Assembly (NCBI RefSeq): GCF_003337735.1 | Contig: NZ_QPJY01000006.1 | Location: forward strand, 93,005 to 157,004 | From: Thioalbus denitrificans | GTDB lineage: Bacteria > Pseudomonadota > Gammaproteobacteria > DSM-26407 | Direction: 5' to 3' | Length of the DNA stretch: 64,000 nt | Shown here: piece after piece, positions 1-64,000 of the stretch | Numbering within the stretch: position 1 is the first letter of the stretch | Layout of the letters: the number at the start of each line of letters is the position of its first letter | Notes under the pieces: generated by a model | The model's input: only the letters and a program-made list of their open reading frames with translations | The model's database searches: none | Told to the model about the DNA's origin: nothing | Translations under genes and position numbers: made by a program

Positions 1-216
1 GCTCTGGGTGTTGGTCATGCGTGCCACCCGGCCGTCCAGCCCGTCCAGCACCATGGCCACGAACACGGCCACGGCCGCCGCCTCGAAACGGCCGTTCATG
101 GCCGCCACCACGGCATAGAAGCCGGCGAACAGCGCCGCGGTGGTGAACAGGTTGGGAAGCAGGTAGATGCCCCGGGGACGGGGCTTCGGGTCCGGGTTTT
201 CGGGCTTGTCGCTCAT
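1..216 (-). CDS. pssA: CDP-diacylglycerol--serine O-phosphatidyltransferase, partial
   Basis: Only the first 72 codons lie in the window; the gene runs off the left edge. The start ATG is at 216 on the minus strand. The visible protein has a short Pro-rich cytoplasmic start, a hydrophobic segment (YLLPNLFTTAALFAGFY...), and then DGLDGRVAR at about residues 60-68, the beginning of the CDP-alcohol phosphatidyltransferase signature (DGxxAR...). The enzyme makes phosphatidylserine from CDP-diacylglycerol and serine in the membrane, the first step to phosphatidylethanolamine. It lies downstream of ilvC on the same strand, an arrangement I recall from Pseudomonas. A terminator-like hairpin separates the two genes, so it may have its own promoter. 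The family call is firm; the exact subtype rests on context. Confidence 0.8.
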   Translation of the reverse strand, partial: MSDKPENPDPKPRPRGIYLLPNLFTTAALFAGFYAVVAAMNGRFEAAAVAVFVAMVLDGLDGRVARMTNTQS

Positions 217-265
217 GGCCCGATTATACGTCAAGATCCCGGGGGCATATCCAGCACGACACGGA

Positions 266-292
266 AAAGCCGGCCCCGCAGGGGCCGGCTTT
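266..292 (-). terminator. Terminator-like hairpin between ilvC and pssA
   Basis: A 12-bp perfect inverted repeat (AAAGCCGGCCCC / GGGGCCGGCTTT) with a 3-base loop. It sits 62 bases after the ilvC stop on the minus strand and is followed on that strand by a short T run. It fits a rho-independent terminator for the ilv operon. The T run is short (four), so partial read-through into pssA is possible. Confidence 0.7.
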
Positions 293-353
293 CCGTTCAC
301 CGTTCGCTTGCGGGCCAGGAACCGGGGCGAACCCGGCCCACCGGCCGCTCGGA

Positions 354-1400
<1,047 letters not shown>

Positions 1401-1454
1401 TCAGTCAAGCGTCGACGGGCGCAGCGCCCGCATTGGATTGAATTGGGTGTGGGA

Positions 1455-1946
1455 TCAGGCGCGCAGGCCCTTCTCGCCGCGGGCGATGCCGAGCACGCCG
1501 GAGCGCACGACCTCGAGGATGACCAGCTCCCCCACGGCCTGCAGGAACGCATCCAGCTTGCCGCTGTTGCCGGTGAGCTCCACGGTGTAGGTGGTGGCGG
1601 TCACCTCGATGATGCGGCCGCGGAAGATGTCCACCAGGCGCTTCAGCTCCTCCCGGCCGGCGCCGGTGGCGCGCAGCTTGATGAGCATCATCTCGCGCTC
1701 CATGTGCGGACCCTCGGTGAGATCGAGCAGCTTCACCACGTCCACCAGCTTGTTCAGCTGCTTGGTGATCTGTTCGATGATCTCCTCCGATCCGCTGGTG
1801 ACCAGGGTCATGCGCGAGACCGTGGGGTCCTCGGTGGGCGCCACGGTGAGCGATTCGATGTTGTAGCCCCGGGCGGAGAACAGTCCCGCCACCCGCGACA
1901 GCGCACCGGCCTCGTTTTCCATCAGTATCGAAATGATGTGCCGCAT
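1455..1946 (-). CDS. ilvN: Acetolactate synthase small (regulatory) subunit
   Basis: This 163-residue protein starts MRHIISILMENEAGALSRVAG, the N-terminal ACT domain (about residues 3-76) that binds valine for feedback inhibition. The C-terminal ALS_ss_C region (about 80-157) contains MLIKLRATG and a conserved GKLDAFL stretch. Length and motifs match the IlvN/IlvH family. The gene starts 36 bases after the ilvB stop and is followed by ilvC, so the three are very likely co-transcribed. It activates the large subunit and makes it sensitive to the end product. The symbol ilvH would be equally acceptable. Confidence 0.96.
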   Translation of the reverse strand: MRHIISILMENEAGALSRVAGLFSARGYNIESLTVAPTEDPTVSRMTLVTSGSEEIIEQITKQLNKLVDVVKLLDLTEGPHMEREMMLIKLRATGAGREELKRLVDIFRGRIIEVTATTYTVELTGNSGKLDAFLQAVGELVILEVVRSGVLGIARGEKGLRA

Positions 1947-1982
1947 AATTTCAGTATGCCCGTCCGTCTGTGGCGTCCCGGT

Positions 1983-3677
1983 TCAGACCAGGATCATCTC
2001 GTTGAGCCCGGCCCCGGCGGGGATCATGGGATAGACGTTCTCGGTGGGGTCCACCAGGAAGTCCATGAACACCAGCCGGTCCTTGAGGGCGATGGCCTCG
2101 CGCAGCGCCGGTTCCACGTCCTCCGGGCGGCTGATCTGCATGCCCACGTGGCCGTAGGCCTCCGCCAGCTTGACGAAGTCCGGCAGCGACTCCATGTAGG
2201 ACTGGGCGTAGCGCCCCTGGTAGAAGAACTCCTGCCACTGCCGGACCATGCCCAGAAAGCCGTTGTTCAGGTTGATGATCTTCAACGGCAGCGCGTACTG
2301 GCGGCAGGTGGAGAGCTCCTGGATGTTCATCTGGATGCTGCCCTCGCCGGTGATGCAGCAGACCGTCGCGTCGGGATGGGCGAACTGCACGCCCATGGCC
2401 GCGGGCAGGCCGAACCCCATGGTGCCGAGACCGCCGGAGTTGATCCAGCGCCGCGGCTTGTCGAACTTGTAGAACTGGGCGGCGAACATCTGGTGCTGGC
2501 CCACGTCGGAGGTGACGAAGGCGTCGCCCCCGGTGACCTGGTAGAGGGTATCCACCACCAGCTGGGGCTTGATGCGCTCGCTGGCGGGGTCGTACTTGAG
2601 GCAGTCGAGCGAGCGCCACTCGCCGATCTGGTCCCACCAGGCCTTGAGCGCCTCGGCGTCGGACTTGCCGCCCGATTCGCGCAGCAGCCGCAGCGCCTGG
2701 CGCAGGACCGGTTCCACCTGACCCACGATGGGGATGTCCACCTTCACGTTCTTGGCGATGGAGGCCGGATCCACGTCCACGTGGATGATGCGCGCCGTGG
2801 GGCAGAACTTCTCGATGTTGCCGGTGACCCGGTCGTCGAAGCGGGCGCCGATGGCCACCAGCACGTCGCAATGGTGCATCGCCATGTTCGCCTCGTAGGT
2901 CCCGTGCATGCCCAGCATGCCCAGGAACTGCGGGTCGGTGGCGGGATAGCCGCCCAGCCCCATCAGGGTGTTGGTGATGGGGAAGCCCAGTTCCCGGGTC
3001 AGCTCGGTGAGCACCTCGGCGGCCCCGCCCAGCACCACGCCGCCACCGCTGTAGATCATGGGGCGCTTGGCCTCGAGCATGAGGTCCACGGCCTTCTTGA
3101 TCTGGCCGGTATGCCCCTTCACCACGGGATTGTAGGAGCGCATCTTCACCGACTTGGGAAAGACGTACTCGGTCCGCGCGGCGGTGACATCCTTGGGAAT
3201 ATCCACCACCACCGGGCCCGGCCGGCCGCTGGCGGCGATGTAGAAGGCCTTCTTCAGGGTCTCGGCCAGATCGGCCACGTCCTTGACCAGGAAGTTGTGC
3301 TTCACGCAGGGACGGGTGATGCCGAGCGTATCCACCTCCTGGAAGGCGTCGTTGCCGATGAGGTGAGTGGGAACCTGGCCGGTGAGCACCACCATCGGAA
3401 TGGAATCCAGGTAGGCGGTCGCGATGCCGGTCACGGCATTGGTGGCGCCCGGGCCGGAAGTGACCAGGGCGACGCCCACCTTGCCGGTCGAGCGGGCATA
3501 GGCATCGGCGGCATGGGTGGCCGCCTGCTCGTGACGTACCAGGATGTGCTTTACGGCGTCCTGCGTGTACAGCGCGTCATAGATGTGCAGAACAGCGCCC
3601 CCGGGATAACCGAAGATGATGTCCACACCCTCGTCCTCGAGGAACTGCACCACTATCTGGGCACCGGTCAGCTCCAC
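1983..3677 (-). CDS. ilvB: Acetolactate synthase large subunit (ThDP-dependent)
   Basis: This is the catalytic subunit that condenses two pyruvates, or pyruvate and 2-oxobutyrate. The reading frame is open far upstream. I chose the GTG at 3677 because it gives [17 protein letters not shown], the usual N-terminus, a family-typical 564 residues, and an AAGGGGAG ribosome-binding site just upstream. An in-frame ATG at 3728 would add 17 residues and would require translating through a terminator-like hairpin. Visible motifs: FGYPGGAV, catalytic Glu about 50 in [22 protein letters not shown] region [14 protein letters not shown], and [12 protein letters not shown] of the ThDP/Mg site (Glu in place of the more common Asp). 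Confidence 0.95.
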
Positions 3678-3697
3678 AGCGTCACTCCCCTTACGAG

Positions 3698-3721
3698 AAA
3701 AAATGCCCGTGAATACGGGCA
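3698..3721 (-). terminator. Attenuator-like hairpin in the ilvB leader
   Basis: On the minus strand TGCCCGT-ATTC-ACGGGCA is followed at once by six T residues. This is a classical intrinsic-terminator shape, only about 20 bases upstream of the chosen ilvB start and about 150 bases downstream of a predicted promoter. A terminator placed before the first structural gene suggests transcription attenuation of ilvBNC. No clear Leu/Val/Ile-rich leader peptide was recognised. Confidence 0.55.
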
Positions 3722-3798
3722 GTTGCATCCTAATCTGAACTACGGCACGAGTGTTTGCGGAAACAGATACCGGAGTCCGGAAACCACAAAGCCGGGGT

Positions 3799-3828
3799 CC
3801 GGCCCGGCCTTGTCCCACTCCGGGCCGG
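3799..3828 (-). other. GC-rich hairpin in the ilvB leader
   Basis: Perfect 9-bp inverted repeat CCGGCCCGG / CCGGGCCGG with a 12-base loop. It lies between the predicted ilvB promoter and the attenuator-like hairpin. It could be a pause or regulatory stem in the leader RNA; the function is inferred from position only. Confidence 0.4.
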
Positions 3829-3876
3829 CGTTTGAACCCGGTTTCGTCGGAGGCGTGCGGCAGTGCGAAAATTCAA

Positions 3877-3905
3877 AAACTACTGTTATCCGCCGCACAG
3901 GTCAA
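3877..3905 (-). promoter_or_regulatory. Predicted sigma-70 promoter for ilvBNC
   Basis: On the minus strand TTGACC (3905-3900) is separated by 17 bases from TAGTTT (3882-3877). The -35 box is good and the -10 box moderate. This gives a leader of roughly 190 nt before the ilvB GTG, long enough to hold both leader hairpins. Confidence 0.45.
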
Positions 3906-4065
3906 GACATAACCTCTCACCAATATGGGAAAACACTTGGTGATCCGAAGGTTACTGCCAGGCACCCGGATTGCGCAGGAGCCGTGTTGCGACACGCCAA
4001 CTGATAAGGTAGATTTATGCGCGCATCTGATTCTCTTCTGTTGCGTTGCGACATCCGGAGCCCCA

Positions 4066-4350
4066 ATGACCAAGACGACCACCCCCACCATCGTCATCGA
4101 GGGCCTCACGGTCGATGGCCGCAAGTTCCGCCCCAGCGACTGGGCCGAGCGCATCAGCGGCAACCTCTCCACCTTCGACAATCGCCGCATCCACTACTCT
4201 CCCCTGGTCCGCCCGGCGGTCAAGAACGGCGTCAAGTGCGTACTGCTGGATCCCTCGCTGCAGCAGGCCGCACCCGCGCTCTATGCGGAGATGATGGAGT
4301 TCGCCCGGGCCAACAACCTGCGCCTCTGCCACGAGATCGACGAGGGTTAG
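4066..4350 (+). CDS. DUF3579-family small protein
   Basis: A 94-residue soluble protein, MTKTTTPTIVIEGLTVDG.... It shows the features I associate with DUF3579 of beta- and gammaproteobacteria: IEGLTxDGRxFRPSDWAERI near the N-terminus, then YSPLVRPAVKNGVKCV in the middle. The frame extends upstream, but ATG 4066 is preceded by GGAG at good spacing and begins at the family N-terminus. No catalytic motif, signal peptide or membrane segment is visible, and the function is unknown. It is divergent from ilvB and may share a regulatory region with it. Confidence 0.75.
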   Translation: MTKTTTPTIVIEGLTVDGRKFRPSDWAERISGNLSTFDNRRIHYSPLVRPAVKNGVKCVLLDPSLQQAAPALYAEMMEFARANNLRLCHEIDEG

Positions 4351-4533
4351 CGTACCGCGTCCCGTGCGCACCGGCCGCAACCGCACCCTCCCCGTTTTCG
4401 CCTCCAGCGACTTCCCCGAATGTGACCGGCACGGCATTTCCGCGGTCCGGGCACCCGCCGGCCGGGACTCCCGCTTAACCCGGTGGGGGTTTCGGTCTAT
4501 ATTCAGGCAAGGAAACCGGGGAGACTGCATGCC

Positions 4534-5004
4534 ATGGAAAAAATCCGCCTGAAGGCGTTCCTGCACACCTTCGTGCTGGCGCTGCTGCTGGCGCCCGTAC
4601 TCGCCACCGCGGCCACCACCTACACCTGGGTGGACGATCAGGGGGTCACCCACTTCTCCCAGTTTCCACCGGAACACGGCGAGGTGCGGGTCATCAATCC
4701 CTACGTCCCCCGCCCCGTCACCCCGCCCGCGGAAGCGAAGTCCCCCGATGCCATGAGCGCCGAGCCCGCTGAACCGCCCAGGCCAGCCGAGTCCTCCGCC
4801 GAGGAACAGGCGGTCAAGCAACAGCTGGAGACGGTGCGGGCCGACAACTGCCGCAAGGCCCGGGCCAATCTCAACACCCTCACCACCGGTGGGCGGCTGC
4901 GCTATACCGACGCCGAGGGCAACGTGCGGTTCCTGACCGACGAGGAGCGCCAGGCCCGCATCGAGGAGGCCCAGGGTCAGATCGAGGAGTATTGCACCGA
5001 GTAA
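4534..5004 (+). CDS. Exported DUF4124-domain protein
   Basis: A 156-residue protein with an N-terminal signal peptide (about residues 1-26: charged MEKIRLK, then a Leu-rich core ending ATAA). TYTWVDDQGVTHFSQFPP at about 28-45 is the hallmark of the DUF4124 domain. A Pro/Ala-rich linker (about 60-90) and a charged C-terminal part, probably helical and coiled, with Glu/Arg-rich stretches follow. ATG 4534 was chosen because GGGGAGA lies nine bases upstream and the signal peptide begins there. The family is periplasmic or envelope-associated with no established reaction. It stands alone; a repeat element follows directly. Confidence 0.75.
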   Translation: MEKIRLKAFLHTFVLALLLAPVLATAATTYTWVDDQGVTHFSQFPPEHGEVRVINPYVPRPVTPPAEAKSPDAMSAEPAEPPRPAESSAEEQAVKQQLETVRADNCRKARANLNTLTTGGRLRYTDAEGNVRFLTDEERQARIEEAQGQIEEYCTE

Positions 5005-5031
5005 CCGCCCCGGCTCCCGGAACCACCCGGA

Positions 5032-5320
5032 TCACCACGAAAAATCTTCACCACGAAGACACGGAGGTCACGAAGAAAGACAGAAAGACAGAAAAGAAAT
5101 AATTAACCGCAGATCGGCGCTGATTTTCGTTGATTAGACGGTACAGGCCAATGCAACCTGTAGCCGGGCGGGTCGCCAGTCATGGGCGGCGTACGCTCCC
5201 GGTGAAGCGCCCCCCGCCTATCCAGGGCCTACGCAAAATCAACGTCAATCAACGCCAATCTGCGGTTAACCGTTTTTCTTCTTTCAGTCGCCTTCGTGTT
5301 CTTCGTGCCTTCGTGGTGGA
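5032..5320. repeat. Nested palindromic repeat R1 (CACGAAGG arms outside, CGCAGAT arms inside)
   Basis: This element fills the 325-base gap between the DUF4124 gene and the dienelactone hydrolase. Outer arms are imperfect tandem CACGAAGG-type units at about 5049-5078, answered by their reverse complement at about 5291-5317. Inner arms start AACCGCAGATC at 5104 and end in CAATCTGCGGTT near 5269. The roughly 100-base core (about 5136-5236) is nearly the reverse complement of the core of R2 (6595-6907), so R1 and R2 are inverted copies. No reading frame of substance is present. Confidence 0.85.
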
Positions 5321-5329
5321 TCCCTCGCC

Positions 5330-6109
5330 CTACAGCTCCCGGTCCAGGAACGCCCGCGTGACCTCCCAGGCCGCCACGGCAGCCTCGCCGTCATAGCGCT
5401 GCCCCGAGGGATTGGCGAAGGCGTGATTGGCGTCGTAGCTGTGCACCTCCAGGCGCTTCCCGGCCGCCTGCATCGCCTGCTCGAAGGCCGCCACCTTGTC
5501 CGGGCTGATGGACTGATCCTGGGTGGCGAAGATGCCCAGCACCGGACCGCGCAGCTTTTCCAGCACGTCCGGATCGGCCACCAGCGGCCCGTAGTAGATG
5601 ACGGTGGCATCCACCACCTCCGGCGCCGCCAGGCTCGCCTGCAGCGACTGCCCGCCGCCGAAGCACCAGCCGATGGTCGCCAGCTTCCGCCCGGGGGCGG
5701 CCAGTGACTCCAGCGCGGCGGTCATCTTGGCATTGGCCTCCTGCTGGTTCACCGCCTTCATCAGCGAACGGGCCGTGTCGGGATCGGTGGCCACGCCGCC
5801 GCCGTAGAGATCGACGGCATAGGCGCGATAGCCGAGGCGCGCGAAGCGATCGGCCCAGGCACGGATGTGGTCGTTCAGGCCCCACCACTCGTGGATGAGC
5901 AGGATACCCCGGTCGGCATCCTCCGGACCGGTGGCATAGACGCCGAACTCAACGCCGTCGGCGGTCTTCAGCGTCGTGTCACCGCCCAGCAGCTGATCGG
6001 GCGAGCGGGGATTCAGCTCGTGGTCCTCGTCGCGCAGCATGTCCGCCGCTCCCGCGGCGCCGGAAGACCCGAGCAGCAGGCACAGCAGTCCGGCAAGCAC
6101 ACTCTTCAT
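5330..6109 (-). CDS. Secreted dienelactone hydrolase family protein
   Basis: A 259-residue alpha/beta hydrolase. An N-terminal signal peptide (about residues 1-21, ending GAAGAA) predicts export. The nucleophile elbow is GWCFGGG with Cys149, the Cys-type nucleophile of dienelactone hydrolases. Asp198 (FATQDQS) and His229 (DANHAFA) complete the triad. IHEWWGLNDHIR at about 72-83 forms part of the oxyanion and substrate region typical of the family. The substrate cannot be read from sequence. No chlorocatechol pathway genes are nearby, so a general carboxyl-ester or lactone hydrolase role is more likely. The gene lies between two inverted copies of a repeat element. Confidence 0.85.
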   Translation of the reverse strand: MKSVLAGLLCLLLGSSGAAGAADMLRDEDHELNPRSPDQLLGGDTTLKTADGVEFGVYATGPEDADRGILLIHEWWGLNDHIRAWADRFARLGYRAYAVDLYGGGVATDPDTARSLMKAVNQQEANAKMTAALESLAAPGRKLATIGWCFGGGQSLQASLAAPEVVDATVIYYGPLVADPDVLEKLRGPVLGIFATQDQSISPDKVAAFEQAMQAAGKRLEVHSYDANHAFANPSGQRYDGEAAVAAWEVTRAFLDREL

Positions 6110-6216
6110 GGCAGCTCCTCCGTTTATTGTTGAGTCACGGAGTCAAGTATATGCCTCCCTTGACGCAATGAAAGAGCGAACCGGTGCCATGTCAGCAAAC
6201 GCCGGCACGGGCAGCC

Positions 6217-6459
6217 CTAGCCGTCCAGCCAGCGCACCAGGTAATAGAGCCGGAAGCCCTCGGAGGAGCGGGAAGGGCCGAGCACCTGGGCCGCATGGAG
6301 ATCGCGGGCGGGGTCCGCCGCGGCCACGGCCTCCTGCTCGGTGGCGAAGAGCTGCACGCAATTCTCCGGGAAGCGCTTGCGGGCCCGGCGCGGCGTATAG
6401 ACCACCGCCGGATGCTCGCGCACCAGCCGGGTCTCGGCGTCGGGACGGATTTCGGGCAT
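6217..6459 (-). CDS. Hypothetical 80-residue protein
   Basis: This small soluble protein (MPEIRPDAETRLVREHPAV...) is basic in its first half (YTPRRARKRFPENC) and ends LYYLVRWLDG. I do not recognise the family. The codon usage is GC-rich like neighbouring genes and no competing long frame explains it, so it is probably real. The start ATG is four bases from a GTGAGTGC octamer array, which occupies the place where a ribosome-binding site and promoter would be; no Shine-Dalgarno sequence is visible. The residues VQLFATEQEAVAAAD suggest an alpha/beta mini-domain of the kind that handles a cofactor or partner, but that is guesswork. Confidence 0.5.
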   Translation of the reverse strand: MPEIRPDAETRLVREHPAVVYTPRRARKRFPENCVQLFATEQEAVAAADPARDLHAAQVLGPSRSSEGFRLYYLVRWLDG

Positions 6460-6463
6460 TAGC

Positions 6464-6555
6464 GTGAGTGCGTGAGTGCGTGAGTGCGTGAGTGCGTGAG
6501 TGCGTGAGTGCGTGAGTGCGTGAGTGCGTGAGTGCGTGAGTGCGTGAGTGCGTGA
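6464..6555. repeat. GTGAGTGC octamer tandem array, 11 copies
   Basis: Eleven exact head-to-tail copies of the 8-base unit GTGAGTGC (6464-6551) plus a partial unit. The array abuts the start codon of the minus-strand 80-residue gene. Related arrays occur at 13608-13647 and 18987-19034. There are no unique spacers, so this is not a CRISPR. Slippage of the array would change promoter or RBS spacing, not reading frame. Confidence 0.95.
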
Positions 6556-6594
6556 AACCCGAGTATCACGGCCGGTCACCAGCCTGTAAACCCT

Positions 6595-6907
6595 CACCAC
6601 CCAAACCTTCACCACGAAGGCACGAAGAACACGAAGACGACTGAAAGAAGAAAAACGGTTAACCGCAGATTGGCGTAGATTGACGTTGATTTTGTGTAGG
6701 CCCTGGATAGGCGGGAGGGGCGGGTTCACCGGGAGCGTATGCCTCCCATGACTTGCGACCCGCCCGGCTACTGTTTGCATTGGCCTGTACCACCAAATCA
6801 ACGAAAATCAACGCCAATCTGCGGTTGATCTTAAGTTGCCTTTTCTTCGTGTTCTTCTTCGTGTTCTTCGTGCCTTCGTGGTGAAATCAACGTGCCTTCG
6901 TGGTGAA
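6595..6907. repeat. Nested palindromic repeat R2, inverted copy of R1
   Basis: This element fills most of the 457-base gap between the 80-residue gene and clpB. Left CACGAAGG arm at about 6615-6640; inner AACCGCAGATT arm at about 6661; matching inner arm ending CAATCTGCGGTT near 6825; then a doubled right outer arm up to about 6907. The central 100 bases match the reverse complement of the R1 core with few differences. The pair flanks the dienelactone hydrolase and the small orphan gene. Confidence 0.85.
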
Positions 6908-6916
6908 GTCAAACAC

Positions 6917-9511
<2,595 letters not shown>

Positions 9512-9545
9512 GACTGAAAACCCCTGCAGAAATATAGATTAAGGG

Positions 9546-10259
9546 TTAAATGGGGTCTTGCCGCGGGGATTCAACCCGGGCGGCGTCGAGGATCCGCGCC
9601 AGCTGATCCAGGCTGTCCCGCTTGCCCGTGACGTGGGCCTGTATGGGAGGGTGGGCGGTGACCCGTGCCCGGCTGCGGGGCACCACGGCCAGGACGGTCT
9701 TGCCCTGCCCGCGCACCCCGTCGATGCGCAACGGATAGATGGGGGTGTCGGTCAGCTCGGAGAGCCAGGCCGCCCCGGGCCGCAGCCGGCGCGGCGGATC
9801 CGAGTCCAGGTGGATGCGCCCGTGGGGAAAGAGCGCCACCACGTGGCCCCGTTCCAGGGCCCGCGCCGCCGCCCGCAGGGCCCGCTCCGGCCGCCCCGAT
9901 CGGTCCACGGGAATGCAGCCGATGGCCCGGAACAGCCAGGTGAGCCCGTAGCGATGGTACTCCTCGGTGGCGATCATGAAGTGCAGCGGCCGCCGGCAGG
10001 CGGCGATCATCAGCAGGGGATCGAGGCCGGAGACATGGTTGGCCACCACGATGGCCCCGCCCGATTCCGGCAGGTCGACGGCATCGGCCTGCAGCCGGTG
10101 CCAGTGCCTGCAGAAAAGCCGGTTGAGGCCATCCAGCCAGTTGAGCCCGCGGTGGCCCCAGTCGGCGACCGCGGCAGACCGCACCGCCCGATCCAGGCGC
10201 CACAGGACCAGCGCCAGCAACAGCGCCGCGGCGGCCCAGGGCAGGACCGGTATGGTCAC
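9546..10259 (-). CDS. 1-acyl-sn-glycerol-3-phosphate acyltransferase-like protein
   Basis: This 237-residue membrane-associated acyltransferase of the PlsC type has one N-terminal hydrophobic helix (PVLPWAAAALLLALVLW). The catalytic NHx4D motif is NHVSGLD. FPHGRIH stands in the place of the EGTRS block, and a PIYPLRIDG segment follows. The GTG start at 10259 overlaps the MFS stop by four bases (GTGA), so translational coupling is likely. It may transfer acyl chains to lysophospholipid; the exact acceptor is not readable. Its last codons double as the -10 box of the clpB heat-shock promoter. Confidence 0.75.
   Translation of the reverse strand: MTIPVLPWAAAALLLALVLWRLDRAVRSAAVADWGHRGLNWLDGLNRLFCRHWHRLQADAVDLPESGGAIVVANHVSGLDPLLMIAACRRPLHFMIATEEYHRYGLTWLFRAIGCIPVDRSGRPERALRAAARALERGHVVALFPHGRIHLDSDPPRRLRPGAAWLSELTDTPIYPLRIDGVRGQGKTVLAVVPRSRARVTAHPPIQAHVTGKRDSLDQLARILDAARVESPRQDPI
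9548..9575 (-). promoter_or_regulatory. Predicted sigma-32 (heat-shock) promoter for clpB
   Basis: On the minus strand GTTGAAT (9575-9569), 13 bases, then CCCCATTT (9555-9548). This is a full match to the sigma-32 -10 consensus CCCCATnT and a near match to the -35 CTTGAAA. It lies 37 bases before the clpB start, inside the final codons of the acyltransferase gene. Confidence 0.7.
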
Positions 10260-11626
10260 TCCGCCTCCCGCGCCGCGCGCAGCCCGCGCTGCTCGTTGAC
10301 CGTCAGCAACAGCGCCAGCCCCACGATGAAGAAGGCCAGGGTGGAAAGCAGCGCGAGGCGGTGATCGCCGCCGGTGCCGTAGCTGATGAGGCCGTAGCTG
10401 ACCGGGCCGACGATGGCGGCCAGCTTCACCGCCAGGCCCCAGAGGCCGAAGAACTCCGCCGATCGGCCGGCGGGCGAGAAACGCCCCACCAGGGCCCGGC
10501 CGGCGGACTGGCTGGCGCCCATGGCCAGCCCCACCAGGTTGGCCACCACCCAGAAGGCGGTCTTGGTCCCGCCCAGGTAGGCGAGCCCCATGGCGAGGAT
10601 CCAGATCACCAGCGTCAGCGCCAGGGTGGGAATGGAGCCCATGAGATCCTGCATGCGCCCGAAGGCGAGCGCGCCGAGCGCCGCGGTCGCGTTCACCACC
10701 AGGATCATCACCAGCACCTCGTTGGTGCCGAAACCCAGCACCTGCTGGGCATAGACCGCCGCCAGCACCACCACGGTCTGGATGCCCGCGTGGTAGACGG
10801 TCAGCGTCACCAGGAAGCGGAACAGGTCGGTGAAGCGGCGCACATGGCGCAGGGTGTCGGCAACCCGCCCCCAGCCGGCCCGGATCCAGCAGCGCCAGCC
10901 GGCCGGGCAGTCGGGGTCGAGGGGGGTCGGCAGCGCCCGCTCCCGCAGCACCAGGAAGGTGGGCAGCGCGGCCAGGGCGAAGGCCACCGCCACCAGCAGC
11001 ATCACCACCGGCACGTAGTCCACGGCGGTCTGGCCCCGGCCGCCGGCCCAGGTCACGTAGGCCAGGCACAGCCCCAGCACCAGCAGCCCGCCGAAGTAGC
11101 CGAGCGCCCAGCCGTAGGCCGACACCCGGCCCATCCGCTCCGGGGTGGCGATCTCGGGCAGGAAGGCGGCGATGAAGTTCTCGCCGGAGGCGAACATGAA
11201 GCTGGAGAGCACCAGCAGGGTCATCGCCAGCGCCACGTCGCCCGGCCCGACCAGGGCGAGACCGGCGGTGAAGATCACGCAGCCCAGGGTGGAGGCGAGG
11301 AGAAATCGTTTCTTGGCCGCGCTGTGATCGGCGATGGCCCCGACCAGCGGCGCGCTCACCAGCACCAGGGCGTTGGAGATGCCCACCGCCAGGGTCCACA
11401 GCAGGGTGGCCAGCCCCTCGCCCTGCCCGGCCGCCACCACGCCCACGAAGTAGGCGTTGAACACCGCGGTGAGCACGACCGTGGTATAGCCGGAATTGGC
11501 GAAGTCGAACATGGCCCAGGCCCAGACCTCGCGGCGCGAGGCCCGGCCCGGGAGGGGGTGGGGCATGAGCGGCGAGGAGAGACCGGCGCCCGCCTCCGCC
11601 TCGCCACGGGGGCCGTCGGCGTTCAC
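10256..11626 (-). CDS. MFS transporter, UMF1/Atg22-like family
   Basis: A polytopic membrane protein of 456 residues from the GTG at 11626, which overlaps the def stop (GTGA) and has AAGG at good spacing. An ATG at 11566 would give 436 residues. The N-terminal REVWAWAMFDFANSGYTT is the signature of UMF1/Atg22-like permeases. About twelve hydrophobic segments follow, with cytoplasmic-loop motif GAIADHSAAKKRFL. The family is linked to efflux of small metabolites, but the substrate is unknown here. It sits between def and an acyltransferase gene with overlaps on both sides, which suggests an operon. Confidence 0.8.
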   Translation of the reverse strand: MNADGPRGEAEAGAGLSSPLMPHPLPGRASRREVWAWAMFDFANSGYTTVVLTAVFNAYFVGVVAAGQGEGLATLLWTLAVGISNALVLVSAPLVGAIADHSAAKKRFLLASTLGCVIFTAGLALVGPGDVALAMTLLVLSSFMFASGENFIAAFLPEIATPERMGRVSAYGWALGYFGGLLVLGLCLAYVTWAGGRGQTAVDYVPVVMLLVAVAFALAALPTFLVLRERALPTPLDPDCPAGWRCWIRAGWGRVADTLRHVRRFTDLFRFLVTLTVYHAGIQTVVVLAAVYAQQVLGFGTNEVLVMILVVNATAALGALAFGRMQDLMGSIPTLALTLVIWILAMGLAYLGGTKTAFWVVANLVGLAMGASQSAGRALVGRFSPAGRSAEFFGLWGLAVKLAAIVGPVSYGLISYGTGGDHRLALLSTLAFFIVGLALLLTVNEQRGLRAAREAE

Positions 11627-12123
11627 TGGTAGACCTTGCGCCGGAACAGGTCGTTGCGCCGGCTCACCAGGCGGTCCAGGAACAGCAGTCCGTCCAGGTG
11701 ATCCATCTCGTGCTGGACGGCACGGGCCTCGTAGCCCTCCATCGCGTACTCGTGACGCTCGCCGAACGGGTCCTGCGCCACCAGGGTGATGCGCTCGGCA
11801 CGGATCACGTTGCCCGTATAGTCGGGCACCGACAGGCAGCCCTCGCGGCCCACCGCGTAGCCGTCCCACTCGGCAATCTCGGGATTCACCAGCACCAGGC
11901 GGCCGTGACTCTTCGTCTTCCTGCGCCCGGAAACATCCACGATTACCGCGCGGATGAAGCGGCCCACCTGGGGCGAGGCGATGCCCACCGCGCCGGGCCC
12001 AGCCAGGCGGGTCTCCTCCAGGTCGTCGAGAAAGGCCCGCAGCGCGTCGTCGAACACCTCCACCGGCTCCGACACCTGTTTCAGCCGCTCGTCGGGATAG
12101 GTCAGGATCTCCAGTACCGCCAT
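11623..12123 (-). CDS. def: Peptide deformylase
   Basis: This 166-residue metalloenzyme removes the N-formyl group from nascent proteins at the ribosome exit. The three family motifs are present: motif 1 as GAVGIASPQVG (more often GxGLAAxQ), motif 2 EGCLSVPDY with the Cys metal ligand, and motif 3 QHEMDHLDG with both His ligands and the catalytic Glu. It starts four bases after the gcvR-like gene. No fmt gene is next to it, so this may be a second deformylase rather than the fmt-linked one. Length and start are standard. Confidence 0.93.
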   Translation of the reverse strand: MAVLEILTYPDERLKQVSEPVEVFDDALRAFLDDLEETRLAGPGAVGIASPQVGRFIRAVIVDVSGRRKTKSHGRLVLVNPEIAEWDGYAVGREGCLSVPDYTGNVIRAERITLVAQDPFGERHEYAMEGYEARAVQHEMDHLDGLLFLDRLVSRRNDLFRRKVYQ

Positions 12124-12127
12124 CGGC

Positions 12128-12652
12128 CTACCCCACCAGGGTATCGATGGGGGCGAGCTTCACCTCGACGCCCTGTTCACTGGCCAGCAGTTCGAGGGCC
12201 GATTCCAGCGCCTCCACCGACTCCATGGCCACGCCCTCGATGAACAGGATGTAGATGGGGTTCTCCTCCGTGCCGCCCACGTCCGAGGCGAGGTCGGTGA
12301 TGTTCAGACCCGCCTGGGCCAGGGCGCCGGTGACCGCGGCGACGATGCCCGCCCGATCGGCGCCGTAGACGGTGATGCGCACATCCGGCTCCACGTGGTG
12401 ATGCAGTTCCCCGTCGATGCGGTCCACATGCAGGCGCAGGCCGAGGGAGTCGGAAACCGGTCGCACCAGCCCTTCCAGGCCATGGGTGGTACCCTCGAAC
12501 TGGACCATCAGCATGATGGTGAAGTTGCCGCCCAGACGCACCATGGATGCCTCACCCAGGTTGCAGCCCCCCTCGTACAGGGCCGAGGTCACCCGCGCCA
12601 CGATACCCGGTGCGTCCTTGCCCACCAGGGTCAGCATGTACCACTGCGTCAT
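12128..12652 (-). CDS. gcvR: GcvR-like protein with two ACT domains
   Basis: A 174-residue protein made of two ACT domains: about residues 3-80 (LTLVGKDAPGIVARVTSALYEGGCNLGEASMV) and about 92-170 (ITVYGADRAGIVAAVTGALAQAGLNITDLASDV). This is the layout of GcvR, a protein that in E. coli antagonises the activator GcvA to repress glycine cleavage genes. ATG 12652 is preceded by GGAGGAG. No gcv genes are nearby, and a broader amino-acid-sensing role is possible. It starts a tightly packed unit with def, the MFS gene and the acyltransferase. Confidence 0.75.
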   Translation of the reverse strand: MTQWYMLTLVGKDAPGIVARVTSALYEGGCNLGEASMVRLGGNFTIMLMVQFEGTTHGLEGLVRPVSDSLGLRLHVDRIDGELHHHVEPDVRITVYGADRAGIVAAVTGALAQAGLNITDLASDVGGTEENPIYILFIEGVAMESVEALESALELLASEQGVEVKLAPIDTLVG

Positions 12653-12809
12653 TCGGTCTCCTCCCTCGAAAATCCATGCCACCCGCCACGATGGCGGATT
12701 GTTGCCCTGCAAGATCGGGATGATACCCGATTCCAGGCCCATACCCATCCGGCCCGGGAAGGAACCGGTGCCCGCGTGGCTCCGTGGTGATCGCCCCAGA
12801 TCGGCGCCG

Positions 12810-13550
12810 TCAGTCCGCGATCCAGACCAGGCTGGCCATGCGGCCGGTGACGCCGTCCCGGCGATAGGAGAAGAAACGGTCCACGGCGGTGAAGGTGCAC
12901 CAGTGCCCGCCGTACACCGCGGTGACACCGGCTGCCGCCAGGCGCAGCCGGGCGAGGGTGTAGAGATCCGCCAGCCAGCGACCCGCGGGCGAGGGGCGAA
13001 AGGCGGCGTCGGCACCGGGCGTGTTCTCGAGAAACGCCCGGCGCACCTCCCCGCCCACCTCGTAGGCGGACGGCCCTATGGCCGGGCCCAGCCAGGCGAG
13101 CAGTCGGCCCGGTTCGGTCTGCAGGGCGGTGACAGCCGCCTCCAGCACGCCGGCCGCCAGCCCGCGCCAGCCGGCGTGGACGGCCGCCACCCGGCTGCCA
13201 TCGAGGTCGCAGAACAGGACCGGAAGGCAGTCGGCGGTCAGCACGGCACAGGCCCGGCCCGGCCCCCGGGCCACCGCCGCGTCGGCTTCGCAGCCGGCGA
13301 CGGCCGTCCCCGACTCCGCCACCGCGCAGCCGTGCACCTGGTTCAGCCACAGGGGTTCGGCGGGGAGCGCCAGGGCGGCGGCGAGGCGCGCGCGGTTGGC
13401 GGCCACCGCGGCCGGGGCATCGCCCACGTGGTCACCGAGGTTCAGGCTGGCGTAGGGTCCGCCGCTCACCCCGCCGGTACGGAGGGTGCAGGCTGCCCGT
13501 ACCCGGGCGGGCGCGGGCCAGTCGGGGAGGATGAGGTCGTCGGGGGACAT
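12810..13550 (-). CDS. pgeF: Peptidoglycan editing factor / YfiH-family laccase-domain protein
   Basis: This 246-residue protein of the YfiH family contains WLNQVHG, the metal-binding AVHAGWRGLAAG block and a GGHWCTF C-terminal motif. Family members are described as multicopper polyphenol oxidases, purine nucleoside phosphorylases and peptidoglycan editing factors; sequence alone does not decide between these. It lies after rluD on the same strand, a conserved pairing. The start ATG is three bases from a GTTCCGT heptamer array. On the minus strand each heptamer reads ACGGAAC and so carries a GGAA resembling part of a Shine-Dalgarno sequence. Confidence 0.9.
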   Translation of the reverse strand: MSPDDLILPDWPAPARVRAACTLRTGGVSGGPYASLNLGDHVGDAPAAVAANRARLAAALALPAEPLWLNQVHGCAVAESGTAVAGCEADAAVARGPGRACAVLTADCLPVLFCDLDGSRVAAVHAGWRGLAAGVLEAAVTALQTEPGRLLAWLGPAIGPSAYEVGGEVRRAFLENTPGADAAFRPSPAGRWLADLYTLARLRLAAAGVTAVYGGHWCTFTAVDRFFSYRRDGVTGRMASLVWIAD

Positions 13551-13553
13551 GGC

Positions 13554-13609
13554 GTTCCGTGTTCCGTGTTCCGTGTTCCGTGTTCCGTGTTCCGTGTTCC
13601 GTGTTCCGT
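13554..13609. repeat. GTTCCGT heptamer tandem array, 8 copies
   Basis: Eight exact copies of a 7-base unit immediately upstream of the pgeF start (minus strand). It runs straight into the octamer array at 13608-13647. Read on the minus strand the unit supplies a GGAA every seven bases, so the copy next to the start codon may act as the ribosome-binding site. Confidence 0.95.
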
Positions 13610-13647
13610 GAGTGCGTGAGTGTGTGAGTGTGTGAGTGTGTGAGTGC
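13608..13647. repeat. GTGAGTGY octamer tandem array, 5 copies
   Basis: Five 8-base units GTGAGTGC / GTGAGTGT, directly abutting the heptamer array. It is the same octamer family as the 11-copy array at 6464-6555 and the array at 18987-19034. Confidence 0.9.
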
Positions 13648-13655
13648 GATGGTGC

Positions 13656-13690
13656 CCTTCACCCTTCACCCTTCACCCTTCACCCTTCAC
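13656..13690. repeat. CCTTCAC heptamer tandem array, 5 copies
   Basis: Five exact copies of a second 7-base unit, located just after the rluD stop (minus strand). Three different short tandem arrays therefore stand in a row between rluD and pgeF, which are otherwise an operon-like pair. Confidence 0.95.
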
Positions 13691-13696
13691 CCGACT

Positions 13697-14674
13697 TCAA
13701 ACATCCCAGGGCTCGACCTCGAGGTGCCGGGCGTCCTCCCGCAGGACCTCGATGAGCCGGACCATGTCGTCCGGGAGGGGGGCCTCCCAGCTGACCGCCT
13801 CCCCCGTGGCGGGATGCACGAGGCTCAGCCGCCAGGCATGCAGGGCCTGGCGGCGGAATGCGCGCAGCGCCTCCACCAGCGGTTCGGTGGCGCCGGGGGG
13901 GAGCTGGAGCCGTCCGCCATAGACGGGGTCCCCCAGGAGCGGATGGCGGATATGGGCCATGTGCACCCGGATCTGGTGGGTGCGGCCGGTCTCCAGCCGG
14001 ACCCGGATGCGGGTGTGGCCGCGGAAACGCTCCGCCACCCGGTAGTGGGTCACGGCCGGCTTGCCGTTCAGCACCACCGCCATGCGCTTGCGCTGGACCG
14101 GGTGCCGTCCGATGGGAGCATCCACCTTCCCGCCGCCGGTGAGCACGCCGACGCAGACCGCCTCGTACTCCCGCCCCATGGTGCGGGCCTGCAGCTGCTC
14201 CACCAGCCGGGTGTGGGCCCCCAGAGTGCGGGCCACCACCAGCAGTCCGCTGGTCTCCTTGTCCAGCCGGTGCACCAGCCCGGCGCGGGGCACCCGGGCC
14301 AGCTCCGGAGCATGATGCAGCAGGGCATTGACCAGGGTGGAGTCCGGATTTCCGGCCGCGGGGTGCACGACCAGCCCCGCCGGCTTGTTGATGACCAGCA
14401 GCTCGTCGTCCTCGTGGACAATGTCCAGGTGAATCGGCTGGCCTTCCCAATTATCATTGGCCTCCAGCTCGGCCCGGATCCGGACCTGCTCGCCGCCCTC
14501 CACCCGGTCCCGTGGGCGAAGGTGGCGGCCGTCGACCTCCACGCAGCCGTCCCGGATCCAGGCCTGCAGCCGTGAGCGCGAGTAGTCGGGAAACAGCCCC
14601 GCGAGGGCCTGATCCAGCCGGGAGCCGGCCATCTCTTCGGGGATGGCGGCGGATAGAGAAAGGGACTTGCGCAT
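13697..14674 (-). CDS. rluD: 23S rRNA pseudouridine synthase RluD
   Basis: A 325-residue protein from the ATG at 14674 (MRKSLSLSAAIPEEMAG). The N-terminal S4 RNA-binding domain (about 16-70, RLDQALAGLFPDYSRSRLQAWI) is followed by the RluA-type catalytic domain with HRLDKETSGLLV, whose Asp is the catalytic residue. TGRTHQIRVH and PLLGDPVYGG are further family motifs. E. coli RluD modifies helix 69 of 23S rRNA (positions 1911, 1915, 1917). The gene is divergent from bamD with 87 bases between, a neighbour order widespread in gammaproteobacteria, which favours RluD over RluC. Confidence 0.93.
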   Translation of the reverse strand: MRKSLSLSAAIPEEMAGSRLDQALAGLFPDYSRSRLQAWIRDGCVEVDGRHLRPRDRVEGGEQVRIRAELEANDNWEGQPIHLDIVHEDDELLVINKPAGLVVHPAAGNPDSTLVNALLHHAPELARVPRAGLVHRLDKETSGLLVVARTLGAHTRLVEQLQARTMGREYEAVCVGVLTGGGKVDAPIGRHPVQRKRMAVVLNGKPAVTHYRVAERFRGHTRIRVRLETGRTHQIRVHMAHIRHPLLGDPVYGGRLQLPPGATEPLVEALRAFRRQALHAWRLSLVHPATGEAVSWEAPLPDDMVRLIEVLREDARHLEVEPWDV

Positions 14675-14761
14675 ATCGAAACGGGAAGGGGCCGATTCGG
14701 TGTCAGTACCTGCACCGCGGCCTCGCTTTTCCTCCCTATGCAAATGGGATAATCTACCACA

Positions 14762-15529
14762 ATGCGAATCACCACCCTGCTACTGCTGCTCACCCTGCTG
14801 CTGACCGGCGGCTGTTCCCTGCTCCCGGACAAGATCGACGAGACCAAGGACTGGTCGGCGGATCGGCTCTACAGCGAGGCCAAGTCCGCGCTCGACGAGG
14901 GCGACTACGAGAACGCCATCCGGTTCTACGAACTGCTCGAGGCCCGCTTCCCCTTCGGCCGCTACGCCCAGCAGGCGCAGCTGGAGATCATCTACGCCTA
15001 CTACAAGTACGACGAGTCGGCATCGGCCGTCGCGGCGGCGGACCGTTTCATCAAGCTTCACCCCCGCCACCCCAATGTGGACTACGCCTACTACATGAAG
15101 GGTCTGGCGAACTTCAACATGGGCCGGGGGCTGATCGAGCGCTACCTGCCGCGGGACGAATCCCAGCGCGATCCCGGGGCGGCCCGCCAGTCATTCCAGG
15201 ACTTCTCCGACCTGGTCCTGCGTTTCCCGGACAGCAAGTACGCCGCCGATGCCCGCCAGCGCATGCTGTTCCTGCGCAACAACCTCGCCCAGTACGAGCT
15301 CAACGTGGCCGACTACTACATGCGCCGGGGCGCCTATGTCGCGGCCGCCAACCGGGCCCGCTACGTGGTGGAGAACTATCCGCGCACCCCGGCCACGCCG
15401 GACGCGCTGGCCATGCTGGCCCGCGCCTACCGGGCCATGGACATGGACGACCTCGCCGCGGACGCCCTGCGGGTACTGAAGCTCAACTACCCCGAGCACC
15501 CGGCCCTGCGGGCAGCGGCGGCGAGGTGA
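14762..15529 (+). CDS. bamD: Outer membrane protein assembly factor BamD
   Basis: A 255-residue lipoprotein with the lipobox LLTGGC at about residues 14-19, so Cys19 is lipidated and the mature protein is anchored to the outer membrane. Five TPR-like helix pairs follow. Typical stretches include SAKSALDEGDYENAIRFYELLEARFP (shown in part) and the conserved YAYYMKGL region. It is an essential partner of BamA in inserting beta-barrel proteins. Length matches E. coli BamD (245). The position between rluD and the pil regulators is conserved in related bacteria. Confidence 0.95.
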   Translation: MRITTLLLLLTLLLTGGCSLLPDKIDETKDWSADRLYSEAKSALDEGDYENAIRFYELLEARFPFGRYAQQAQLEIIYAYYKYDESASAVAAADRFIKLHPRHPNVDYAYYMKGLANFNMGRGLIERYLPRDESQRDPGAARQSFQDFSDLVLRFPDSKYAADARQRMLFLRNNLAQYELNVADYYMRRGAYVAAANRARYVVENYPRTPATPDALAMLARAYRAMDMDDLAADALRVLKLNYPEHPALRAAAAR

Positions 15530-15731
15530 CGGAAACGCGTCACGGGTGATCCATCGTCCCCGCGGCAACTGATTTGCCATGAAGTGCCGCATCGCCGGCA
15601 CGGCAGTCCCGCCGGAGCCGGGCCGAACGCCGGGTTGCGGGTGGTTCGGCAGACGCCTGAGCGTGAAGGAAACGCCCGCCCCCTGCGGAACCGGTGGGCG
15701 GGCTGTGCATTCGATCCGGGAGCCAATCGAC

Positions 15732-16256
15732 ATGTGGGACTTTTTTGAAACGGTCCGCCACCGACATTCCGTACGCCGATACCAGAGCGACGTCGCAGTG
15801 GAACCGGAGAAGCTGCACGCCATCCTGGAGACCGCCTGCGCGGCCCCTTCCGCCGGCGACCTGCAGGCCTACCGCATCGCGGTGGTCACCGGCCAGGCGC
15901 AGCGCGAGGCCCTGCGCAACGCCGCCGGCGGCCAGGCATTCATCGCCGAGGCGCCCGCCTGCCTGGTCTTCTCCGCGGTTCCCTCCCGTTCGGCCAGGGA
16001 ATACGGCGAACGCGGAGCCAGCCTGTTCGCCATTCAGGACGCCACCATTGCCGCGGCCTATGCCCAGTTGGCCGTCGTGGCCGCGGGGATGGCTTCCGCC
16101 TGGGTCGGCAGCTTCGACGAGGCGGCGGTGCGGGCTGTCATCGGGGAGACCGAAGATGTGCGGCCGGTGGCCCTGATGAGCGTGGGCTACCCCGCCGAGC
16201 TGCCGGAACCCACGCCGCGCCGTCCGCTCAAGGACGTCGTCACCCACATCGAATGA
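15732..16256 (+). CDS. Nitroreductase family FMN-dependent oxidoreductase
   Basis: A 174-residue protein starting MWDFFETVRHRHSVRRY, the canonical FMN-binding start of nitroreductases (RHSVRRY). It continues with AAPSAGDLQAYRIAVV, and a DATIAAAYAQLAVVAAGMASAWVGSFD segment (shown in parts) that forms the core. GYPAELPEPTPRRPL ends the protein. The physiological electron acceptor is unknown; relatives reduce quinones, flavins or iodotyrosine. ATG 15732 is chosen over upstream frame extensions because of a GGGAG about ten bases ahead and the family start. It stands alone between bamD and a repeat. Confidence 0.85.
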   Translation: MWDFFETVRHRHSVRRYQSDVAVEPEKLHAILETACAAPSAGDLQAYRIAVVTGQAQREALRNAAGGQAFIAEAPACLVFSAVPSRSAREYGERGASLFAIQDATIAAAYAQLAVVAAGMASAWVGSFDEAAVRAVIGETEDVRPVALMSVGYPAELPEPTPRRPLKDVVTHIE

Positions 16257-16305
16257 ACCGGTGCGCACCGTTGCCATCTGGAAGAGACGGTTCACCAAAA
16301 AACAA

Positions 16306-16641
16306 TTCACCACGAAGGCACGAAGGACACGGAGAAAGGCGGGAAGAGTGACCTGGCTTGTTGGAGGGACGCCTGGTTCAAGCGACCTGCCCCTCGACAA
16401 CATCCAGAACAATCCTGTCCATCCTGTGAATCCTGTCTGTTCAGGTTCCCTACAAACCATTCACCACGAAGGCACGAAGGACACGGAGAAAGGCGGGAGG
16501 ACTTGAACTGTTGGAGGGACGCCTGGTTCAGGCGACCTGCCCCTCGACAACATCCAGAACAATCCGGTCCATCCTGTGAATCCTGTCTGTTCAGGTTCCT
16601 TCTGTTTTGCTTCGTGTCCTTCGTGCCTTCGTGGTAGATCC
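16306..16641. repeat. Nested repeat R3 with a 154-bp tandem duplication
   Basis: This element fills the 425-base gap between the nitroreductase and glnB. Copy 1 (16306-16459) and copy 2 (16460-about 16603) are direct repeats, each starting TTCACCACGAAGG and ending in ACAGGATT-type sequence in reverse complement (AATCCTGTC). A closing right arm CTTCGTGTCCTTCGTG follows at about 16610-16641. The core matches the elements at 22364-22602 and 23834-24030. Confidence 0.85.
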
Positions 16642-16663
16642 TTTTGTTTTCATGGAATAAAGG

Positions 16664-17038
<375 letters not shown>

Positions 17039-17128
17039 TCAGATAGTTTGATCCTGAAGGCATGGGCGATGCGCACGGCGCACCCCACCGTGCAGGCCTT
17101 CTTTCAACTGCACTGCGCCTGCACCGGC

Positions 17129-18757
17129 TCAGTGCCGCCGACCGTACCCCGAGGTGATGGGATAGCGGCGGTCGCGACCGAACGCCTTGCGCGAGATGCG
17201 CACCCCCGGCGGCGCCTGCCGGCGCTTGTACTCGTTGCTGTCCACCATCCGGACGACCCGGCGCACCGTGTCCGCGTCGTGGCCGGAATCGATGATCTCG
17301 GCCACCGAACGATCCCTCTCCACGTACTGTTCCAGGATGTCGTCGAGCACGTCGTAGGGCGGCAGCGAGTCGGCATCCACCTGGTCGGGCGCCAGTTCCG
17401 CAGAGGGCGGACGGTCGATGACCCGTTGCGGGATCACCGGTGCCGTCCGGTTGCGGTATTCCGCCAGCCGGAACACGAGCGTCTTGGGCACGTCCTTGAG
17501 CAGATCGAATCCACCGGCCATGTCACCGTACAGGGTGGCGTAGCCGACTGCCAGTTCGCTCTTGTTGCCCGTGGTCAGCACCATCTTGCCCTTCTTGTTG
17601 GAGATGGCCATCAGGATGACACCGCGGCAGCGCGCCTGGATATTCTCCTCGGTGGTATCCCGGGCCAACCCGGCGAACTCCCGCTCCAGGCTGGAGAGAA
17701 AGGCGGTGAACAGCGGCTCGATGGGAATGACGTGATACTCCACCCCCAGGGCCTCGGCCTCGGCCCGCGCATCCGCCACGCTCATGTCGGCGGTGTAGCG
17801 CGAGGGCATCATCACCGCTTCCACCCGCTCACGCCCGAGGGCGTCCACGGCAATGGCCAGGGTCAGGGCCGAATCGATACCCCCGGACAGGCCGATGACC
17901 ACGCCGGGAAAACCGTTCTTGTCCACGTAATCGCGCACCCCCAGCACCAGGGCCCGATAGATGGCGGCCTCGTCGTCCAGGGGTTCCGACCAGGCTCCAT
18001 TGGCCGGCTCCAGATGCGCCCCGACCGTGATATCCACCGGCACCAGGGCCTCCTCGAACAGGGGCGCCCGCACGCGCACCCCGCCATCGGCCGCCATCGC
18101 CAGGGAGCCGCCGTCGAACACCAGTTCGTCCTGGCCGCCGACCAGGTTGACGTAAACGATGGGCATGCCGCCTTCCCGGACCCGCTCCCGCAGCACCGTT
18201 TCCCGCTCCAGGAGCTTGCCCCGGTGGAAGGGTGAGGCGTTGAGGTTGAGCATGAGCCGCGCGCCGGCGGCACGGGCCTGCAGCATGGGCTCCGCCATCC
18301 AGATATCCTCACAGATGGTGATGGCGACCGGTATGCCGCGAATGTCCACCACGCAGGGCCCGTTGCCGGTGGTGAAGTAGCGTTTCTCGTCGAAAACGCT
18401 GTAGTTGGGCAGGTGCTGCTTGTGGTAGACCACCTGCATCCGGCCCTCGCGCAGCAGTGCGGCGGCATTGTAATAGCCGCCCAGGGCCTGGTGCGGGAAC
18501 CCCGCGATCATGTCGATGCCCTGCACCTCCCGGGCCAGCCGGGCCAGCGCTTCGCCCACCCGCGTATAGAGTTCGGGGCGCAGCAACAGGTCCTCGGGTG
18601 GATAGCCGGTGAGACTCAGCTCGGGAAACACCACCACGTGTCCGCCCAGTTCGTCACGGGCCCGGACCGCCGCCGCCGCCATCCGCTCCAGATTGCCGGT
18701 GATGTCGCCCACCAGCAGATTCAACTGAGCCATCACCACGCGGAGGGGCTCGGTCAT
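17129..18757 (-). CDS. nadE: Glutamine-dependent NAD+ synthetase
   Basis: A 542-residue two-domain enzyme. The N-terminal nitrilase-type glutaminase (about 1-250) shows its Glu in VVFPELSLTGYPPEDL, Lys in YHKQHLPNY and Cys in TICEDIW. The C-terminal NAD synthetase (about 270-540) has the ATP P-loop GLSGGIDSALTL and the TTGNKSELAVGY block. It amidates deamido-NAD using ammonia channelled from glutamine, the last step of NAD synthesis. ATG 18757 was chosen over an in-frame extension because of a clear AAGGAG eight bases upstream and the family start MTEPLRVVMAQLN. Confidence 0.95.
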   Translation of the reverse strand: MTEPLRVVMAQLNLLVGDITGNLERMAAAAVRARDELGGHVVVFPELSLTGYPPEDLLLRPELYTRVGEALARLAREVQGIDMIAGFPHQALGGYYNAAALLREGRMQVVYHKQHLPNYSVFDEKRYFTTGNGPCVVDIRGIPVAITICEDIWMAEPMLQARAAGARLMLNLNASPFHRGKLLERETVLRERVREGGMPIVYVNLVGGQDELVFDGGSLAMAADGGVRVRAPLFEEALVPVDITVGAHLEPANGAWSEPLDDEAAIYRALVLGVRDYVDKNGFPGVVIGLSGGIDSALTLAIAVDALGRERVEAVMMPSRYTADMSVADARAEAEALGVEYHVIPIEPLFTAFLSSLEREFAGLARDTTEENIQARCRGVILMAISNKKGKMVLTTGNKSELAVGYATLYGDMAGGFDLLKDVPKTLVFRLAEYRNRTAPVIPQRVIDRPPSAELAPDQVDADSLPPYDVLDDILEQYVERDRSVAEIIDSGHDADTVRRVVRMVDSNEYKRRQAPPGVRISRKAFGRDRRYPITSGYGRRH

Positions 18758-18961
18758 CGACGGATTCTCCTTGGTCACACTCACGACGTCCCGGCCGCAG
18801 AGGAAAGATTGCCTATTTTCCGGTAAACACCGGGGCGAAGCAAAGCATGCCTGGCAAAGTTGGTCGCTTTTCACCCTGAAGGCGGCGCAGCCAATGAGCC
18901 CGACGCCCTGCCCGGCCGGATTCCGCCAACCGGGCGAGACATCGAACCTGGGCGGGCATTT

Positions 18962-18979
18962 GGCCGGATGAATCCGGCC
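18962..18979. repeat. Perfect palindrome GGCCGGAT-GA-ATCCGGCC
   Basis: Eight-base arms separated by two bases. The same palindrome, with a different two-base centre, recurs at 49594-49611 and 63320-63337. Here and at 49.6 kb it lies next to GTGAATGC-type octamers. It is part of the 334-base gap between nadE and the PP0621 gene, which otherwise shows only the octamer array and a short CCGGTGTTTACCGG hairpin. Confidence 0.8.
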
Positions 18980-18986
18980 CTACGAC

Positions 18987-19034
18987 GCATTCACGCATTC
19001 ACGCATTCACGCACTCACGCACTCACGCATTCAC
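18987..19034. repeat. GCATTCAC / GCACTCAC octamer tandem array, 6 copies
   Basis: Six 8-base units. In reverse complement they are GTGAATGC and GTGAGTGC, the same family as the arrays at 6464 and 13608. The array ends 57 bases upstream of the PP0621-family gene start. Confidence 0.9.
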
Positions 19035-19091
19035 GCACTCCCTCGATACTCGACCATGCACAGGCGCCCGGGGCGAATTACACTTGTGTTC

Positions 19092-19337
19092 ATGAACCTG
19101 TTCCGACTCATTGCCCTGGCGATCATCGTCTGGCTGGCCTGGCACTTCCTGCGCCGCTGGCGTGAGGGCTCCCGGCTGCCCGCGCGACGCCCGCCGGCGG
19201 CGGTCCCGACGGAGCGCATGCTCCGCTGCGCCCACTGCGGCGTCTTTGTCCCCGCCGCCGAGGCGCTGATGCGCGACGGCCAGCCGTACTGCTGCGCCCG
19301 GCACAGGGACGCGGAAGCCGGGGGGACCGGCGCATGA
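19092..19337 (+). CDS. PP0621-family membrane-anchored zinc-ribbon-like protein
   Basis: An 81-residue protein: one N-terminal membrane helix (MNLFRLIALAIIVWLAWHFL), a basic linker, then MLRCAHCGVFVPAAEAL and a second cysteine pair, YCCARHRD. The four Cys/His positions suggest a bound metal. This matches the PP0621 family of short proteins commonly encoded just upstream of pilS. ATG 19092 is preferred over ATG 19056 because it begins at the hydrophobic helix. The function is unknown; its location next to the PilS sensor and its membrane anchor make a role in type IV pilus control or envelope assembly possible. Confidence 0.75.
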   Translation: MNLFRLIALAIIVWLAWHFLRRWREGSRLPARRPPAAVPTERMLRCAHCGVFVPAAEALMRDGQPYCCARHRDAEAGGTGA

Positions 19338-19368
19338 GCCGAACCGGGCTCGCGGGAGGGAGCCGCTG

Positions 19369-21003
19369 ATGGGGTGGTTCGGGAACGGCATCGGCAACAC
19401 GATCCTGAGCCGGCCGGGACTCGGCCAGACCTGGAAACCCCTGCAGATCCTGAATCTCTATCGCCTGCTGCTGGCGCTGATCCTCAGCGTACTGTTCTTC
19501 AGCGGCATGGGACCCAATTTCCTGGGCAGCCATCAGCCTTGGCTGTTCGGCTGGCTGAGCGGCGCCTACGTCCTGTTCGCCCTGGCGACCGTGATCACCA
19601 TCCGCCGCCAGCGGCCCGGCTTCCGGGAACAGACCACGCTGCAGGTGCTGATGGACATCGCGGTCATCACCCTGCTCATGCACGCCAGCGGCGGCGTGAC
19701 CACCGGCATGGGCATGCTGCTGGTGGTGAACGTGGCCGGCGGCAGCCTCCTCCTGCCGGGGCGCCACGCGTTCCTGTTCGCGGCCATGGCCAGCCTGGCG
19801 ATCCTCGCCGAGCAGTTCTACGCCGACCTGTTCAGGATCTTCTCCACCACCGCCTACACCCAGTCCGGCATTCTCGGCGCCATGCTGTTCGCCGGTGCCT
19901 TCCTCGCCGACGGCCTGTCGCGCAGGGCCAGGGCGAGCGAGGCCCTTGCCGCCCAGCGCGGCGTGGATCTGGCCAGCCTCGAGCGGCTCAACGAGCACAT
20001 CATCCAGCACATGCAGTCGGGCATCATCGTCGTCGACCCCGAGCTGCGCATCCGGCTGATGAACAATGCGGCCTGGTACCTTCTCGGCCTGCCCGCCTCG
20101 GTGGAAGGGCAGCGCCTGGGGCAGGTTTCGGCGCAGCTGGACGTCCAGCTGCGCCGCTGGCTGCTCGACCACGAGTACCAGCCCGTCTCGTTCCGGGTTG
20201 CGCCCACGGCCGCGGAGCTCATGCCCCGCTTCACCGCGCTGGGAAGCGGCGGCGGCTCAGGAAACCTGGTATTCCTCGAGGACATGGCGCGCACTTCCCA
20301 GCAGGCCCAGCAGCTGAAACTCGCCTCCCTGGGCCGGCTGACCGCCAGCATCGCCCACGAGGTGCGCAATCCCCTGGGCGCCATCAGCCACGCCGCCCAG
20401 TTGCTGGGAGAGACCCCCGACCTGCAGGCGGGCGACCAGCGGCTCATCGAGATCATCGGCGCCCATACCCGGCGGGTGAACGAAATCGTGGAAAGCATAC
20501 TGCAGCTCTCCCGCCGGGAGGCATCCCATCCCGAGGTGCTGGATCTGAAGAGTTGGCTGGCCGCCTTCAGCGAGGAGTTCTCGCTCCAGCACGCACTCGG
20601 CCCCGGCCACCTGTTCCTGTCCATCCGGCCACCGGAAACCCGGGTGCTGATAGACGCCACCCAGTTCCGGCAGATACTCACCAACCTGTGCGAGAACAGC
20701 CTGCGCTACGGCCGCCCGCCGGATGGCCACTACCAGCTCGTCCTCCAGGGCGGCATCACCCGCGAGACCAAGGGCCCCTATCTCGACATCATCGACAACG
20801 GGCCGGGTATCGACCCGGAAGTCGCATTCCAGATATTCGAGCCCTTCTTCACCACCGACCGTACCGGCGGAACGGGGCTGGGGCTCTACATCGCCCGGGA
20901 GCTGGCGGAAGCCAACCGGGCCCGGCTCGACTACATTCCCGTACCCACCGGCGGCTGCTGTTTTCGTATCCTGTTCGCGGATCCGCGCATCCAGACACTG
21001 TAG
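19369..21003 (+). CDS. pilS: Sensor histidine kinase PilS
   Basis: A 544-residue membrane kinase. About six hydrophobic segments cover residues 28-190, the multi-pass sensor region that in PilS detects pilin in the membrane. A PAS-like part (about 205-310, MQSGIIVVDPELRIRLMNNAA) follows. Then comes the H-box SIAHEVRNPLGAISHAAQLL with His about 330, the N-box NLCENSLRYG, G1 DNGPGID and G2 GTGLGLYIARE. Partner pilR starts 11 bases after the stop. The start has GGGAGGGAG at good spacing. It phosphorylates PilR to drive sigma-54-dependent pilin transcription. Confidence 0.93.
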   Translation: MGWFGNGIGNTILSRPGLGQTWKPLQILNLYRLLLALILSVLFFSGMGPNFLGSHQPWLFGWLSGAYVLFALATVITIRRQRPGFREQTTLQVLMDIAVITLLMHASGGVTTGMGMLLVVNVAGGSLLLPGRHAFLFAAMASLAILAEQFYADLFRIFSTTAYTQSGILGAMLFAGAFLADGLSRRARASEALAAQRGVDLASLERLNEHIIQHMQSGIIVVDPELRIRLMNNAAWYLLGLPASVEGQRLGQVSAQLDVQLRRWLLDHEYQPVSFRVAPTAAELMPRFTALGSGGGSGNLVFLEDMARTSQQAQQLKLASLGRLTASIAHEVRNPLGAISHAAQLLGETPDLQAGDQRLIEIIGAHTRRVNEIVESILQLSRREASHPEVLDLKSWLAAFSEEFSLQHALGPGHLFLSIRPPETRVLIDATQFRQILTNLCENSLRYGRPPDGHYQLVLQGGITRETKGPYLDIIDNGPGIDPEVAFQIFEPFFTTDRTGGTGLGLYIARELAEANRARLDYIPVPTGGCCFRILFADPRIQTL

Positions 21004-21014
21004 GCTGACAGGTC

Positions 21015-22346
21015 ATGGAACATTACAAGGCCCTCATCGTCGACGACGAACCCGATATCCGGGAGTTGCTGGAAATGACCCTGGGGCGCATGGGGATCGA
21101 CACGACCACCGCGGCCGACCTGGGGGAGGCCTTCGGCCGGTTGCGCGATCAGCGCTTCGATCTCTGCCTCACCGACATGCGCCTTCCCGACGGCAACGGG
21201 ATTGAACTGGTGGGTCACATCCAGGAGCACCACCCGGAACTCCCGGTCGCGGTCATCACCGCCTTCGGGAGCATGGAAACGGCCATCGCCGCACTCAAGG
21301 CCGGCGCCTTCGATTTCGTCTCCAAACCCGTCGATCTGACGGTCCTGCGGGGACTGGTGGAAAAGGCGCTCAAGCTCTCCAGCCGCACCACCGGGCGCCA
21401 GCCAGCCGCCGAGCAGCGGCTGCTCGGGGAGTCCCCGGCCATCCACAGGGTGCGGGAACTCATCGCCAAGCTCGCCCGCAGCCAGGCGCCGGTCTACATC
21501 AGCGGCGAGTCAGGAACCGGCAAGGAGCTGGTGGCACGGCTCATCCACGAAAACGGACCGCGGGCTGACATGCCCTTCGTTCCGGTGAACTGCGGCGCCA
21601 TCCCATCCGAACTGATGGAGAGTGAATTCTTCGGCCACCGCAAGGGCAGCTTCACCGGCGCGCTGACCGACAAGCCCGGGTTGTTCCAGGCCGCCCACGG
21701 CGGCACCCTGTTCCTGGACGAGGCGGCGGATCTGCCCATGCACATGCAGGTGAAGCTGCTGCGCGCCATCCAGGAAAAGGCGGTCCGACCCATCGGTGCC
21801 CAGAAGGAGGTGAAGATCGATGTGCGCATCCTGAGCGCCACCCACAAGGATCTCGGCGAACTGGTCCAGCGCAACGCATTCCGCCAGGACCTCTACTACC
21901 GCATCAACGTCATCGAGCTGCATGTCCCCAGCCTCAGGGATCATCCCGAGGACATCCCCCTGCTGGCCGAGAGTATCCTCCGGCGGCTGGGCGGCCAATG
22001 GGGCCAGGACACACCGCAACTCGACCCGGCCGCCATCAGGGCCCTGACCGGATACCCCTTTCCCGGCAATGTGCGCGAACTGGAGAACATCCTGGAGCGG
22101 GCGATGACCCTGTGCGAGGGGAACGTAATCCGCACCGAGGATTTGCATCTTCCGCAGCCGAGCGGAGGCTCCGGGGTCACGACCGCTGCCGGCGAACCCC
22201 TCCCCGAGTACCTGGGCGAGCTCGAACGGGAGGCCATCCTCCAGGCCCTCGAGGAGACCCGCTGGAACCGCACCGCCGCCGCCCGCAAGCTCGGCATCAC
22301 CTTCCGCGCCCTGCGCTACCGGCTCAAGAAACTCGGCATCGAGTGA
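21015..22346 (+). CDS. pilR: Sigma-54-dependent response regulator PilR
   Basis: A 443-residue NtrC-type regulator. The receiver domain (1-120) carries the phospho-acceptor Asp54 in LTDMRLPDG and Lys in SKPVDLT. The AAA+ domain (about 140-375) has Walker A GESGTGKE, the sigma-54 contact loop GSFTGA (a common variant of GAFTGA) and Walker B LFLDEAADLP. The C-terminal Fis-type helix-turn-helix (about 405-443) reads TAAARKLGITFRALRYRLKKL. Coupled to pilS, it activates the major pilin promoter in relatives. No major pilin gene is in this window, so its main target lies elsewhere. Confidence 0.94.
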   Translation: MEHYKALIVDDEPDIRELLEMTLGRMGIDTTTAADLGEAFGRLRDQRFDLCLTDMRLPDGNGIELVGHIQEHHPELPVAVITAFGSMETAIAALKAGAFDFVSKPVDLTVLRGLVEKALKLSSRTTGRQPAAEQRLLGESPAIHRVRELIAKLARSQAPVYISGESGTGKELVARLIHENGPRADMPFVPVNCGAIPSELMESEFFGHRKGSFTGALTDKPGLFQAAHGGTLFLDEAADLPMHMQVKLLRAIQEKAVRPIGAQKEVKIDVRILSATHKDLGELVQRNAFRQDLYYRINVIELHVPSLRDHPEDIPLLAESILRRLGGQWGQDTPQLDPAAIRALTGYPFPGNVRELENILERAMTLCEGNVIRTEDLHLPQPSGGSGVTTAAGEPLPEYLGELEREAILQALEETRWNRTAAARKLGITFRALRYRLKKLGIE

Positions 22347-22363
22347 AAGATCCACCAGAAAAC

Positions 22364-22602
22364 AATTCACCACGAAGGCACGGAGGACACGAAGAAAAAC
22401 CGAAGAAACTTTAATCGACAGGATTTACAGGATTTTTCAGGATGGACAGGATTGTGTTGGATGCTGTGGATGGGCGGCTCGCCTGAACCATGCGTCTCCC
22501 CAACAAACCAAGTCACTCTTCCCGCCTCTCTCCGTGTCCTTCGTGCCTTCGTGGTGAATCTTTTTTCCATGGCTGTCCATCCTGTAAATCCTGTCTATTA
22601 AA
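22364..22602. repeat. Nested repeat R4 (CACGAAGG and ACAGGATT arms)
   Basis: Located between pilR and thiO, whose 3' ends converge here. Left CACGAAGG arm about 22369-22395, ACAGGATT-type arm about 22417-22450, a core, right arm CCTTCGTGCCTTCGTGGTG about 22538-22556, and closing AATCCTGTCTATT about 22588-22600. The core is the reverse complement of the R3 units at 16.3-16.6 kb. Confidence 0.85.
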
Positions 22603-22608
22603 AAAACA

Positions 22609-23694
22609 TCACCCCACAGGCCGGTAGGGTGCCGGGTCGAGGATCGGCGCGCGGCCGGTGACGAGGTCGGCCAGCAGGCGCGCCGAGGCCGGGGCGAGGA
22701 CCACGCCGTTGCGGTAGTGGCCGGCGTTGACGAACAGGCCCCGGATACCCGGGAGCTCGCCGATGTAGGGAATGCCCTTGGGCGAGCTCGGCCGCAGGCC
22801 GGCCCAGTGGCGCTCCACCGGGCACTCCGCCAGACCCGGCACCAGATCCACGGCAAAGGCGCGCAGCTTCTGCTCGGCCGCGGTCGTGGTGGACTTGTCG
22901 AAGCCGGTGTACTCCACCGTGCTGCCCACCAGCACGCGGCCGTCGCGGCGGGGGATCAGGTAGTGCTCATGGGCCAGCACGATGCGCCGGAGCAGATCCG
23001 GGCTGGCGTGATACATGAGCATCTGGCCCCGCACCGGCTCCACCGGCAGGCGGGCCTCGGTATCGGCGGCCAGCAGCCGGCCGGACCAGGCGCCGGCGGC
23101 GATGACCACCCGCTCCGCCTCCAGCCGTCCCGCCGGGGTGTTGACCCCGGCCACCCGGTCACCCTTGAACAGCAGGCCCTCCACCGGGGTATGGGACTGG
23201 ATGCGGATGTTGCCGGCCTCCAGCGCGCCATGGAGAGCCTGGGCCAGGCGCGGATTGCGGATCTGGGCCACTTCCGGCATCCAGATGGCCGCTTCCGGCA
23301 CCTTCGCCAGGTTCGGCTCCAGGCCGTGCGCCGCCTGGCCATCCACCAGTTCCACCCGGCGGTGGTGCCGGCGCGCCCACTCCTCCGCCGCGCCACGCTC
23401 ACCCGTCTCCAGCACCAGCAGGCCATTGCGGGTCCACTCGGGATCGACCCCCGAGGCGTCGCGCATCCGCCGGGCCAGCACCTCGTAGTGATCCTGGCTC
23501 CAGGTGGCCAGCTGGGTGACCGCGTCGGGGTAGCGCCACGGGAACAGCGGCGAGAGGATGCCGCCCCCGGCCCAGGAGGCTTCACGCCCCGTCTCGCCGC
23601 GTTCCAGGAGCGTCACCTCCAGGCCCGCATCCGCCAGCTCCAGCGCGGTCAGCATCCCGATGATGCCGCCGCCCACCACCAGACAATCGCTCAT
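22609..23694 (-). CDS. thiO: Glycine oxidase ThiO / FAD-dependent oxidoreductase
   Basis: A 361-residue FAD enzyme of the D-amino-acid oxidase fold. The N-terminal dinucleotide motif VVGGGIIGMLTALELADAG is followed by ETGREASWAGGGILSPLFPW, typical of ThiO. The C-terminal WAGLRPSSPKGIPYIG and GHYRNGVVLAP complete the FAD site. ThiO oxidises glycine to dehydroglycine for the thiazole ring of thiamine. No thiG or thiS is adjacent, but a gene of this family lies between pilR and fimT in Pseudomonas as well, so the location is conserved rather than functional. Confidence 0.88.
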   Translation of the reverse strand: MSDCLVVGGGIIGMLTALELADAGLEVTLLERGETGREASWAGGGILSPLFPWRYPDAVTQLATWSQDHYEVLARRMRDASGVDPEWTRNGLLVLETGERGAAEEWARRHHRRVELVDGQAAHGLEPNLAKVPEAAIWMPEVAQIRNPRLAQALHGALEAGNIRIQSHTPVEGLLFKGDRVAGVNTPAGRLEAERVVIAAGAWSGRLLAADTEARLPVEPVRGQMLMYHASPDLLRRIVLAHEHYLIPRRDGRVLVGSTVEYTGFDKSTTTAAEQKLRAFAVDLVPGLAECPVERHWAGLRPSSPKGIPYIGELPGIRGLFVNAGHYRNGVVLAPASARLLADLVTGRAPILDPAPYRPVG

Positions 23695-23833
23695 ACGCTA
23701 TCCTTGTGCATTGCATCGCCCGCCGGCGGCACGGCCGGCATGGGCCGGACCGCCGGTTCCATAAGATGGGAATGTTACCAGCTTCGCCCCCGGCGCGGGC
23801 ATGCCGGGCGACTCCGGTCAGAGACTGAATTTT

Positions 23834-24030
23834 TCACCACGAAGGCACGAAGGACACGAAGAAGAACAGAAAGAACCTGAATGGACAGGATTCACAGGAT
23901 TACTCTGAACACAGTTGGTGGGCAGGCCACGATCCACCAGGGTTTCCTGCAACAAATCAAGTCAATCTTCGCGCCCTTCTTCGTGCCCTTCGTGCCTTCG
24001 TGGTGAAAATGAATCGTGCCTTCGTTGTGA
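23834..24030. repeat. Nested repeat R5 (CACGAAGG and ACAGGATT arms)
   Basis: This element occupies half of the 420-base gap between thiO and fimT. Left CACGAAGG arm about 23836-23865, ACAGGATTCACAGGATT at about 23883-23900, core, then a right arm CCTTCGTGCCTTCGTGGTG at about 23985-24006 and a degenerate extra arm to 24030. The core is of the same subfamily as R3 and R4. The remaining 85 bases before fimT hold no convincing sigma-54 site. Confidence 0.85.
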
Positions 24031-24114
24031 ATACTATAGTGAAAGAACACACCAACCCGTGGTGGCAGGAAGCCGCCGCGACCCCATCCACCTCACGGAA
24101 GAGGAGAGACCGCC

Positions 24115-24678
24115 ATGGAACGGCAGTCGGGCTTCACCCTGCAGGAACTGATCATCACCCTCGCCCTCGGTGCGGTACTGGTCACCGTCGTCGTACCCGC
24201 CTTCTCCCATGTGGCCAGCACCAACCGCAGCGCCGCGGCCGTCAACGAGCTGCTCACGGCGCTCCAGCTGGCGCGCAGCACGGCCATCACCCGGGCGGTA
24301 CCGGTGACCCTGTGCCGGGGCGCCACCCGCTGCGGCGATGCCGGCTGGAGCGAGGGCTGGCGCCTGTTCAGCGACGTGGACGGCGACCGGCTCCTGGAGC
24401 CGGGCGACGGCGACCGCCTGATCCGGGTCGGGGAGGCACCGGCCCCCGACTACACCCTGAGCTGGCGCGCCTTCGGCTCCAATGACTATATTCAGTTCAC
24501 CCCCGAGGGACGCACCCGGGGCCAGAACGGGACCTTCCGCTTCTGCCCCCGGAACGGCGAGGACCGCTACGCCCGCGGGATCATCGTCCACCGGACGGGA
24601 CGCGCCAGGGTCAGCCGGGACAACGACGGCGACACCCTGCACGAGGACGCCCGGGGGCGCCCCCTCGGCTGCTCCTGA
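24115..24678 (+). CDS. fimT: GspH/FimT-family type IV minor pilin (FimT position)
   Basis: A 187-residue pilin-like protein with a short leader MERQSG cut before F in GFTLQELIITLALGAVL, the prepilin peptidase site with Glu at +5 followed by a hydrophobic assembly helix. The C-terminal domain has cysteines at CRGATRC and FRFCP and ends GCS, consistent with disulfide-stabilised GspH/FimT domains. DVDGDRLLEPGDGDR is an acidic, calcium-loop-like stretch. It is the first gene of the minor pilin operon; family members have been linked to DNA uptake. The order relative to fimU supports the symbol, but the two paralogues are hard to separate by sequence. Confidence 0.85.
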   Translation: MERQSGFTLQELIITLALGAVLVTVVVPAFSHVASTNRSAAAVNELLTALQLARSTAITRAVPVTLCRGATRCGDAGWSEGWRLFSDVDGDRLLEPGDGDRLIRVGEAPAPDYTLSWRAFGSNDYIQFTPEGRTRGQNGTFRFCPRNGEDRYARGIIVHRTGRARVSRDNDGDTLHEDARGRPLGCS

Positions 24679-24755
24679 ATGCCGTTCATCGGTTCGCCGC
24701 CACCACCCGTCGGGCCATCCGTGACAGGAACAACAACCTGATCTAAGTAGATAAC

Positions 24756-25259
24756 ATGAAAAGAAATCCGGGCTTTTCCCTCATCGAGATGATGATAGCG
24801 CTGGTGGTGCTGGCCGTGCTGATTACCATCGCCGTGCCGGGGTTCCGCAGCTTCATCCTCAACAACCGGCTGACAACCCAGGCCAACGAGTTCATCACCG
24901 CGCTGCAGGTGGCCCGGAGCGAGGCCATCAAGCGCGGCGGGGTGGTGGTCAGGATCACGGCCACCGCGCCCGTCGCCGCCAATGAATGGGGCGGCGGCTG
25001 GAGCATCTGGCCCGACACCGACGATGACGGTGTACAGGATGCTGGCGAAGATACCATTCGCACCGCCGAGGCGTTCGCCGGCGGCAACACGCTCGACAGC
25101 GCGGGGAACATCACGGAATTCGTCTACCGTGGTGATGGCTCCATCAGCAGCGCCGACACCTTCACGCTGTGCGACAGCCGCACGGGAGAGACGGGACGCC
25201 GGATCATCGTGACCGCCAGCGGCCGTTCCGCGCTGAATCCCGAGTTCACCTGTCCCTGA
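24756..25259 (+). CDS. fimU: GspH/FimT-family type IV minor pilin (FimU position)
   Basis: A 167-residue pilin-like protein, MKRNPGFSLIEMMIALVVLAVL, with a prepilin peptidase site (PG/F, Glu at +5). The GspH-like globular domain has DTDDDGVQDAGED, an acidic repeat similar to that in the preceding gene, and one Cys pair (TLCDS and C-terminal TCP). It follows fimT by 77 bases and is 14 bases ahead of pilV. In Pseudomonas FimU is part of the priming complex that connects PilVWX-PilY1 to the pilus. The assignment rests on operon order. Confidence 0.85.
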   Translation: MKRNPGFSLIEMMIALVVLAVLITIAVPGFRSFILNNRLTTQANEFITALQVARSEAIKRGGVVVRITATAPVAANEWGGGWSIWPDTDDDGVQDAGEDTIRTAEAFAGGNTLDSAGNITEFVYRGDGSISSADTFTLCDSRTGETGRRIIVTASGRSALNPEFTCP

Positions 25260-25273
25260 GGAGTGACGGAAAG

Positions 25274-25771
25274 ATGATCGCCAGGTGCGCACAGAGCCCA
25301 GCCCCCATCCGCGGCGGCCACCGCCAGGCCGGCTTCACCATGATCGAAGTGCTGATCACCGTGCTGGTACTCTCCATCGGCCTGCTTGGCCTGGCCGCCC
25401 TGCAGGCGACCGGGCTCAAGGAGAGCCAGATGGCCTACATGCGATCCCAGGCCGTGCTGCTCGCCTACGACATGGCGGACCGGATTCGGGCCAATCCGTT
25501 TCAGGCGGCGAGCTATGTCTACGATTCCGCGAACTACCCCAACGCGCTTCCTGCGGGGGTCGCGGGAACGGACCTCACCGACTGGATCACCAACGAGCTG
25601 AACCTGTTGCCGGATGCAGCGGGCGAGATTACCAGCCCCTCGGCTGACAACTACACCATCACCATCCGCTGGAACGAGACCCGGGATCCGGCGGTGGTGG
25701 ACACCGACTGCCCCAATGACGATTCCGACGGCAAGGACCTGCAGTGCTACCAGCTGGAGGTGGCGCTATGA
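25274..25771 (+). CDS. pilV: Type IV pilus minor pilin PilV
   Basis: A 165-residue protein from ATG 25274, with GAGGAG upstream. The leader is longer (about 20 residues), then GFTMIEVLITVLVLSIGLLGLAAL, the classical PilV signature with Glu at +5 and the IGLLGLAALQ helix. The globular part contains MADRIRANP, typical of PilV. Two Cys near the C-terminus (DTDCPNDD and LQCYQ) probably form a disulfide. Its stop codon overlaps the pilW start (ATGA). It forms the priming core of the pilus with PilW and PilX. Confidence 0.9.
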   Translation: MIARCAQSPAPIRGGHRQAGFTMIEVLITVLVLSIGLLGLAALQATGLKESQMAYMRSQAVLLAYDMADRIRANPFQAASYVYDSANYPNALPAGVAGTDLTDWITNELNLLPDAAGEITSPSADNYTITIRWNETRDPAVVDTDCPNDDSDGKDLQCYQLEVAL

Positions 25772-26763
25772 AACGTCTGCTGCCCATTGAAGCCAACCAG
25801 CGCCAGGGCGGCGTGAGCCTGGTGGAGCTGATGGTGGCCGTGGTCATCGGCCTGGTGCTGCTGGCCGGCATCACCCAGCTCTATATCGGCAGCAAGCGCA
25901 GCTACACCGCGCTGGAGACCCTGGCCCGCCTGCAGGAGAACGGCCGCTACGCCATCGACATCCTCGCCCGGGATCTGCGCCGGGCGGGCTACTGGGGCGG
26001 CAACGCCGACATCTCCATGCCGGCCACCGCCGGCAGCGAGGGGCCCTACACCCCGCCGGACAACACCTGCAATACCGGCGACTCCACCTGGGGCCGGATG
26101 GTGGAGCGGCGGGTGTTCGGCATCGACCGCGAGAACAGCGGCGCCGGCTACGGGGCCTGCATCCCCGCGGCCGATCACCCCGCCGGCGATATCCTGGTCG
26201 CCCGCTACGCCTCCCCGACCGACGTGGACTTCACCGTGGCGGCCGAGTACAACGCGGGCACGGACGGCAACCGCCTCTACATGCGCTCCTCGCTGTTCGA
26301 GAGCCGCATCTTCATCGGCAGCAAGAATGGACAGGCGGACAACGCGGTGGCCAAGGAGCCCAACCGCGCCGCGGCCATGGTGGCCAACGCCTACTACATC
26401 AACGACTCGGTCCAGCAGTGCCGGGGCAACAGCGTGCCCGCCCTCTGGCGCGAGACCCTGGACGCCAGCGGGCGCCCCGTGGGCGAGGAACTCGCCGTGG
26501 GCGTGGAGCAGATCCAGGTGCAGTGGGGCGTGGACACCAACGGCAACAACTCGGTGAACCAGTACGTGAACGCCAACGCGGTGGCGGACTGGGACCAGGT
26601 CATCGCCGCCCGGGTCTGGGTGCTGATGCGCGGGGACTGCCCCGAGGGCGGTGCCGCGGATACCCGCACCTACAACATGGGCAACCTCGCCTACACCCCC
26701 AACGACGACTTCCGGCGCCAGCTCTACGTCACCACGGTGATGCTGCGCAACCCGAACTTCTGA
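25768..26763 (+). CDS. pilW: Type IV pilus minor pilin PilW
   Basis: A 331-residue protein, MKRLLPIEANQRQGGVSLVELMVAVVIGLVLL (shown in part). It has an atypical cut site, GG/VSLVE, with Glu at +5 and a long hydrophobic helix. The large globular domain contains LQENGRYAIDILARDLRRAGYWGG, the PilW hallmark. The start overlaps the pilV stop by four bases. The length is in the normal PilW range. It takes part in the minor pilin complex that initiates pilus assembly and presents PilY1. Confidence 0.92.
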   Translation: MKRLLPIEANQRQGGVSLVELMVAVVIGLVLLAGITQLYIGSKRSYTALETLARLQENGRYAIDILARDLRRAGYWGGNADISMPATAGSEGPYTPPDNTCNTGDSTWGRMVERRVFGIDRENSGAGYGACIPAADHPAGDILVARYASPTDVDFTVAAEYNAGTDGNRLYMRSSLFESRIFIGSKNGQADNAVAKEPNRAAAMVANAYYINDSVQQCRGNSVPALWRETLDASGRPVGEELAVGVEQIQVQWGVDTNGNNSVNQYVNANAVADWDQVIAARVWVLMRGDCPEGGAADTRTYNMGNLAYTPNDDFRRQLYVTTVMLRNPNF

Positions 26764-26774
26764 GGTGAGCGGCC

Positions 26775-27338
26775 ATGAAAACGCCCACGAACACATGCGA
26801 ATCCACCTGCCGGCACCAGGTCGGCGCGGTGCTGCCCGTCGCGCTCATCTTCCTGGTGATCCTGACCATCATCGGCGTCACGGCCATGAACACCTCGGTG
26901 CTGGACACCATGATGGCCAGCAACACCCAGTTCCAGACCCGCGCCCTGGGCGATGCCGAGGTGGTGCTGGTGGAGGGCGAGGACGACGTCGTGGCCATCA
27001 CGACCGATGCCGTACCGCTCGACTGGAACACCACGGGTGACTACTACTACGACGCCACCGCCACCTCCACCGAGACCATCGACCCCTCGGACTGGGACTG
27101 GACCTTCACCACCCAGACCGCGGCTGACGGCGCCAGCCTCTACGTCGTCCAGTACGGCGGCCGCGAGCCCATCCCGGGCAACACCGGCGGCTACGGCGGC
27201 AGCGTGGCCTACGGCGGGGCCGGCGGCGGGGCCGCGGGCTCCTACGTCTACGTCTTCCAGGTCACCACCCAGGCCGACTCCAGCCGCGGCGCGCGTCGCA
27301 TCGTGCAGTCCGTCTACGTCACCGATCAAGAGCCCTGA
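26775..27338 (+). CDS. pilX: Type IV pilus assembly protein PilX
   Basis: A 187-residue protein. It has no standard prepilin Glu+5 site at the start. Instead QVGAVLPVALIFLVILTIIGVTAMNTSVLDTMMASN follows a 15-residue leader (shown in part); this LxxALxFLxILTxxG pattern followed by Met/Asn-rich residues is the PilX signature. A Gly/Tyr-rich region (GGYGGSVAYGGAGGG) precedes the last strand. It starts 12 bases after pilW and is 22 bases ahead of pilY1. Glycine-rich low complexity of this size is not a usual PilX feature. Confidence 0.88.
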   Translation: MKTPTNTCESTCRHQVGAVLPVALIFLVILTIIGVTAMNTSVLDTMMASNTQFQTRALGDAEVVLVEGEDDVVAITTDAVPLDWNTTGDYYYDATATSTETIDPSDWDWTFTTQTAADGASLYVVQYGGREPIPGNTGGYGGSVAYGGAGGGAAGSYVYVFQVTTQADSSRGARRIVQSVYVTDQEP

Positions 27339-27359
27339 TCCGTTCAGGAGGGCAAGACC

Positions 27360-30300
27360 ATGAAACGCATCCATCGAATCCCCTACCTCAGGATCACCCT
27401 CCTGGTCGCCGCCCTGGGTGCAGCCGGCCTCTATGCCGCCGTGACGTTCAACCCCGCGACCCAGCCGTACCTGACGGTCTCGCCCTACACGCTGCAGAAC
27501 ACCAACCTGGCCGAGGGCGACACCCGGGCCTACCGGACCTGGTACGAAAACGGCGCCTGGCAGGGGGATCTCATCGAGTACGACATCGCCTCGACCGGCG
27601 CCCGCTACACCGACGTGGCGGTGGGCTACAGCCCGCCGGGCGTACCGGTGGACGGCGACACCGACGGCCACATCAACTGGAGCGTGCGCGCGGTCTTCGC
27701 CGCGGCCGAAGGCCAGACCGCCGACGGCACCACCTCCAATCCGCAGCAGTACGACGGCGTGCCCACCATCACCGACTACTGGATGGAGACGGCCGATGGC
27801 GGCGGCCGCAATATCTTCACCGTCAGCATCGGCAGCCAGGTGCCGTTCCTGTGGAACAACCTGAGCACGACCCAGCGGGCCGCTCTCGACAGCGGAGTGG
27901 CCACCACGGGCGCCTATGACAGCGACATCCTCAACTTCATCCGCGGCGATCGCAGCAACGAGTTCCCCGACGGCACCCTGCGTCGTCGCTACAGTCTGAT
28001 GGGCGACATCATCCGCTCCCAGCCGGTCTACGTGGCCAAGCCGGTGGCCAACTTCACCCTCCCCTATTACGCCGCCTACAAGACGGCCCAGGCCAGCCGG
28101 GCCGGCCGGGTCTTCGTGGGTTCCAATGACGGCATGGTCCACGCCTTCGACACCAGCGACGGCTCGGAGGCCTACGCCTACATCCCCTCCATGCTGATGC
28201 CGGAACTGCCGGCCCTGGCCGCACGCCCCTACACCCACAAATACTACGTGGACAGCGAGCTCTACGCCGGCGATGCCTGCCCCGGGACCTGCAGCAGCTC
28301 CAGCGCCTGGAAGACCTTCCTCACCGGAGGCCTCGGCGCCGGCGGCAAGGGCCTCTGGGCCCTGAACATCACCAACGCCGACTATGACACCTCGAAGGTG
28401 GTGTGGGAGCGGCTGGGCGACGAAGCCTCGCCGCCAACCGGCTACACGCCGTCCCACATGGGCCATATCTACAACCGGCCCCAGATCGCTCTGATGCCCA
28501 ACGGCAAGTGGTACGTGGTGACCGGCAACGGCTACGGCAGCACCAGCGGCGACGTGGTGCTCTACCTGTTCCCGCTCAACGGCGGAGACGAGGTCATCAC
28601 CCACGTGGTGGGCGCGGACACCGGCAATGGCCTTTCGGGCATCACCCTGGTGGACACCGACGGTGATTTCCGGGTGGAGACCGGCTATGCCGGCGACATC
28701 AAGGGCAACCTCTACAAGTTCACCTTCGGCGGCAGCGATGGCGACTCCAGTCCGACGGTAACGAACGCCACGCTCATCAACGTCGGCGTCGATCGGCCCA
28801 TCACCGTCTCCCCGGACGTGGGCCGGCACCCCAACGGCGGCTATTTCATCTACTTCGGCACCGGCAGCCTGCTGAGCAGCGCCGATGCCACCAATACCGC
28901 GACCCAGCGCATCTACGCCATCTGGGACAGCAAGCCGGGCGGCTCCTACCCCATCAGCGACAGCTGCGACACCGACGGCACCGTCGCCATCGAGGGCCCG
29001 CTGGTCTGCCAGACCCTGGGCGAGACCACATTCAGTGGAACCGCGGTGCGCTATGTCACCCAGGCCACGCCCAACTGGAGCAATCATTACGGCTGGCGCG
29101 TGGAACTGCCCGATTCGGGCGAACGGCTGCTGGGCAACCCGCAGCTGCGCGCCGAGCGGCTCCAGTTCATCACCACCAACACCGCGGTCGACGGCGTCGA
29201 CAGCTGGCTGATGGGTCTCGACTGGCTCTCCGGCAGTGACGGGGACTACCCGAAGGAGGTGATGTACGACCTCAACCAGGACGGCCTGCTGAACGACTCC
29301 GACAAGGTGGCCGTGGACCTGAACGGCAACGGGGTGACCACCGATCCCGAGGACGGCCTGTTCGCGCCCGTGGCCCTGAACCTCGGCGACGGCAACCTCT
29401 CCCAGCCCACCATCGCCCGCATCGGCGGCGGGGTGGACATCCACTACATCAACGGCCTGCGCCTGCCGGCCCCCGAGTCGAACTTCGGCCCGATCCTGGG
29501 CGGCCTCATCGATGTCACGACCGATACACCCTACGGCGGCATCACCACCCTGGCGTACGACAAGCTGGTGGACGACGGCCTGCAGGAGGTCTGCGACAGC
29601 TACAGCATGACCACCTGCCGGGGCAGCCCGGGCCAGCCGGTCAGCGGGCATGCCGGCGAAGGCTATGCCGGCGTCCCCGACGGACATGTGCACGGCTACG
29701 ACAAGGTGCACGGTACCCCGTACGTGGACTACCTGACCCTCGAACCCCGGCGCGGTCTGCCGCGGCTCGACGCCTACACGGGCGATGACGCCACGGTGGA
29801 CGACACCCTGGCCCGTCTCGACCGCCTCGGCGCCGCGAGCGGAAGCGAGGAGCCCTACGCCTCCGGCACCCACACCAGCGTCATCGATCCGGACCAGAAG
29901 TTCGTCGTGGTGCTCTCCAACGCGGATCTCTCCACCGGGCCGGCCCTCCAGATCGGTTGCCGCACCTGGAACGTCACCGAGTACCAGGACATGCTGCGGT
30001 ACCAACTGGAGACCCAGAACCGCACGCCGGCCGCATTGCAGGACACCTACCACGGCAACAAGACCCTGGTCTTCACGCTCAACAGCATCCGCGAGGACCA
30101 TGACGACGGCCTGCCGGCCGGGCAGTGCGCACCCGAGACCATCGCCAACGGCATCGAGAAGTCCGAGACGGCAACCATGCGGGTCCTGTTCTACAACCGG
30201 GTGGTGGAGGACCTCGCGATTCTCCCGACCCTGCCGCAGTGCGTCTGGGGCATCCACAAGTACGACGTGCGGTTCGACTACTCCACTTCCGGCTACATCG

Positions 30301-31154
30301 ACCCCGCCGTCAACGCCTTCGGCCATCTGACCCCGGCCCAGGAGAAGTCCTACACCGGCTACCGCTGGCGCAACGGGGCGCTGACCCTGCAGATGCTGGC
30401 CGTCAACAGCGACAACACGGCCGGCTATGTCCTGCAGCCGGCCACGGGCACCATCACCACCGGGTATGACAAGAAAGGCAACCCGATTACCGAAACCTTC
30501 ACCTACCTGCCGAAGGACAAGAACGGCGCCCGCGTGGGCGGCATCATCGCCAAGGCGGTCCGCTATGACGGCATCAACAGCAAGTTCGTCAATGACATGG
30601 CCACCAGCCAGAGCGGGCTGCTCTACGAGTCGAGCGTCTTCTTCGACTTCGGCGACTGGTTCAACTTCAAGACCGGCAGTGCCTCGCTCTACTGCTACGG
30701 CGCCTCCACCTTCCATTCGCGGCTGGTGCAGGAGGTGGTACAGGGGCTCGACTGGGGCCACTACACCCAGTTGACCGACATCTTCTTCACCGACGGTGTC
30801 CTCAACAGCCTCTACTACCAGTACCTGGATCTGGTGAACGCCGTGCAGGCCGCCACGACCGAGGAGGAGCAGCGGGATGCCCTGCAGAACCTGGCCGACT
30901 TCTTCGCCGACAATCCGGACGTGGGCGCCTACGACAAGCTGCGCAGCTGGCGTGGCCACAAGGTCTGGCACCAGGAGAACACCGGCAACGAGGGGCGCAT
31001 CCTGCCCATCGATCGCTCCGACTATACGGGCGGTGGCGGCACCGCCAGTGACGGCACGCCGGAGCAGGTGGACGACATCTCCCGCAACCTGACCCCGGTG
31101 CTCGGCCCGAACTTCATCACCGGCCGGCGCACCTGGATCGACCTGAGGCCGTGA
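27360..31154 (+). CDS. pilY1: PilY1-like pilus-tip protein with N-terminally placed propeller
   Basis: A large secreted protein of 1264 residues. The signal peptide lies at about 1-27. The PilC/PilY1 beta-propeller runs from about 214 to 640: GDIIRSQPVYV, GRVFVGSNDGMVHAFD, GGLGAGGKGLWALN, VTGNGYGSTSG, AGDIKGNLYKF, YFGTGSLL, SSWLM-type strand. A calcium-loop-like DLNQDGLLNDSD lies at about 638-649. About 600 residues follow that I cannot assign. In standard PilY1 the propeller is C-terminal, preceded by a von Willebrand A-type region; here only about 200 residues precede it and no MIDAS motif was seen. It sits after pilX as usual. Confidence 0.88.
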   Translation: MKRIHRIPYLRITLLVAALGAAGLYAAVTFNPATQPYLTVSPYTLQNTNLAEGDTRAYRTWYENGAWQGDLIEYDIASTGARYTDVAVGYSPPGVPVDGDTDGHINWSVRAVFAAAEGQTADGTTSNPQQYDGVPTITDYWMETADGGGRNIFTVSIGSQVPFLWNNLSTTQRAALDSGVATTGAYDSDILNFIRGDRSNEFPDGTLRRRYSLMGDIIRSQPVYVAKPVANFTLPYYAAYKTAQASRAGRVFVGSNDGMVHAFDTSDGSEAYAYIPSMLMPELPALAARPYTHKYYVDSELYAGDACPGTCSSSSAWKTFLTGGLGAGGKGLWALNITNADYDTSKVVWERLGDEASPPTGYTPSHMGHIYNRPQIALMPNGKWYVVTGNGYGSTSGDVVLYLFPLNGGDEVITHVVGADTGNGLSGITLVDTDGDFRVETGYAGDIKGNLYKFTFGGSDGDSSPTVTNATLINVGVDRPITVSPDVGRHPNGGYFIYFGTGSLLSSADATNTATQRIYAIWDSKPGGSYPISDSCDTDGTVAIEGPLVCQTLGETTFSGTAVRYVTQATPNWSNHYGWRVELPDSGERLLGNPQLRAERLQFITTNTAVDGVDSWLMGLDWLSGSDGDYPKEVMYDLNQDGLLNDSDKVAVDLNGNGVTTDPEDGLFAPVALNLGDGNLSQPTIARIGGGVDIHYINGLRLPAPESNFGPILGGLIDVTTDTPYGGITTLAYDKLVDDGLQEVCDSYSMTTCRGSPGQPVSGHAGEGYAGVPDGHVHGYDKVHGTPYVDYLTLEPRRGLPRLDAYTGDDATVDDTLARLDRLGAASGSEEPYASGTHTSVIDPDQKFVVVLSNADLSTGPALQIGCRTWNVTEYQDMLRYQLETQNRTPAALQDTYHGNKTLVFTLNSIREDHDDGLPAGQCAPETIANGIEKSETATMRVLFYNRVVEDLAILPTLPQCVWGIHKYDVRFDYSTSGYIDPAVNAFGHLTPAQEKSYTGYRWRNGALTLQMLAVNSDNTAGYVLQPATGTITTGYDKKGNPITETFTYLPKDKNGARVGGIIAKAVRYDGINSKFVNDMATSQSGLLYESSVFFDFGDWFNFKTGSASLYCYGASTFHSRLVQEVVQGLDWGHYTQLTDIFFTDGVLNSLYYQYLDLVNAVQAATTEEEQRDALQNLADFFADNPDVGAYDKLRSWRGHKVWHQENTGNEGRILPIDRSDYTGGGGTASDGTPEQVDDISRNLTPVLGPNFITGRRTWIDLRP

Positions 31155-31160
31155 GGCGAA

Positions 31161-31193
31161 GCGGCCGGCGCGCCCAAGCCGCGCGCCGGCCGC
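31161..31193 (+). other. Strong hairpin between pilY1 and pilE
   Basis: Perfect 12-bp inverted repeat GCGGCCGGCGCG / CGCGCCGGCCGC with a 9-base loop, six bases after the pilY1 stop. No T run follows, so it is more likely an RNA-stability or attenuation element than a full terminator. It may lower pilE expression or protect the upstream mRNA. Confidence 0.6.
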
Positions 31194-31235
31194 AGGCGGC
31201 CGCGGGACTGAACACAACGGGGACGAGAGCACACC

Positions 31236-31676
31236 ATGAACCTGCACACTCGCAATGTGACCCGGAGCGGGGAACGGGGTTTCACCCTCACCGAGCTGAT
31301 GATCGTGGTGGCCATCGTGGCCATCCTCGCCTCCATCATGCTGCCCGCCTACCAGGACCAGGTGCGCAAGAGCCGTCGGGCCGACGCCAAGGCGGCGCTG
31401 ACCGAACTGTCCGGGTTCATGGAGCGTTTCTACGCTTCCAACGGGCGCTATGACCAGGACGGCGCCGGCAACGCCGTGACCCTGCCCTTCACCCAGTCGC
31501 CCAAGGAAGGCCGCAAGTTCTACAACCTATCCGTCGCGACTGCCGCGAATACCTACACGCTGACAGCGGACCCCATCGCCGGCACGGGACAGGAGAACGA
31601 CGTCGCCGCGGGAGTCAGCTGTGATCCGCTGACCCTCGACCATTTGGGAGCCAAGACCCCGACCGGCTGCTGGTAG
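31236..31676 (+). CDS. pilE: Type IV minor pilin PilE
   Basis: A 146-residue pilin, MNLHTRNVTRSGERGFTLTELMIVVAIVAIL (shown in part), with a clean prepilin peptidase site RG/FTLTE and the standard hydrophobic helix. YQDQVRKSRRADAKAALTELSGFMERFYASNGRY is the PilE/type IVa pattern (shown in part). The C-terminal disulfide is likely formed by the Cys in GVSCDPL and the one in PTGCW. As last gene of the minor pilin cluster it corresponds to PilE rather than the major pilin PilA; a major-subunit role cannot be excluded from sequence alone. Confidence 0.88.
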   Translation: MNLHTRNVTRSGERGFTLTELMIVVAIVAILASIMLPAYQDQVRKSRRADAKAALTELSGFMERFYASNGRYDQDGAGNAVTLPFTQSPKEGRKFYNLSVATAANTYTLTADPIAGTGQENDVAAGVSCDPLTLDHLGAKTPTGCW

Positions 31677-31690
31677 CCGCAGACCCGGCG

Positions 31691-32593
31691 TTGCGTCGCC
31701 ACGTCGGCATCGACCTCGGCGGAACCAAGACCGAGGTTGCGGTCCTGGATGCGTCGGGCCGTCTCCTGCTGCGGGAGCGCCGCCCGACTCCCCGCGGCGA
31801 CTACCGATCCGCCCTCGATCTCATCCGCGCCCTGGTCGGCGAGGCCGACCGGCTGACCGGCGGCCCCTGCCCGGTGGGGGTGGGCATCCCCGGCTCCGAA
31901 TCCCCCGCCACCGGCCTCATCCGCAACGCCAACTCCACCTGGCTCAACGGCCGACCCCTCCGCGCCGATCTCGAGGAACTGCTCGCACGCCCGGTTCGGC
32001 TCGCCAACGACGCCAACTGCTTCGCCCTGTCCGAGGCCGTGGACGGTGCCGGCCGGGGCGCGGAGAGCGTATTCGGGGTGATCGCCGGCACCGGCACCGG
32101 AGCGGGCATCGTCATCGACGGAAAAGTCCTGACCGGCATCAACCGGGTAGCCGGCGAATGGGGCCACAACCCCCTCCCCTGGCCCGAACCCCACGAGCTT
32201 CCAGGCCCGGCCTGCTACTGCGGACGGCACGGCTGCCTGGAGACCTGGCTCTCCGGGCCCGGGCTGGCCGCCGACCACCGCCGAACCACGGGAACGGGCC
32301 TGACCGCCGAGGCCATCGCCGCACGGGCCGTGTCCGGCGACCCGGACTGCCGGACGACCCTCGATCGCCACGCCGGGCGAATGGCCCGCGGGTTGGCCCA
32401 TGTGATCAACATCCTCGATCCCGAAATCATCGTGCTGGGTGGAGGGCTCTCCAACCTGGCCCATCTCTACGAGGAGGTCCCGCGGCGCTGGGAGTCATGG
32501 ATCTTCTCCGACACGGTGCGCACCCGGCTCCTTCCCCCGCTGCACGGCGACTCCAGCGGGGTGCGCGGTGCGGCGTGGCTGTGGAATGAATAG
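31691..32593 (+). CDS. ROK family sugar kinase (fructokinase/N-acetylglucosamine kinase-like)
   Basis: A 300-residue cytoplasmic kinase starting at TTG 31691; no ATG or GTG is available in frame before the ATP loop. IDLGGTKTEVAVLD is the phosphate-1 loop. NDANCFALSEA and GTGTGAGIVIDGKVLTG follow (shown in parts). The ROK zinc motif is GEWGHNPL...CYCGRHGCLETWLSG with the His and three Cys ligands. The catalytic Asp lies in LANDANC. It phosphorylates a hexose or amino sugar with ATP; the sugar cannot be chosen. It follows pilE by 14 bases but is probably unrelated in function. Confidence 0.88.
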   Translation: MRRHVGIDLGGTKTEVAVLDASGRLLLRERRPTPRGDYRSALDLIRALVGEADRLTGGPCPVGVGIPGSESPATGLIRNANSTWLNGRPLRADLEELLARPVRLANDANCFALSEAVDGAGRGAESVFGVIAGTGTGAGIVIDGKVLTGINRVAGEWGHNPLPWPEPHELPGPACYCGRHGCLETWLSGPGLAADHRRTTGTGLTAEAIAARAVSGDPDCRTTLDRHAGRMARGLAHVINILDPEIIVLGGGLSNLAHLYEEVPRRWESWIFSDTVRTRLLPPLHGDSSGVRGAAWLWNE

Positions 32594-32599
32594 TCAGAC

Positions 32600-32857
32600 T
32601 TATTAACCGCAGATTACGCTGATTCACGCAGATTTTCTGTCGACTCAAGGATTTCCGATCGGACATCCGGACCGTCCCGTTTCCGGTGGTTCGCGTTGGT
32701 CGGAGAAGCGTCCCGTTCCACCCTGTCGCCTGTGCGGCCACCGCAGCGCACCACTGGCAGTGGTTCTGTCAATCCATGCAAATCAACGTAATCTGCGGTT
32801 GATTCGCCTTTGTATCTTCCTTCTTCGTGTCCTCCGTGCCTTCGTGGTGAATATTCA
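32600..32857. repeat. Nested repeat R6 (CGCAGATT inner arms)
   Basis: First of three direct copies around the methyltransferase gene. Left inner arm AACCGCAGATTACGCTGATT from 32604, a core of about 150 bases with several imperfect palindromes, right inner arm AATCAACGTAATCTGCGGTT ending about 32802, then a right outer CACGAAGG arm in reverse complement to about 32853. The left outer arm is missing. Confidence 0.85.
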
Positions 32858-33058
32858 GTGTCTGCGCTGCGGCAGCAGCATTTGTCACCGGCTGCGGGAA
32901 AGCCCCATCGCCCCCGGGCGGGCCTCCCACAGGCTTCGCTCAGGTCACCGGGCCGGGAATCCTTGTGGGAGGCGCGCCCCCGCGGCGATTTGGGAAACAT
33001 CCGGTGGTTGTATGGAGGAGCGTGGTCGTGCCCATGGCGCCGCCAACGACTGAAAAGA
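32858..33058. other. Spacer between R6 and R7
   Basis: About 200 bases without a supported gene. It contains TGTGGGAGGCGCGCCCCC followed by GCGGCGATT, and, in the other orientation, GGCGGGCCTCCCACA. Together they form an imperfect inverted repeat resembling REP-type sequences of gammaproteobacteria. A related stretch CGCGCCCTCGCGGCGAT occurs near 41265-41281. Confidence 0.45.
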
Positions 33059-33333
33059 CTTATTAACCGCAGATTACGCTGATTTACGCAGATTTTCTGT
33101 CGACTCGGGGATTCCGGATCGGACATCCGTACCGCCCAGTTTCCGGTGAATCACCTCGGTCGTATAAGCGTCCCGGTCATCCCTGTCGTCGGCTCAACCA
33201 CTGCACTACAACACTCGTAGCGTTCTATTAATCCACGCAAATCAACGTAATCTGCGGTTGATTCGCTTTTTAAGTTTTTCTGCTTCGTGTCCTTCGTGCC
33301 TTCGTCGTGAATATTGCTTTCGTGGTGAATACT
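33059..33333. repeat. Nested repeat R7, direct copy of R6
   Basis: Same order and orientation as R6: TTATTAACCGCAGATTACG start, core beginning TTTTCTGTCGACTC as in R6, right inner arm AATCAACGTAATCTGCGGTT ending about 33260, right outer arm to about 33330. R6 and R7 share the beginning and end of the core and differ most in the middle. Confidence 0.85.
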
Positions 33334-33345
33334 CAGTTGGCGCCC

Positions 33346-33948
33346 CTATCGCACCGCCAGCGCCACGGTGTAGTCCCTGCCCTGCTTGACCTTGTCGTAG
33401 TTGCCGAACACCTCCCTGAAGCCGCGCTCGATGAAGCGGCGCAGGCCGGAGATGGTGACCACGTAGAAGCGTCCGCCGGGCTTGAGGTGTTCCCGGGCGT
33501 CGTGGAGGTAGAGGTAGAGCATCTCCTTGCCCACCTTGGCCGGCAGGTTGGAGACGATGAGATCGAAGCGGCGCCCGCCCACGGCGCTGAAGCCGTTGCT
33601 GAGGAAGGCCTCGCAATTGCCGATGCCGTTGACCCGCGCGTTGCGGGCGCTGTAGTCCACCGCCACGAAATCCTTGTCCACCAGGCAGGTGCTCCCCTGC
33701 GGGGCCAGGCGCGCCAGCGTCAGCCCCAGCACGCCGTAACCGCAGCCCACATCGAGGCAGTCATCCCCCTCGTTGACCTCGACGTGCTCCAGCAGCAGCC
33801 GCGAGCCGTCGTCCACCGCCCGCGGCGAGAACAGCCCCCAGGTGGTATGGAACGTCAGCGGCTGCCCCCGCAGGGTGTCGCTGAAGACGATGTCCCGGCG
33901 CAGGGAGTCGATGTAAGCCTTGTCGATTTTCTTGGTCGTTTCAGTCAT
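33346..33948 (-). CDS. Class I SAM-dependent methyltransferase (RsmC-like small MTase)
   Basis: A 200-residue Rossmann-fold methyltransferase. DCLDVGCGYGVLGLTLA is the SAM-binding motif I and CLVDKDFVAVDYSARN motif II. FDLIVSNLPAKVGKEM is motif IV, with NLP rather than the NPP(F/Y) of N-methylating RsmC/HemK enzymes. Upstream residues FHTTWGLFSPRAVDDGSRLLLEH (shown in part) resemble the RsmC C-terminal domain. This changed catalytic motif makes the substrate uncertain; RNA or a small molecule are both possible. The gene is flanked on both sides by direct copies of the same repeat element. Confidence 0.8.
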   Translation of the reverse strand: MTETTKKIDKAYIDSLRRDIVFSDTLRGQPLTFHTTWGLFSPRAVDDGSRLLLEHVEVNEGDDCLDVGCGYGVLGLTLARLAPQGSTCLVDKDFVAVDYSARNARVNGIGNCEAFLSNGFSAVGGRRFDLIVSNLPAKVGKEMLYLYLHDAREHLKPGGRFYVVTISGLRRFIERGFREVFGNYDKVKQGRDYTVALAVR

Positions 33949-34000
33949 ATGGATATCTCACCGGCCAGCCGCGGGTGACGGGCTCTGGGATCCAACAAAC

Positions 34001-34260
34001 GGATAAACCGCAGATTTACGTTGATTTACGCTGATTTTCATGTCGATTCCTGGATTCCCGGTCGGACAACCGGTCCACCCGCTCTCCGGCAGGTCGGGTT
34101 GATCACGAAGACACCCCGGTCTGCGCTGGCGGGTATTCAACCATGGCGCTGCAGCCCAGGCAGTGGTTTTCATAATCTGCGTGAATCAGCGTAATCTGCG
34201 GTTAATAAATTCTTTTCCGTCTTGTCCTTTCTTCGTGTCCTTCGTGCCTTCGTGGTGAAA
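34001..34260. repeat. Nested repeat R8, third direct copy
   Basis: This element fills the 317-base gap between the methyltransferase and the CoA ligase. Starts AAACCGCAGATTTACG, core with CGGACAACCGG palindrome in the same place where R6/R7 have CGGACATCCG, right inner arm AGCGTAATCTGCGGTT ending about 34203, right outer arm CTTCGTGTCCTTCGTG to 34260. It is more diverged from R6 and R7 than those are from each other. Confidence 0.8.
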
Positions 34261-34265
34261 TCGCT

Positions 34266-35558
34266 CTACCGCGGCCGCAGGTCCTCGACCCGCTGGGCCT
34301 TGCCCTGGGCCTCGGGGAGGCTGCGGGGCGGCATGAGGTCGAGGCCCGGGGTGACCAGCAGCTCGTCGCGCAGGCGGTGGATGATGTGCCGATGCAGGGC
34401 GGCCATGGCGGCGGGATCGTCGCGGTAGTGCTCCGCCTTGATCTCCACCTTCACCCGCAGCTGGTCGATATCCTGTTCCCGGTCCAGGATGATGAGGTAG
34501 TTCTGCCCCACCTCGGGGATGCCCAGCAGCACCCGCTCTATCTGCATGGGGTAGATGTTCACGCCCTTGATGATGAACATGTCGTCGCTGCGGCCGGTGA
34601 TGCGGTCGATGCGGCGGTGGGTGCGGCCGCAGGCGCAATCGCCCGGCAGGATGCGGGTGATGTCCTTGGTGCGATAGCGCAGGATGGGCATGGCGTGGCG
34701 CTGGAGGGTGGTCAGCACCAGTTCGCCGGGCTCGCCGTCGGGCACCGGTTCCAGGGTCTCGGGATCGACCACCTCCATCAGAAAGGCGTCTTCCCACAGG
34801 TGCATCCCCTGCTGCTCCGGACACTCGAACGCCACCCCGGGGCCGTTCATCTCCGACAGGCCGTAGGAGTTGTACGCCTTCAGATCGAGCAGGCTCTCGA
34901 TCCGGCTCCGCGCCTCACCGGTGTGGGGCTCGGCGCCGATGAGGGCGATGCGCGGGGTCAGCTCTCCCGGATCGATGCCCTCGCGCTCGAGCCAGCCGGC
35001 GAAGTGCAGGGCATAGGAGGGGATGATATGCAGCGCCGTCACGCCGAAATCGCGGATGAGCTTGATCTGGCGCTGGGTGTTGCCTGGCCCGGCGGGCACC
35101 GTGAGGCAGCCGAGCCGCTCGGCGCCGTAGTGCATGCCGAGGCCACCGGTGAACAGCCCGTAGGCGGTCATGTTCTGGAACACGTCGCCGGGGCGCATGC
35201 CCACCATGTACATGCAGCGGGCCACCAGGTCCGACCAGTTGTCCAGATCCTGCCGGTCATGGAACACCACCGTGGAGGCCCCTGTGGTGCCGCTGGAAGC
35301 ATGCAGGCGGATCAGTTCCTCCCGGGGGCAGGTCACCAGGCCGAAGGGATACTCGGCCCGCAGATCATCCTTCGTGGTCACCGGAAGCCTGCGGATATCG
35401 CCGGGAGAGCGGATATCCTGCGGACCGAGCCCGGATTCGGCCAGGCGGCGTCCATAGAACGGTGACCGCCGCGCCCGCTCAAGGGTCGCCCGCAAGGCCC
35501 TGACCTGGAGATCGGCGAGCGCATCCCGGCCGATGGTCTCTACCTCGTGAAGGTGCAC
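34266..35558 (-). CDS. paaK: Phenylacetate--CoA ligase family enzyme
   Basis: A 430-residue adenylate-forming enzyme. GTG 35558 is the best start: AGGAG lies six bases upstream and the product then has the PaaK length (about 430-440). ATP/AMP motifs: HASSGTTGASTVV (P-loop-like), YNSYGLSEMNGPG (adenine/acyl pocket), and GRSDDMFIIKGVNIYPMQIE of the C-terminal hinge. A CxC...H-like CACGRTHRR block is also typical. It activates phenylacetate or a related aryl acid to its CoA ester. No other paa genes are nearby, so the true substrate may differ; the gene stands alone. Confidence 0.85.
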   Translation of the reverse strand: MHLHEVETIGRDALADLQVRALRATLERARRSPFYGRRLAESGLGPQDIRSPGDIRRLPVTTKDDLRAEYPFGLVTCPREELIRLHASSGTTGASTVVFHDRQDLDNWSDLVARCMYMVGMRPGDVFQNMTAYGLFTGGLGMHYGAERLGCLTVPAGPGNTQRQIKLIRDFGVTALHIIPSYALHFAGWLEREGIDPGELTPRIALIGAEPHTGEARSRIESLLDLKAYNSYGLSEMNGPGVAFECPEQQGMHLWEDAFLMEVVDPETLEPVPDGEPGELVLTTLQRHAMPILRYRTKDITRILPGDCACGRTHRRIDRITGRSDDMFIIKGVNIYPMQIERVLLGIPEVGQNYLIILDREQDIDQLRVKVEIKAEHYRDDPAAMAALHRHIIHRLRDELLVTPGLDLMPPRSLPEAQGKAQRVEDLRPR

Positions 35559-35831
35559 AGATGACTCCTGCTGTCTGGTGAAACGGTCTCTGTCAGTCGG
35601 CGCCGCGAAAGCCCATCTCCGGCATGCAGGGCGGGGACAGGGTACGGACAGCGGCTGCAACTGCCGGCTGTCATCGACCCGACCCGACAACCCCAATACC
35701 CGTGGGCGATCAGTTTATCAGGATCCCACCGCCGTCTTAATCGCATGCCTGCACAACGCTTGCCAGCCGGCCCCTTAGGCTCTAACCTGCAGTTAAAAAA
35801 TCGGTGCCTGATCAATGCGAAACGCCCTGCC

Positions 35832-37526
35832 ATGAAACCTGAGGTCGGTGGACAAGCCATCACCGTCGTACTCGCTGACGACGATGCCGCCTTCCGTCTC
35901 CTGCTGCGACGGGTCCTGGAGAACGAGGGCTACCTCGTCATGGAGGCCTCCGATGGCGAGGAGGCGCTGCGGGTCTGCGAGACCAACCATCCCGACCTGG
36001 TGCTGCTGGACGCCATCATGCCGGACAAGGACGGTTTCGCCACCTGCTCCGAGCTGCAGACCCGGGACTGGGCCCGGCGCGTGCCCGTGCTGATGCTCAC
36101 CGGCCTGGACGACGAGCAGTCCATCGAGCGGGCCTTCTCGGTCGGCGCCTTCGACTACATCACCAAGCCGGTCAACATGTCCGTCCTGAAGCAGCGGGTA
36201 CGGCGCATGCTCTTCAACAGCCAGGCCGAGCAGCGCATGCTGCACCTGGCCTACCACGACCCCCTCACCGGCCTGCCCAACCGGCACCTGCTCATGGACC
36301 GCCTGGAGCAGGCCATCATGCGCGCCCGCCGCAGCAACCAGAACCTGGCCGTGATGTTCATGGACCTGGACCGGTTCAAGCTCATCAACGACAGCCTGGG
36401 GCACGACGCCGGCGACCGACTGCTCAAGACCATCGCCGCCCGGCTCGAGGGGGTGGTCCGGCGTTCCGACACCGTGGCCCGCCTCGGCGGCGACGAGTTC
36501 ACGGTCATCCTCGAAGGGCTCAACCAGCCCCAGGAGGCCGCCCAGGTCGCCCACAACATCCTCGAGGTCATGGCCCGCGACATCGATGTGGAGGCCAGCG
36601 CGCTCACCATCTCCGGCAGTATCGGCATCGCCACCTTCCCGCGCGATGGCGAAACCGTGGGCGCCCTGCTGAAGAACGCCGACATCGCCATGTACCGGGC
36701 CAAGGAGCTGGGACGCGCCAATGTCCAGTTCTACACCGAGGAGATGAGCGCCGCGGCGCTGCGGCGCCTGCACATCGAGAATGGACTGCGTCGCGGCCTC
36801 GCGCGGGGCGAGTTCCGCCTCCACTACCAGCCGAAGTACCAGATCGATGACAACCGCCTGCTCGGCATGGAGGCCCTGCTGCGCTGGAATCACCCCGAGG
36901 AGGGCCTGCTGCTGCCCGGTGAGTTCATCTCCGTGGCCGAGGAGACCGGGATCATCGTCGAACTGGGAGAGTGGGTCATCCGGACCGCCTGCGAGCAGTT
37001 CAAGGCCTGGCAGCAGAAGGGTCGTTCCGTTCCCAGCCTAGCCATCAACCTCTCAACCCGCCAGTGCCGCAACGATGGCCTGGTGGAGTTCATCGGCTCG
37101 GTGCTCGCCAGGCATCAGCTGGAACCCGCCGCAATCCAGCTGGAGTTCACCGAGGTGAGCCTGATGAACCAGATGGCCCAGATCGGCGACTGCCTGGAGG
37201 CCCTCCATGGCCTGGGCGTGAAGATCGCCATCGACGACTTCGGCAGCGGCTGTTCCTCGCTCACCGACCTGAAGCGCTTTCCCATCGACATCATCAAGGT
37301 GGACAGCAGCTTCGTCCACGGACTGCCCGGGAGCAGCGAGGACCAGGCCATCGTCCGCGCCATCGTCGGCCTCGCCCGGGGCCTGGGTCTGGACCTGGTG
37401 GCGGAAGGCGTCGAAACGCCGGACCAGGCAGCCGAGCTCCAGAAGCTCGGCTGCCACCAGGGTCAGGGCCACTACTGGCACCGCCCCGCCGAGTCGGAAC
37501 AGCTGTTCCGCCAACAGCGCGCCTGA
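35832..37526 (+). CDS. Response regulator with GGDEF and EAL domains
   Basis: A 564-residue cytoplasmic c-di-GMP regulator from ATG 35832. The receiver domain (about 10-125) has the acidic DDD pocket, phospho-Asp in LLDAIMPDKDG, and Lys in ITKPVN. GGDEF domain (about 140-300): intact RLGGDEF with an I-site RRSD five residues ahead. EAL domain (about 315-560): MEALLRW, NLSTRQ, EFTEV, DDFGSG, KVDSSF and AEGVE, all needed acidic and Lys residues visible; the last motif reads QGQGHYWHRP, a divergent form of QGYxxxxP. Both cyclase and phosphodiesterase activity are therefore possible. The cognate kinase is not adjacent. Confidence 0.9.
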   Translation: MKPEVGGQAITVVLADDDAAFRLLLRRVLENEGYLVMEASDGEEALRVCETNHPDLVLLDAIMPDKDGFATCSELQTRDWARRVPVLMLTGLDDEQSIERAFSVGAFDYITKPVNMSVLKQRVRRMLFNSQAEQRMLHLAYHDPLTGLPNRHLLMDRLEQAIMRARRSNQNLAVMFMDLDRFKLINDSLGHDAGDRLLKTIAARLEGVVRRSDTVARLGGDEFTVILEGLNQPQEAAQVAHNILEVMARDIDVEASALTISGSIGIATFPRDGETVGALLKNADIAMYRAKELGRANVQFYTEEMSAAALRRLHIENGLRRGLARGEFRLHYQPKYQIDDNRLLGMEALLRWNHPEEGLLLPGEFISVAEETGIIVELGEWVIRTACEQFKAWQQKGRSVPSLAINLSTRQCRNDGLVEFIGSVLARHQLEPAAIQLEFTEVSLMNQMAQIGDCLEALHGLGVKIAIDDFGSGCSSLTDLKRFPIDIIKVDSSFVHGLPGSSEDQAIVRAIVGLARGLGLDLVAEGVETPDQAAELQKLGCHQGQGHYWHRPAESEQLFRQQRA

Positions 37527-37857
37527 ACGCCCCACCGGGCCGGACGAGCCTGCCGGTAACAGCGTGCCCCCCGGCACGCCGATGAATCCGCGCCAACGCC
37601 AGGCCCTCCATCACCCCTTGTCCATGCACCCGCTATCCTTTATCCATGACCTCCCGCCTGCCAGACACCGCTCCGAGGGTGTATGGGCAGCGCCAACGCA
37701 ACATTCCGTAACAGCCGCCAGTAGTTGACATATAGCTGTTCCTGCTACTATGTTGCACTGCAACTAAAGCGCCGCCGACCCGATTGCCCCCGATTGTCGT
37801 CCGCGGCTCCACGAATACCGATTACAACGGTCAGATGGGAAAGAGGAGTCAAACACC
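37527..37857 (+). other. Intergenic region upstream of phaA
   Basis: 331 bases without a supported gene. The first 200 bases show no clear feature. The last 135 hold the phaA promoter and operator described separately, followed by a roughly 90-base leader and an AGAGGAG ribosome-binding site. Confidence 0.6.
37725..37763 (+). promoter_or_regulatory. phaA promoter with TTGCA-N-TGCAA operator
   Basis: TTGACA (37725-37730), an 18-base spacer, and TATGTT (37749-37754). The palindromic TTGCACTGCAA (37753-37763) overlaps the -10 end. The phaP promoter has the same layout with TTGCATCGCAA. PhaR repressors bind TGC-rich sites in other bacteria, and phaR is encoded 2 kb downstream, so these are good candidate PhaR operators. 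Confidence 0.6.
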
Positions 37858-39036
37858 ATGCAAGACGTGGTCATCGTAGCGGCCGCCCGCACGGCCATTG
37901 GCAAGTTCGCCGGATCCCTGGCCGGCATTCCCGCCAGCGACCTCGGCGCAACCGTCATCAGGCACCTGCTCGCCACCACCGGCGTGGCTCCGGAGCAGGT
38001 CGACGAAGTCATCCTGGGCCAGGTGCTCACCGCCGGTGTCGGCCAGAATCCGGCCCGCCAGGCGGCCATCAAGGCCGGCCTGCCGGTGCAGGTCCCGGCC
38101 ATGACCATCAACAAGGTCTGCGGCAGCGGCCTGAAGTCCCTCCACCTGGCCGCCCAGGCCATCCGCTGCGGGGACGCCGAGGTAATCATCGCCGGCGGCC
38201 AGGAGAACATGAGCCGCTCCCCCCACGTGCTCAACGGCTCCCGCGACGGCCAGCGCATGGGCAACTGGGAGATGGTCGACACCATGGTCAACGACGGCCT
38301 GTGGGACGCCTTCAACGACTACCACATGGGCTGCACTGCCGAGAACATCGTCGAGAAGTGGGGCATCACCCGCGAGGAGCAGGACGAGTTCGCCGCCGCC
38401 TCCCAGCAGAAGGCCGAGGCCGCCCAGAAATCCGGTCGCTTCGACGACGAAATCGTGCCGGTGGAGATCCCCCAGCGCAAGGGCGACCCGCTGATCTTCA
38501 AGACGGACGAATTCCCCCGCCATGGCACCACCGCCGACCAGCTGGCCAAGCTGCGTCCGGCCTTCAACAAGACCGGCTCGGTCACCGCCGGCAACGCCTC
38601 CGGGATCAACGACGGTGCCGCCGCCGTGCTGCTCATGTCCGCCGACAAGGCGGAAGCCCTGGGCCTCAAGCCCCTGGCCCGCATCGCCGCCTACGCCAGT
38701 GCCGGGGTCGATCCGGCCATCATGGGTACCGGCCCCATCCCCTCCAGCCAGCGCGCCCTGGACAAGGCCGGCTGGAAGGTGGAGGAGGTTGATCTCATCG
38801 AGGCCAACGAGGCCTTCGCCGCCCAGGCGATCTCCGTGAACCGCGAAATGGGCTGGGATACCGCCAAGGTGAACGTCAACGGCGGTGCCATCGCCATCGG
38901 CCACCCCATCGGGGCCAGCGGCGCGCGCATCCTCGTCACCCTGGTGCACGAGATGATCAAGCGTGACGCCAGGAAGGGCATCGCCACCCTGTGCATCGGC
39001 GGCGGCCAGGGTGTGGCGCTGGCCATCGAACGCTGA
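37858..39036 (+). CDS. phaA: Acetyl-CoA acetyltransferase (beta-ketothiolase)
   Basis: A 392-residue thiolase that condenses two acetyl-CoA to acetoacetyl-CoA, the first step of polyhydroxybutyrate synthesis. The acyl-carrying Cys lies in [11 protein letters not shown] (about residue 89). The His of [18 protein letters not shown] and the second Cys of [15 protein letters not shown] complete the active site. The start has AGAGGAG nine bases upstream. phaB follows by 94 bases, then phaR and phaP. The PHA synthase gene is not in this cluster and must be elsewhere. Confidence 0.95.
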
Positions 39037-39130
39037 CCCCCCGGGGAGCGCCGGGCGTACCCGGCCGGCTGATCACGGCCCCCACGGACGAATGGATAAT
39101 CGAACAGAACCTGAACCGGAGAACGACGAG

Positions 39131-39871
39131 ATGGCAAGAATCGCACTGGTAACCGGCGGCACCGGCGGCATCGGCACCGCCATCTGCAAGGCGCTCGCCG
39201 ACGCGGGCTGCACGGTGGTGGCGAACCACATGCCCGGCAGCGAGGAGAAGGCGCAGAAGTGGCAGGCGGATCGCAAGGCCGAGGGCTACGAGATGGGCAC
39301 CGTGGCCGGTGACGTCTCCGACTTCGAGTCCTGCAAGGCGATGATCGCCGCAGTCGAGGCCGGCTTCGGCCCCGTGGACATCCTGGTGAACAACGCCGGC
39401 ATCACCCGTGACGGCATGTTCCGCAAGATGAGCCCGGAGAACTGGGATGCGGTCATCCGCACCAACCTCGACAGCGTTTTCAATGTCACCCGGCACGTCA
39501 TCGAGGGGATGACCGAGCGCGGCTTCGGGCGCATCGTCAACATCTCCTCCATCAACGGCCAGAAGGGGCAGTTCGGCCAGGCCAACTACTCCGCCGCCAA
39601 GGCCGGCATGCACGGTTTCACCAAGGCTCTGGCCCAGGAGGTCGCGCGCAAGGGCGTGACGGTGAACACCATCTCCCCCGGTTACATCGCCACCGACATG
39701 GTGATGGCGGTCCCCGAGAGCGTGCGGGAGCAGATCATCGCCCAGATCCCGGTGGGCCGCCTCGGCAAGCCCGAGGAGATCGCCCGCACCGTGGCCTTCC
39801 TGGCGGACGAGGAAGGGGGGTTCATCACCGGCTCGAACCTCGCCATTAACGGCGGCCAGCACATGTTCTGA
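39131..39871 (+). CDS. phaB: Acetoacetyl-CoA reductase
   Basis: A 246-residue short-chain dehydrogenase. TGGTGGIGTAICKALADAG is the NAD(P) loop, NNAG lies at about 89-92, and the catalytic tetrad is Ser in NISSINGQKGQFGQ, Tyr/Lys in ANYSAAKAG. SINGQKGQFGQTNYSAAKAG-type sequence (here QANYSAAKAG) is characteristic of PhaB. It reduces acetoacetyl-CoA to (R)-3-hydroxybutyryl-CoA with NADPH. ATG 39131 is taken as start since it opens the Rossmann fold directly and has CGGAG upstream; an in-frame extension is not family-like. Confidence 0.95.
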   Translation: MARIALVTGGTGGIGTAICKALADAGCTVVANHMPGSEEKAQKWQADRKAEGYEMGTVAGDVSDFESCKAMIAAVEAGFGPVDILVNNAGITRDGMFRKMSPENWDAVIRTNLDSVFNVTRHVIEGMTERGFGRIVNISSINGQKGQFGQANYSAAKAGMHGFTKALAQEVARKGVTVNTISPGYIATDMVMAVPESVREQIIAQIPVGRLGKPEEIARTVAFLADEEGGFITGSNLAINGGQHMF

Positions 39872-39911
39872 TGGCCGGTGAACCATCCTCCGCCGGAGGA
39901 TGCGGGATACC

Positions 39912-39950
39912 GGGGCCCGTCCCCGCCCGACGGCGGGGACAGGCCCCTTT
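39912..39950 (+). terminator. Terminator-like hairpin after phaB
   Basis: GGGGCC-C-GTCCCCGCC / GGCGGGGAC-A-GGCCCC, a 15-bp stem with one mismatch pair and a 4-base loop, followed by only three T. It probably ends or weakens the phaAB transcript before phaR. Confidence 0.55.
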
Positions 39951-39998
39951 CCCGGAGCCCGAACGTCTTGACGCCTGCGGGCGAGTCGGTCAGACTGC

Positions 39999-40514
39999 AT
40001 GACCATGTCAGATGTGAGAATTATTAAAAAATATCCCAACCGCCGTCTCTATGACACGGCCATCAGCAGCTATATCACGCTGGAGGACGTCAAGCGGCTG
40101 GTTCTCGACCGCGTGGAGTTCCAGGTGGTGGACGCCCGCTCGCAGGAGGATCTGACCCGTACCATCCTGCTCCAGATCATCACCGAGCAGGAAGAGCAGG
40201 GCACCCCCATCCTCACCACCGAACTGCTCGAGCAGCTCATCCGCTTCTACGGCGACACGCTTCAGGGAATGATGAGCAGCTACCTGGAGCGCAGCCTGAG
40301 CTTCTTCATCGAGCAGCAGAGCAGCATGCGCAATCAGCTGCAGGACCTGGTGACCCAGACCCCGCTGGGCATGATGTCCGAGATGGCCGAACGCAATCTC
40401 AACATGTGGAAGACGATGCAGGAGAACTTCCTGGCCGCGAGCGGAATGCAGGGCCCGGCCCACTCCACGCCCAAGAAAGACAGCGACGCGCAGCCCAAGA
40501 AGAACGACAAGTAG
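39999..40514 (+). CDS. phaR: Polyhydroxyalkanoate synthesis repressor PhaR
   Basis: A 171-residue regulator. The N-terminal PHB_acc_N domain IIKKYPNRRLYDTAISSYITLEDVKRLV (shown in part) binds DNA; the PHB_acc region follows (about 65-130, TTELLEQLIRFYGDTLQGMM). The C-terminal tail is Lys-rich. PhaR senses PHA granules and represses phasin and its own synthesis. Two ATG codons (39999 and 40005) are possible starts; neither has a strong ribosome-binding site. It lies between phaB and phaP, and TTGCA-type operators lie before phaA and phaP. Confidence 0.92.
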   Translation: MTMSDVRIIKKYPNRRLYDTAISSYITLEDVKRLVLDRVEFQVVDARSQEDLTRTILLQIITEQEEQGTPILTTELLEQLIRFYGDTLQGMMSSYLERSLSFFIEQQSSMRNQLQDLVTQTPLGMMSEMAERNLNMWKTMQENFLAASGMQGPAHSTPKKDSDAQPKKNDK

Positions 40515-40665
40515 CCTCCTCCCCGATTCCAACGCTGAACATCTCCTTCCGGACACCCCGGATACCCCACAAGGCACTCCGCAGGGCCCGCCAAGCACGG
40601 TCATTCCCACGCCGCCTCGGCACGCACCGAAGCACAGGGCCACGCCCTCGGTTGCGCTGGGACAC

Positions 40666-40718
40666 TTGACAGATCCACGCCCGGGTCGCTATATTGCATC
40701 GCAACAATGTTGCAGCGC
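40666..40718 (+). promoter_or_regulatory. phaP promoter with two TTGCA-type operators
   Basis: TTGACA (40666-40671), an 18-base spacer, and TATATT (40690-40695). Palindromic TTGCATCGCAA (40694-40704) overlaps the -10 box, and a second half-like site TTGCAGCGCA (40709-40718) follows. The arrangement matches the phaA promoter and suggests repression by PhaR. The AGAGGGG ribosome-binding site lies close to the phaP start. Confidence 0.65.
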
Positions 40719-40738
40719 ACCAGATAGAGGGGACCCCC

Positions 40739-41113
40739 ATGGACAACGAAATGTTCTTCCGCATGACCGAAATGACCCAGAACGCCTGGAAACCCTTCAT
40801 GGAACTGGGCGAGATCACCACCCGCGCCATGGAGCGCGCCGGGCAGCAGCAGATGGCCCTCATCAACGAGGCACTGCAGGACAGCGCCCGCTACACCCAG
40901 AATTTCACCAGCGTGAAGGACGTCAAGGAACTGGTCGAACTCCAGTCCCGGCTGATGGCCGAGGTCAGCGAGAAGTTCTTCAACGTCGCCCGGCAGAACG
41001 TCGACAACGCCATGCAGACCGGCTCCGAACTGAACAAGTGGTTCGAGACGAGCGTCAACATCCAGGCGGCCGTCAAGCCGGCCGCCCGCGGCACCACGCG
41101 CAAGAGCGCCTGA
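40739..41113 (+). CDS. phaP: Phasin family protein
   Basis: A 124-residue small, mainly helical protein MDNEMFFRMTEMTQNAWKPF.... It has amphipathic segments and no Cys, and it ends in a basic tail (ARGTTRKSA). VKDVKELVELQSRLMAEVSEKFF (shown in part) is typical of the Phasin_2 family. It coats PHB granules and controls their size and number. It has its own strong promoter with candidate PhaR operators and a strong terminator, so it is probably a single-gene unit expressed when granules titrate PhaR. Confidence 0.9.
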   Translation: MDNEMFFRMTEMTQNAWKPFMELGEITTRAMERAGQQQMALINEALQDSARYTQNFTSVKDVKELVELQSRLMAEVSEKFFNVARQNVDNAMQTGSELNKWFETSVNIQAAVKPAARGTTRKSA

Positions 41114-41143
41114 GCCAACCGGTTCCATCCTCCTCGGATTGAG

Positions 41144-41171
41144 GCCCCCTCCCCGGAGGGGGCTTTTTTTT
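41144..41171 (+). terminator. Rho-independent terminator of phaP
   Basis: GCCCCCTCC-CC-GGAGGGGGC followed by eight T. A near-perfect intrinsic terminator 30 bases after the phaP stop. A solitary ACAGGATTGACGGGATT fragment of the dispersed repeat family follows at about 41177-41195. Confidence 0.93.
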
Positions 41172-41365
41172 CATAGACAGGATTGACGGGATTGGGCTGG
41201 GGCGGATCTCCTACGGGCTTCGGCGTGGGGCGGGGTGTGCAGATGAATCTGCACCTACCGGAGACGCGCCCTCGCGGCGATGGATCGCAGGCCGGTGGGC
41301 ACACGGCGCGTGCCCTACCCCGCCCGGCGGCCTGGCGGTGAATGCCACCGCCCGGTCCCGGGCTC

Positions 41366-41393
41366 AAAAAAAACCCCCGGACGATGCCGGGGG
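41366..41393 (-). terminator. Rho-independent terminator of the tusA-dsrE2 unit
   Basis: On the minus strand CCCCCGG-CATCGT-CCGGGGG followed by eight T, 39 bases after the dsrE2 stop. It ends the tusA-dsrE2 transcript. Confidence 0.93.
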
Positions 41394-41431
41394 TCCTTTT
41401 CGGGCCGTGGCCCGCGGTGAAGCTGTCGGGA

Positions 41432-41911
41432 TCAGATGTAGAGGCAGATATCCGACTCGCCGGCAAACTCGAAGAAGGTGGCGGCACCACCGAACTCGAG
41501 CCCGTCGATGAAGTCGCTGGTATTGAAGTCGAAGAGATCCACCGTCATCTGACAGGCGATCATCTTCACTTCCGCCTCCTGGCAGAGCTCGCGGAGCTCC
41601 TCGATGCTGGCCACGCCCTTGTCCTTCATCTTCTTCTTCATCATGGCGGTCATGACCGTTTCCATACCGGGCAGCGCGGTGCCCAGAACCGGGAACCACT
41701 TGTCCATGCCCATGGGCATCGGCATTCCCGGGTTGCCCAGCGGGGAGACCTTCAGATCGAGGTCCTTGCGCACCAGCTGCAGGCCGTAGAAGGTGAAGAA
41801 GATCTGGGTTTCATAGCCCAGTGCGGCGGCCGTCGAGGCCAGAATGAAGGGGGGATAGGCCCAGTCGAGGGTGCCCTTCGTTGCGATAATCGCCAGCTTT
41901 TTCTGATCCAT
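41432..41911 (-). CDS. dsrE2: DsrE/DsrF/DrsH-like protein (DsrE2 type)
   Basis: A 159-residue protein that begins MDQKKLAIIATKGTLDWAYPPFILASTAAALG (shown in part), the DsrE2 start. It contains a Met/Pro-rich loop (GNPGMPMPMGMDKWFP) and two Cys, in ELCQEAE and IACQMTVDLF; the latter is the conserved position in DsrE2. Hydrophobic stretches are short, so it is membrane-associated at most. DsrE2 proteins work with TusA and rhodanese as sulfur carriers that feed reduced sulfur to cytoplasmic oxidation. It sits 49 bases downstream of tusA; the rhodanese partner seen in other genomes is not adjacent. Confidence 0.88.
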   Translation of the reverse strand: MDQKKLAIIATKGTLDWAYPPFILASTAAALGYETQIFFTFYGLQLVRKDLDLKVSPLGNPGMPMPMGMDKWFPVLGTALPGMETVMTAMMKKKMKDKGVASIEELRELCQEAEVKMIACQMTVDLFDFNTSDFIDGLEFGGAATFFEFAGESDICLYI

Positions 41912-41960
41912 TGCGCTTCTCCGCCAGTTGCTTAGGGGTTGAAACTGCTTCCCGGGGCCC

Positions 41961-42191
41961 TCAGGCCTTCTTGATCAGGAAGACGAACTTTCCACCCTCT
42001 TCACCGGACTCAAGCAGCTCGTTGCCGGTCTGCTTGGCGAAAGCCTCGAAGTCTTTCACGGACCCCGGATCAGTCGCCACAATGCGCAGAACCTGACCAC
42101 TCTCCAGGCCCGCCAGGGTCTTCTTGGCGCGCAGGATGGGCAGAGGGCAGTTCAGTCCGGAAGCGTCCAGCTCTTGATCAAAAGCGGCCAT
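41961..42191 (-). CDS. tusA: Sulfurtransferase TusA family protein
   Basis: A 76-residue protein starting at ATG 42191, nine bases after AAGGAG. LDASGLNCPLPILRAKKTL carries the CPxP motif with the persulfide-bearing Cys15. The remaining residues form the small alpha/beta fold. TusA accepts persulfide sulfur and passes it on, either to tRNA thiolation or, in sulfur oxidisers, toward the Dsr/Hdr machinery. Pairing with dsrE2 and proximity to soxXA favour the sulfur-oxidation role. It has its own good sigma-70 promoter and a palindromic site upstream of it. Confidence 0.92.
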   Translation of the reverse strand: MAAFDQELDASGLNCPLPILRAKKTLAGLESGQVLRIVATDPGSVKDFEAFAKQTGNELLESGEEGGKFVFLIKKA

Positions 42192-42269
42192 TCTTAAGTT
42201 CTCCTTCATCTGGGTGGATGAATCTCAGTTAATGGGATCCCATCCGGCATTCCTGAATTTGGGTAAGTG

Positions 42270-42298
42270 TTTATATGGCAATCGACTCACGAACGCAA
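42270..42298 (-). promoter_or_regulatory. Predicted sigma-70 promoter for tusA-dsrE2
   Basis: On the minus strand TTGCGT (42298-42293), 17 bases, then TATAAA (42275-42270). The spacing is ideal and the flanks are AT-rich in an otherwise GC-rich region. It gives a leader of about 70 nt. Confidence 0.6.
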
Positions 42299-42309
42299 CA
42301 TGAAAAAAT

Positions 42310-42329
42310 TGATTAAACTGCATTAATCA
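42310..42329. promoter_or_regulatory. Palindromic operator candidate TGATTAA-N6-TTAATCA
   Basis: A perfect 7-bp palindrome just upstream of the predicted tusA -35 box, placed where an activator would bind. It also lies in the 423-base region before bepA. The binding protein is unknown; the arms do not fit the FNR or CRP half-sites at their normal spacing. Confidence 0.45.
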
Positions 42330-42614
42330 GCCTTATCATCATGTAGTTCCGGTTCGATGACGCCTACCTTGCCACCCCGCCGCGACGCTATCAAGTACCC
42401 GGATAACCTCCCTCGACCGGCACTTTTTCCATCCCCGGCTGTCCATCACACAGGTGGCGCCCCGGCGCAAGGGACTGTCGACGCGGAAACGGCCTGGCGG
42501 AGAACTGCGCTGCAATTGCGCACCAGGAACTCTACAATGGTCGAACGGACACTCGTCAACCACTCTTGCACCACAACCGACCCGAATCCTGAAACTCCAC
42601 CGGCCTTCCACCCT
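42330..42614 (+). other. Intergenic region upstream of bepA
   Basis: About 285 bases between the tusA control region and the chosen bepA start. The bepA reading frame is open through this stretch, but the codons look unlike a protein N-terminus and no ribosome-binding site marks an earlier start. No repeat or RNA gene was recognised. Confidence 0.5.
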
Positions 42615-44087
42615 ATGTTAAAGCGACACATCACACCGCTCCTCTGCGCAAGCCTGCTGGCCTGGCTTCCCGTGGGCGGCATGGCCCAGACGGACTTCCA
42701 GCTGCCCGACATGGGAGACCCCTCCGCGGCGGCGCTCAGCCCGGAACAGGACAGGAAGCTGGGCGAAGCCTTCATGCGCGAGATCCGGCGTTCCATGACC
42801 CTCCTCGAGGACCCGGAGGCCAAGGACTACCTGCGTTCGCTGGGCAGCCGCCTGAGCGCCTACGGTGACGACTCCGGTCAGCACTACAGCTTCTTCATCG
42901 TCGACGAGGACAGCATCAATGCCTTCGCCGGTCCCGGGGGCAACATCGGCATTCACACCGGCCTGTTCGCCGCCACCGAGAACGAAAGCGAACTGGCCGC
43001 GGTCGTCGCCCATGAAATGGCCCACGTCAGCCAGAAACATATCGCCCGGCAGATTCAGCGGGCCGAGAACCTGAGCCTGCCGGCCCTGGCCGCCCTCCTC
43101 GCCGCCATGGTGGTTGCCGGAAAAAGCGGCAACGCCGATCTCGGCCAGGCCGCCCTGGCCACGGTCACCGCCACCAGCGCCCAGATGCAGATCAATTTCA
43201 CCCGCAACAACGAGCAGGAGGCGGACAGCGTCGGTATGCAGACGCTTTCGGGGGCCGGTTACGACCCGCACGGCATGGCGACCTTCTTCGAGCGCCTGCA
43301 GTTCTCCAGCCGCTACTATGGCAAGCCGCCCGAGTTCCTCAGCACCCACCCCGTCACCCGGGATCGCATCGCCGAGGCCCAGCAGCGCGCCCAGCGCTAT
43401 GACTACCGGCAGGTTCCCGACAGCCTCACCTACGCCCTGGTCAAGGCCCGGTTGCATGTGCTCAGCGAGCCGGACCCCCGGGCCAGCCTGCGCTACTACC
43501 AGCGCCTGATCGAGGGTGGCCAGTACCGGAGCGAAGCGGCGCTGCATTACGGCCTGGCGCTGGCCCAGGGCGTCCTGGGCGACCATGCCGCCGCGCGCCA
43601 TGAGCTCGATGCCCTCATCGCCCGCGAGGGAGAGCACCCCATGCTGCTCTCGGCCCGTGCCCACAACGAGCTCGAGGCCGGCAACCTGGCGGACGCCACC
43701 CGCCTCTACCGTGAAGCCCTCAAGGTCTATCCCGGGAACAGCGCCCTTACCCTCCAGTATGCCGAGGCGCTCATCCGGGCCGGGGATGCGGAGAAAGCCC
43801 GCGAGCTGCTTCGCTCCCACAGCCGGGAACATCCGGAGGAACCCGAGGTGTTTCGGCTTCTGGCCCGTGCTCACGCCGAACTCGGCGAGCAGGCCAGGGC
43901 CTACCAGGCCCAGGCGGAATACTACTTCCTGTCCGGCGATGTCCTGGGCGCGGTACAGCAGCTCAAGGTGGCCCGGCAGAAGGCCGGGAATGATTTCTAC
44001 ACCGCCTCGTCCGTGGAGGCGCGGCTGGCCGAACTGGAGAAGATCGCGAAGGAAGAGAAGGAAGACCGGCGCGACCGGGAGCCGTGA
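42615..44087 (+). CDS. bepA: M48-family periplasmic metalloprotease/chaperone BepA
   Basis: A 490-residue exported protein. ATG 42615 starts the signal peptide MLKRHITPLLCASLLAWLP, ending AQ at about 25. M48 protease domain (about 40-270): zinc motif HEMAH, with His133, Glu134 and His137, third ligand Glu in NNEQEADSVGM. C-terminal TPR-like helices (about 300-480, ARHELDALIAREG, LYREALKVYPGN) follow. BepA (YfgC) degrades or rescues stalled LptD and other barrel proteins at the BAM complex. Length matches E. coli BepA (487). It stands alone between tusA and soxX. Confidence 0.92.
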   Translation: MLKRHITPLLCASLLAWLPVGGMAQTDFQLPDMGDPSAAALSPEQDRKLGEAFMREIRRSMTLLEDPEAKDYLRSLGSRLSAYGDDSGQHYSFFIVDEDSINAFAGPGGNIGIHTGLFAATENESELAAVVAHEMAHVSQKHIARQIQRAENLSLPALAALLAAMVVAGKSGNADLGQAALATVTATSAQMQINFTRNNEQEADSVGMQTLSGAGYDPHGMATFFERLQFSSRYYGKPPEFLSTHPVTRDRIAEAQQRAQRYDYRQVPDSLTYALVKARLHVLSEPDPRASLRYYQRLIEGGQYRSEAALHYGLALAQGVLGDHAAARHELDALIAREGEHPMLLSARAHNELEAGNLADATRLYREALKVYPGNSALTLQYAEALIRAGDAEKARELLRSHSREHPEEPEVFRLLARAHAELGEQARAYQAQAEYYFLSGDVLGAVQQLKVARQKAGNDFYTASSVEARLAELEKIAKEEKEDRRDREP

Positions 44088-44409
44088 AGATTTTCGGGTG
44101 CTGGACGTGTGCCGGCATCGCCTTGCGGTTCATCCACCGACCATAAGCAGGTGCTGAAGTACCCGCGCCACCCACCCTACCCCGCCTCCGTCACTCCCCC
44201 TCCCGGATGGACTGACCCTTGCCAATGCGGCCTGATTCGGTATCCTACGAACACAGTCGGTAAGATAACCGGCACCGCAACCATGCGGTCTCAAAAATAA
44301 AATCAAAACGCCTGGCAGCCACCGTGCACGCACGATCCGGACTGATCCAAGGCGAAACAATACGACAAGCCGCTCCCCACCAAAGCGGACTGACCGGAGG
44401 AAGAGAGCA
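44088..44409 (+). other. Intergenic region upstream of soxX
   Basis: 322 bases with no supported gene. At 44219-44246 TTGCCA-N16-TATCCT is a weak sigma-70 promoter candidate. The last 100 bases are the soxX leader, ending in a CGGAGGAAGAG ribosome-binding site. No repeat of the dispersed family is present here. Confidence 0.45.
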
Positions 44410-44790
44410 ATGCGGAATTCCGCGAAATCCATTCTCGCCGCTACCGCGGTGAGCGCACTGCTGCTGGCCGCGGGCGGCCAGGGCACCGCACTCGCCGCCC
44501 ACACCGAAGAACACGCCACCATCATCGATCAGGGCAAGGAAATCGCCTTCGATCGCCGCAAGGGCAACTGCCTGGCCTGCCACGCCATTCCCGGCGGTGT
44601 TTCGCCCGGCAACATCGGCCCGCCGCTCATCGTCATGAACAAACGTTTCCCCAGCAAGGAGAAACTGCGCGAACAGATCTGGGATCCCAGCCAGAACAAC
44701 CCGGACACCATGATGCCTCCGTTCGGACGGCACATGATCATCTCCGAGGACGAGATCGACAAGATCGTGGAGTTCATCTGGTCGCTCTGA
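44410..44790 (+). CDS. soxX: Sulfur oxidation c-type cytochrome SoxX
   Basis: A 126-residue periplasmic cytochrome c. Signal peptide about 1-30 (ending ALAA). One haem motif CLACH at 54-58, with axial Met at 101-102 in DTMMPPFGRH. NIGPPLIVMNKRFPSKEKLREQIWDP (shown in part) is the SoxX pattern. It is the smaller subunit of SoxXA, which starts thiosulfate oxidation by attaching it to SoxYZ. soxA follows by 85 bases. A strong ribosome-binding site (GGAGGAAGAG) precedes the start. Confidence 0.95.
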   Translation: MRNSAKSILAATAVSALLLAAGGQGTALAAHTEEHATIIDQGKEIAFDRRKGNCLACHAIPGGVSPGNIGPPLIVMNKRFPSKEKLREQIWDPSQNNPDTMMPPFGRHMIISEDEIDKIVEFIWSL

Positions 44791-44875
44791 CCGGCTGCAC
44801 CGCCATCGACCTGCGCATGAACAATCCACCGGCACCGCCCTGCGAGGCGTGCCGGAACTGCTGGAGGAAGTATCC

Positions 44876-45712
44876 ATGAAGAAGCTGATGAGTGTTGCGG
44901 CCATCGCTGCGGCCGTCGCCCTGATGCCGGTGGCCGCCCAGGCCACACCCGAGGAGGATCTGCAGGCGTTCCGGGACTACTACAAGGAGAAGTTCCCGGA
45001 TGTGCCGTTCGAGGATTACGTCAACGGCTCCTATGCCCTGGACTCCATCGCCCGCGAGAACTGGCTCTCCATCGAGGAGTTCCCTCCCTACGAGCCGGCC
45101 ATCGAGGAGGGTGACAACCTGTTCCACACGCCGTTCAAGAACGGCAAGACCTATGCGGACTGCTTCCCCGACTACAAGAAGGGCATCCGCCAGAACTATC
45201 CCTACTTCGATGCCAAGACCGGCCAGGTGAAGACCCTCGAGCTCGAGATCAACGAGTGCCGGGTCAAGAACGGCGAGGAGCCGCTGAAGTACAAGAAGGG
45301 GCACATCGCCTCCATCTCCTCCTACCTGGCCTACCTCTCGCGGGGCAAGATTTTCGACATCAAGATCCCCAACGACCCCCGCGCCCAGGCGGCCTACGAG
45401 GCGGGCAAGAAGTTCTACTTCACCAAGCGCGGCCAGCTGAACCTCTCCTGCGCCGACTGCCATGTCTACAGCGCCGGCAAGAACCTGCGCACCGAGCTGC
45501 TGAGCCCGGAGCTGGGCCACCCCACCCACTTTCCGGTCTACCGCTCCAAGTGGGGCGAGATGGGCACCCTGCACCGGCGCTACGGCGGCTGCAACGAGCA
45601 GGTCCGCGCCAAGGCCTTCTCGCCCCAGGGCGAGGAGTACCGCAACCTGGAGTACTACATGACCTACATGAGCAACGGGCTGCCGGTCAACGGCCCCGGC
45701 GCCCGCAAGTAG
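44876..45712 (+). CDS. soxA: Sulfur oxidation c-type cytochrome SoxA (mono-haem type)
   Basis: A 278-residue periplasmic cytochrome from ATG 44876. Signal peptide about 1-23. Only one haem motif is present: CADCH at 192-196. In the position of the first haem of dihaem SoxA there are single cysteines, Cys96 and Cys128, which may form a disulfide. YGGCNEQVRAK with Cys239 carries the active-site persulfide Cys that ligands the haem. SoxXA oxidises thiosulfate and joins it to SoxY. soxYZ, soxB and soxCD are absent from this window, so the pathway is split across loci. Confidence 0.95.
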   Translation: MKKLMSVAAIAAAVALMPVAAQATPEEDLQAFRDYYKEKFPDVPFEDYVNGSYALDSIARENWLSIEEFPPYEPAIEEGDNLFHTPFKNGKTYADCFPDYKKGIRQNYPYFDAKTGQVKTLELEINECRVKNGEEPLKYKKGHIASISSYLAYLSRGKIFDIKIPNDPRAQAAYEAGKKFYFTKRGQLNLSCADCHVYSAGKNLRTELLSPELGHPTHFPVYRSKWGEMGTLHRRYGGCNEQVRAKAFSPQGEEYRNLEYYMTYMSNGLPVNGPGARK

Positions 45713-45733
45713 GCCTGTAGCCACGACGACAAA

Positions 45734-45766
45734 GCCCCGGGTGGCGTGAGCCCCCGGGGCTTTTTT
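45734..45766 (+). terminator. Rho-independent terminator of soxXA
   Basis: GCCCCGGG / CCCGGGGC, with a loop of 11 bases, followed by six T, 21 bases after the soxA stop. It is a clear intrinsic terminator. Confidence 0.92.
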
Positions 45767-45786
45767 CATGTGCCGTGCCCGGTTTT

Positions 45787-45950
45787 GTTCAACGCGAAGG
45801 CGCCAAGAACGCCGAGGTATTCATTCGGGGCTGCAGACAACAGTCCGTGGCTGTCGGTGCGGATTCAGTCCGCATGACCGGACCTGCCCGTATAATTCCG
45901 CCCTTAATCATTTCAGCCTTCTTTGCGTCTTTGCGTCTTTGCGTTGAAGC
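45787..45950. repeat. Palindromic repeat R12 (GCGAAGGCGCCAAG / CTTTGCGT arms)
   Basis: Second class of dispersed repeat. Left arm AACGCGAAGGCGCCAAGAAC from about 45790; right arm with three units of TTTGCGTC ending GTTGAAG at about 45950. Arms are reverse complements and built from short tandem units, as in the CACGAAGG class. A related element lies at 56515-56636. Confidence 0.7.
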
Positions 45951-45963
45951 CTTCCTGAGAGCC

Positions 45964-46128
45964 AGTGTACTGCGTCACTCCTGGAGGTACTTTCTGAGCC
46001 CCCCGAAAGCGTCAGGACAAGGCACAGCGCGCAGGCAATGGTTGTTCCCTTGTCCAGCGCTGCAACGCGGTCATGGTGCTTTCGGGGGGCTCCCTGCGGG
46101 CGAGCCTCCAGGAGTGACGCAGTACACT
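45964..46128. repeat. MITE-like element with 24-bp perfect inverted ends
   Basis: Inverted ends at 45964-45987 and 46105-46128 match over 24 of 24 bases (AGTGTACTGCGTC at the outer end). A second, internal inverted repeat GAGCCCCCCGAAAGC / GCTTTCGGGGGGCTC (45996-46010, 46078-46092) is nested inside. The element is 165 bp and carries no gene. Its right end overlaps the ehuA stop codon (TAG at 46129-46127). A diverged single end lies at the glnB stop (16664-16685). Confidence 0.75.
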
Positions 46129-46900
46129 AGTCGTGCTTCATCACCGCGCGCAGGAACTCCTGGGTGCGGGGATTGCGGGGCTCGTGGAAGATCCGGGCCG
46201 GATCCCCCTCCTCCACGATGCGGCCGTGGTCGAAGAAGCAGACCCGGTCGGCGACCTCCTCGGCGAACCACATCTCGTGGGTCACCAGGAGCATGGTCAG
46301 GTCGTGCTCCTGGGCCAGCTGCTCGATGACGTTGAGCACCTCCCCGACGAGCTCCGGGTCGAGCGCGCTGGTGGGTTCGTCGAAGAGCATGATGCGCGGG
46401 CGCATGGCCAGCGCGCGGGCGATGGCCACCCGCTGCTTCTGGCCGCCGGAGAGTTGTGCCGGGTGCGCGTCGGCCTTCTCCGCCAGCCCCACCATGTTCA
46501 GCAGCTCCAGGGCGCGCTCGTTGGCCTCCTCTCGGTTGAGGCCGAGCACGTGGACCGGCGCCTCGGTGACGTTGCGCAGCACGCTCATGTGCGGGAACAG
46601 GTTGAAGTGCTGAAAGACCATGCCCACGTTCTTGCGCATCCGCCGCAGGTGCGCCTCGCTGGCGGGAACCAGCTCCTCGTTGCGCATCTCGTGCCACAGC
46701 GGCTCCCCGTCGATGGTCACCACGCCGCCCTGGATCTTCTCCAGGGTCATGAGGATGCGCAGCACGGTGGTCTTCCCGGAGCCGCTCGGGCCGACCAGGG
46801 CCACCTTTTCGCCGGGGTTCACGTGGAAGTCGAAGTCCTCGAAGATGACGAGGTCGCCGAACCGCTTGGTGACCTTCCTGAACTCGACGATCGGTTTCAT
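46127..46900 (-). CDS. ehuA: Ectoine/hydroxyectoine-type ABC transporter, ATP-binding protein
   Basis: A 257-residue polar amino acid-type ATPase. Walker [13 protein letters not shown]-loop [10 protein letters not shown], signature LSGGQKQR, Walker [15 protein letters not shown]-loop [11 protein letters not shown]. The 30-residue stretch around [20 protein letters not shown] is an insertion typical of EhuA and related ATPases. It overlaps ehuD by four bases and closes the operon ehuB-C-D-A. The stop codon lies inside the end of a MITE-like inverted repeat, so its last residues (VMKHD) may have been altered by that element. Confidence 0.88.
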
Positions 46901-47571
46901 TTCATCGGGATCCCGTGTTTTGGCAGGTGGTGCTCGACCCGGCGCACTCCCGCGGCTGACAGGAGGCTGAGGGCCAGGAACAGCAACCCCACCACCGTGA
47001 AGGGCTCAAGGTACTGGAAGCTCTCCGAGCCCAGGATCTTGGCCCGCTGCAGCGCCTCGACCACGGTGATGGCCGAGAGCAGCGGCGAGTCCTTGAACAT
47101 GGAGATCAGGTAGTTGCCCAGCGCCGGGATGATGGGCGGAATGGCCTGGGGCACGACGACGTCGCGGTAGGTGCGGTAGGCGCTCAGGTTGAGCGCCCGC
47201 GCCGCCTCCCACTGGCCGCGGGGCACGCCGTCCAGGCCGGAGCGGTAGACCTCGGCGGTATAGGCGCTGTAGTGCAGTCCGAGCCCCACCACGCCTACCA
47301 CCAGCGCCGGCAGCGAGACGCCGTAGTCGGGCAGCACGAAGTAGAGGAAATAGAGCTGCACCAGCAGCGGCGTGCTGCGCACGAACTCGACGAAGAAGAC
47401 CACCGGCCAGCGGACCAGCCGCAGCGGAGCGCGGCGCAGCACGGCGAGGAGCAGACCCACAACCAGCGCCAGCAGGAAGCCCAGCACGGTCGCCTCGACA
47501 GTCACCACCAGCGCCTTGAGCAGCGGCGGCAGGATCTCGAGGGCGTAGTCCCAGTCCCAGACGAACTTCAT
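46897..47571 (-). CDS. ehuD: Ectoine/hydroxyectoine-type ABC transporter permease EhuD
   Basis: A 224-residue inner membrane protein with about five hydrophobic segments and the HisM-type permease fold. [20 protein letters not shown] is the family N-terminal motif. The coupling loop for the ATPase is [23 protein letters not shown] (shown in part). ATG 47571 overlaps the ehuC stop by four bases. Partners are EhuC and EhuA. Substrate assignment comes from the whole operon, not from this subunit. Confidence 0.85.
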
Positions 47572-48230
47572 CGGGCCATTCCTCCCCGATCGAGCCCCAC
47601 GCCCAACCGCCGTTCCAGCAGCCGCACGACACCGGTGATGAACAGCGCGATGACGAAGTAGAGCAGCAGCACCAGGCTGAAGATATCGGCGGTCTGGTAG
47701 GTGAGGTTGCGCAGCAGCTGGCCGCTGAAGGTCAGGTCGTGCAGCGTGATGAGGGAGACCAGCGCCGTGCCCTTGAGCAGCTCGATGGCATTGTTGCCGA
47801 AGGGCGGAATCATGGCCGGGATGGCCTGGGGCAGGATGATCTGCCACAGCCGCCGCAGCGGCGTGAAGTTCAGCGCTATCGAGGCCTCGTACTGCTCCTT
47901 CGGAACGGCCAGGATGGCGCCGCGCACCACTTCCGCGCCATAGGCCCCGATGTTGAGCCCGAGGGTCAGGACGCCCGCGGTGAAGGCGCTCATCTCCACG
48001 CCCAGCATCGGCAGGGCATAGTAGATCCAGAACATCTGCACCAGCAGGGAAGTGCCGCGGAACAGCTCCACGTAACCCCGGGCGATCCAGCGCACGAGGC
48101 GGTGTTCGGAAACCCGGGCGATCCCGGCGAGGAAGGCCATCAGCAGGGCCAGCACGATGGAGATCAGCGTGATCTCCACCGTGACCCAGGTGCCCTTGAG
48201 CAGGTAGGGCAGGATCTCGGCAAGGGTCAT
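47568..48230 (-). CDS. ehuC: Ectoine/hydroxyectoine-type ABC transporter permease EhuC
   Basis: A 220-residue HisM-type permease starting MTLAEILPYLLKGTWVTVEIT (shown in part). YVELFRGTSLLVQMFWIYYALP is the conserved N-terminal helix region (shown in part), and EASIALNFTPLRRLWQIILPQAI the ATPase coupling loop. It pairs with EhuD as the membrane channel. The gap to ehuB is 126 bases, but all four genes share strand and order with the known ehuBCDA operon. Confidence 0.86.
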   Translation of the reverse strand: MTLAEILPYLLKGTWVTVEITLISIVLALLMAFLAGIARVSEHRLVRWIARGYVELFRGTSLLVQMFWIYYALPMLGVEMSAFTAGVLTLGLNIGAYGAEVVRGAILAVPKEQYEASIALNFTPLRRLWQIILPQAIPAMIPPFGNNAIELLKGTALVSLITLHDLTFSGQLLRNLTYQTADIFSLVLLLYFVIALFITGVVRLLERRLGVGLDRGGMAR

Positions 48231-48356
48231 CGGATTCGGTTATCCGTCAGTCCGGCAGGTATCGGAACCGGACCGGTGGAGTCGGCCGTGAGGGCGTCCG
48301 CAGCGCATTTGCGCGAGCGCGACGCCCTGCTCCGGCCGACTCCGGGCCCGTTCGGC

Positions 48357-49217
48357 TCAACCGCCGCAGAGTTCGGCGGCGCTCTTTTCCGGCAGGGTGT
48401 GGCGCCCGAAACCGAACGGAGTCACGGTCTGCTCCCAGGCGTCGGTGCCCAGGTAGCCGGCGAGATGCTCGTTGAAGGCGTCCCGGAAATCCTCGTCGCC
48501 CTTGCGGAAGCCGAACGCGCCGTGACCGGCGATCAGCTTGCCGTCGATCACCAGGTCCTCGAAGGGCTGGGCCGTCTCGACGGTCGGATCGTTGGCCGCC
48601 AGGCGGGCCACGGTGAGCGCCGTGCCGCCGTAGGCGTCCACCCGGCCGCTCTTGACCGCGCCCATGCCGGTGGCGTTGTCCGGCAGCATCACCACCTGTT
48701 CGTCGGGAATGCCCACATCACGGGCATAGCCCCCCTCCACCGCACCGGCCACGACACCGAGCTTGATGTCGGGATTGGCCTTCACATCCTCGTAGCCATG
48801 GAGATTCCTGGGATTGCCGGCAGGCACCAGGAAGCCCTCGCCGATCTTGTAGCTGGGTTCGGAGAAGAGAACCTGCCCGCAACGCTCGGGGGTGATGTAC
48901 ATGCCGGCGGCGATGACATCGAAACGCCCGGCCTTGAGGCCCGGAATGAGGGAACCGAACTCCACCACCACCGCCTCGACCTTGTCGATGCCCATCGCAT
49001 TGAACACCGCGCGGGCCACCTCGGGCGCCTCGCCGGTCACCTTGCCGTCCAGGTCCATGTAGCCGTAGGGGGCCTCGTTGGCGATGCCGATGCGGACCAC
49101 GCCCCTTTCCTTCACCTCATCGAGGGTTCCGGCAGCCGCGCTGCCCACCGCCAGCGCGAAGAACAGCGTCATTGCGGTAGCGAATCCGCGGATCAAACGG
49201 AATGTTGTTGTTTTCAT
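48357..49217 (-). CDS. ehuB: Ectoine/hydroxyectoine-type substrate-binding protein EhuB
   Basis: A 286-residue periplasmic binding protein, SBP_bac_3 family. Start ATG 49217 has GGAGGAGA nine bases upstream. Signal peptide about 1-29 (ending GSAAAG). GVVRIGIANEAPYGYMDLDGKVTGEAPEVAR (shown in parts) resembles the start of mature EhuB, and FDVIAAGMYITPERC is a distinctive EhuB block. It captures ectoine or hydroxyectoine and delivers it to EhuCD. No ectoine degradation genes (eutABCDE) lie next to it, which suggests an osmoprotectant uptake role. Confidence 0.85.
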   Translation of the reverse strand: MKTTTFRLIRGFATAMTLFFALAVGSAAAGTLDEVKERGVVRIGIANEAPYGYMDLDGKVTGEAPEVARAVFNAMGIDKVEAVVVEFGSLIPGLKAGRFDVIAAGMYITPERCGQVLFSEPSYKIGEGFLVPAGNPRNLHGYEDVKANPDIKLGVVAGAVEGGYARDVGIPDEQVVMLPDNATGMGAVKSGRVDAYGGTALTVARLAANDPTVETAQPFEDLVIDGKLIAGHGAFGFRKGDEDFRDAFNEHLAGYLGTDAWEQTVTPFGFGRHTLPEKSAAELCGG

Positions 49218-49593
49218 CGGTTCTCCTCCATGCGTGCCAGTCCGGCCGACAGCGTCGGCCCGCAAGCCATCCCGCCCGGATCACGGGTGGGGTGACACAA
49301 AACACCGCCGATGGATGACGCAAGGCATGGTGCCGAATGTGCGGGTATGCACGTCCGGAGCCATCAGAGAACCGAGGAACGGAAAGCGTCTGACACGTTC
49401 CGCTGGGAGTTCGTTGTTCGGTTCATCACCTTAGAACGACCTGACCAGACCGGATCGGTTATTGATACGGGCCTGCCCGAGGTTGCGCGCCCAATGGGGC
49501 TGCAGTCCATCAAGACGGATGCCTTTTTCGACCCTAAGCAATCCGGCGCCGGGATGCAAGTCTGGTGATGGGTGAATGCGTGATGCGCCGTCG

Positions 49594-49611
49594 GGCCGGA
49601 TGCATCCGGCC
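49594..49611. repeat. Perfect palindrome GGCCGGAT-GC-ATCCGGCC
   Basis: Second copy of the palindrome at 18962-18979 and 63320-63337, again close to a GTGAATGC-type octamer (49570-49577 region). It may act as a protein-binding site or RNA hairpin; the function is unknown. Confidence 0.75.
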
Positions 49612-49657
49612 GGACGGATCGAGTGATGAGTGAATCCTGACAGCCCGTTCGGGCACC

Positions 49658-49699
49658 GCCACCCCCTGGCCGGGGTTTGGTTCCCGGCCAGGGGGTGGC
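49658..49699. other. Perfect 17-bp hairpin downstream of htpG
   Basis: GCCACCCCCTGGCCGGG / CCCGGCCAGGGGGTGGC, with an 8-base loop, 41 bases after the htpG stop. There is no T run on either side. It is probably the 3' end structure of the htpG transcript or a bidirectional block, but it lacks the U-tract of an intrinsic terminator. Confidence 0.65.
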
Positions 49700-49739
49700 G
49701 TCATCGATGTTTCTCCCTTATCCCTTAATCCAGGCCTGC

Positions 49740-51647
49740 TCAGGACGGAAGCTCCAGCAGCAGCCGGTTGAGGCGCTGGACGAAACTGGCGGGATCCTCC
49801 AGCTGCCCACCATCGGCAAGCTGGGCCTGGTCGAACAGCAGTCGGGCCAGGTCCTCGAAACGCGCCTCGTCGGTCGTCCCTTCCAGGCGCGCCACCAGGG
49901 AGTGGGCGGGGTTGAGCTCGAGGATCGGTTTCGCTTTCGGCACCTCCTGGCCGGCGGCGCGCAGCATCCGCTCCAGGTGGGCGCTCATCTCGTCGGCACC
50001 GCGAACCAGGCAGGCGGGCGAAGTGGCCAGGCGACCGGAGACCCGGACCTCCCGCACCGACTCGCCGAAGACCTTCTGGACCCGCTCCAGCAGCGCCTTG
50101 TGGGCCTCCTGGTCGGCCTTCTTCCCCTCTTCCCCCTGCTCTTCCCCGCCGTCGATCGTCTCCAGCCCCAGCTCACCCTGGGTCACGGAGCGGAATGACT
50201 TGCCCTCGAACTCCATGAGGTGGCCCATCAGCCACTCGTCCACCCGGTCGGTGAGCAGCAGCGCCTCCACGCCCTTCTCCCGCAGCCGCTCCAGGTGGGG
50301 GCTGTTGCGGGCCGCCGCGAAGCTGTCGGCGATGATGTAGTAGATGTGCTCCTGTCCCTCCTTCATGCGCCCGAGGTAATCGGCCAGGGCGACCGTCTGC
50401 TCCGGGGAGTCGGTGTGGGTGGAGGCGAAGCGCAGCAGCCGGGCGATGGCCTCGCGGTTGGCGAAGTCCTCGCCCGGACCCTCCTTGAGCACCTGCCCGA
50501 AGGCGGTCCAGAACCGGCTGTAATCCTCGGGCTGCTTCTCCGCCAGATCCTCCAGCAGCCCCAGCACCTTCTTCACCGAGCCGGCGCGGATGCTGTCGAT
50601 GACCTTGCTGCTCTGCAGGATCTCGCGGGAGACGTTCAGGGGCAGGTCGTTGGAGTCGATGACGCCGCGCACGAAGCGCAGGTAGCGGGGCATCAGCTGT
50701 TCGGCGTCATCCATGATGAAGACCCGCTGCACGTAGAGCTTCACCCCGTGGCGGGCGTCGCGGTCCCACAGGTCGAAGGGGGGGCGGGAAGGCAGGTAGA
50801 GCAGCGAGGTGTACTCCAGCCGCCCCTCGACCCGGTTGTGGGTCCAGGCCAGCGGGTCCTCGAAATCGTGGGCCACGTGCTTGTAGAAGGTCTTGTACTC
50901 CTCCTCGCCGATGTCGGCCTTGGGCAGGGCCCACAGCGCCGTGGCCCGGTTCACCTGCTCGGTCTCCGCAGCGCCCTCCTCCCCCTCCTCCCCGGAGGAC
51001 TCCTTCGCCATCAGGATGGGCAGGGTGATGTGGTCGGAGTACTTGCCCAGGATGCCGCGCAGCCGCCAGCCGTCCAGCAGCTCGTCCTCGCCCTCGCGCA
51101 GGTGCAAGGTGACCGAGGTGCCCCGGGCGGCCCGTTCCACCGTCTCCAGGCTGTACTCCCCGGTACCGTCCGACTCCCAGCGTACCCCGTGCTCGGGGCC
51201 GAGGCCGGCGCGGCGGGTCTCGACCGTGACCCGGTCGGCGACGATGAAGGAGGAGTAGAAACCGACGCCGAACTGGCCGATGAGATGGGCGTCCCGGGCC
51301 TGGTCGCCGGTCAGGGACTCGAAGAACTGGCGGGTACCCGACTTGGCGATGGTGCCAAGGTTGTCCATCGCCTCCTGGCGCGACATGCCGATGCCGTTGT
51401 CGCTGACGGTCACCGTGCGCGCCCCGGGATCGAGGTCGACCCGGATGTTCAGCTCGCGATCACCCTCGTAGAGGGCGTCGTCGGCCAGGGCCTCGAAGCG
51501 CAGCTTGTCGCAGGCGTCGGAGGCGTTGGAGACGAGCTCGCGCAGGAAGATCTCCTTGTTGGAGTAGAGGGAGTGGATCATGAGGTTGAGCAGCTGCTTC
51601 ACCTCGGCCTGGAACCCCAGGGTCTCCTTGTGGGCGTCAACGGTCAT
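49740..51647 (-). CDS. htpG: Molecular chaperone HtpG (Hsp90)
   Basis: A 635-residue Hsp90. GHKL ATPase domain: [41 protein letters not shown]. Middle domain: [23 protein letters not shown] (shown in part) and [18 protein letters not shown] (shown in part), whose Arg reaches the ATP. C-terminal dimerisation domain from about 510. ATG 51647 ([15 protein letters not shown]) is the family start; the frame is open further upstream without a ribosome-binding site. A sigma-32-like promoter lies about 70-100 bases before it, so heat-shock control is expected. Confidence 0.97.
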
Positions 51648-54405
<2,758 letters not shown>

Positions 54406-54409
<4 letters not shown>

Positions 54410-55827
54410 AGGCCACCTCCCATGCTTTTCCCGAGAATGCCGCCCGGGCGCTGGCCGATGCCCGCCTGCAGCAGGCCCTGGGCCGGGCCCGGGGCGGATT
54501 CGTGGACAAGCGCGCCGCCGCCGTGGCGGCCCTGCCGGAGTTCGAGGCGCTGCGGGAGCGGGCCCGGGCCATCAAGGATCACACCCTGGCGCACCTGGAC
54601 TGGTACCTGGAGCGGTTCGAGGCAAAGGTCCGGGAACAGGGCGGCCAGGTGCACTGGGTCCGGGACACCGCCGAGCTGCAGGCGCAGGTGCTGGAGATCT
54701 GCCGCGCCGCCGGCGCCCGCCGCGTCACCAAGGGCAAGTCCATGGTGGGCGAGGAAGCGGCGCTGAACGAGGCGCTGGAGGGCGGGGGGCTGGAGGTCAC
54801 CGAGACGGATCTCGGCGAGTACATCATCCAGCTCGCCAAGGAGCCGCCCAGCCACATCATCGCCCCGGCCATCCACAAGACCCGCGAACAGGTGGACGAG
54901 CTGTTCCACCGCTTCCACGCCGACCTCGACCCGCGCCCCCTGACCGAGGTGGCGGAGCTGGTGGACGAGGCCCGCCGGGTGCTGCGCGACCGCTTCATCG
55001 CCGCCGACGTGGGCATCACCGGGGCCAACTTCCTGGTGGCCGAAACCGGTTCGGCCATCATCGTCACCAACGAGGGCAACGGCGACCTCACCGCCACCCT
55101 GCCCCGGGTCCACATCGTCACCGCCAGCCTGGAGAAGGTGGTGCCGAACCTGGATGACGCCGCCACCCTGCTGCGGCTGCTGGCGCGCAGCGCCACCGGC
55201 CAGGAGTTCACCTCCTACACCACCCTGTTCACCGGGCCGCGCCGGGAGGAGGACCCCGACGGCCCCGAGGCGTTCCACGTCATCCTCCTGGACAACGGCC
55301 GCAGCGCCATGCTCGGCGGCCCGTTCAGCGACATGCTGCGCTGCATCCGCTGCGGCGCCTGCATGAACCACTGTCCCGTCTACGGCGCCGTGGGCGGCCA
55401 CGCCTACGGCTGGGTCTATCCCGGCCCCATGGGCTCGGTGCTGAGCCCCATGCTGGCGGGGCTGGAGGAGACCCGCCACCTGCCGGAGGCCTCCACCCTG
55501 TGCGGGCGCTGCGGCGAGGTGTGCCCGGTGCGCATCCCGCTGCCCGGGCTGCTGCGCCGGCTGCGGGAGCGCAACTTCAGCGAGGGCAACACGCCCGCGC
55601 GCTGGCGTCTCGGGCTGCGCCTGTGGGGCGCCGTCGCCGCCCGGCCCGCCCTCTATCGGGCCGCCACCGGCGCGGCGGCCTGGGTGCTGGGTCGGCTCGG
55701 GCGCCGCCGTGGCGCCTTCCGCCAGCTCCCCGGCGCCGGCGGCTGGACCGCGACCCGCGACCTTCCCGCTCCCGCGGGCGAGACCTTCATGAGCCGCTGG
55801 AAGCGGCAGGGAGGCGAGCGCCCGTGA
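54406..55827 (+). CDS. lutB: LutB/YkgF-type iron-sulfur oxidoreductase subunit
   Basis: A 473-residue protein. The N-terminal DUF162-like region (about 60-300) includes RVTKGKSMVGEEAALN and FLVAETGSAIIVTNEGNGDL. Two [4Fe-4S] clusters follow: CIRCGACMNHCPVYG (about 310) and STLCGRCGEVCPVRIPLP (about 364). The C-terminal part has a DUF3390-like helix region. It overlaps lutA by four bases and lutC by four bases (GTGA), so the three are translationally coupled. It is the electron-transfer core of lactate oxidation. Confidence 0.95.
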
Positions 55828-56474
55828 GCGACGCACGCAAGGCCATCCTGGCGGCCATCCGCGGCAACCTCGGCCGCGGCCCGGTGGAGCCGGTCAGCGC
55901 CCGGGCCCTGGAGGAGCGGCTGCGGGGTTCACCCGGCGCGCCCCGCCCGGCGCTCGCCGGCGAGCCGCTGGAGCGGTTCCGGGAACGGGCGCTCCGGGCC
56001 GCGGCCAGCCTCGAGGCGGTGGACGGCCGGGAGGCGATTCCCGCCGCGGTGGCGGCCTGCCTGGAGCAACGGGAGCAGGCGCGGCGCCTGGTCTGCGGCA
56101 CCGATCCCTGGCTCACCGGCCTGGACTGGGCCGGGCGGGACATCGAGCTCCGGGAGGGCACCGCCGAAGCCGACGACCGCGTGGGGCTGAGCCGGGCGGA
56201 CCTCGCCGTGGCCGAGACCGGCAGCGTGGTGCTGCTGGCGGGTCCGGGCAACCCCACCCGCATCAACTTCCTGCCCGAGCTTCACATCGTGGTGGTGGAG
56301 GCGGAACGGGTGGTGGACGGGCTGGAGGAGGTCTGGACCGAGCTGCGCCGGCGCGGCCTGCCGCGGGCGGTGAACTTCGTCACCGGCCCCTCCCGCACCG
56401 CCGACATCGAGCAGACCCTGCAGCTCGGCGCCCATGGCCCCCGCCACCTGCACCTCATCCTCGTCGGCGGCTGA
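55824..56474 (+). CDS. lutC: LutC/YkgG family protein
   Basis: A 216-residue protein starting at GTG 55824 within the lutB stop. The LUD domain includes GLSRADLAVAETGSVVLLAGPGN, PELHIVVVEAERVV and FVTGPSRTADIEQTLQLGAHGPR (shown in parts). LutC is required with LutAB for lactate use, but its catalytic role is not clear. The N-terminal 60 residues are Arg/Ala-rich and loosely conserved. The gene ends the pgm-lutABC unit; a palindromic repeat follows. Confidence 0.92.
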   Translation: MSDARKAILAAIRGNLGRGPVEPVSARALEERLRGSPGAPRPALAGEPLERFRERALRAAASLEAVDGREAIPAAVAACLEQREQARRLVCGTDPWLTGLDWAGRDIELREGTAEADDRVGLSRADLAVAETGSVVLLAGPGNPTRINFLPELHIVVVEAERVVDGLEEVWTELRRRGLPRAVNFVTGPSRTADIEQTLQLGAHGPRHLHLILVGG

Positions 56475-56514
56475 ACACCGGAGTCACGTAGCAGGGAACC
56501 TTCTTCTGTCTCTC

Positions 56515-56636
56515 GCCAAGACGCGAAGCGCGCCAGGGATGACCCGGTAACAGATAAGTCGTATCTTCTCCAGCCCTGGAGTCAGTGGCTTTTCCTTGCG
56601 CCTTGGCGCCTTGGTGTCTTGGCGCCTTGGCGTTAT
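56515..56636. repeat. Palindromic repeat R13 (GCCAAGACGC / GCGCCTTGGC arms)
   Basis: Element between lutC and trxC. Left arm CTCGCCAAGACGCGAAGCGC from about 56512, right arm with several GCGCCTTGG / GTGTCTTGG units ending about 56636. It is the same general class as R12 at 45.8 kb, with different unit sequence. Confidence 0.65.
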
Positions 56637-56659
56637 GAAAGATCCGCCCCACGCCCACC

Positions 56660-57094
56660 TCAGAGCCGCGACTGAACCCAGCGCACGATGTCCGCCGCGC
56701 CCATGGCGCCGGGCTGGCGGGCCACTTCCCGGCCCCCGCGGAACAGGGCCAGGGTGGGGATGCTGCGGATGTTGAACCGGGCGCCGAGGGCCGGTTCGGC
56801 CTCCGTGTCCACCTTGGCCAGGCGGACCCGGGGCTCCAGCTGCCGCGCCGCCTCCTCGAACGCCGGCGCCATCATCTTGCAGGGCCCGCACCAGGGGGCC
56901 CAGAAATCCACCAGCACCGGGATGTCGCTGCGCTCGATATGACGCTGGAAGTTCTCCGCCGTGAGCGCCACGGGGTGGGCGGCGAACAGGGGCTGGCGGC
57001 ACTTGCCGCAGCGGGGGTGTTCGGCGAGGCGGCTGGAGGGTATGCGGTTCACCGCCCCGCAATGGGGGCAGACGATGTGGGTCGAGTCGCTCAT
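56660..57094 (-). CDS. trxC: Thioredoxin TrxC with N-terminal zinc ribbon
   Basis: A 144-residue protein from ATG 57094. N-terminal zinc finger Cys9-x2-Cys12 and Cys29-x2-Cys32 (IVCPHCGAVN, PRCGKC). Thioredoxin fold with WCGPC at 68-72 (catalytic Cys69 and Cys72), cis-Pro in IRSIPTLALF. This is Trx2 of E. coli, which is OxyR-controlled there. Here a sigma-32-like promoter lies directly upstream. The fold and motifs are complete. It is a single gene between lutC and the hydrogenase operon. Confidence 0.93.
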   Translation of the reverse strand: MSDSTHIVCPHCGAVNRIPSSRLAEHPRCGKCRQPLFAAHPVALTAENFQRHIERSDIPVLVDFWAPWCGPCKMMAPAFEEAARQLEPRVRLAKVDTEAEPALGARFNIRSIPTLALFRGGREVARQPGAMGAADIVRWVQSRL

Positions 57095-57125
57095 GCAGGT
57101 ACTCCAACAATCGGGTCCATGAGCG

Positions 57126-57154
57126 ATATGGCGCCCGGAGGCACCGTTTTCAAG
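57126..57154 (-). promoter_or_regulatory. Predicted sigma-32 promoter for trxC
   Basis: On the minus strand CTTGAAA (57154-57148), 14 bases, then CGCCATAT (57133-57126), seven of eight positions of the CCCCATnT consensus. Located 32 bases before the trxC start. It would put trxC in the heat-shock regulon together with clpB and htpG. Confidence 0.62.
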
Positions 57155-57208
57155 ACCCTTTCCGGCTCGACCCGGAGCCGGGCTCCCAGCGATGCCCGTG
57201 GGGTGAAT

Positions 57209-57348
57209 GGTGCGCACGGCGCATCCTACGTTCTATTGAAATCTCACCACGAAGGCACGAAGAACACGAAGTAAAGCAAAACGTAGGGTGCGCCGTGCGC
57301 ACCGGGACACACACAATCCCGTCAATCCTGTAAATCGTGTCTATATAC
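57209..57348. repeat. Composite repeat R9 with GCGCACGGCGCA arms
   Basis: Inverted arms GGTGCGCACGGCGCATCCTA (57209-57228) and its near reverse complement ending GTGCGCCGTGCGCACC (57280-57303) enclose a CACGAAGG arm (57245-57270). A trailing AATCCTGTAAATCGTGTC (about 57325-57342) belongs to the ACAGGATT family. A single related arm occurs at 17067-17092 upstream of glnB. The element lies 6 bases from the hydrogenase protease stop. Confidence 0.75.
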
Positions 57349-57353
57349 AAATA

Positions 57354-57807
57354 TCAAACACTCCCTGCCGCCAGCTCTGCCACCAGGGTCTCCACCGCCC
57401 GCTCCACGGCGGGTGACATGGCCTCGCCCAGGCCGAAGCGCTCGCCCTCGATGGCATGGAGGTCGAGCCGCGCCGGCAGGCGGCCTAGTGTTCCGGCCAG
57501 GGCGAGAGCCTCGGCCAGCCCGAAGGCATGGCTGGAGCCGAGGCGCAGGGCGGCGGGGAGGGAATCGTCCGGCAGCCGCCAGTGGCGAAGAGTGCCGGCC
57601 GGGGCGTCGGAACGGCAGACATCCACCAGGGTGACCCGGTCGTGCCCCACCCAGGATTCCATGAGCACCGCGCCGTCGCCGGAGAACTCCCGCACCTCCA
57701 CCTCCGCCAGGCGGCCCCGGAGCCGTCTCGCCACCTCCAGGCCGGCCTGGTCGTCGCCCCGGTAGTCGGTGCCGATCCCGATCAGGAGGCCGGGTTGGCG
57801 CGGACCG

Positions 57808-57815
<8 letters not shown>
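57354..57815 (-). CDS. Hydrogenase maturation protease
   Basis: A 153-residue protease of the HycI/HyaD (M52) family. [23 protein letters not shown] carries the conserved GxG...RGDD block with the Ni-sensing Asp. [19 protein letters not shown] contains the second Asp, and [15 protein letters not shown] the His. It cuts the short C-terminal tail from the large subunit after Ni insertion. The GTG start at 57815 overlaps the large-subunit stop by eight bases, and it is the last gene of the hydrogenase operon. The frx/hyh nomenclature varies, so no symbol is given. Confidence 0.9.
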
Positions 57816-59101
<1,286 letters not shown>

Positions 59102-59109
<8 letters not shown>

Positions 59110-59869
59110 GCTTCTGGCTCTCTTCACGGAAGGCCGGTGCGTTGGCGTTGAAGGTGCTGTAGAGGTGGCCGATGGCGCGGCCGCCGAGCCCCTCCGCACC
59201 CAGCTTCGCGCTCAGCGCGGCGGTGTTGGGCGCCTCCTTGGGGCCAAAGCAGCCGTAGCAGCCGCGGCTGCAGGCGGGACAGAGATTGCCGCAGCCGGCC
59301 TGGGTCACCGGCCCCAGGCAGGGGGTGCCGTGGGCCACCAGCACGCAGACGGTGCCGTGGCGCTTGCACTCCACGCACTGGCTGTGGTCGGGGATGTTGG
59401 GGCGGCGCCCGTTGAGGGTGGCGTTCACCACCTCCAGCAACTGGTGCTTGTTGACCGGGCAGCCGCGCAACTCGAAATCCACCGGCACATGGTCCTGGAT
59501 GGCGGTGGCGGTGGCCAGGGTGTCCAGGTACTCCGGGTGGGCGTAGACGGCGCGGGCGAAGGCGTCCACGTCGGCGAAGTTGCGCAACGCCTGGATGCCG
59601 CCGGACGTGGCGCAGGCGCCGATGGTCACCAGGAAGCGCGACTGGCTGCGCACCTTGCGGATGCGCTCGGCCTCCTCCGGGGTGGTGATGGAGCCCTCCA
59701 CCAGGGACAGGTCGTAGGGCCCGCGCAGCCGGGCCCGGGTGGCCTCCAGGAAGTAGGCGATATCCACCGCGCCCGCCACCGCCAGCAACTCGTCCTCGCA
59801 GTCGAGCAGGCTCAGCTGGCAGCCGTCGCAGGAGGAGAACTTCCATACCGCCAGTTTCGGTTTTCTCAT
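59102..59869 (-). CDS. [NiFe] hydrogenase small (delta) subunit
   Basis: A 255-residue electron-relay subunit from ATG 59869 ([19 protein letters not shown]). Proximal cluster ligands in [24 protein letters not shown] and [11 protein letters not shown]. Distal clusters in [11 protein letters not shown] and [18 protein letters not shown]. There is no twin-arginine signal, so it is cytoplasmic, as expected for group 3. ATG 59869 is chosen by family start and a AGGTGA ribosome-binding site. A repeat element (R10) interrupts the operon directly upstream. Confidence 0.93.
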
Positions 59870-59896
59870 CGCAATCACCTGGACATGAAAAGGCAT

Positions 59897-60062
59897 TGAA
59901 TAGACAGTATTTACAGGATTGACAGGATTTTTCTGTCCGCAGTCGGACCGGATGTTTCTGGCTATTTGGACACCGCCTGCCTGGCTTTCCACCACAACCC
60001 TATGGGGTTCCGATCAAGTACTCCTTTTCGAATCCTGTAAATCCTGTAAATCCTGTCTATTC
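59897..60062. repeat. Palindromic repeat R10 inside the hydrogenase operon (ACAGGATT arms)
   Basis: Fills most of the 199-base gap between the gamma and delta genes. Left arm GAATAGACAG...ACAGGATTGACAGGATT from 59897, core of about 80 bases, right arm AATCCTGTAAATCCTGTAAA (to about 60062) with two extra units. On RNA this would form a long stem-loop in the middle of the operon transcript. Confidence 0.85.
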
Positions 60063-60068
60063 CCATTC

Positions 60069-60893
60069 TCAAAGCTCGCGGACGTTGAAGCGCGAGCGGA
60101 TGCGGTCGAAGCGGAACACCGGGCCGTCCTTGCACACGAAGCTGGCGCCGAACTGGCAGTGGCCGCAGAAGCCCACGGCGCACTTCATGTTCCGCTCCAT
60201 GGAGGCGTGGATGCGGCGGTCCTCCACCCCGGCGCTGTTCAGCGCCTCGACGGTGAAGCGCATCATGATCTCCGGGCCGCAGAGGAAGGCCGCGGTGTTC
60301 GGGGCGTCGAAGCGGGCGCGCTCGATGAGCCTGGTCACCACGCCCACGTTGCCGGCCCAGCCGGGGCTGGCCCGGTCCACGGTGACGTCCACGTAGGTGT
60401 CCAGCCGCCCGCTCCAGCGCTCCAGCTCGGCGCGGTAGAGGATCTCCTCCGGGCTGCGGGCGCCATAGAGGATCACCACCCGGCCGTAGCGGGTGCGATT
60501 GGCCAGCACCTGGTGGATGGCCGGGCGCAGGGGCGCCAGGCCGATGCCGCCCGCCACGAAGACCACGTCCATGCCCTCGACCTCGGCGACCGGCCAGGCG
60601 CTGCCGAAGGGACCGCGCACGCCGACGCCGTCCCCGGGGCGCAGCCGCTCCAGCGCCTCGGTCACCGCGCCCACCGCGCGGATGGTATGGATCAGTCGTT
60701 CCGGCCGGTCCGGATCGCCGCTGATGCTGATGGGCGCCTCGCCGACACCGAAGGGGTAGAGCATGTTGAACTGCCCCGCCCGGAAGGGAAATGCCCCCGC
60801 CGGGGGCGTCAGCTCCAGGGTGAAGACGTCGTTCAGCTCGCGCCGGAAGCGCGCCACCTCGAACAGGGTGGGCAGCATGGGATCCCGCGCCAC
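60069..60893 (-). CDS. Hydrogenase gamma subunit (FAD/NAD(P)-binding, [2Fe-2S])
   Basis: A 274-residue diaphorase-type subunit. FAD-binding beta-barrel (about 1-105) with FPFRAGQFNMLYPFGVGEAPISIS (shown in part). NAD(P)-binding domain with FVAGGIGLAPLRP and FLCGPEIMMRF. C-terminal iron-sulfur site CAVGFCGHCQFGASFVCKDG, four Cys as in PyrK-type [2Fe-2S] proteins. It passes electrons between NAD(P)H and the hydrogenase clusters. The GTG start at 60893 lies three bases after the upstream stop and has a GGAGGGG site; an in-frame ATG lies five codons later. Confidence 0.9.
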   Translation of the reverse strand: MARDPMLPTLFEVARFRRELNDVFTLELTPPAGAFPFRAGQFNMLYPFGVGEAPISISGDPDRPERLIHTIRAVGAVTEALERLRPGDGVGVRGPFGSAWPVAEVEGMDVVFVAGGIGLAPLRPAIHQVLANRTRYGRVVILYGARSPEEILYRAELERWSGRLDTYVDVTVDRASPGWAGNVGVVTRLIERARFDAPNTAAFLCGPEIMMRFTVEALNSAGVEDRRIHASMERNMKCAVGFCGHCQFGASFVCKDGPVFRFDRIRSRFNVREL

Positions 60894-60896
60894 GAT

Positions 60897-61379
60897 TCAG
60901 CCCCTCCGCTCGCCGGGCTTACCGTACATGTCGAACAGCTGCAGCCGCGCCGCCGCGAGCCGGGCGGAGAGGACCGGCGCGAACCGCTTCATCAGGTCGA
61001 AGCCGAGGCTGTGATCCGCCTCGCACTTGTCGCGCAGGCACTTGGCGTCCAGGCCGACCACCCGGGTGAGCTGCACCGCGCGGGCGTCGAACAGCCAGCG
61101 GTAGGGCGGAACGATCCAGGAGGAGCCCAGGATCTCCCCCTCCCCCAGGGTCTGCAGCACCATCGGCTCACGCCCGGGGGCATGCAGCTCCACGGCCACC
61201 GCGCCATGCCGGATGAGATAGAAGCGGTCGGCCGCCTCGCCCTCGCGGAACAGGTACTGGCCGGCGTCGATGCGCTCGTTCGCGCCGCAGCCGGCGATGA
61301 GCTCCAGGTAGTCGGGTTTCATGCCGCTGAAAAAGGGATGATCCCGCAGCAGCTTGTCGATGCCTTCGAATTGTGACAT
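60897..61379 (-). CDS. Cyclic nucleotide-binding domain protein in hydrogenase operon
   Basis: A 160-residue protein with one cyclic nucleotide-binding fold (about 10-125). [23 protein letters not shown] (shown in part) is the start of the phosphate-binding cassette region and [25 protein letters not shown] (shown in part) the cassette itself. There is no helix-turn-helix, kinase or channel domain after it, only a helical tail ([22 protein letters not shown]). Located between the beta and gamma subunit genes with three-base gaps, so it is certainly co-expressed. It may bind a nucleotide or act as a structural subunit; its GE...R ligands are only partly conserved (WLFDARAV in place of R-T/S-A-T). 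Confidence 0.85.
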
Positions 61380-61382
61380 GGC

Positions 61383-62522
<1,140 letters not shown>

Positions 62523-62549
62523 GATCTCGCTCGCTGGACTCCGTCGTGG

Positions 62550-62845
62550 CCGGGCGTTTCAGGATCTCACCACGGGATCTCACCGTGGGATCTCACCACG
62601 AAGGCACGAAGGACACGAAGAAAAAACTCAATGAACCGCAGATTGGCGTTGATTTTCGTTGATTGCTCCGGAGTTGCTGGGGAGCGCCCTGCCGGAGCTG
62701 GCCAACGTGCCGGCTAGTGGCATGCATCTCAACAGAGCTGTCAACCTCTGATGCTAAATCAATGTCAATCAACGTCAATCTGCGGTTGACGGTCTTTTTG
62801 CCTTTCTTCGTGTACTTCGTGCCTTCGTGGTGAACATACAATGAC
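62550..62845. repeat. Nested palindromic repeat R11
   Basis: Occupies the 477-base region upstream of the hydrogenase operon and the small Cys protein. Three degenerate CTCACCACG units (62564-62596), the CACGAAGG arm to 62620, inner arm AACCGCAGATTGGCGTTGATT (62635-62655, shown in part), core, inner arm ending CAATCTGCGGTTGA at about 62788, outer arm CTTCGTGTACTTCGTG to about 62834. No gene was seen in the remaining 155 bases up to 62999. Confidence 0.85.
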
Positions 62846-62999
62846 TGCGGCGCATGAAGCCGTGATGACGTTTTGTGCACTGCACCGTCCCGTTAATCAT
62901 AGACCACGGCGGTACGGCTGTGGACCGTCTCCGTGGTAATCTTTTCACGAATCCATGGAACCGCGATGGATGCGGTTCCCTGACGGGGGAGTGGCGCAA

Positions 63000-63209
63000 A
63001 TGAGCGGTTGGGGATGTCCGCACGAGGTGAACGGCCGCTGCGAACGGGTGAATGGGGCGGTCTGCGATCCCGGCATGAAGGGGTGCGTCCTGTTCGGCCG
63101 CTTCACCTTCAGCAATCCGGACAAGAACCGGCCCGAGGGGGGCTGGGCGAGGCGCACGCCGGAGGGCGGGCGCGCCGACGAGGAGCCGCCGCGGCGCCGG
63201 CGGCGGTGA
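63000..63209 (+). CDS. Small conserved four-cysteine protein
   Basis: A 69-residue protein from ATG 63000, with GGGGGAG about ten bases upstream. Four evenly spaced cysteines, Cys6-x7-Cys14-x7-Cys22-x6-Cys29, in CPHEVNGRC and CDPGMKGC. The compact N-terminal Cys domain is followed by a charged, probably unstructured tail ending in poly-Arg (PPRRRRR). I recall similar proteins in gammaproteobacteria but do not know their function. The cysteine spacing could bind zinc or an iron-sulfur cluster. It is convergent with recR and has no operon partner. Confidence 0.6.
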   Translation: MSGWGCPHEVNGRCERVNGAVCDPGMKGCVLFGRFTFSNPDKNRPEGGWARRTPEGGRADEEPPRRRRR

Positions 63210-63319
63210 ATAGTGGCCAGCCTGCATTTCTCACCACTGCACGTCGTGAGGACTTCGAGGTGCCGTTCCGGCGGGGACACGGACCGGAAGACGCCGCCGG
63301 CGTAGCCGACACGATGTAG

Positions 63320-63337
63320 GGCCGGATTCATCCGGCC
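63320..63337. repeat. Perfect palindrome GGCCGGAT-TC-ATCCGGCC
   Basis: Third copy of the palindrome at 18962 and 49594, between the small Cys gene and recR, whose 3' ends converge here. It is not followed by a T run. Confidence 0.75.
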
Positions 63338-63415
63338 GGGCAGGGCTGGAGCAAGTACGCCCCATCAGAACGCGCAGATCGGCGTCCGCAGTAGAAGGGT
63401 GGTGAGAAATGCGGG

Positions 63416-64000
63416 CTAAATCGGCTTGCGCCCGGCCAGGGCGCGGGTCAGCGTGCTGCCGTCCACGTACTCCAGTTCGCCGCCCAGTGGCACGCCATGG
63501 GCGATACGGCTGACGCCCACCCCCTGCTCCCGCAGCAACTCGCCGATATAGTGGGCGGTGGCCTCGCCCTCCACGGTGGGGTTGGTGGCCAGGATCACCT
63601 CCTCCACCCCCTCCCGCGCCCGTGCCAGCAGGGCATCCACCCCGATCTCCTCCGGACCGATGCCGTCCAGGGGCGAGAGGTGGCCGCCGAGCACGAAGTA
63701 GAGCCCGGCGTAGGCGCCCGACTGCTCCACCGCCAGCACATCCGCCGGAGTCTCCACCACGCACAGCAGCCGCCGATCACGCCGCTGGCTGGCGCAGAGG
63801 GGGCACAGGGGCGCCTCGCTCAGGGTCCGGCAGCTGTCGCAGCGGCCCACCCGCTCAACCGCCTCGGTCAGTGCCTTGGCCAGCCGCAGCGCCCCTTCCG
63901 GGTCGCGCTCCAGCAGGTGGAAGGTCATGCGCTGGGCCGATTTCGGCCCCACCCCGGGCAGACAGCGCAGGGCCTCTATCAACTGCTGCAGCAGGGGGGT
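63416..64000 (-). CDS. recR: Recombination protein RecR, 5' end missing
   Basis: 195 codons up to the window edge; about three to six N-terminal residues lie outside (visible start [25 protein letters not shown], shown as family pattern in parts). HhH motif [12 protein letters not shown], zinc finger [16 protein letters not shown], Toprim domain with [16 protein letters not shown] and [17 protein letters not shown]. RecR acts with RecF and RecO to load RecA at gaps. Length and order are as in E. coli (201). The gene would be expected to follow dnaX and ybaB, which are off the window. Confidence 0.95.

Follow-up and report, generated by a model that had tools for sequence, protein, structure and literature searches.

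PilY1 is thought to be both a pilus-tip adhesin and a surface sensor, and its von Willebrand A (vWA) head is credited with mechanosensing. The 64,000-nucleotide stretch of Thioalbus denitrificans DNA analysed here (the window) encodes a PilY1 of 1264 amino acids (positions 27360-31154, forward strand), preceded by an AGGAGG ribosome-binding site. According to a sequence-only reading, its propeller runs from about residue 214 to about residue 640, ends with a calcium-like loop and is followed by a large part without a recognised domain, a domain order unlike that of canonical PilY1. From this order, the same reading proposed that the tip protein may have a different binding module, presented in a different orientation.

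The surroundings of the gene are a textbook type IVa pilus cluster. The gene order is pilS, pilR, a ThiO-like gene, two GspH/FimT-type pilins, pilV, pilW, pilX, pilY1 and a PilE/ComP-like pilin, so that pilY1 is co-encoded with the minor pilins fimU-pilV-pilW-pilX and with pilE (Table 1). No second PilY1 was detected in the genome, which has 4.14 Mb and is 99.7% complete.

Table 1. Features of the pilY1 locus, with residue numbers of the window PilY1 and positions in the window.
Feature	Residues	Position	Strand	Evidence
Minor pilin genes (two GspH/FimT/FimU, PilV, PilW, PilX), upstream of pilY1		24115..27338	+	Pfam/NCBIfam
Signal-peptide-like segment, MKRIHRIPYLRITLLVAALGAAGLYA	1-26	27360..27437	+	Sequence inspection; ORF and ribosome-binding site
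Pre-propeller module	27-214	27438..28001	+	HMM from canonical PilY1 pre-propeller segments
PilY1 beta-propeller	214-651	27999..29312	+	PF05567, 3HX6, survey boundaries
Loop at the position of the canonical propeller calcium site, DTDGDFRVE	432-440	28653..28679	+	Aligned with 3HX6 and relatives
EF-hand-like loop at propeller end, DLNQDGLLNDSD	637-648	29268..29303	+	Sequence
C-terminal module	696-1115	29445..30704	+	Relatives in several families; found alone in L149 and L150
Linker, helix-rich and Gly/Asp-rich, poorly conserved	1116-1242	30705..31085	+	Alignment with relatives
C-terminal tail ...LGPNFITGRRTWIDLRP, counterpart of the canonical GRxSWxxL tail	1243-1264	31086..31151	+	Tail comparison
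PilE/ComP-like minor pilin, directly downstream of pilY1		31236..31676	+	PF16732

The propeller is that of a PilY1. PF05567 matches residues 214-541 (E 3.6e-50; 171.5 bits, for a gathering score of 28.1), and the structure of P. aeruginosa PilY1 (3HX6) matches residues 188-661 (E 1.8e-54); the propeller first proposed is confirmed and spans about residues 188-661. Pfam finds nothing else in the whole protein, DUF4114 included, and NCBIfam gives only NF040838 (Neisseria PilC, residues 254-591, E 4.4e-27), which falls well short of the 350-bit cut-off of this model. The calcium-site loop, with D432, D434, D436 and E440, aligns in 3HX6 with the loop that precedes the conserved YAGD, and its counterpart in a relative (L003) is DSDKDGFVD. 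Compared with the pattern Dx[DN]xDGxxD, the window loop is acidic at positions 1, 3, 5 and 9 and misses the Gly; the strict motif occurs in 19 of 57 canonical proteins. The calcium-like loop singled out earlier, DLNQDGLLNDSD, was placed correctly but is not a special feature, as a similar loop stands at the propeller end of 27 of the 57 canonical PilY1s.

To determine the usual domain order, 185 genomes of the class were searched with PF05567; 113 matched, and the domains were measured in about 100 of these loci. In the ordinary PilY1, a vWA domain is followed by a pre-propeller segment, the propeller and a short tail ending in GRxSW. The propeller starts at median residue 684, with a median of 65 residues beyond it. 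The window protein has instead a pre-propeller segment, the propeller, a module of about 500 residues and a GRxSW-like tail, so the unusual order noted at the outset is upheld by the survey. Besides the window, three of the surveyed loci (L019, L022 and L081) have this order, which makes four of about 100, and targeted searches added L003 (from a MAG labelled Ectothiorhodospiraceae), L020, L021, L024, L151 and L152. In one of these genomes (G263), the PilY1 is split into two overlapping frames (L020:7610-11469), a frameshift or sequencing error.

The vWA head was looked for with profiles built for this analysis, since the Pfam VWA models, which give no match to the heads of canonical PilY1s either, were rejected as a test. 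HMMs of the MIDAS region, each trained on half of the canonical proteins (cut-off E < 1e-3), recognised 46 of 57 canonical PilY1s when these were held out. None of nine vWA-less proteins was matched, including the window PilY1, where the canonical-trained HMM thus finds no N-terminal vWA with the MIDAS DxSxS. An HMM made only from canonical pre-propeller segments matches residues 47-218 of the window protein (E 1.5e-19) and every other vWA-less protein tested. On this sequence evidence, residues 1-214 are not a vWA domain, the fold that would have refuted the sequence-only reading; they are a hydrophobic leader plus the segment that canonical PilY1s carry after the vWA and before the propeller. 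It is the absence of the head, and not a swap of modules, that brings the propeller close to the N-terminus. No separate vWA head was found elsewhere in the genome by a search with the vWA-containing N-terminal region of the PilY1 of a congener (G001), a weak negative, as this search had no positive control.

In an unrooted tree of the propeller columns of 68 proteins, 11 vWA-less proteins fall on one side, with a branch support of 98, versus 57 canonical ones. The vWA-less PilY1s thus form a real subfamily; the tree, being unrooted, does not tell the ancestral state. The group includes two proteins, L023 and L025, that lack the vWA and most of the module and have a coiled-coil-like stretch instead; the module is therefore not indispensable in this clade, a point against the explanation preferred below. 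In both (L023:2092-4626 and L025:3773-6445), this stretch precedes the same GRxSW tail.

An artefact or a degenerate copy, truncated by the loss of its vWA and extended by read-through, could in principle give the same picture, and the congener G001 does have an ordinary vWA PilY1, as would be expected if the window copy were degenerate. Its gene (L026) adjoins pilX and is cut by the contig end. A single genus thus alternates between both architectures. The window-type architecture, however, recurs across several gammaproteobacterial families, with about 40% identity between independent genomes, and it belongs to one well-supported clade. Both the ORF and the operon are intact. An assembly error is excluded by the identical architecture in independent genomes, and a degenerate copy is extremely improbable in view of the conserved homologues, which refute it.

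The C-terminal tail bears on the orientation of the protein. PilY1s end in a tail with a Trp, usually within GRxSW, and the window protein ends in GRRTWIDLRP. Among 57 canonical PilY1s, 44 have a GRxSW-like tail and 56 have a Trp within the final 12 residues, as do nine of nine vWA-less proteins for this Trp. By chance, a GRxSW-like pattern is found in 0.035% of random internal 20-mers. In AlphaFold-Multimer models of the Myxococcus xanthus tip complex, a C-terminal strand of PilY1 joins the beta-sheet of PilX, and the N-terminal domain of PilY1 is outermost at the tip (PMC11046646; PMC13190605). By analogy, the GRxSW tail may be the element that docks on PilX. The docking strands published for M. 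xanthus (LQNVYELP and SKVLIYAP) are not the GRxSW motif itself, which counts against this assignment and against the explanation preferred below. Since the module follows the propeller and precedes the tail, which is predicted to dock on PilX, the polarity of the protein is probably unchanged. The different orientation that had been suggested is accordingly not supported, as the canonical type of tail is retained and the same docking on the minor pilins is probable.

What follows the propeller is a module with a conserved core. Over ten relatives, the conserved positions are H776, H778, D781, N854, C961-V962, R1004-N1005, A1007-L1008, G1086, L1088, E1090 and C1112 (window numbering). Insertions bring this core to about 400 residues in the window protein, against about 200 in its shortest relatives. 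Searches of Pfam, NCBIfam, PHROGs and PDB sequences gave no match to the core, either of the window protein or of its relatives, in line with the earlier description of a part without recognised domain. Hits of the module profile to ribosomal protein L11 in the PDB (E above 1) were discarded as noise, as were hits of other searches to Titin (E 3) and TRAM (E 0.074). AlphaFold2 models of residues 26-790 and 651-1264, made from a two-row alignment with L003, both had a mean pLDDT of about 28, the known propeller included. The comparison with relatives supports a conserved separate module and speaks against an extra part of a larger propeller, one of the two cases that had been named as fatal to the sequence-only reading.

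The module is rare. A search with its profile yields relatives in 9 of 369 genomes of the class and, in a phylum-wide draw, in 2 of 398 genomes besides the window's own; within one family (f153), it is found in 12 of 23 genomes. Plasmids searched with the C-terminal half gave no match. A wide occurrence in Burkholderiales, which had been expected, is not borne out by the class survey.

The conserved motif [DN]xHxH[x][YW]D, and the His, Asp, Asn and Glu residues that are invariant in the ten relatives, might point to an enzyme or a metal-binding domain that has surface polymers or minerals as its targets at the pilus tip. No enzyme family or PDB chain resembles the module, though, and such short motifs could be structural. 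A catalytic or metal-binding role is therefore rated as improbable.

The two matches of the phylum-wide draw, G481 and G397, both come from one small other class of the same phylum (48 genomes). In them, the module forms part of proteins that look secreted, 586 and 544 residues long, in which Pfam detects no propeller. Their genes occupy the slot of pilY1, in the order pilW, pilX, module gene and pilE/comP, and their C-terminal ends, TGRVSWRRVVNE and TGRINWKQIIED, keep a GRxSW-like tail. G481, a genome only 75% complete, has no PF05567 match at all, and G397 has one weak match, elsewhere than at the module locus. In the stand-alone module proteins (L149:6177-7937 and L150:5861-7495), two cysteine-histidine segments of the type CH[KI]...AHLG/AHMAH flank the module.

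Since the module with its tail can fill the pilY1 slot alone, the module probably carries the binding. The explanation that we prefer, and consider fairly probable, is that the window protein is a member of a vWA-less PilY1 subfamily, docked on PilX by its tail, in which the module has the surface-binding role held by the vWA in canonical PilY1. The tail would dock on PilX atop the minor-pilin complex, as in other PilY1s, and the docked PilY1 would prime pilus assembly and sit at the pilus tip. Lying in the chain between the propeller and the dock, the module would project sideways or form a stalk. The inserted module would carry the surface binding that the vWA has in canonical PilY1. It is plausible that the module takes over binding in this way, a role suggested by its position and by its exchange with the vWA. 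More tentatively, and with somewhat less than an even chance, the module may represent a novel sort of type IV pilus tip protein, an adhesin that is docked by a GRxSW tail independently of its chassis, standing behind the propeller in one PilY1 clade and replacing PilY1, without any propeller, in the pilY1 slot of some bacteria.

Alternatively, the module could be structural, lengthening or stiffening the stalk between the propeller and the minor pilins, with the propeller doing the binding. Its place between propeller and docking tail would suit such a function, as would the coiled-coil variants (L023 and L025), which have a helical spacer in the same place. The invariant polar residues H776, H778, D781, N854 and E1090 are nevertheless more like a site than like a spacer, and the stand-alone proteins have no propeller in need of support. 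A purely structural module is rather unlikely, and a binding module remains the preferred reading.

The window protein is a member of the PilY1 family by its propeller, its operon and its tail, and it is new in its architecture. It shares the propeller and the minor-pilin operon with P. aeruginosa PilY1 (3HX6; PF05567). In that protein, according to the literature, the head at the N-terminus is a vWA, and no large module follows the propeller. M. xanthus PilY1.1 and PilY1.2, with DUF4114, and the propeller-only clade 1.4c resemble it in having a conserved propeller without a vWA (PMC13190605). In these proteins, however, the variable part is N-terminal and the propeller lies towards the C-terminus; no post-propeller module has been described in them. 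The PilC proteins of Neisseria and Kingella have a homologous propeller, but their variable half is also N-terminal and their propeller C-terminal. The tip pilins PilB and PilC of Streptococcus sanguinis likewise carry exchangeable adhesive modules on a tip chassis (PMC11046646), although these are pilins onto which vWA or lectin domains have been grafted, without a propeller and with a different module.

A 2026 comparison of published PilY1s places the propeller at the C-terminus and recognises only vWFA and DUF4114 as additional domains, both of them N-terminal (PMC13190605). No description of a large post-propeller module, or of propeller-free proteins in the pilY1 slot, was found in the open-licence literature, and the vWA-less branch is small and apparently undescribed. 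The headless clade and the propeller-free slot proteins offer a natural experiment that separates the roles of the vWA, the propeller and the docking tail. The conservation of the tail points to a general plug with which the pilus tip can be fitted with different modules.

Two further observations concern the DNA around the gene. On the reverse strand, an open frame of 1507 codons (window 26724-31247), to which no family is assigned, lies antisense to pilX and pilY1 and is probably a by-product of the high G+C codon usage. An intergenic repeat, CACGAAGGCACGAAGGACACGAAG, occurs in 17 copies on both strands between positions 5052 and 62829 of the window (at most 3 mismatches; 0 expected), for example at 22371-22394, 23979-24002 and 32823-34254, and several copies flank the ThiO-like gene.

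Follow-up and report, generated by a model that had tools for sequence, protein, structure and literature searches.

[NiFe] hydrogenases of group 3b occur widely and can run in both directions, and, to our knowledge, little is understood of what determines the direction. In Thioalbus denitrificans, a small gene for a cyclic nucleotide-binding (CNB) domain protein stands in the middle of the operon for such an enzyme, within the 64,000 nucleotides of contig NZ_QPJY01000006.1 analysed here (positions 93,005 to 157,004 of the forward strand; the window). Is its product a regulatory part of the hydrogenase, a structural one, or a sensor that merely shares the transcript and has its partners elsewhere? 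If one branch of group 3b, spread over several phyla, conserves a gene of sensor-like build, this would offer a concrete handle on the direction of these enzymes.

The hydrogenase operon of the window

The operon is complete and has the order beta-CNB-gamma-delta-alpha-protease, with all genes on the minus strand. The features, with positions numbered within the window, are as follows:

61383–62522, minus strand: hydrogenase beta subunit (4Fe-4S dicluster; PF17179, E 4.3e-34; NCBIfam HydB model, E 3.1e-41, 141 bits, under the cut-off of 750)
60897–61379, minus strand: CNB single-domain protein, 160 aa (PF00027, E 9.1e-14)
60069–60893, minus strand: hydrogenase gamma subunit (FAD/NAD(P)-binding; PF00175 and PF10418; HydG model, E 1e-50, under cut-off)
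59909–60060: inverted copies of the repeat ATTTACAGGATTNACAGGATT, within the gap between gamma and delta
59102–59869, minus strand: hydrogenase delta (small) subunit (PF01058, E 1.3e-24; HydD model, E 2.1e-44, under cut-off)
57808–59109, minus strand: hydrogenase alpha (large) subunit (PF00374, E 1.3e-25; ShyA model, E 3.3e-75, under cut-off)
57354–57815, minus strand: hydrogenase maturation protease (TIGR00072, E 1.2e-26, above cut-off)

With all four subunits, both nickel-binding CxxC motifs of alpha (RICGIC and DPCISC, read in the translation) and the maturation protease, the enzyme was assigned to the group 3b [NiFe] hydrogenases. No equivalog names are given to its subunits because all four Hyd/Shy NCBIfam matches fall below the equivalog cut-offs. 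Judged by its family, the hydrogenase is probably soluble and NAD(P)-linked, with NADP(H) as the presumed electron partner. The CNB gene is separated by three bases from beta (61380–61382) and by three bases from gamma (60894–60896), exactly as the first-pass annotation of this DNA had described. The gap between gamma and delta is longer and measures approx. 170–200 bases according to the delta start chosen, an ATG at 59896 being the alternative one.

Two dispersed repeats were observed in the window. The intergenic-looking repeat CCACGAAGGCACGAAG has 18 matches with up to 2 mismatches (0.03 expected), e.g. at 57247, 62596 and 62815, and often forms inverted pairs approx. 150–300 bases apart. 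The second, ATTTACAGGATTNACAGGATT, has 7 matches with up to 2 mismatches (0 expected) and is also found at 16411, 22414, 23881 and 57315; its copies inside the operon probably do not belong to the hydrogenase system. LutABC-type lactate-utilisation-like genes, judged from the open reading frames alone, lie near the operon on the plus strand (53363–56474).

Domain and predicted structure of the CNB protein

The CNB gene starts with ATG. It is not a chance reading frame, since it recurs in the same place across several phyla and since comparison with a 98%-identical copy (L001) gave a dN of 0.008 and a dS of 0.079. The Pfam model PF00027 (cNMP_binding) matched residues 36–121 at 51.6 bits (cut-off 27.5), and the AlphaFold2 model built from 22 alignment rows (pLDDT 90.4, pTM 0.81) has the CNB fold; both Foldseek and VIA matched it to CNB domains. 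On both grounds, the protein belongs to the CNB superfamily. It was predicted to be a single-domain protein with no output domain, which agrees with these results: a second Pfam domain was not found in it, and the CNB domain is followed by one long C-terminal helix (residues 123–152 in the model), after which the protein ends at residue 160. A Crp/Fnr transcription factor was rejected as the protein stops after the C-helix and has no C-terminal DNA-binding helix-turn-helix. Dimerisation through this helix is plausible on the model, because the long C-helix serves as the dimer helix in Crp/Fnr proteins.

The best match among solved structures was the CNB protein 3mdp with a Z score of 19.8 (rmsd 1.6, 132 residues aligned). 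Further CNB domains matched the model in numbers at Z 15.5–17.4, and PKG and GlxR were among the matches of the protein. The CNB-homology domain of KCNH2 (6syg; Z 15.8, rmsd 1.9, 126 aligned) was tied with many ligand-binding CNB domains. No solved structure named as HoxI or as the operon CNB family was found among the best 60 of 116 matches, and none so named as HoxI among the 16 matches to HoxI.

Elsewhere in the genome, which comprises 4.14 Mb in 21 contigs, five CNB matches were obtained, all of them weak (E values of 1.4e-6 and above); another close copy of the protein was not found. A search for viral relatives returned 83 pattern matches and no true relative. The top NCBIfam match of the protein was Encapsulin family 2B (E 2.7e-9, 36.7 bits), a model whose cut-off is 400. 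In the excerpts of PMC8346489, CNB domains are described as parts of encapsulin shell proteins, and family 4 encapsulins as neighbours of sulfhydrogenases; a link between encapsulins and the CNB gene was not found there.

Replacement of the phosphate-binding cassette

61077–61139, minus strand: altered phosphate-binding cassette (CNB residues 81–101)

The Glu and Arg positions of the cassette, which we take to be the canonical contacts to cyclic nucleotides, are occupied by S86 and W95 in the window protein. The positions were equated by gap-free profile alignments over the cassette to 3mdp and PKG and by a multiple alignment. Trp was present at position 95 in all 52 operon copies, and position 86 held W (28), A (10), V (5), L (4), S (3) or T (2). 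Thus, neither Glu at 86 nor Arg at 95 occurred in any of the 52 copies, compared to 10/12 and 9/12 for other CNB proteins and 9/17 and 11/17 for HoxI-like ones. W88 and P92 were each kept in 51/52. L022 (broken CNB frame), L143 (same locus as L021) and CNB stretches below 90 bits or 110 residues were left out of these counts. The counts are partly selected because the loci of the first scan were found with six peptide patterns, WIVPPYRW among them; 25 of the 52 copies came via searches with the delta subunit, and W95 was present in all 25. A canonical receptor subunit for cAMP or cGMP, to which the CNB fold and the matches to PKG and GlxR might point, was rejected on these residues and is very improbable.

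The phosphate-binding motif had been described as partly lost. It is indeed altered at S86 and W95, but conserved tryptophans and prolines stand in its place. Because W95, W88 and P92 are conserved across the operon copies, the canonical site appears to have been swapped for a conserved arrangement rather than to have decayed. The pocket would then either take a different ligand or be occupied by its own tryptophans. The latter leads to a structural or assembly subunit that fills its own pocket and only stabilises or assembles the complex. KCNH channels have CNB-homology domains whose pockets are occupied by the protein itself; the KCNH2 match, the invariant W95 and the residues at the Glu position fit this reading, as do conserved C-helix residues that suggest a protein interface, namely, R140 (50/52), R145 (48/52), D150 (50/52) and Y152 (50/52). 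However, sister operons do without the CNB gene, and stand-alone actinobacterial copies retain the cassette (W88 in 5/5, W95 in 4/5), which a mere hydrogenase linker would not need. We regard a purely structural role as rather doubtful.

A metal or redox site formed by cysteines is not claimed, since none of C31 (42/52), C114 (39/52) and C119 (37/52) is invariant.

Distribution of the CNB gene in genomes and plasmids

A scan of the genome collection with the CNB protein yielded 22 loci, which are thus selected on CNB, and the order beta-CNB-gamma was found in 20 of them. The remaining two are Mycobacterium bins with a CNB gene and no hydrogenase genes in the available stretch (the frame of L022 is broken). 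The order was found in five phyla, in accordance with the earlier statement that the gene is built into the hydrogenase operon.

To obtain loci unselected for CNB, further searches were run with the delta subunit. In Pseudomonadota, 29 of 398 genomes matched and three of the 29 carried the CNB gene, the window among them. These three (the window, G187 and G016) belong to the 11 matches with at least 48% identity, of which seven had no CNB gene and one (L046) was cut off. No CNB gene was found at the 18 weaker matches (30–41%), L062 showing delta alone with no neighbouring subunit. Among relatives, 8 of 37 genomes matched, including the window's own and a contig of the same genus that starts just before delta; no CNB gene was found beside delta in the other six (L070 being incomplete). 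Actinomycetota gave 54 matches in 52 of 296 genomes, with CNB in 13 of the best 30 loci, and in 13 of the 18 closest ones (identity of 57% or more). In Chloroflexota, 23 of 201 genomes matched and 11 of the 23 loci carried CNB, one being the seed genome.

Altogether, 27 of the 89 loci reached via delta in Pseudomonadota, the relatives, Actinomycetota and Chloroflexota carry the CNB gene, the absence being weak at L046, L065, L070, L097 and L101 with incomplete neighbourhoods and at L062 with delta only. The survey of group 3b operons that the first-pass annotation had called for thus gave a divided answer: the gene does recur, but it is confined to one branch and is not general to group 3b.

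On plasmids, 14 records matched delta and all 13 of those with at least 60% identity also hold a CNB gene. It lies inside the operon in ten (H1, H2, H3, H9, H20 and H4 were read; H10, H11, H21 and H22 were judged from coordinates) and elsewhere on the record, approx. 9–17 kb off, in three from Streptomyces. No CNB match was found in the fourteenth record (Acaryochloris, delta 30%). The reading frames of beta and CNB overlap by 4 or 14 bases in five annotated plasmid operons. A Rhodopila bin (L015, 7001–9701) has two successive CNB-gamma pairs in the order beta-CNB-gamma-CNB-gamma-delta-alpha. Its CNB copies are not recent duplicates, because they were placed in different parts of the CNB tree.

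A single branch of group 3b and co-inheritance

On a delta tree of 36 loci with and 44 without CNB, three label changes were sufficient compared to a shuffled mean of approx. 26. With 46 loci with and 35 without CNB, four changes were counted (shuffled mean again approx. 26); 23 far loci (L047–L064, L071, L098–L101) were omitted from this second tree only. The trees are quick ones with SH-aLRT support only, the root of the delta tree is unfixed and delta rows covering less than 75% of the query were dropped. Given the few label changes, the CNB gene marks one multi-phylum branch of group 3b rather than group 3b overall. The simplest reading of these trees would be about one gain and two to three losses. 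CNB-lacking loci inside the CNB-bearing branch are L085, L087–L089 (one a Mycobacterium bin) and L081. Since some lineages keep the hydrogenase genes with no CNB in the operon, the protein is not required for catalysis everywhere.

In 44 operons, the distances of CNB correlated with those of alpha, gamma and delta with values of 0.64, 0.65 and 0.63, compared to 0.64–0.71 among the core subunits. Such correlations can stem from shared descent alone. The five CNB-lacking loci were also compared at conserved positions. In four of the five, alpha slightly exceeded the 90th percentile of the rows with CNB (0.046–0.054 vs 0.045), as it also does in some CNB-bearing relatives, and the percentile was likewise passed by gamma in one locus, by beta in one locus (beta being only partly covered) and by delta in none. 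Thus, no consistent signal of a lost docking interface was found in the changes of alpha, beta, gamma and delta at these five loci. The two pairs of L015 gave a mixed picture as to CNB and gamma travelling together: CNB2 is nearest to L019 and then L008, gamma2 is nearest to L018 and L008 and gamma1 to L019, with no starred support.

CNB copies outside the operon

In three Streptomyces plasmids, gamma directly follows beta and the CNB gene is found in trans:

L167, 2670–3203: CNB copy in trans
L168, 2224–2907: CNB copy in trans
L169, 2761–3294: CNB copy in trans

Mycobacterium G431 has a hydrogenase operon with no CNB gene (L087); a CNB copy of this genome that shows the full signature stands by itself on a different contig (L009/L116). 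The whole genome G608 holds one operon copy and one stand-alone copy. The stand-alone copies of Streptomyces plasmids (L117, L118, L034, L166) lie near universal stress, CBS, GAF-kinase, globin or nitrate-reductase genes. These neighbours and the copies in trans would suit a free cytosolic sensor or adaptor that is co-expressed with the hydrogenase and acts on other hypoxia or dormancy partners and is not a subunit. SCO0168, a 'Crp-like regulatory protein' whose gene adjoins a universal stress gene, is predicted to be targeted by OsdR (PMC5069765); from gene order, we would guess that it is a member of the operon CNB family, which would fit as well.

A free sensor would, however, hardly account for the position between beta and gamma in four phyla beyond Actinomycetota or for the overlapping reading frames. 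Of the five stand-alone copies placed in the CNB tree, L034, L114, L117 and L118 adjoin actinobacterial operon copies with support of 84–96, and the fifth (L009) sits among other operon copies. This grouping suggests that the stand-alone copies escaped from operons, and we consider a free sensor unlikely for the operon-borne protein.

Proposed role

The CNB domain, its place in the operon, the distribution on one branch, the conservation of the replaced cassette and the co-inheritance were observed here. On this basis and by analogy with HoxI of Cupriavidus, we favour, with middling confidence, an accessory regulatory subunit of the hydrogenase that would read a non-canonical ligand or partner via a pocket around W88 and W95. 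The protein would dimerise via its long C-terminal helix and dock on the hydrogenase, possibly on the electron-transfer module of beta and gamma, as gene order and HoxI would suggest. The docked dimer may then tune the activation or the direction of the H2/NADP(H) reaction, depending on what the rebuilt pocket binds in place of a canonical cyclic nucleotide.

In favour of a regulatory subunit are the order beta-CNB-gamma, the co-occurrence in delta searches and on plasmids, the frame overlaps, the few changes on the trees and the correlated distances. The precedent of HoxI, a dimer on the diaphorase module linked to NADPH activation, adds to these points (PMC3702609, in excerpt). Operons with no CNB gene, the missing sign of a lost interface, stand-alone copies away from hydrogenase genes and the mixed pairing in L015 count against it. 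The same applies to the excerpted finding that removal of hoxI raised yield and activity of the recombinant Cupriavidus enzyme (PMC12281615). The suggestion in the first-pass annotation of a regulatory subunit is thus a plausible one, with the HoxI of the Cupriavidus soluble hydrogenase as its precedent.

Comparison with HoxI and other known systems

HoxI of the group 3d enzyme HoxFUYHI2 from Cupriavidus necator H16 consists, like the window protein, of a single CNB domain with no output domain, and its gene (L029) likewise sits in an operon for an [NiFe] hydrogenase that is cytosolic and NAD(P)-linked. Unlike the window gene between two electron-transfer genes, hoxI follows the protease gene. 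In HoxI, the Glu is retained, His stands in place of the Arg and there is no W/P/W cassette. The two proteins share 20% identity with an E value of 2e-6 in a single pairwise comparison. In the CNB tree, HoxI fell into a starred set with 17 Burkholderiales CNB proteins, for which some pull is expected because HoxI was the query that retrieved them. The operon CNB family, with 57 rows, makes up one side of a branch whose support is 61.9, and a joint clade of HoxI and this family was not rejected (AU test, p 0.317).

If the protein were a genuine orthologue of HoxI and brought about the very NADPH activation seen in Cupriavidus, this would agree with the same kind of operon, the same single-domain build, the AU result and the low support (61.9) of the branch free of HoxI. 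The low identity, the differing cassettes and the grouping of HoxI with Burkholderiales proteins argue against this reading. Moreover, NADP(H) binding is already expected of the gamma subunit in group 3b, in which case an NADPH switch would be partly redundant. We therefore find an orthologue with this same function improbable. As to common descent alone, the identity of 20%, the weak branch support and the AU value point neither way and lead to the wording that the operon CNB protein probably works like HoxI and not that it is HoxI. As a wider scenario, which we offer tentatively and would sooner doubt than accept, CNB proteins might have been recruited independently to group 3d (HoxI) and to group 3b, where the tryptophan pocket would read a non-cyclic gating signal, with a later actinobacterial escape to hypoxia or dormancy islands.

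According to the excerpts of PMC3702609, HoxI binds as a dimer to the diaphorase module and NADPH activation is seen only in the six-subunit enzyme. The recombinant enzyme without hoxI was obtained in higher yield and with higher NAD+/NADH activity (PMC12281615). Some other soluble hydrogenases have no HoxI (PMC12809855 and PMC7363133, both in excerpt). Relatives of HoxI were matched in 24 of 349 genomes of the order Burkholderiales, and 20 loci were examined. HoxH, HoxW, HoxU and HoxY were not found beside these 20 loci by tblastn in flanks of up to 1,500 bases; the sole match of the kind was a 27% match to part of HoxF at L122.

A CNB gene labelled HoxI lies in the Hyd-3b cluster of 'M. acidophilus' 29 (PMC12319191, in excerpt), and another is present in the 3b cluster of Rhodococcus equi (PMC13332983, in excerpt). 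Both stand inside a group 3b cluster and probably belong to the same family as the window gene. Each gets a brief mention, and the excerpts contain no survey, motif or test. Other earlier mentions of a CNB gene in a 3b cluster were not found in the open-licence literature, which mostly leaves subscription papers out of scope. Thus, a CNB gene of this kind was known from single 3b clusters, and its distribution, the single branch, the tryptophan cassette and the actinobacterial copies outside the operon are new. Labels such as 'HoxI' and 'Crp/Fnr' on these genes may be transferred names.

The closest solved protein, 3mdp (Gmet_1532 of Geobacter metallireducens), is likewise a single CNB domain with P-Y-x-aromatic common to both cassettes; it is 29% identical to the window protein and its cassette has no Trp. 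The NADPH-dependent hydrogenase/sulfhydrogenases HydBGDA and ShyBCDA of group 3b have the same four enzyme subunits as the window. Most group 3b-like operons examined have no CNB gene, including those of 10 other genomes of the same class outside the window's genus (one incomplete), whereas the gammaproteobacterial bins L014 and L019, which were found via CNB, do carry it. If the CNB protein is a subunit of these enzymes, HoxI would turn from a single case into a recurring design.
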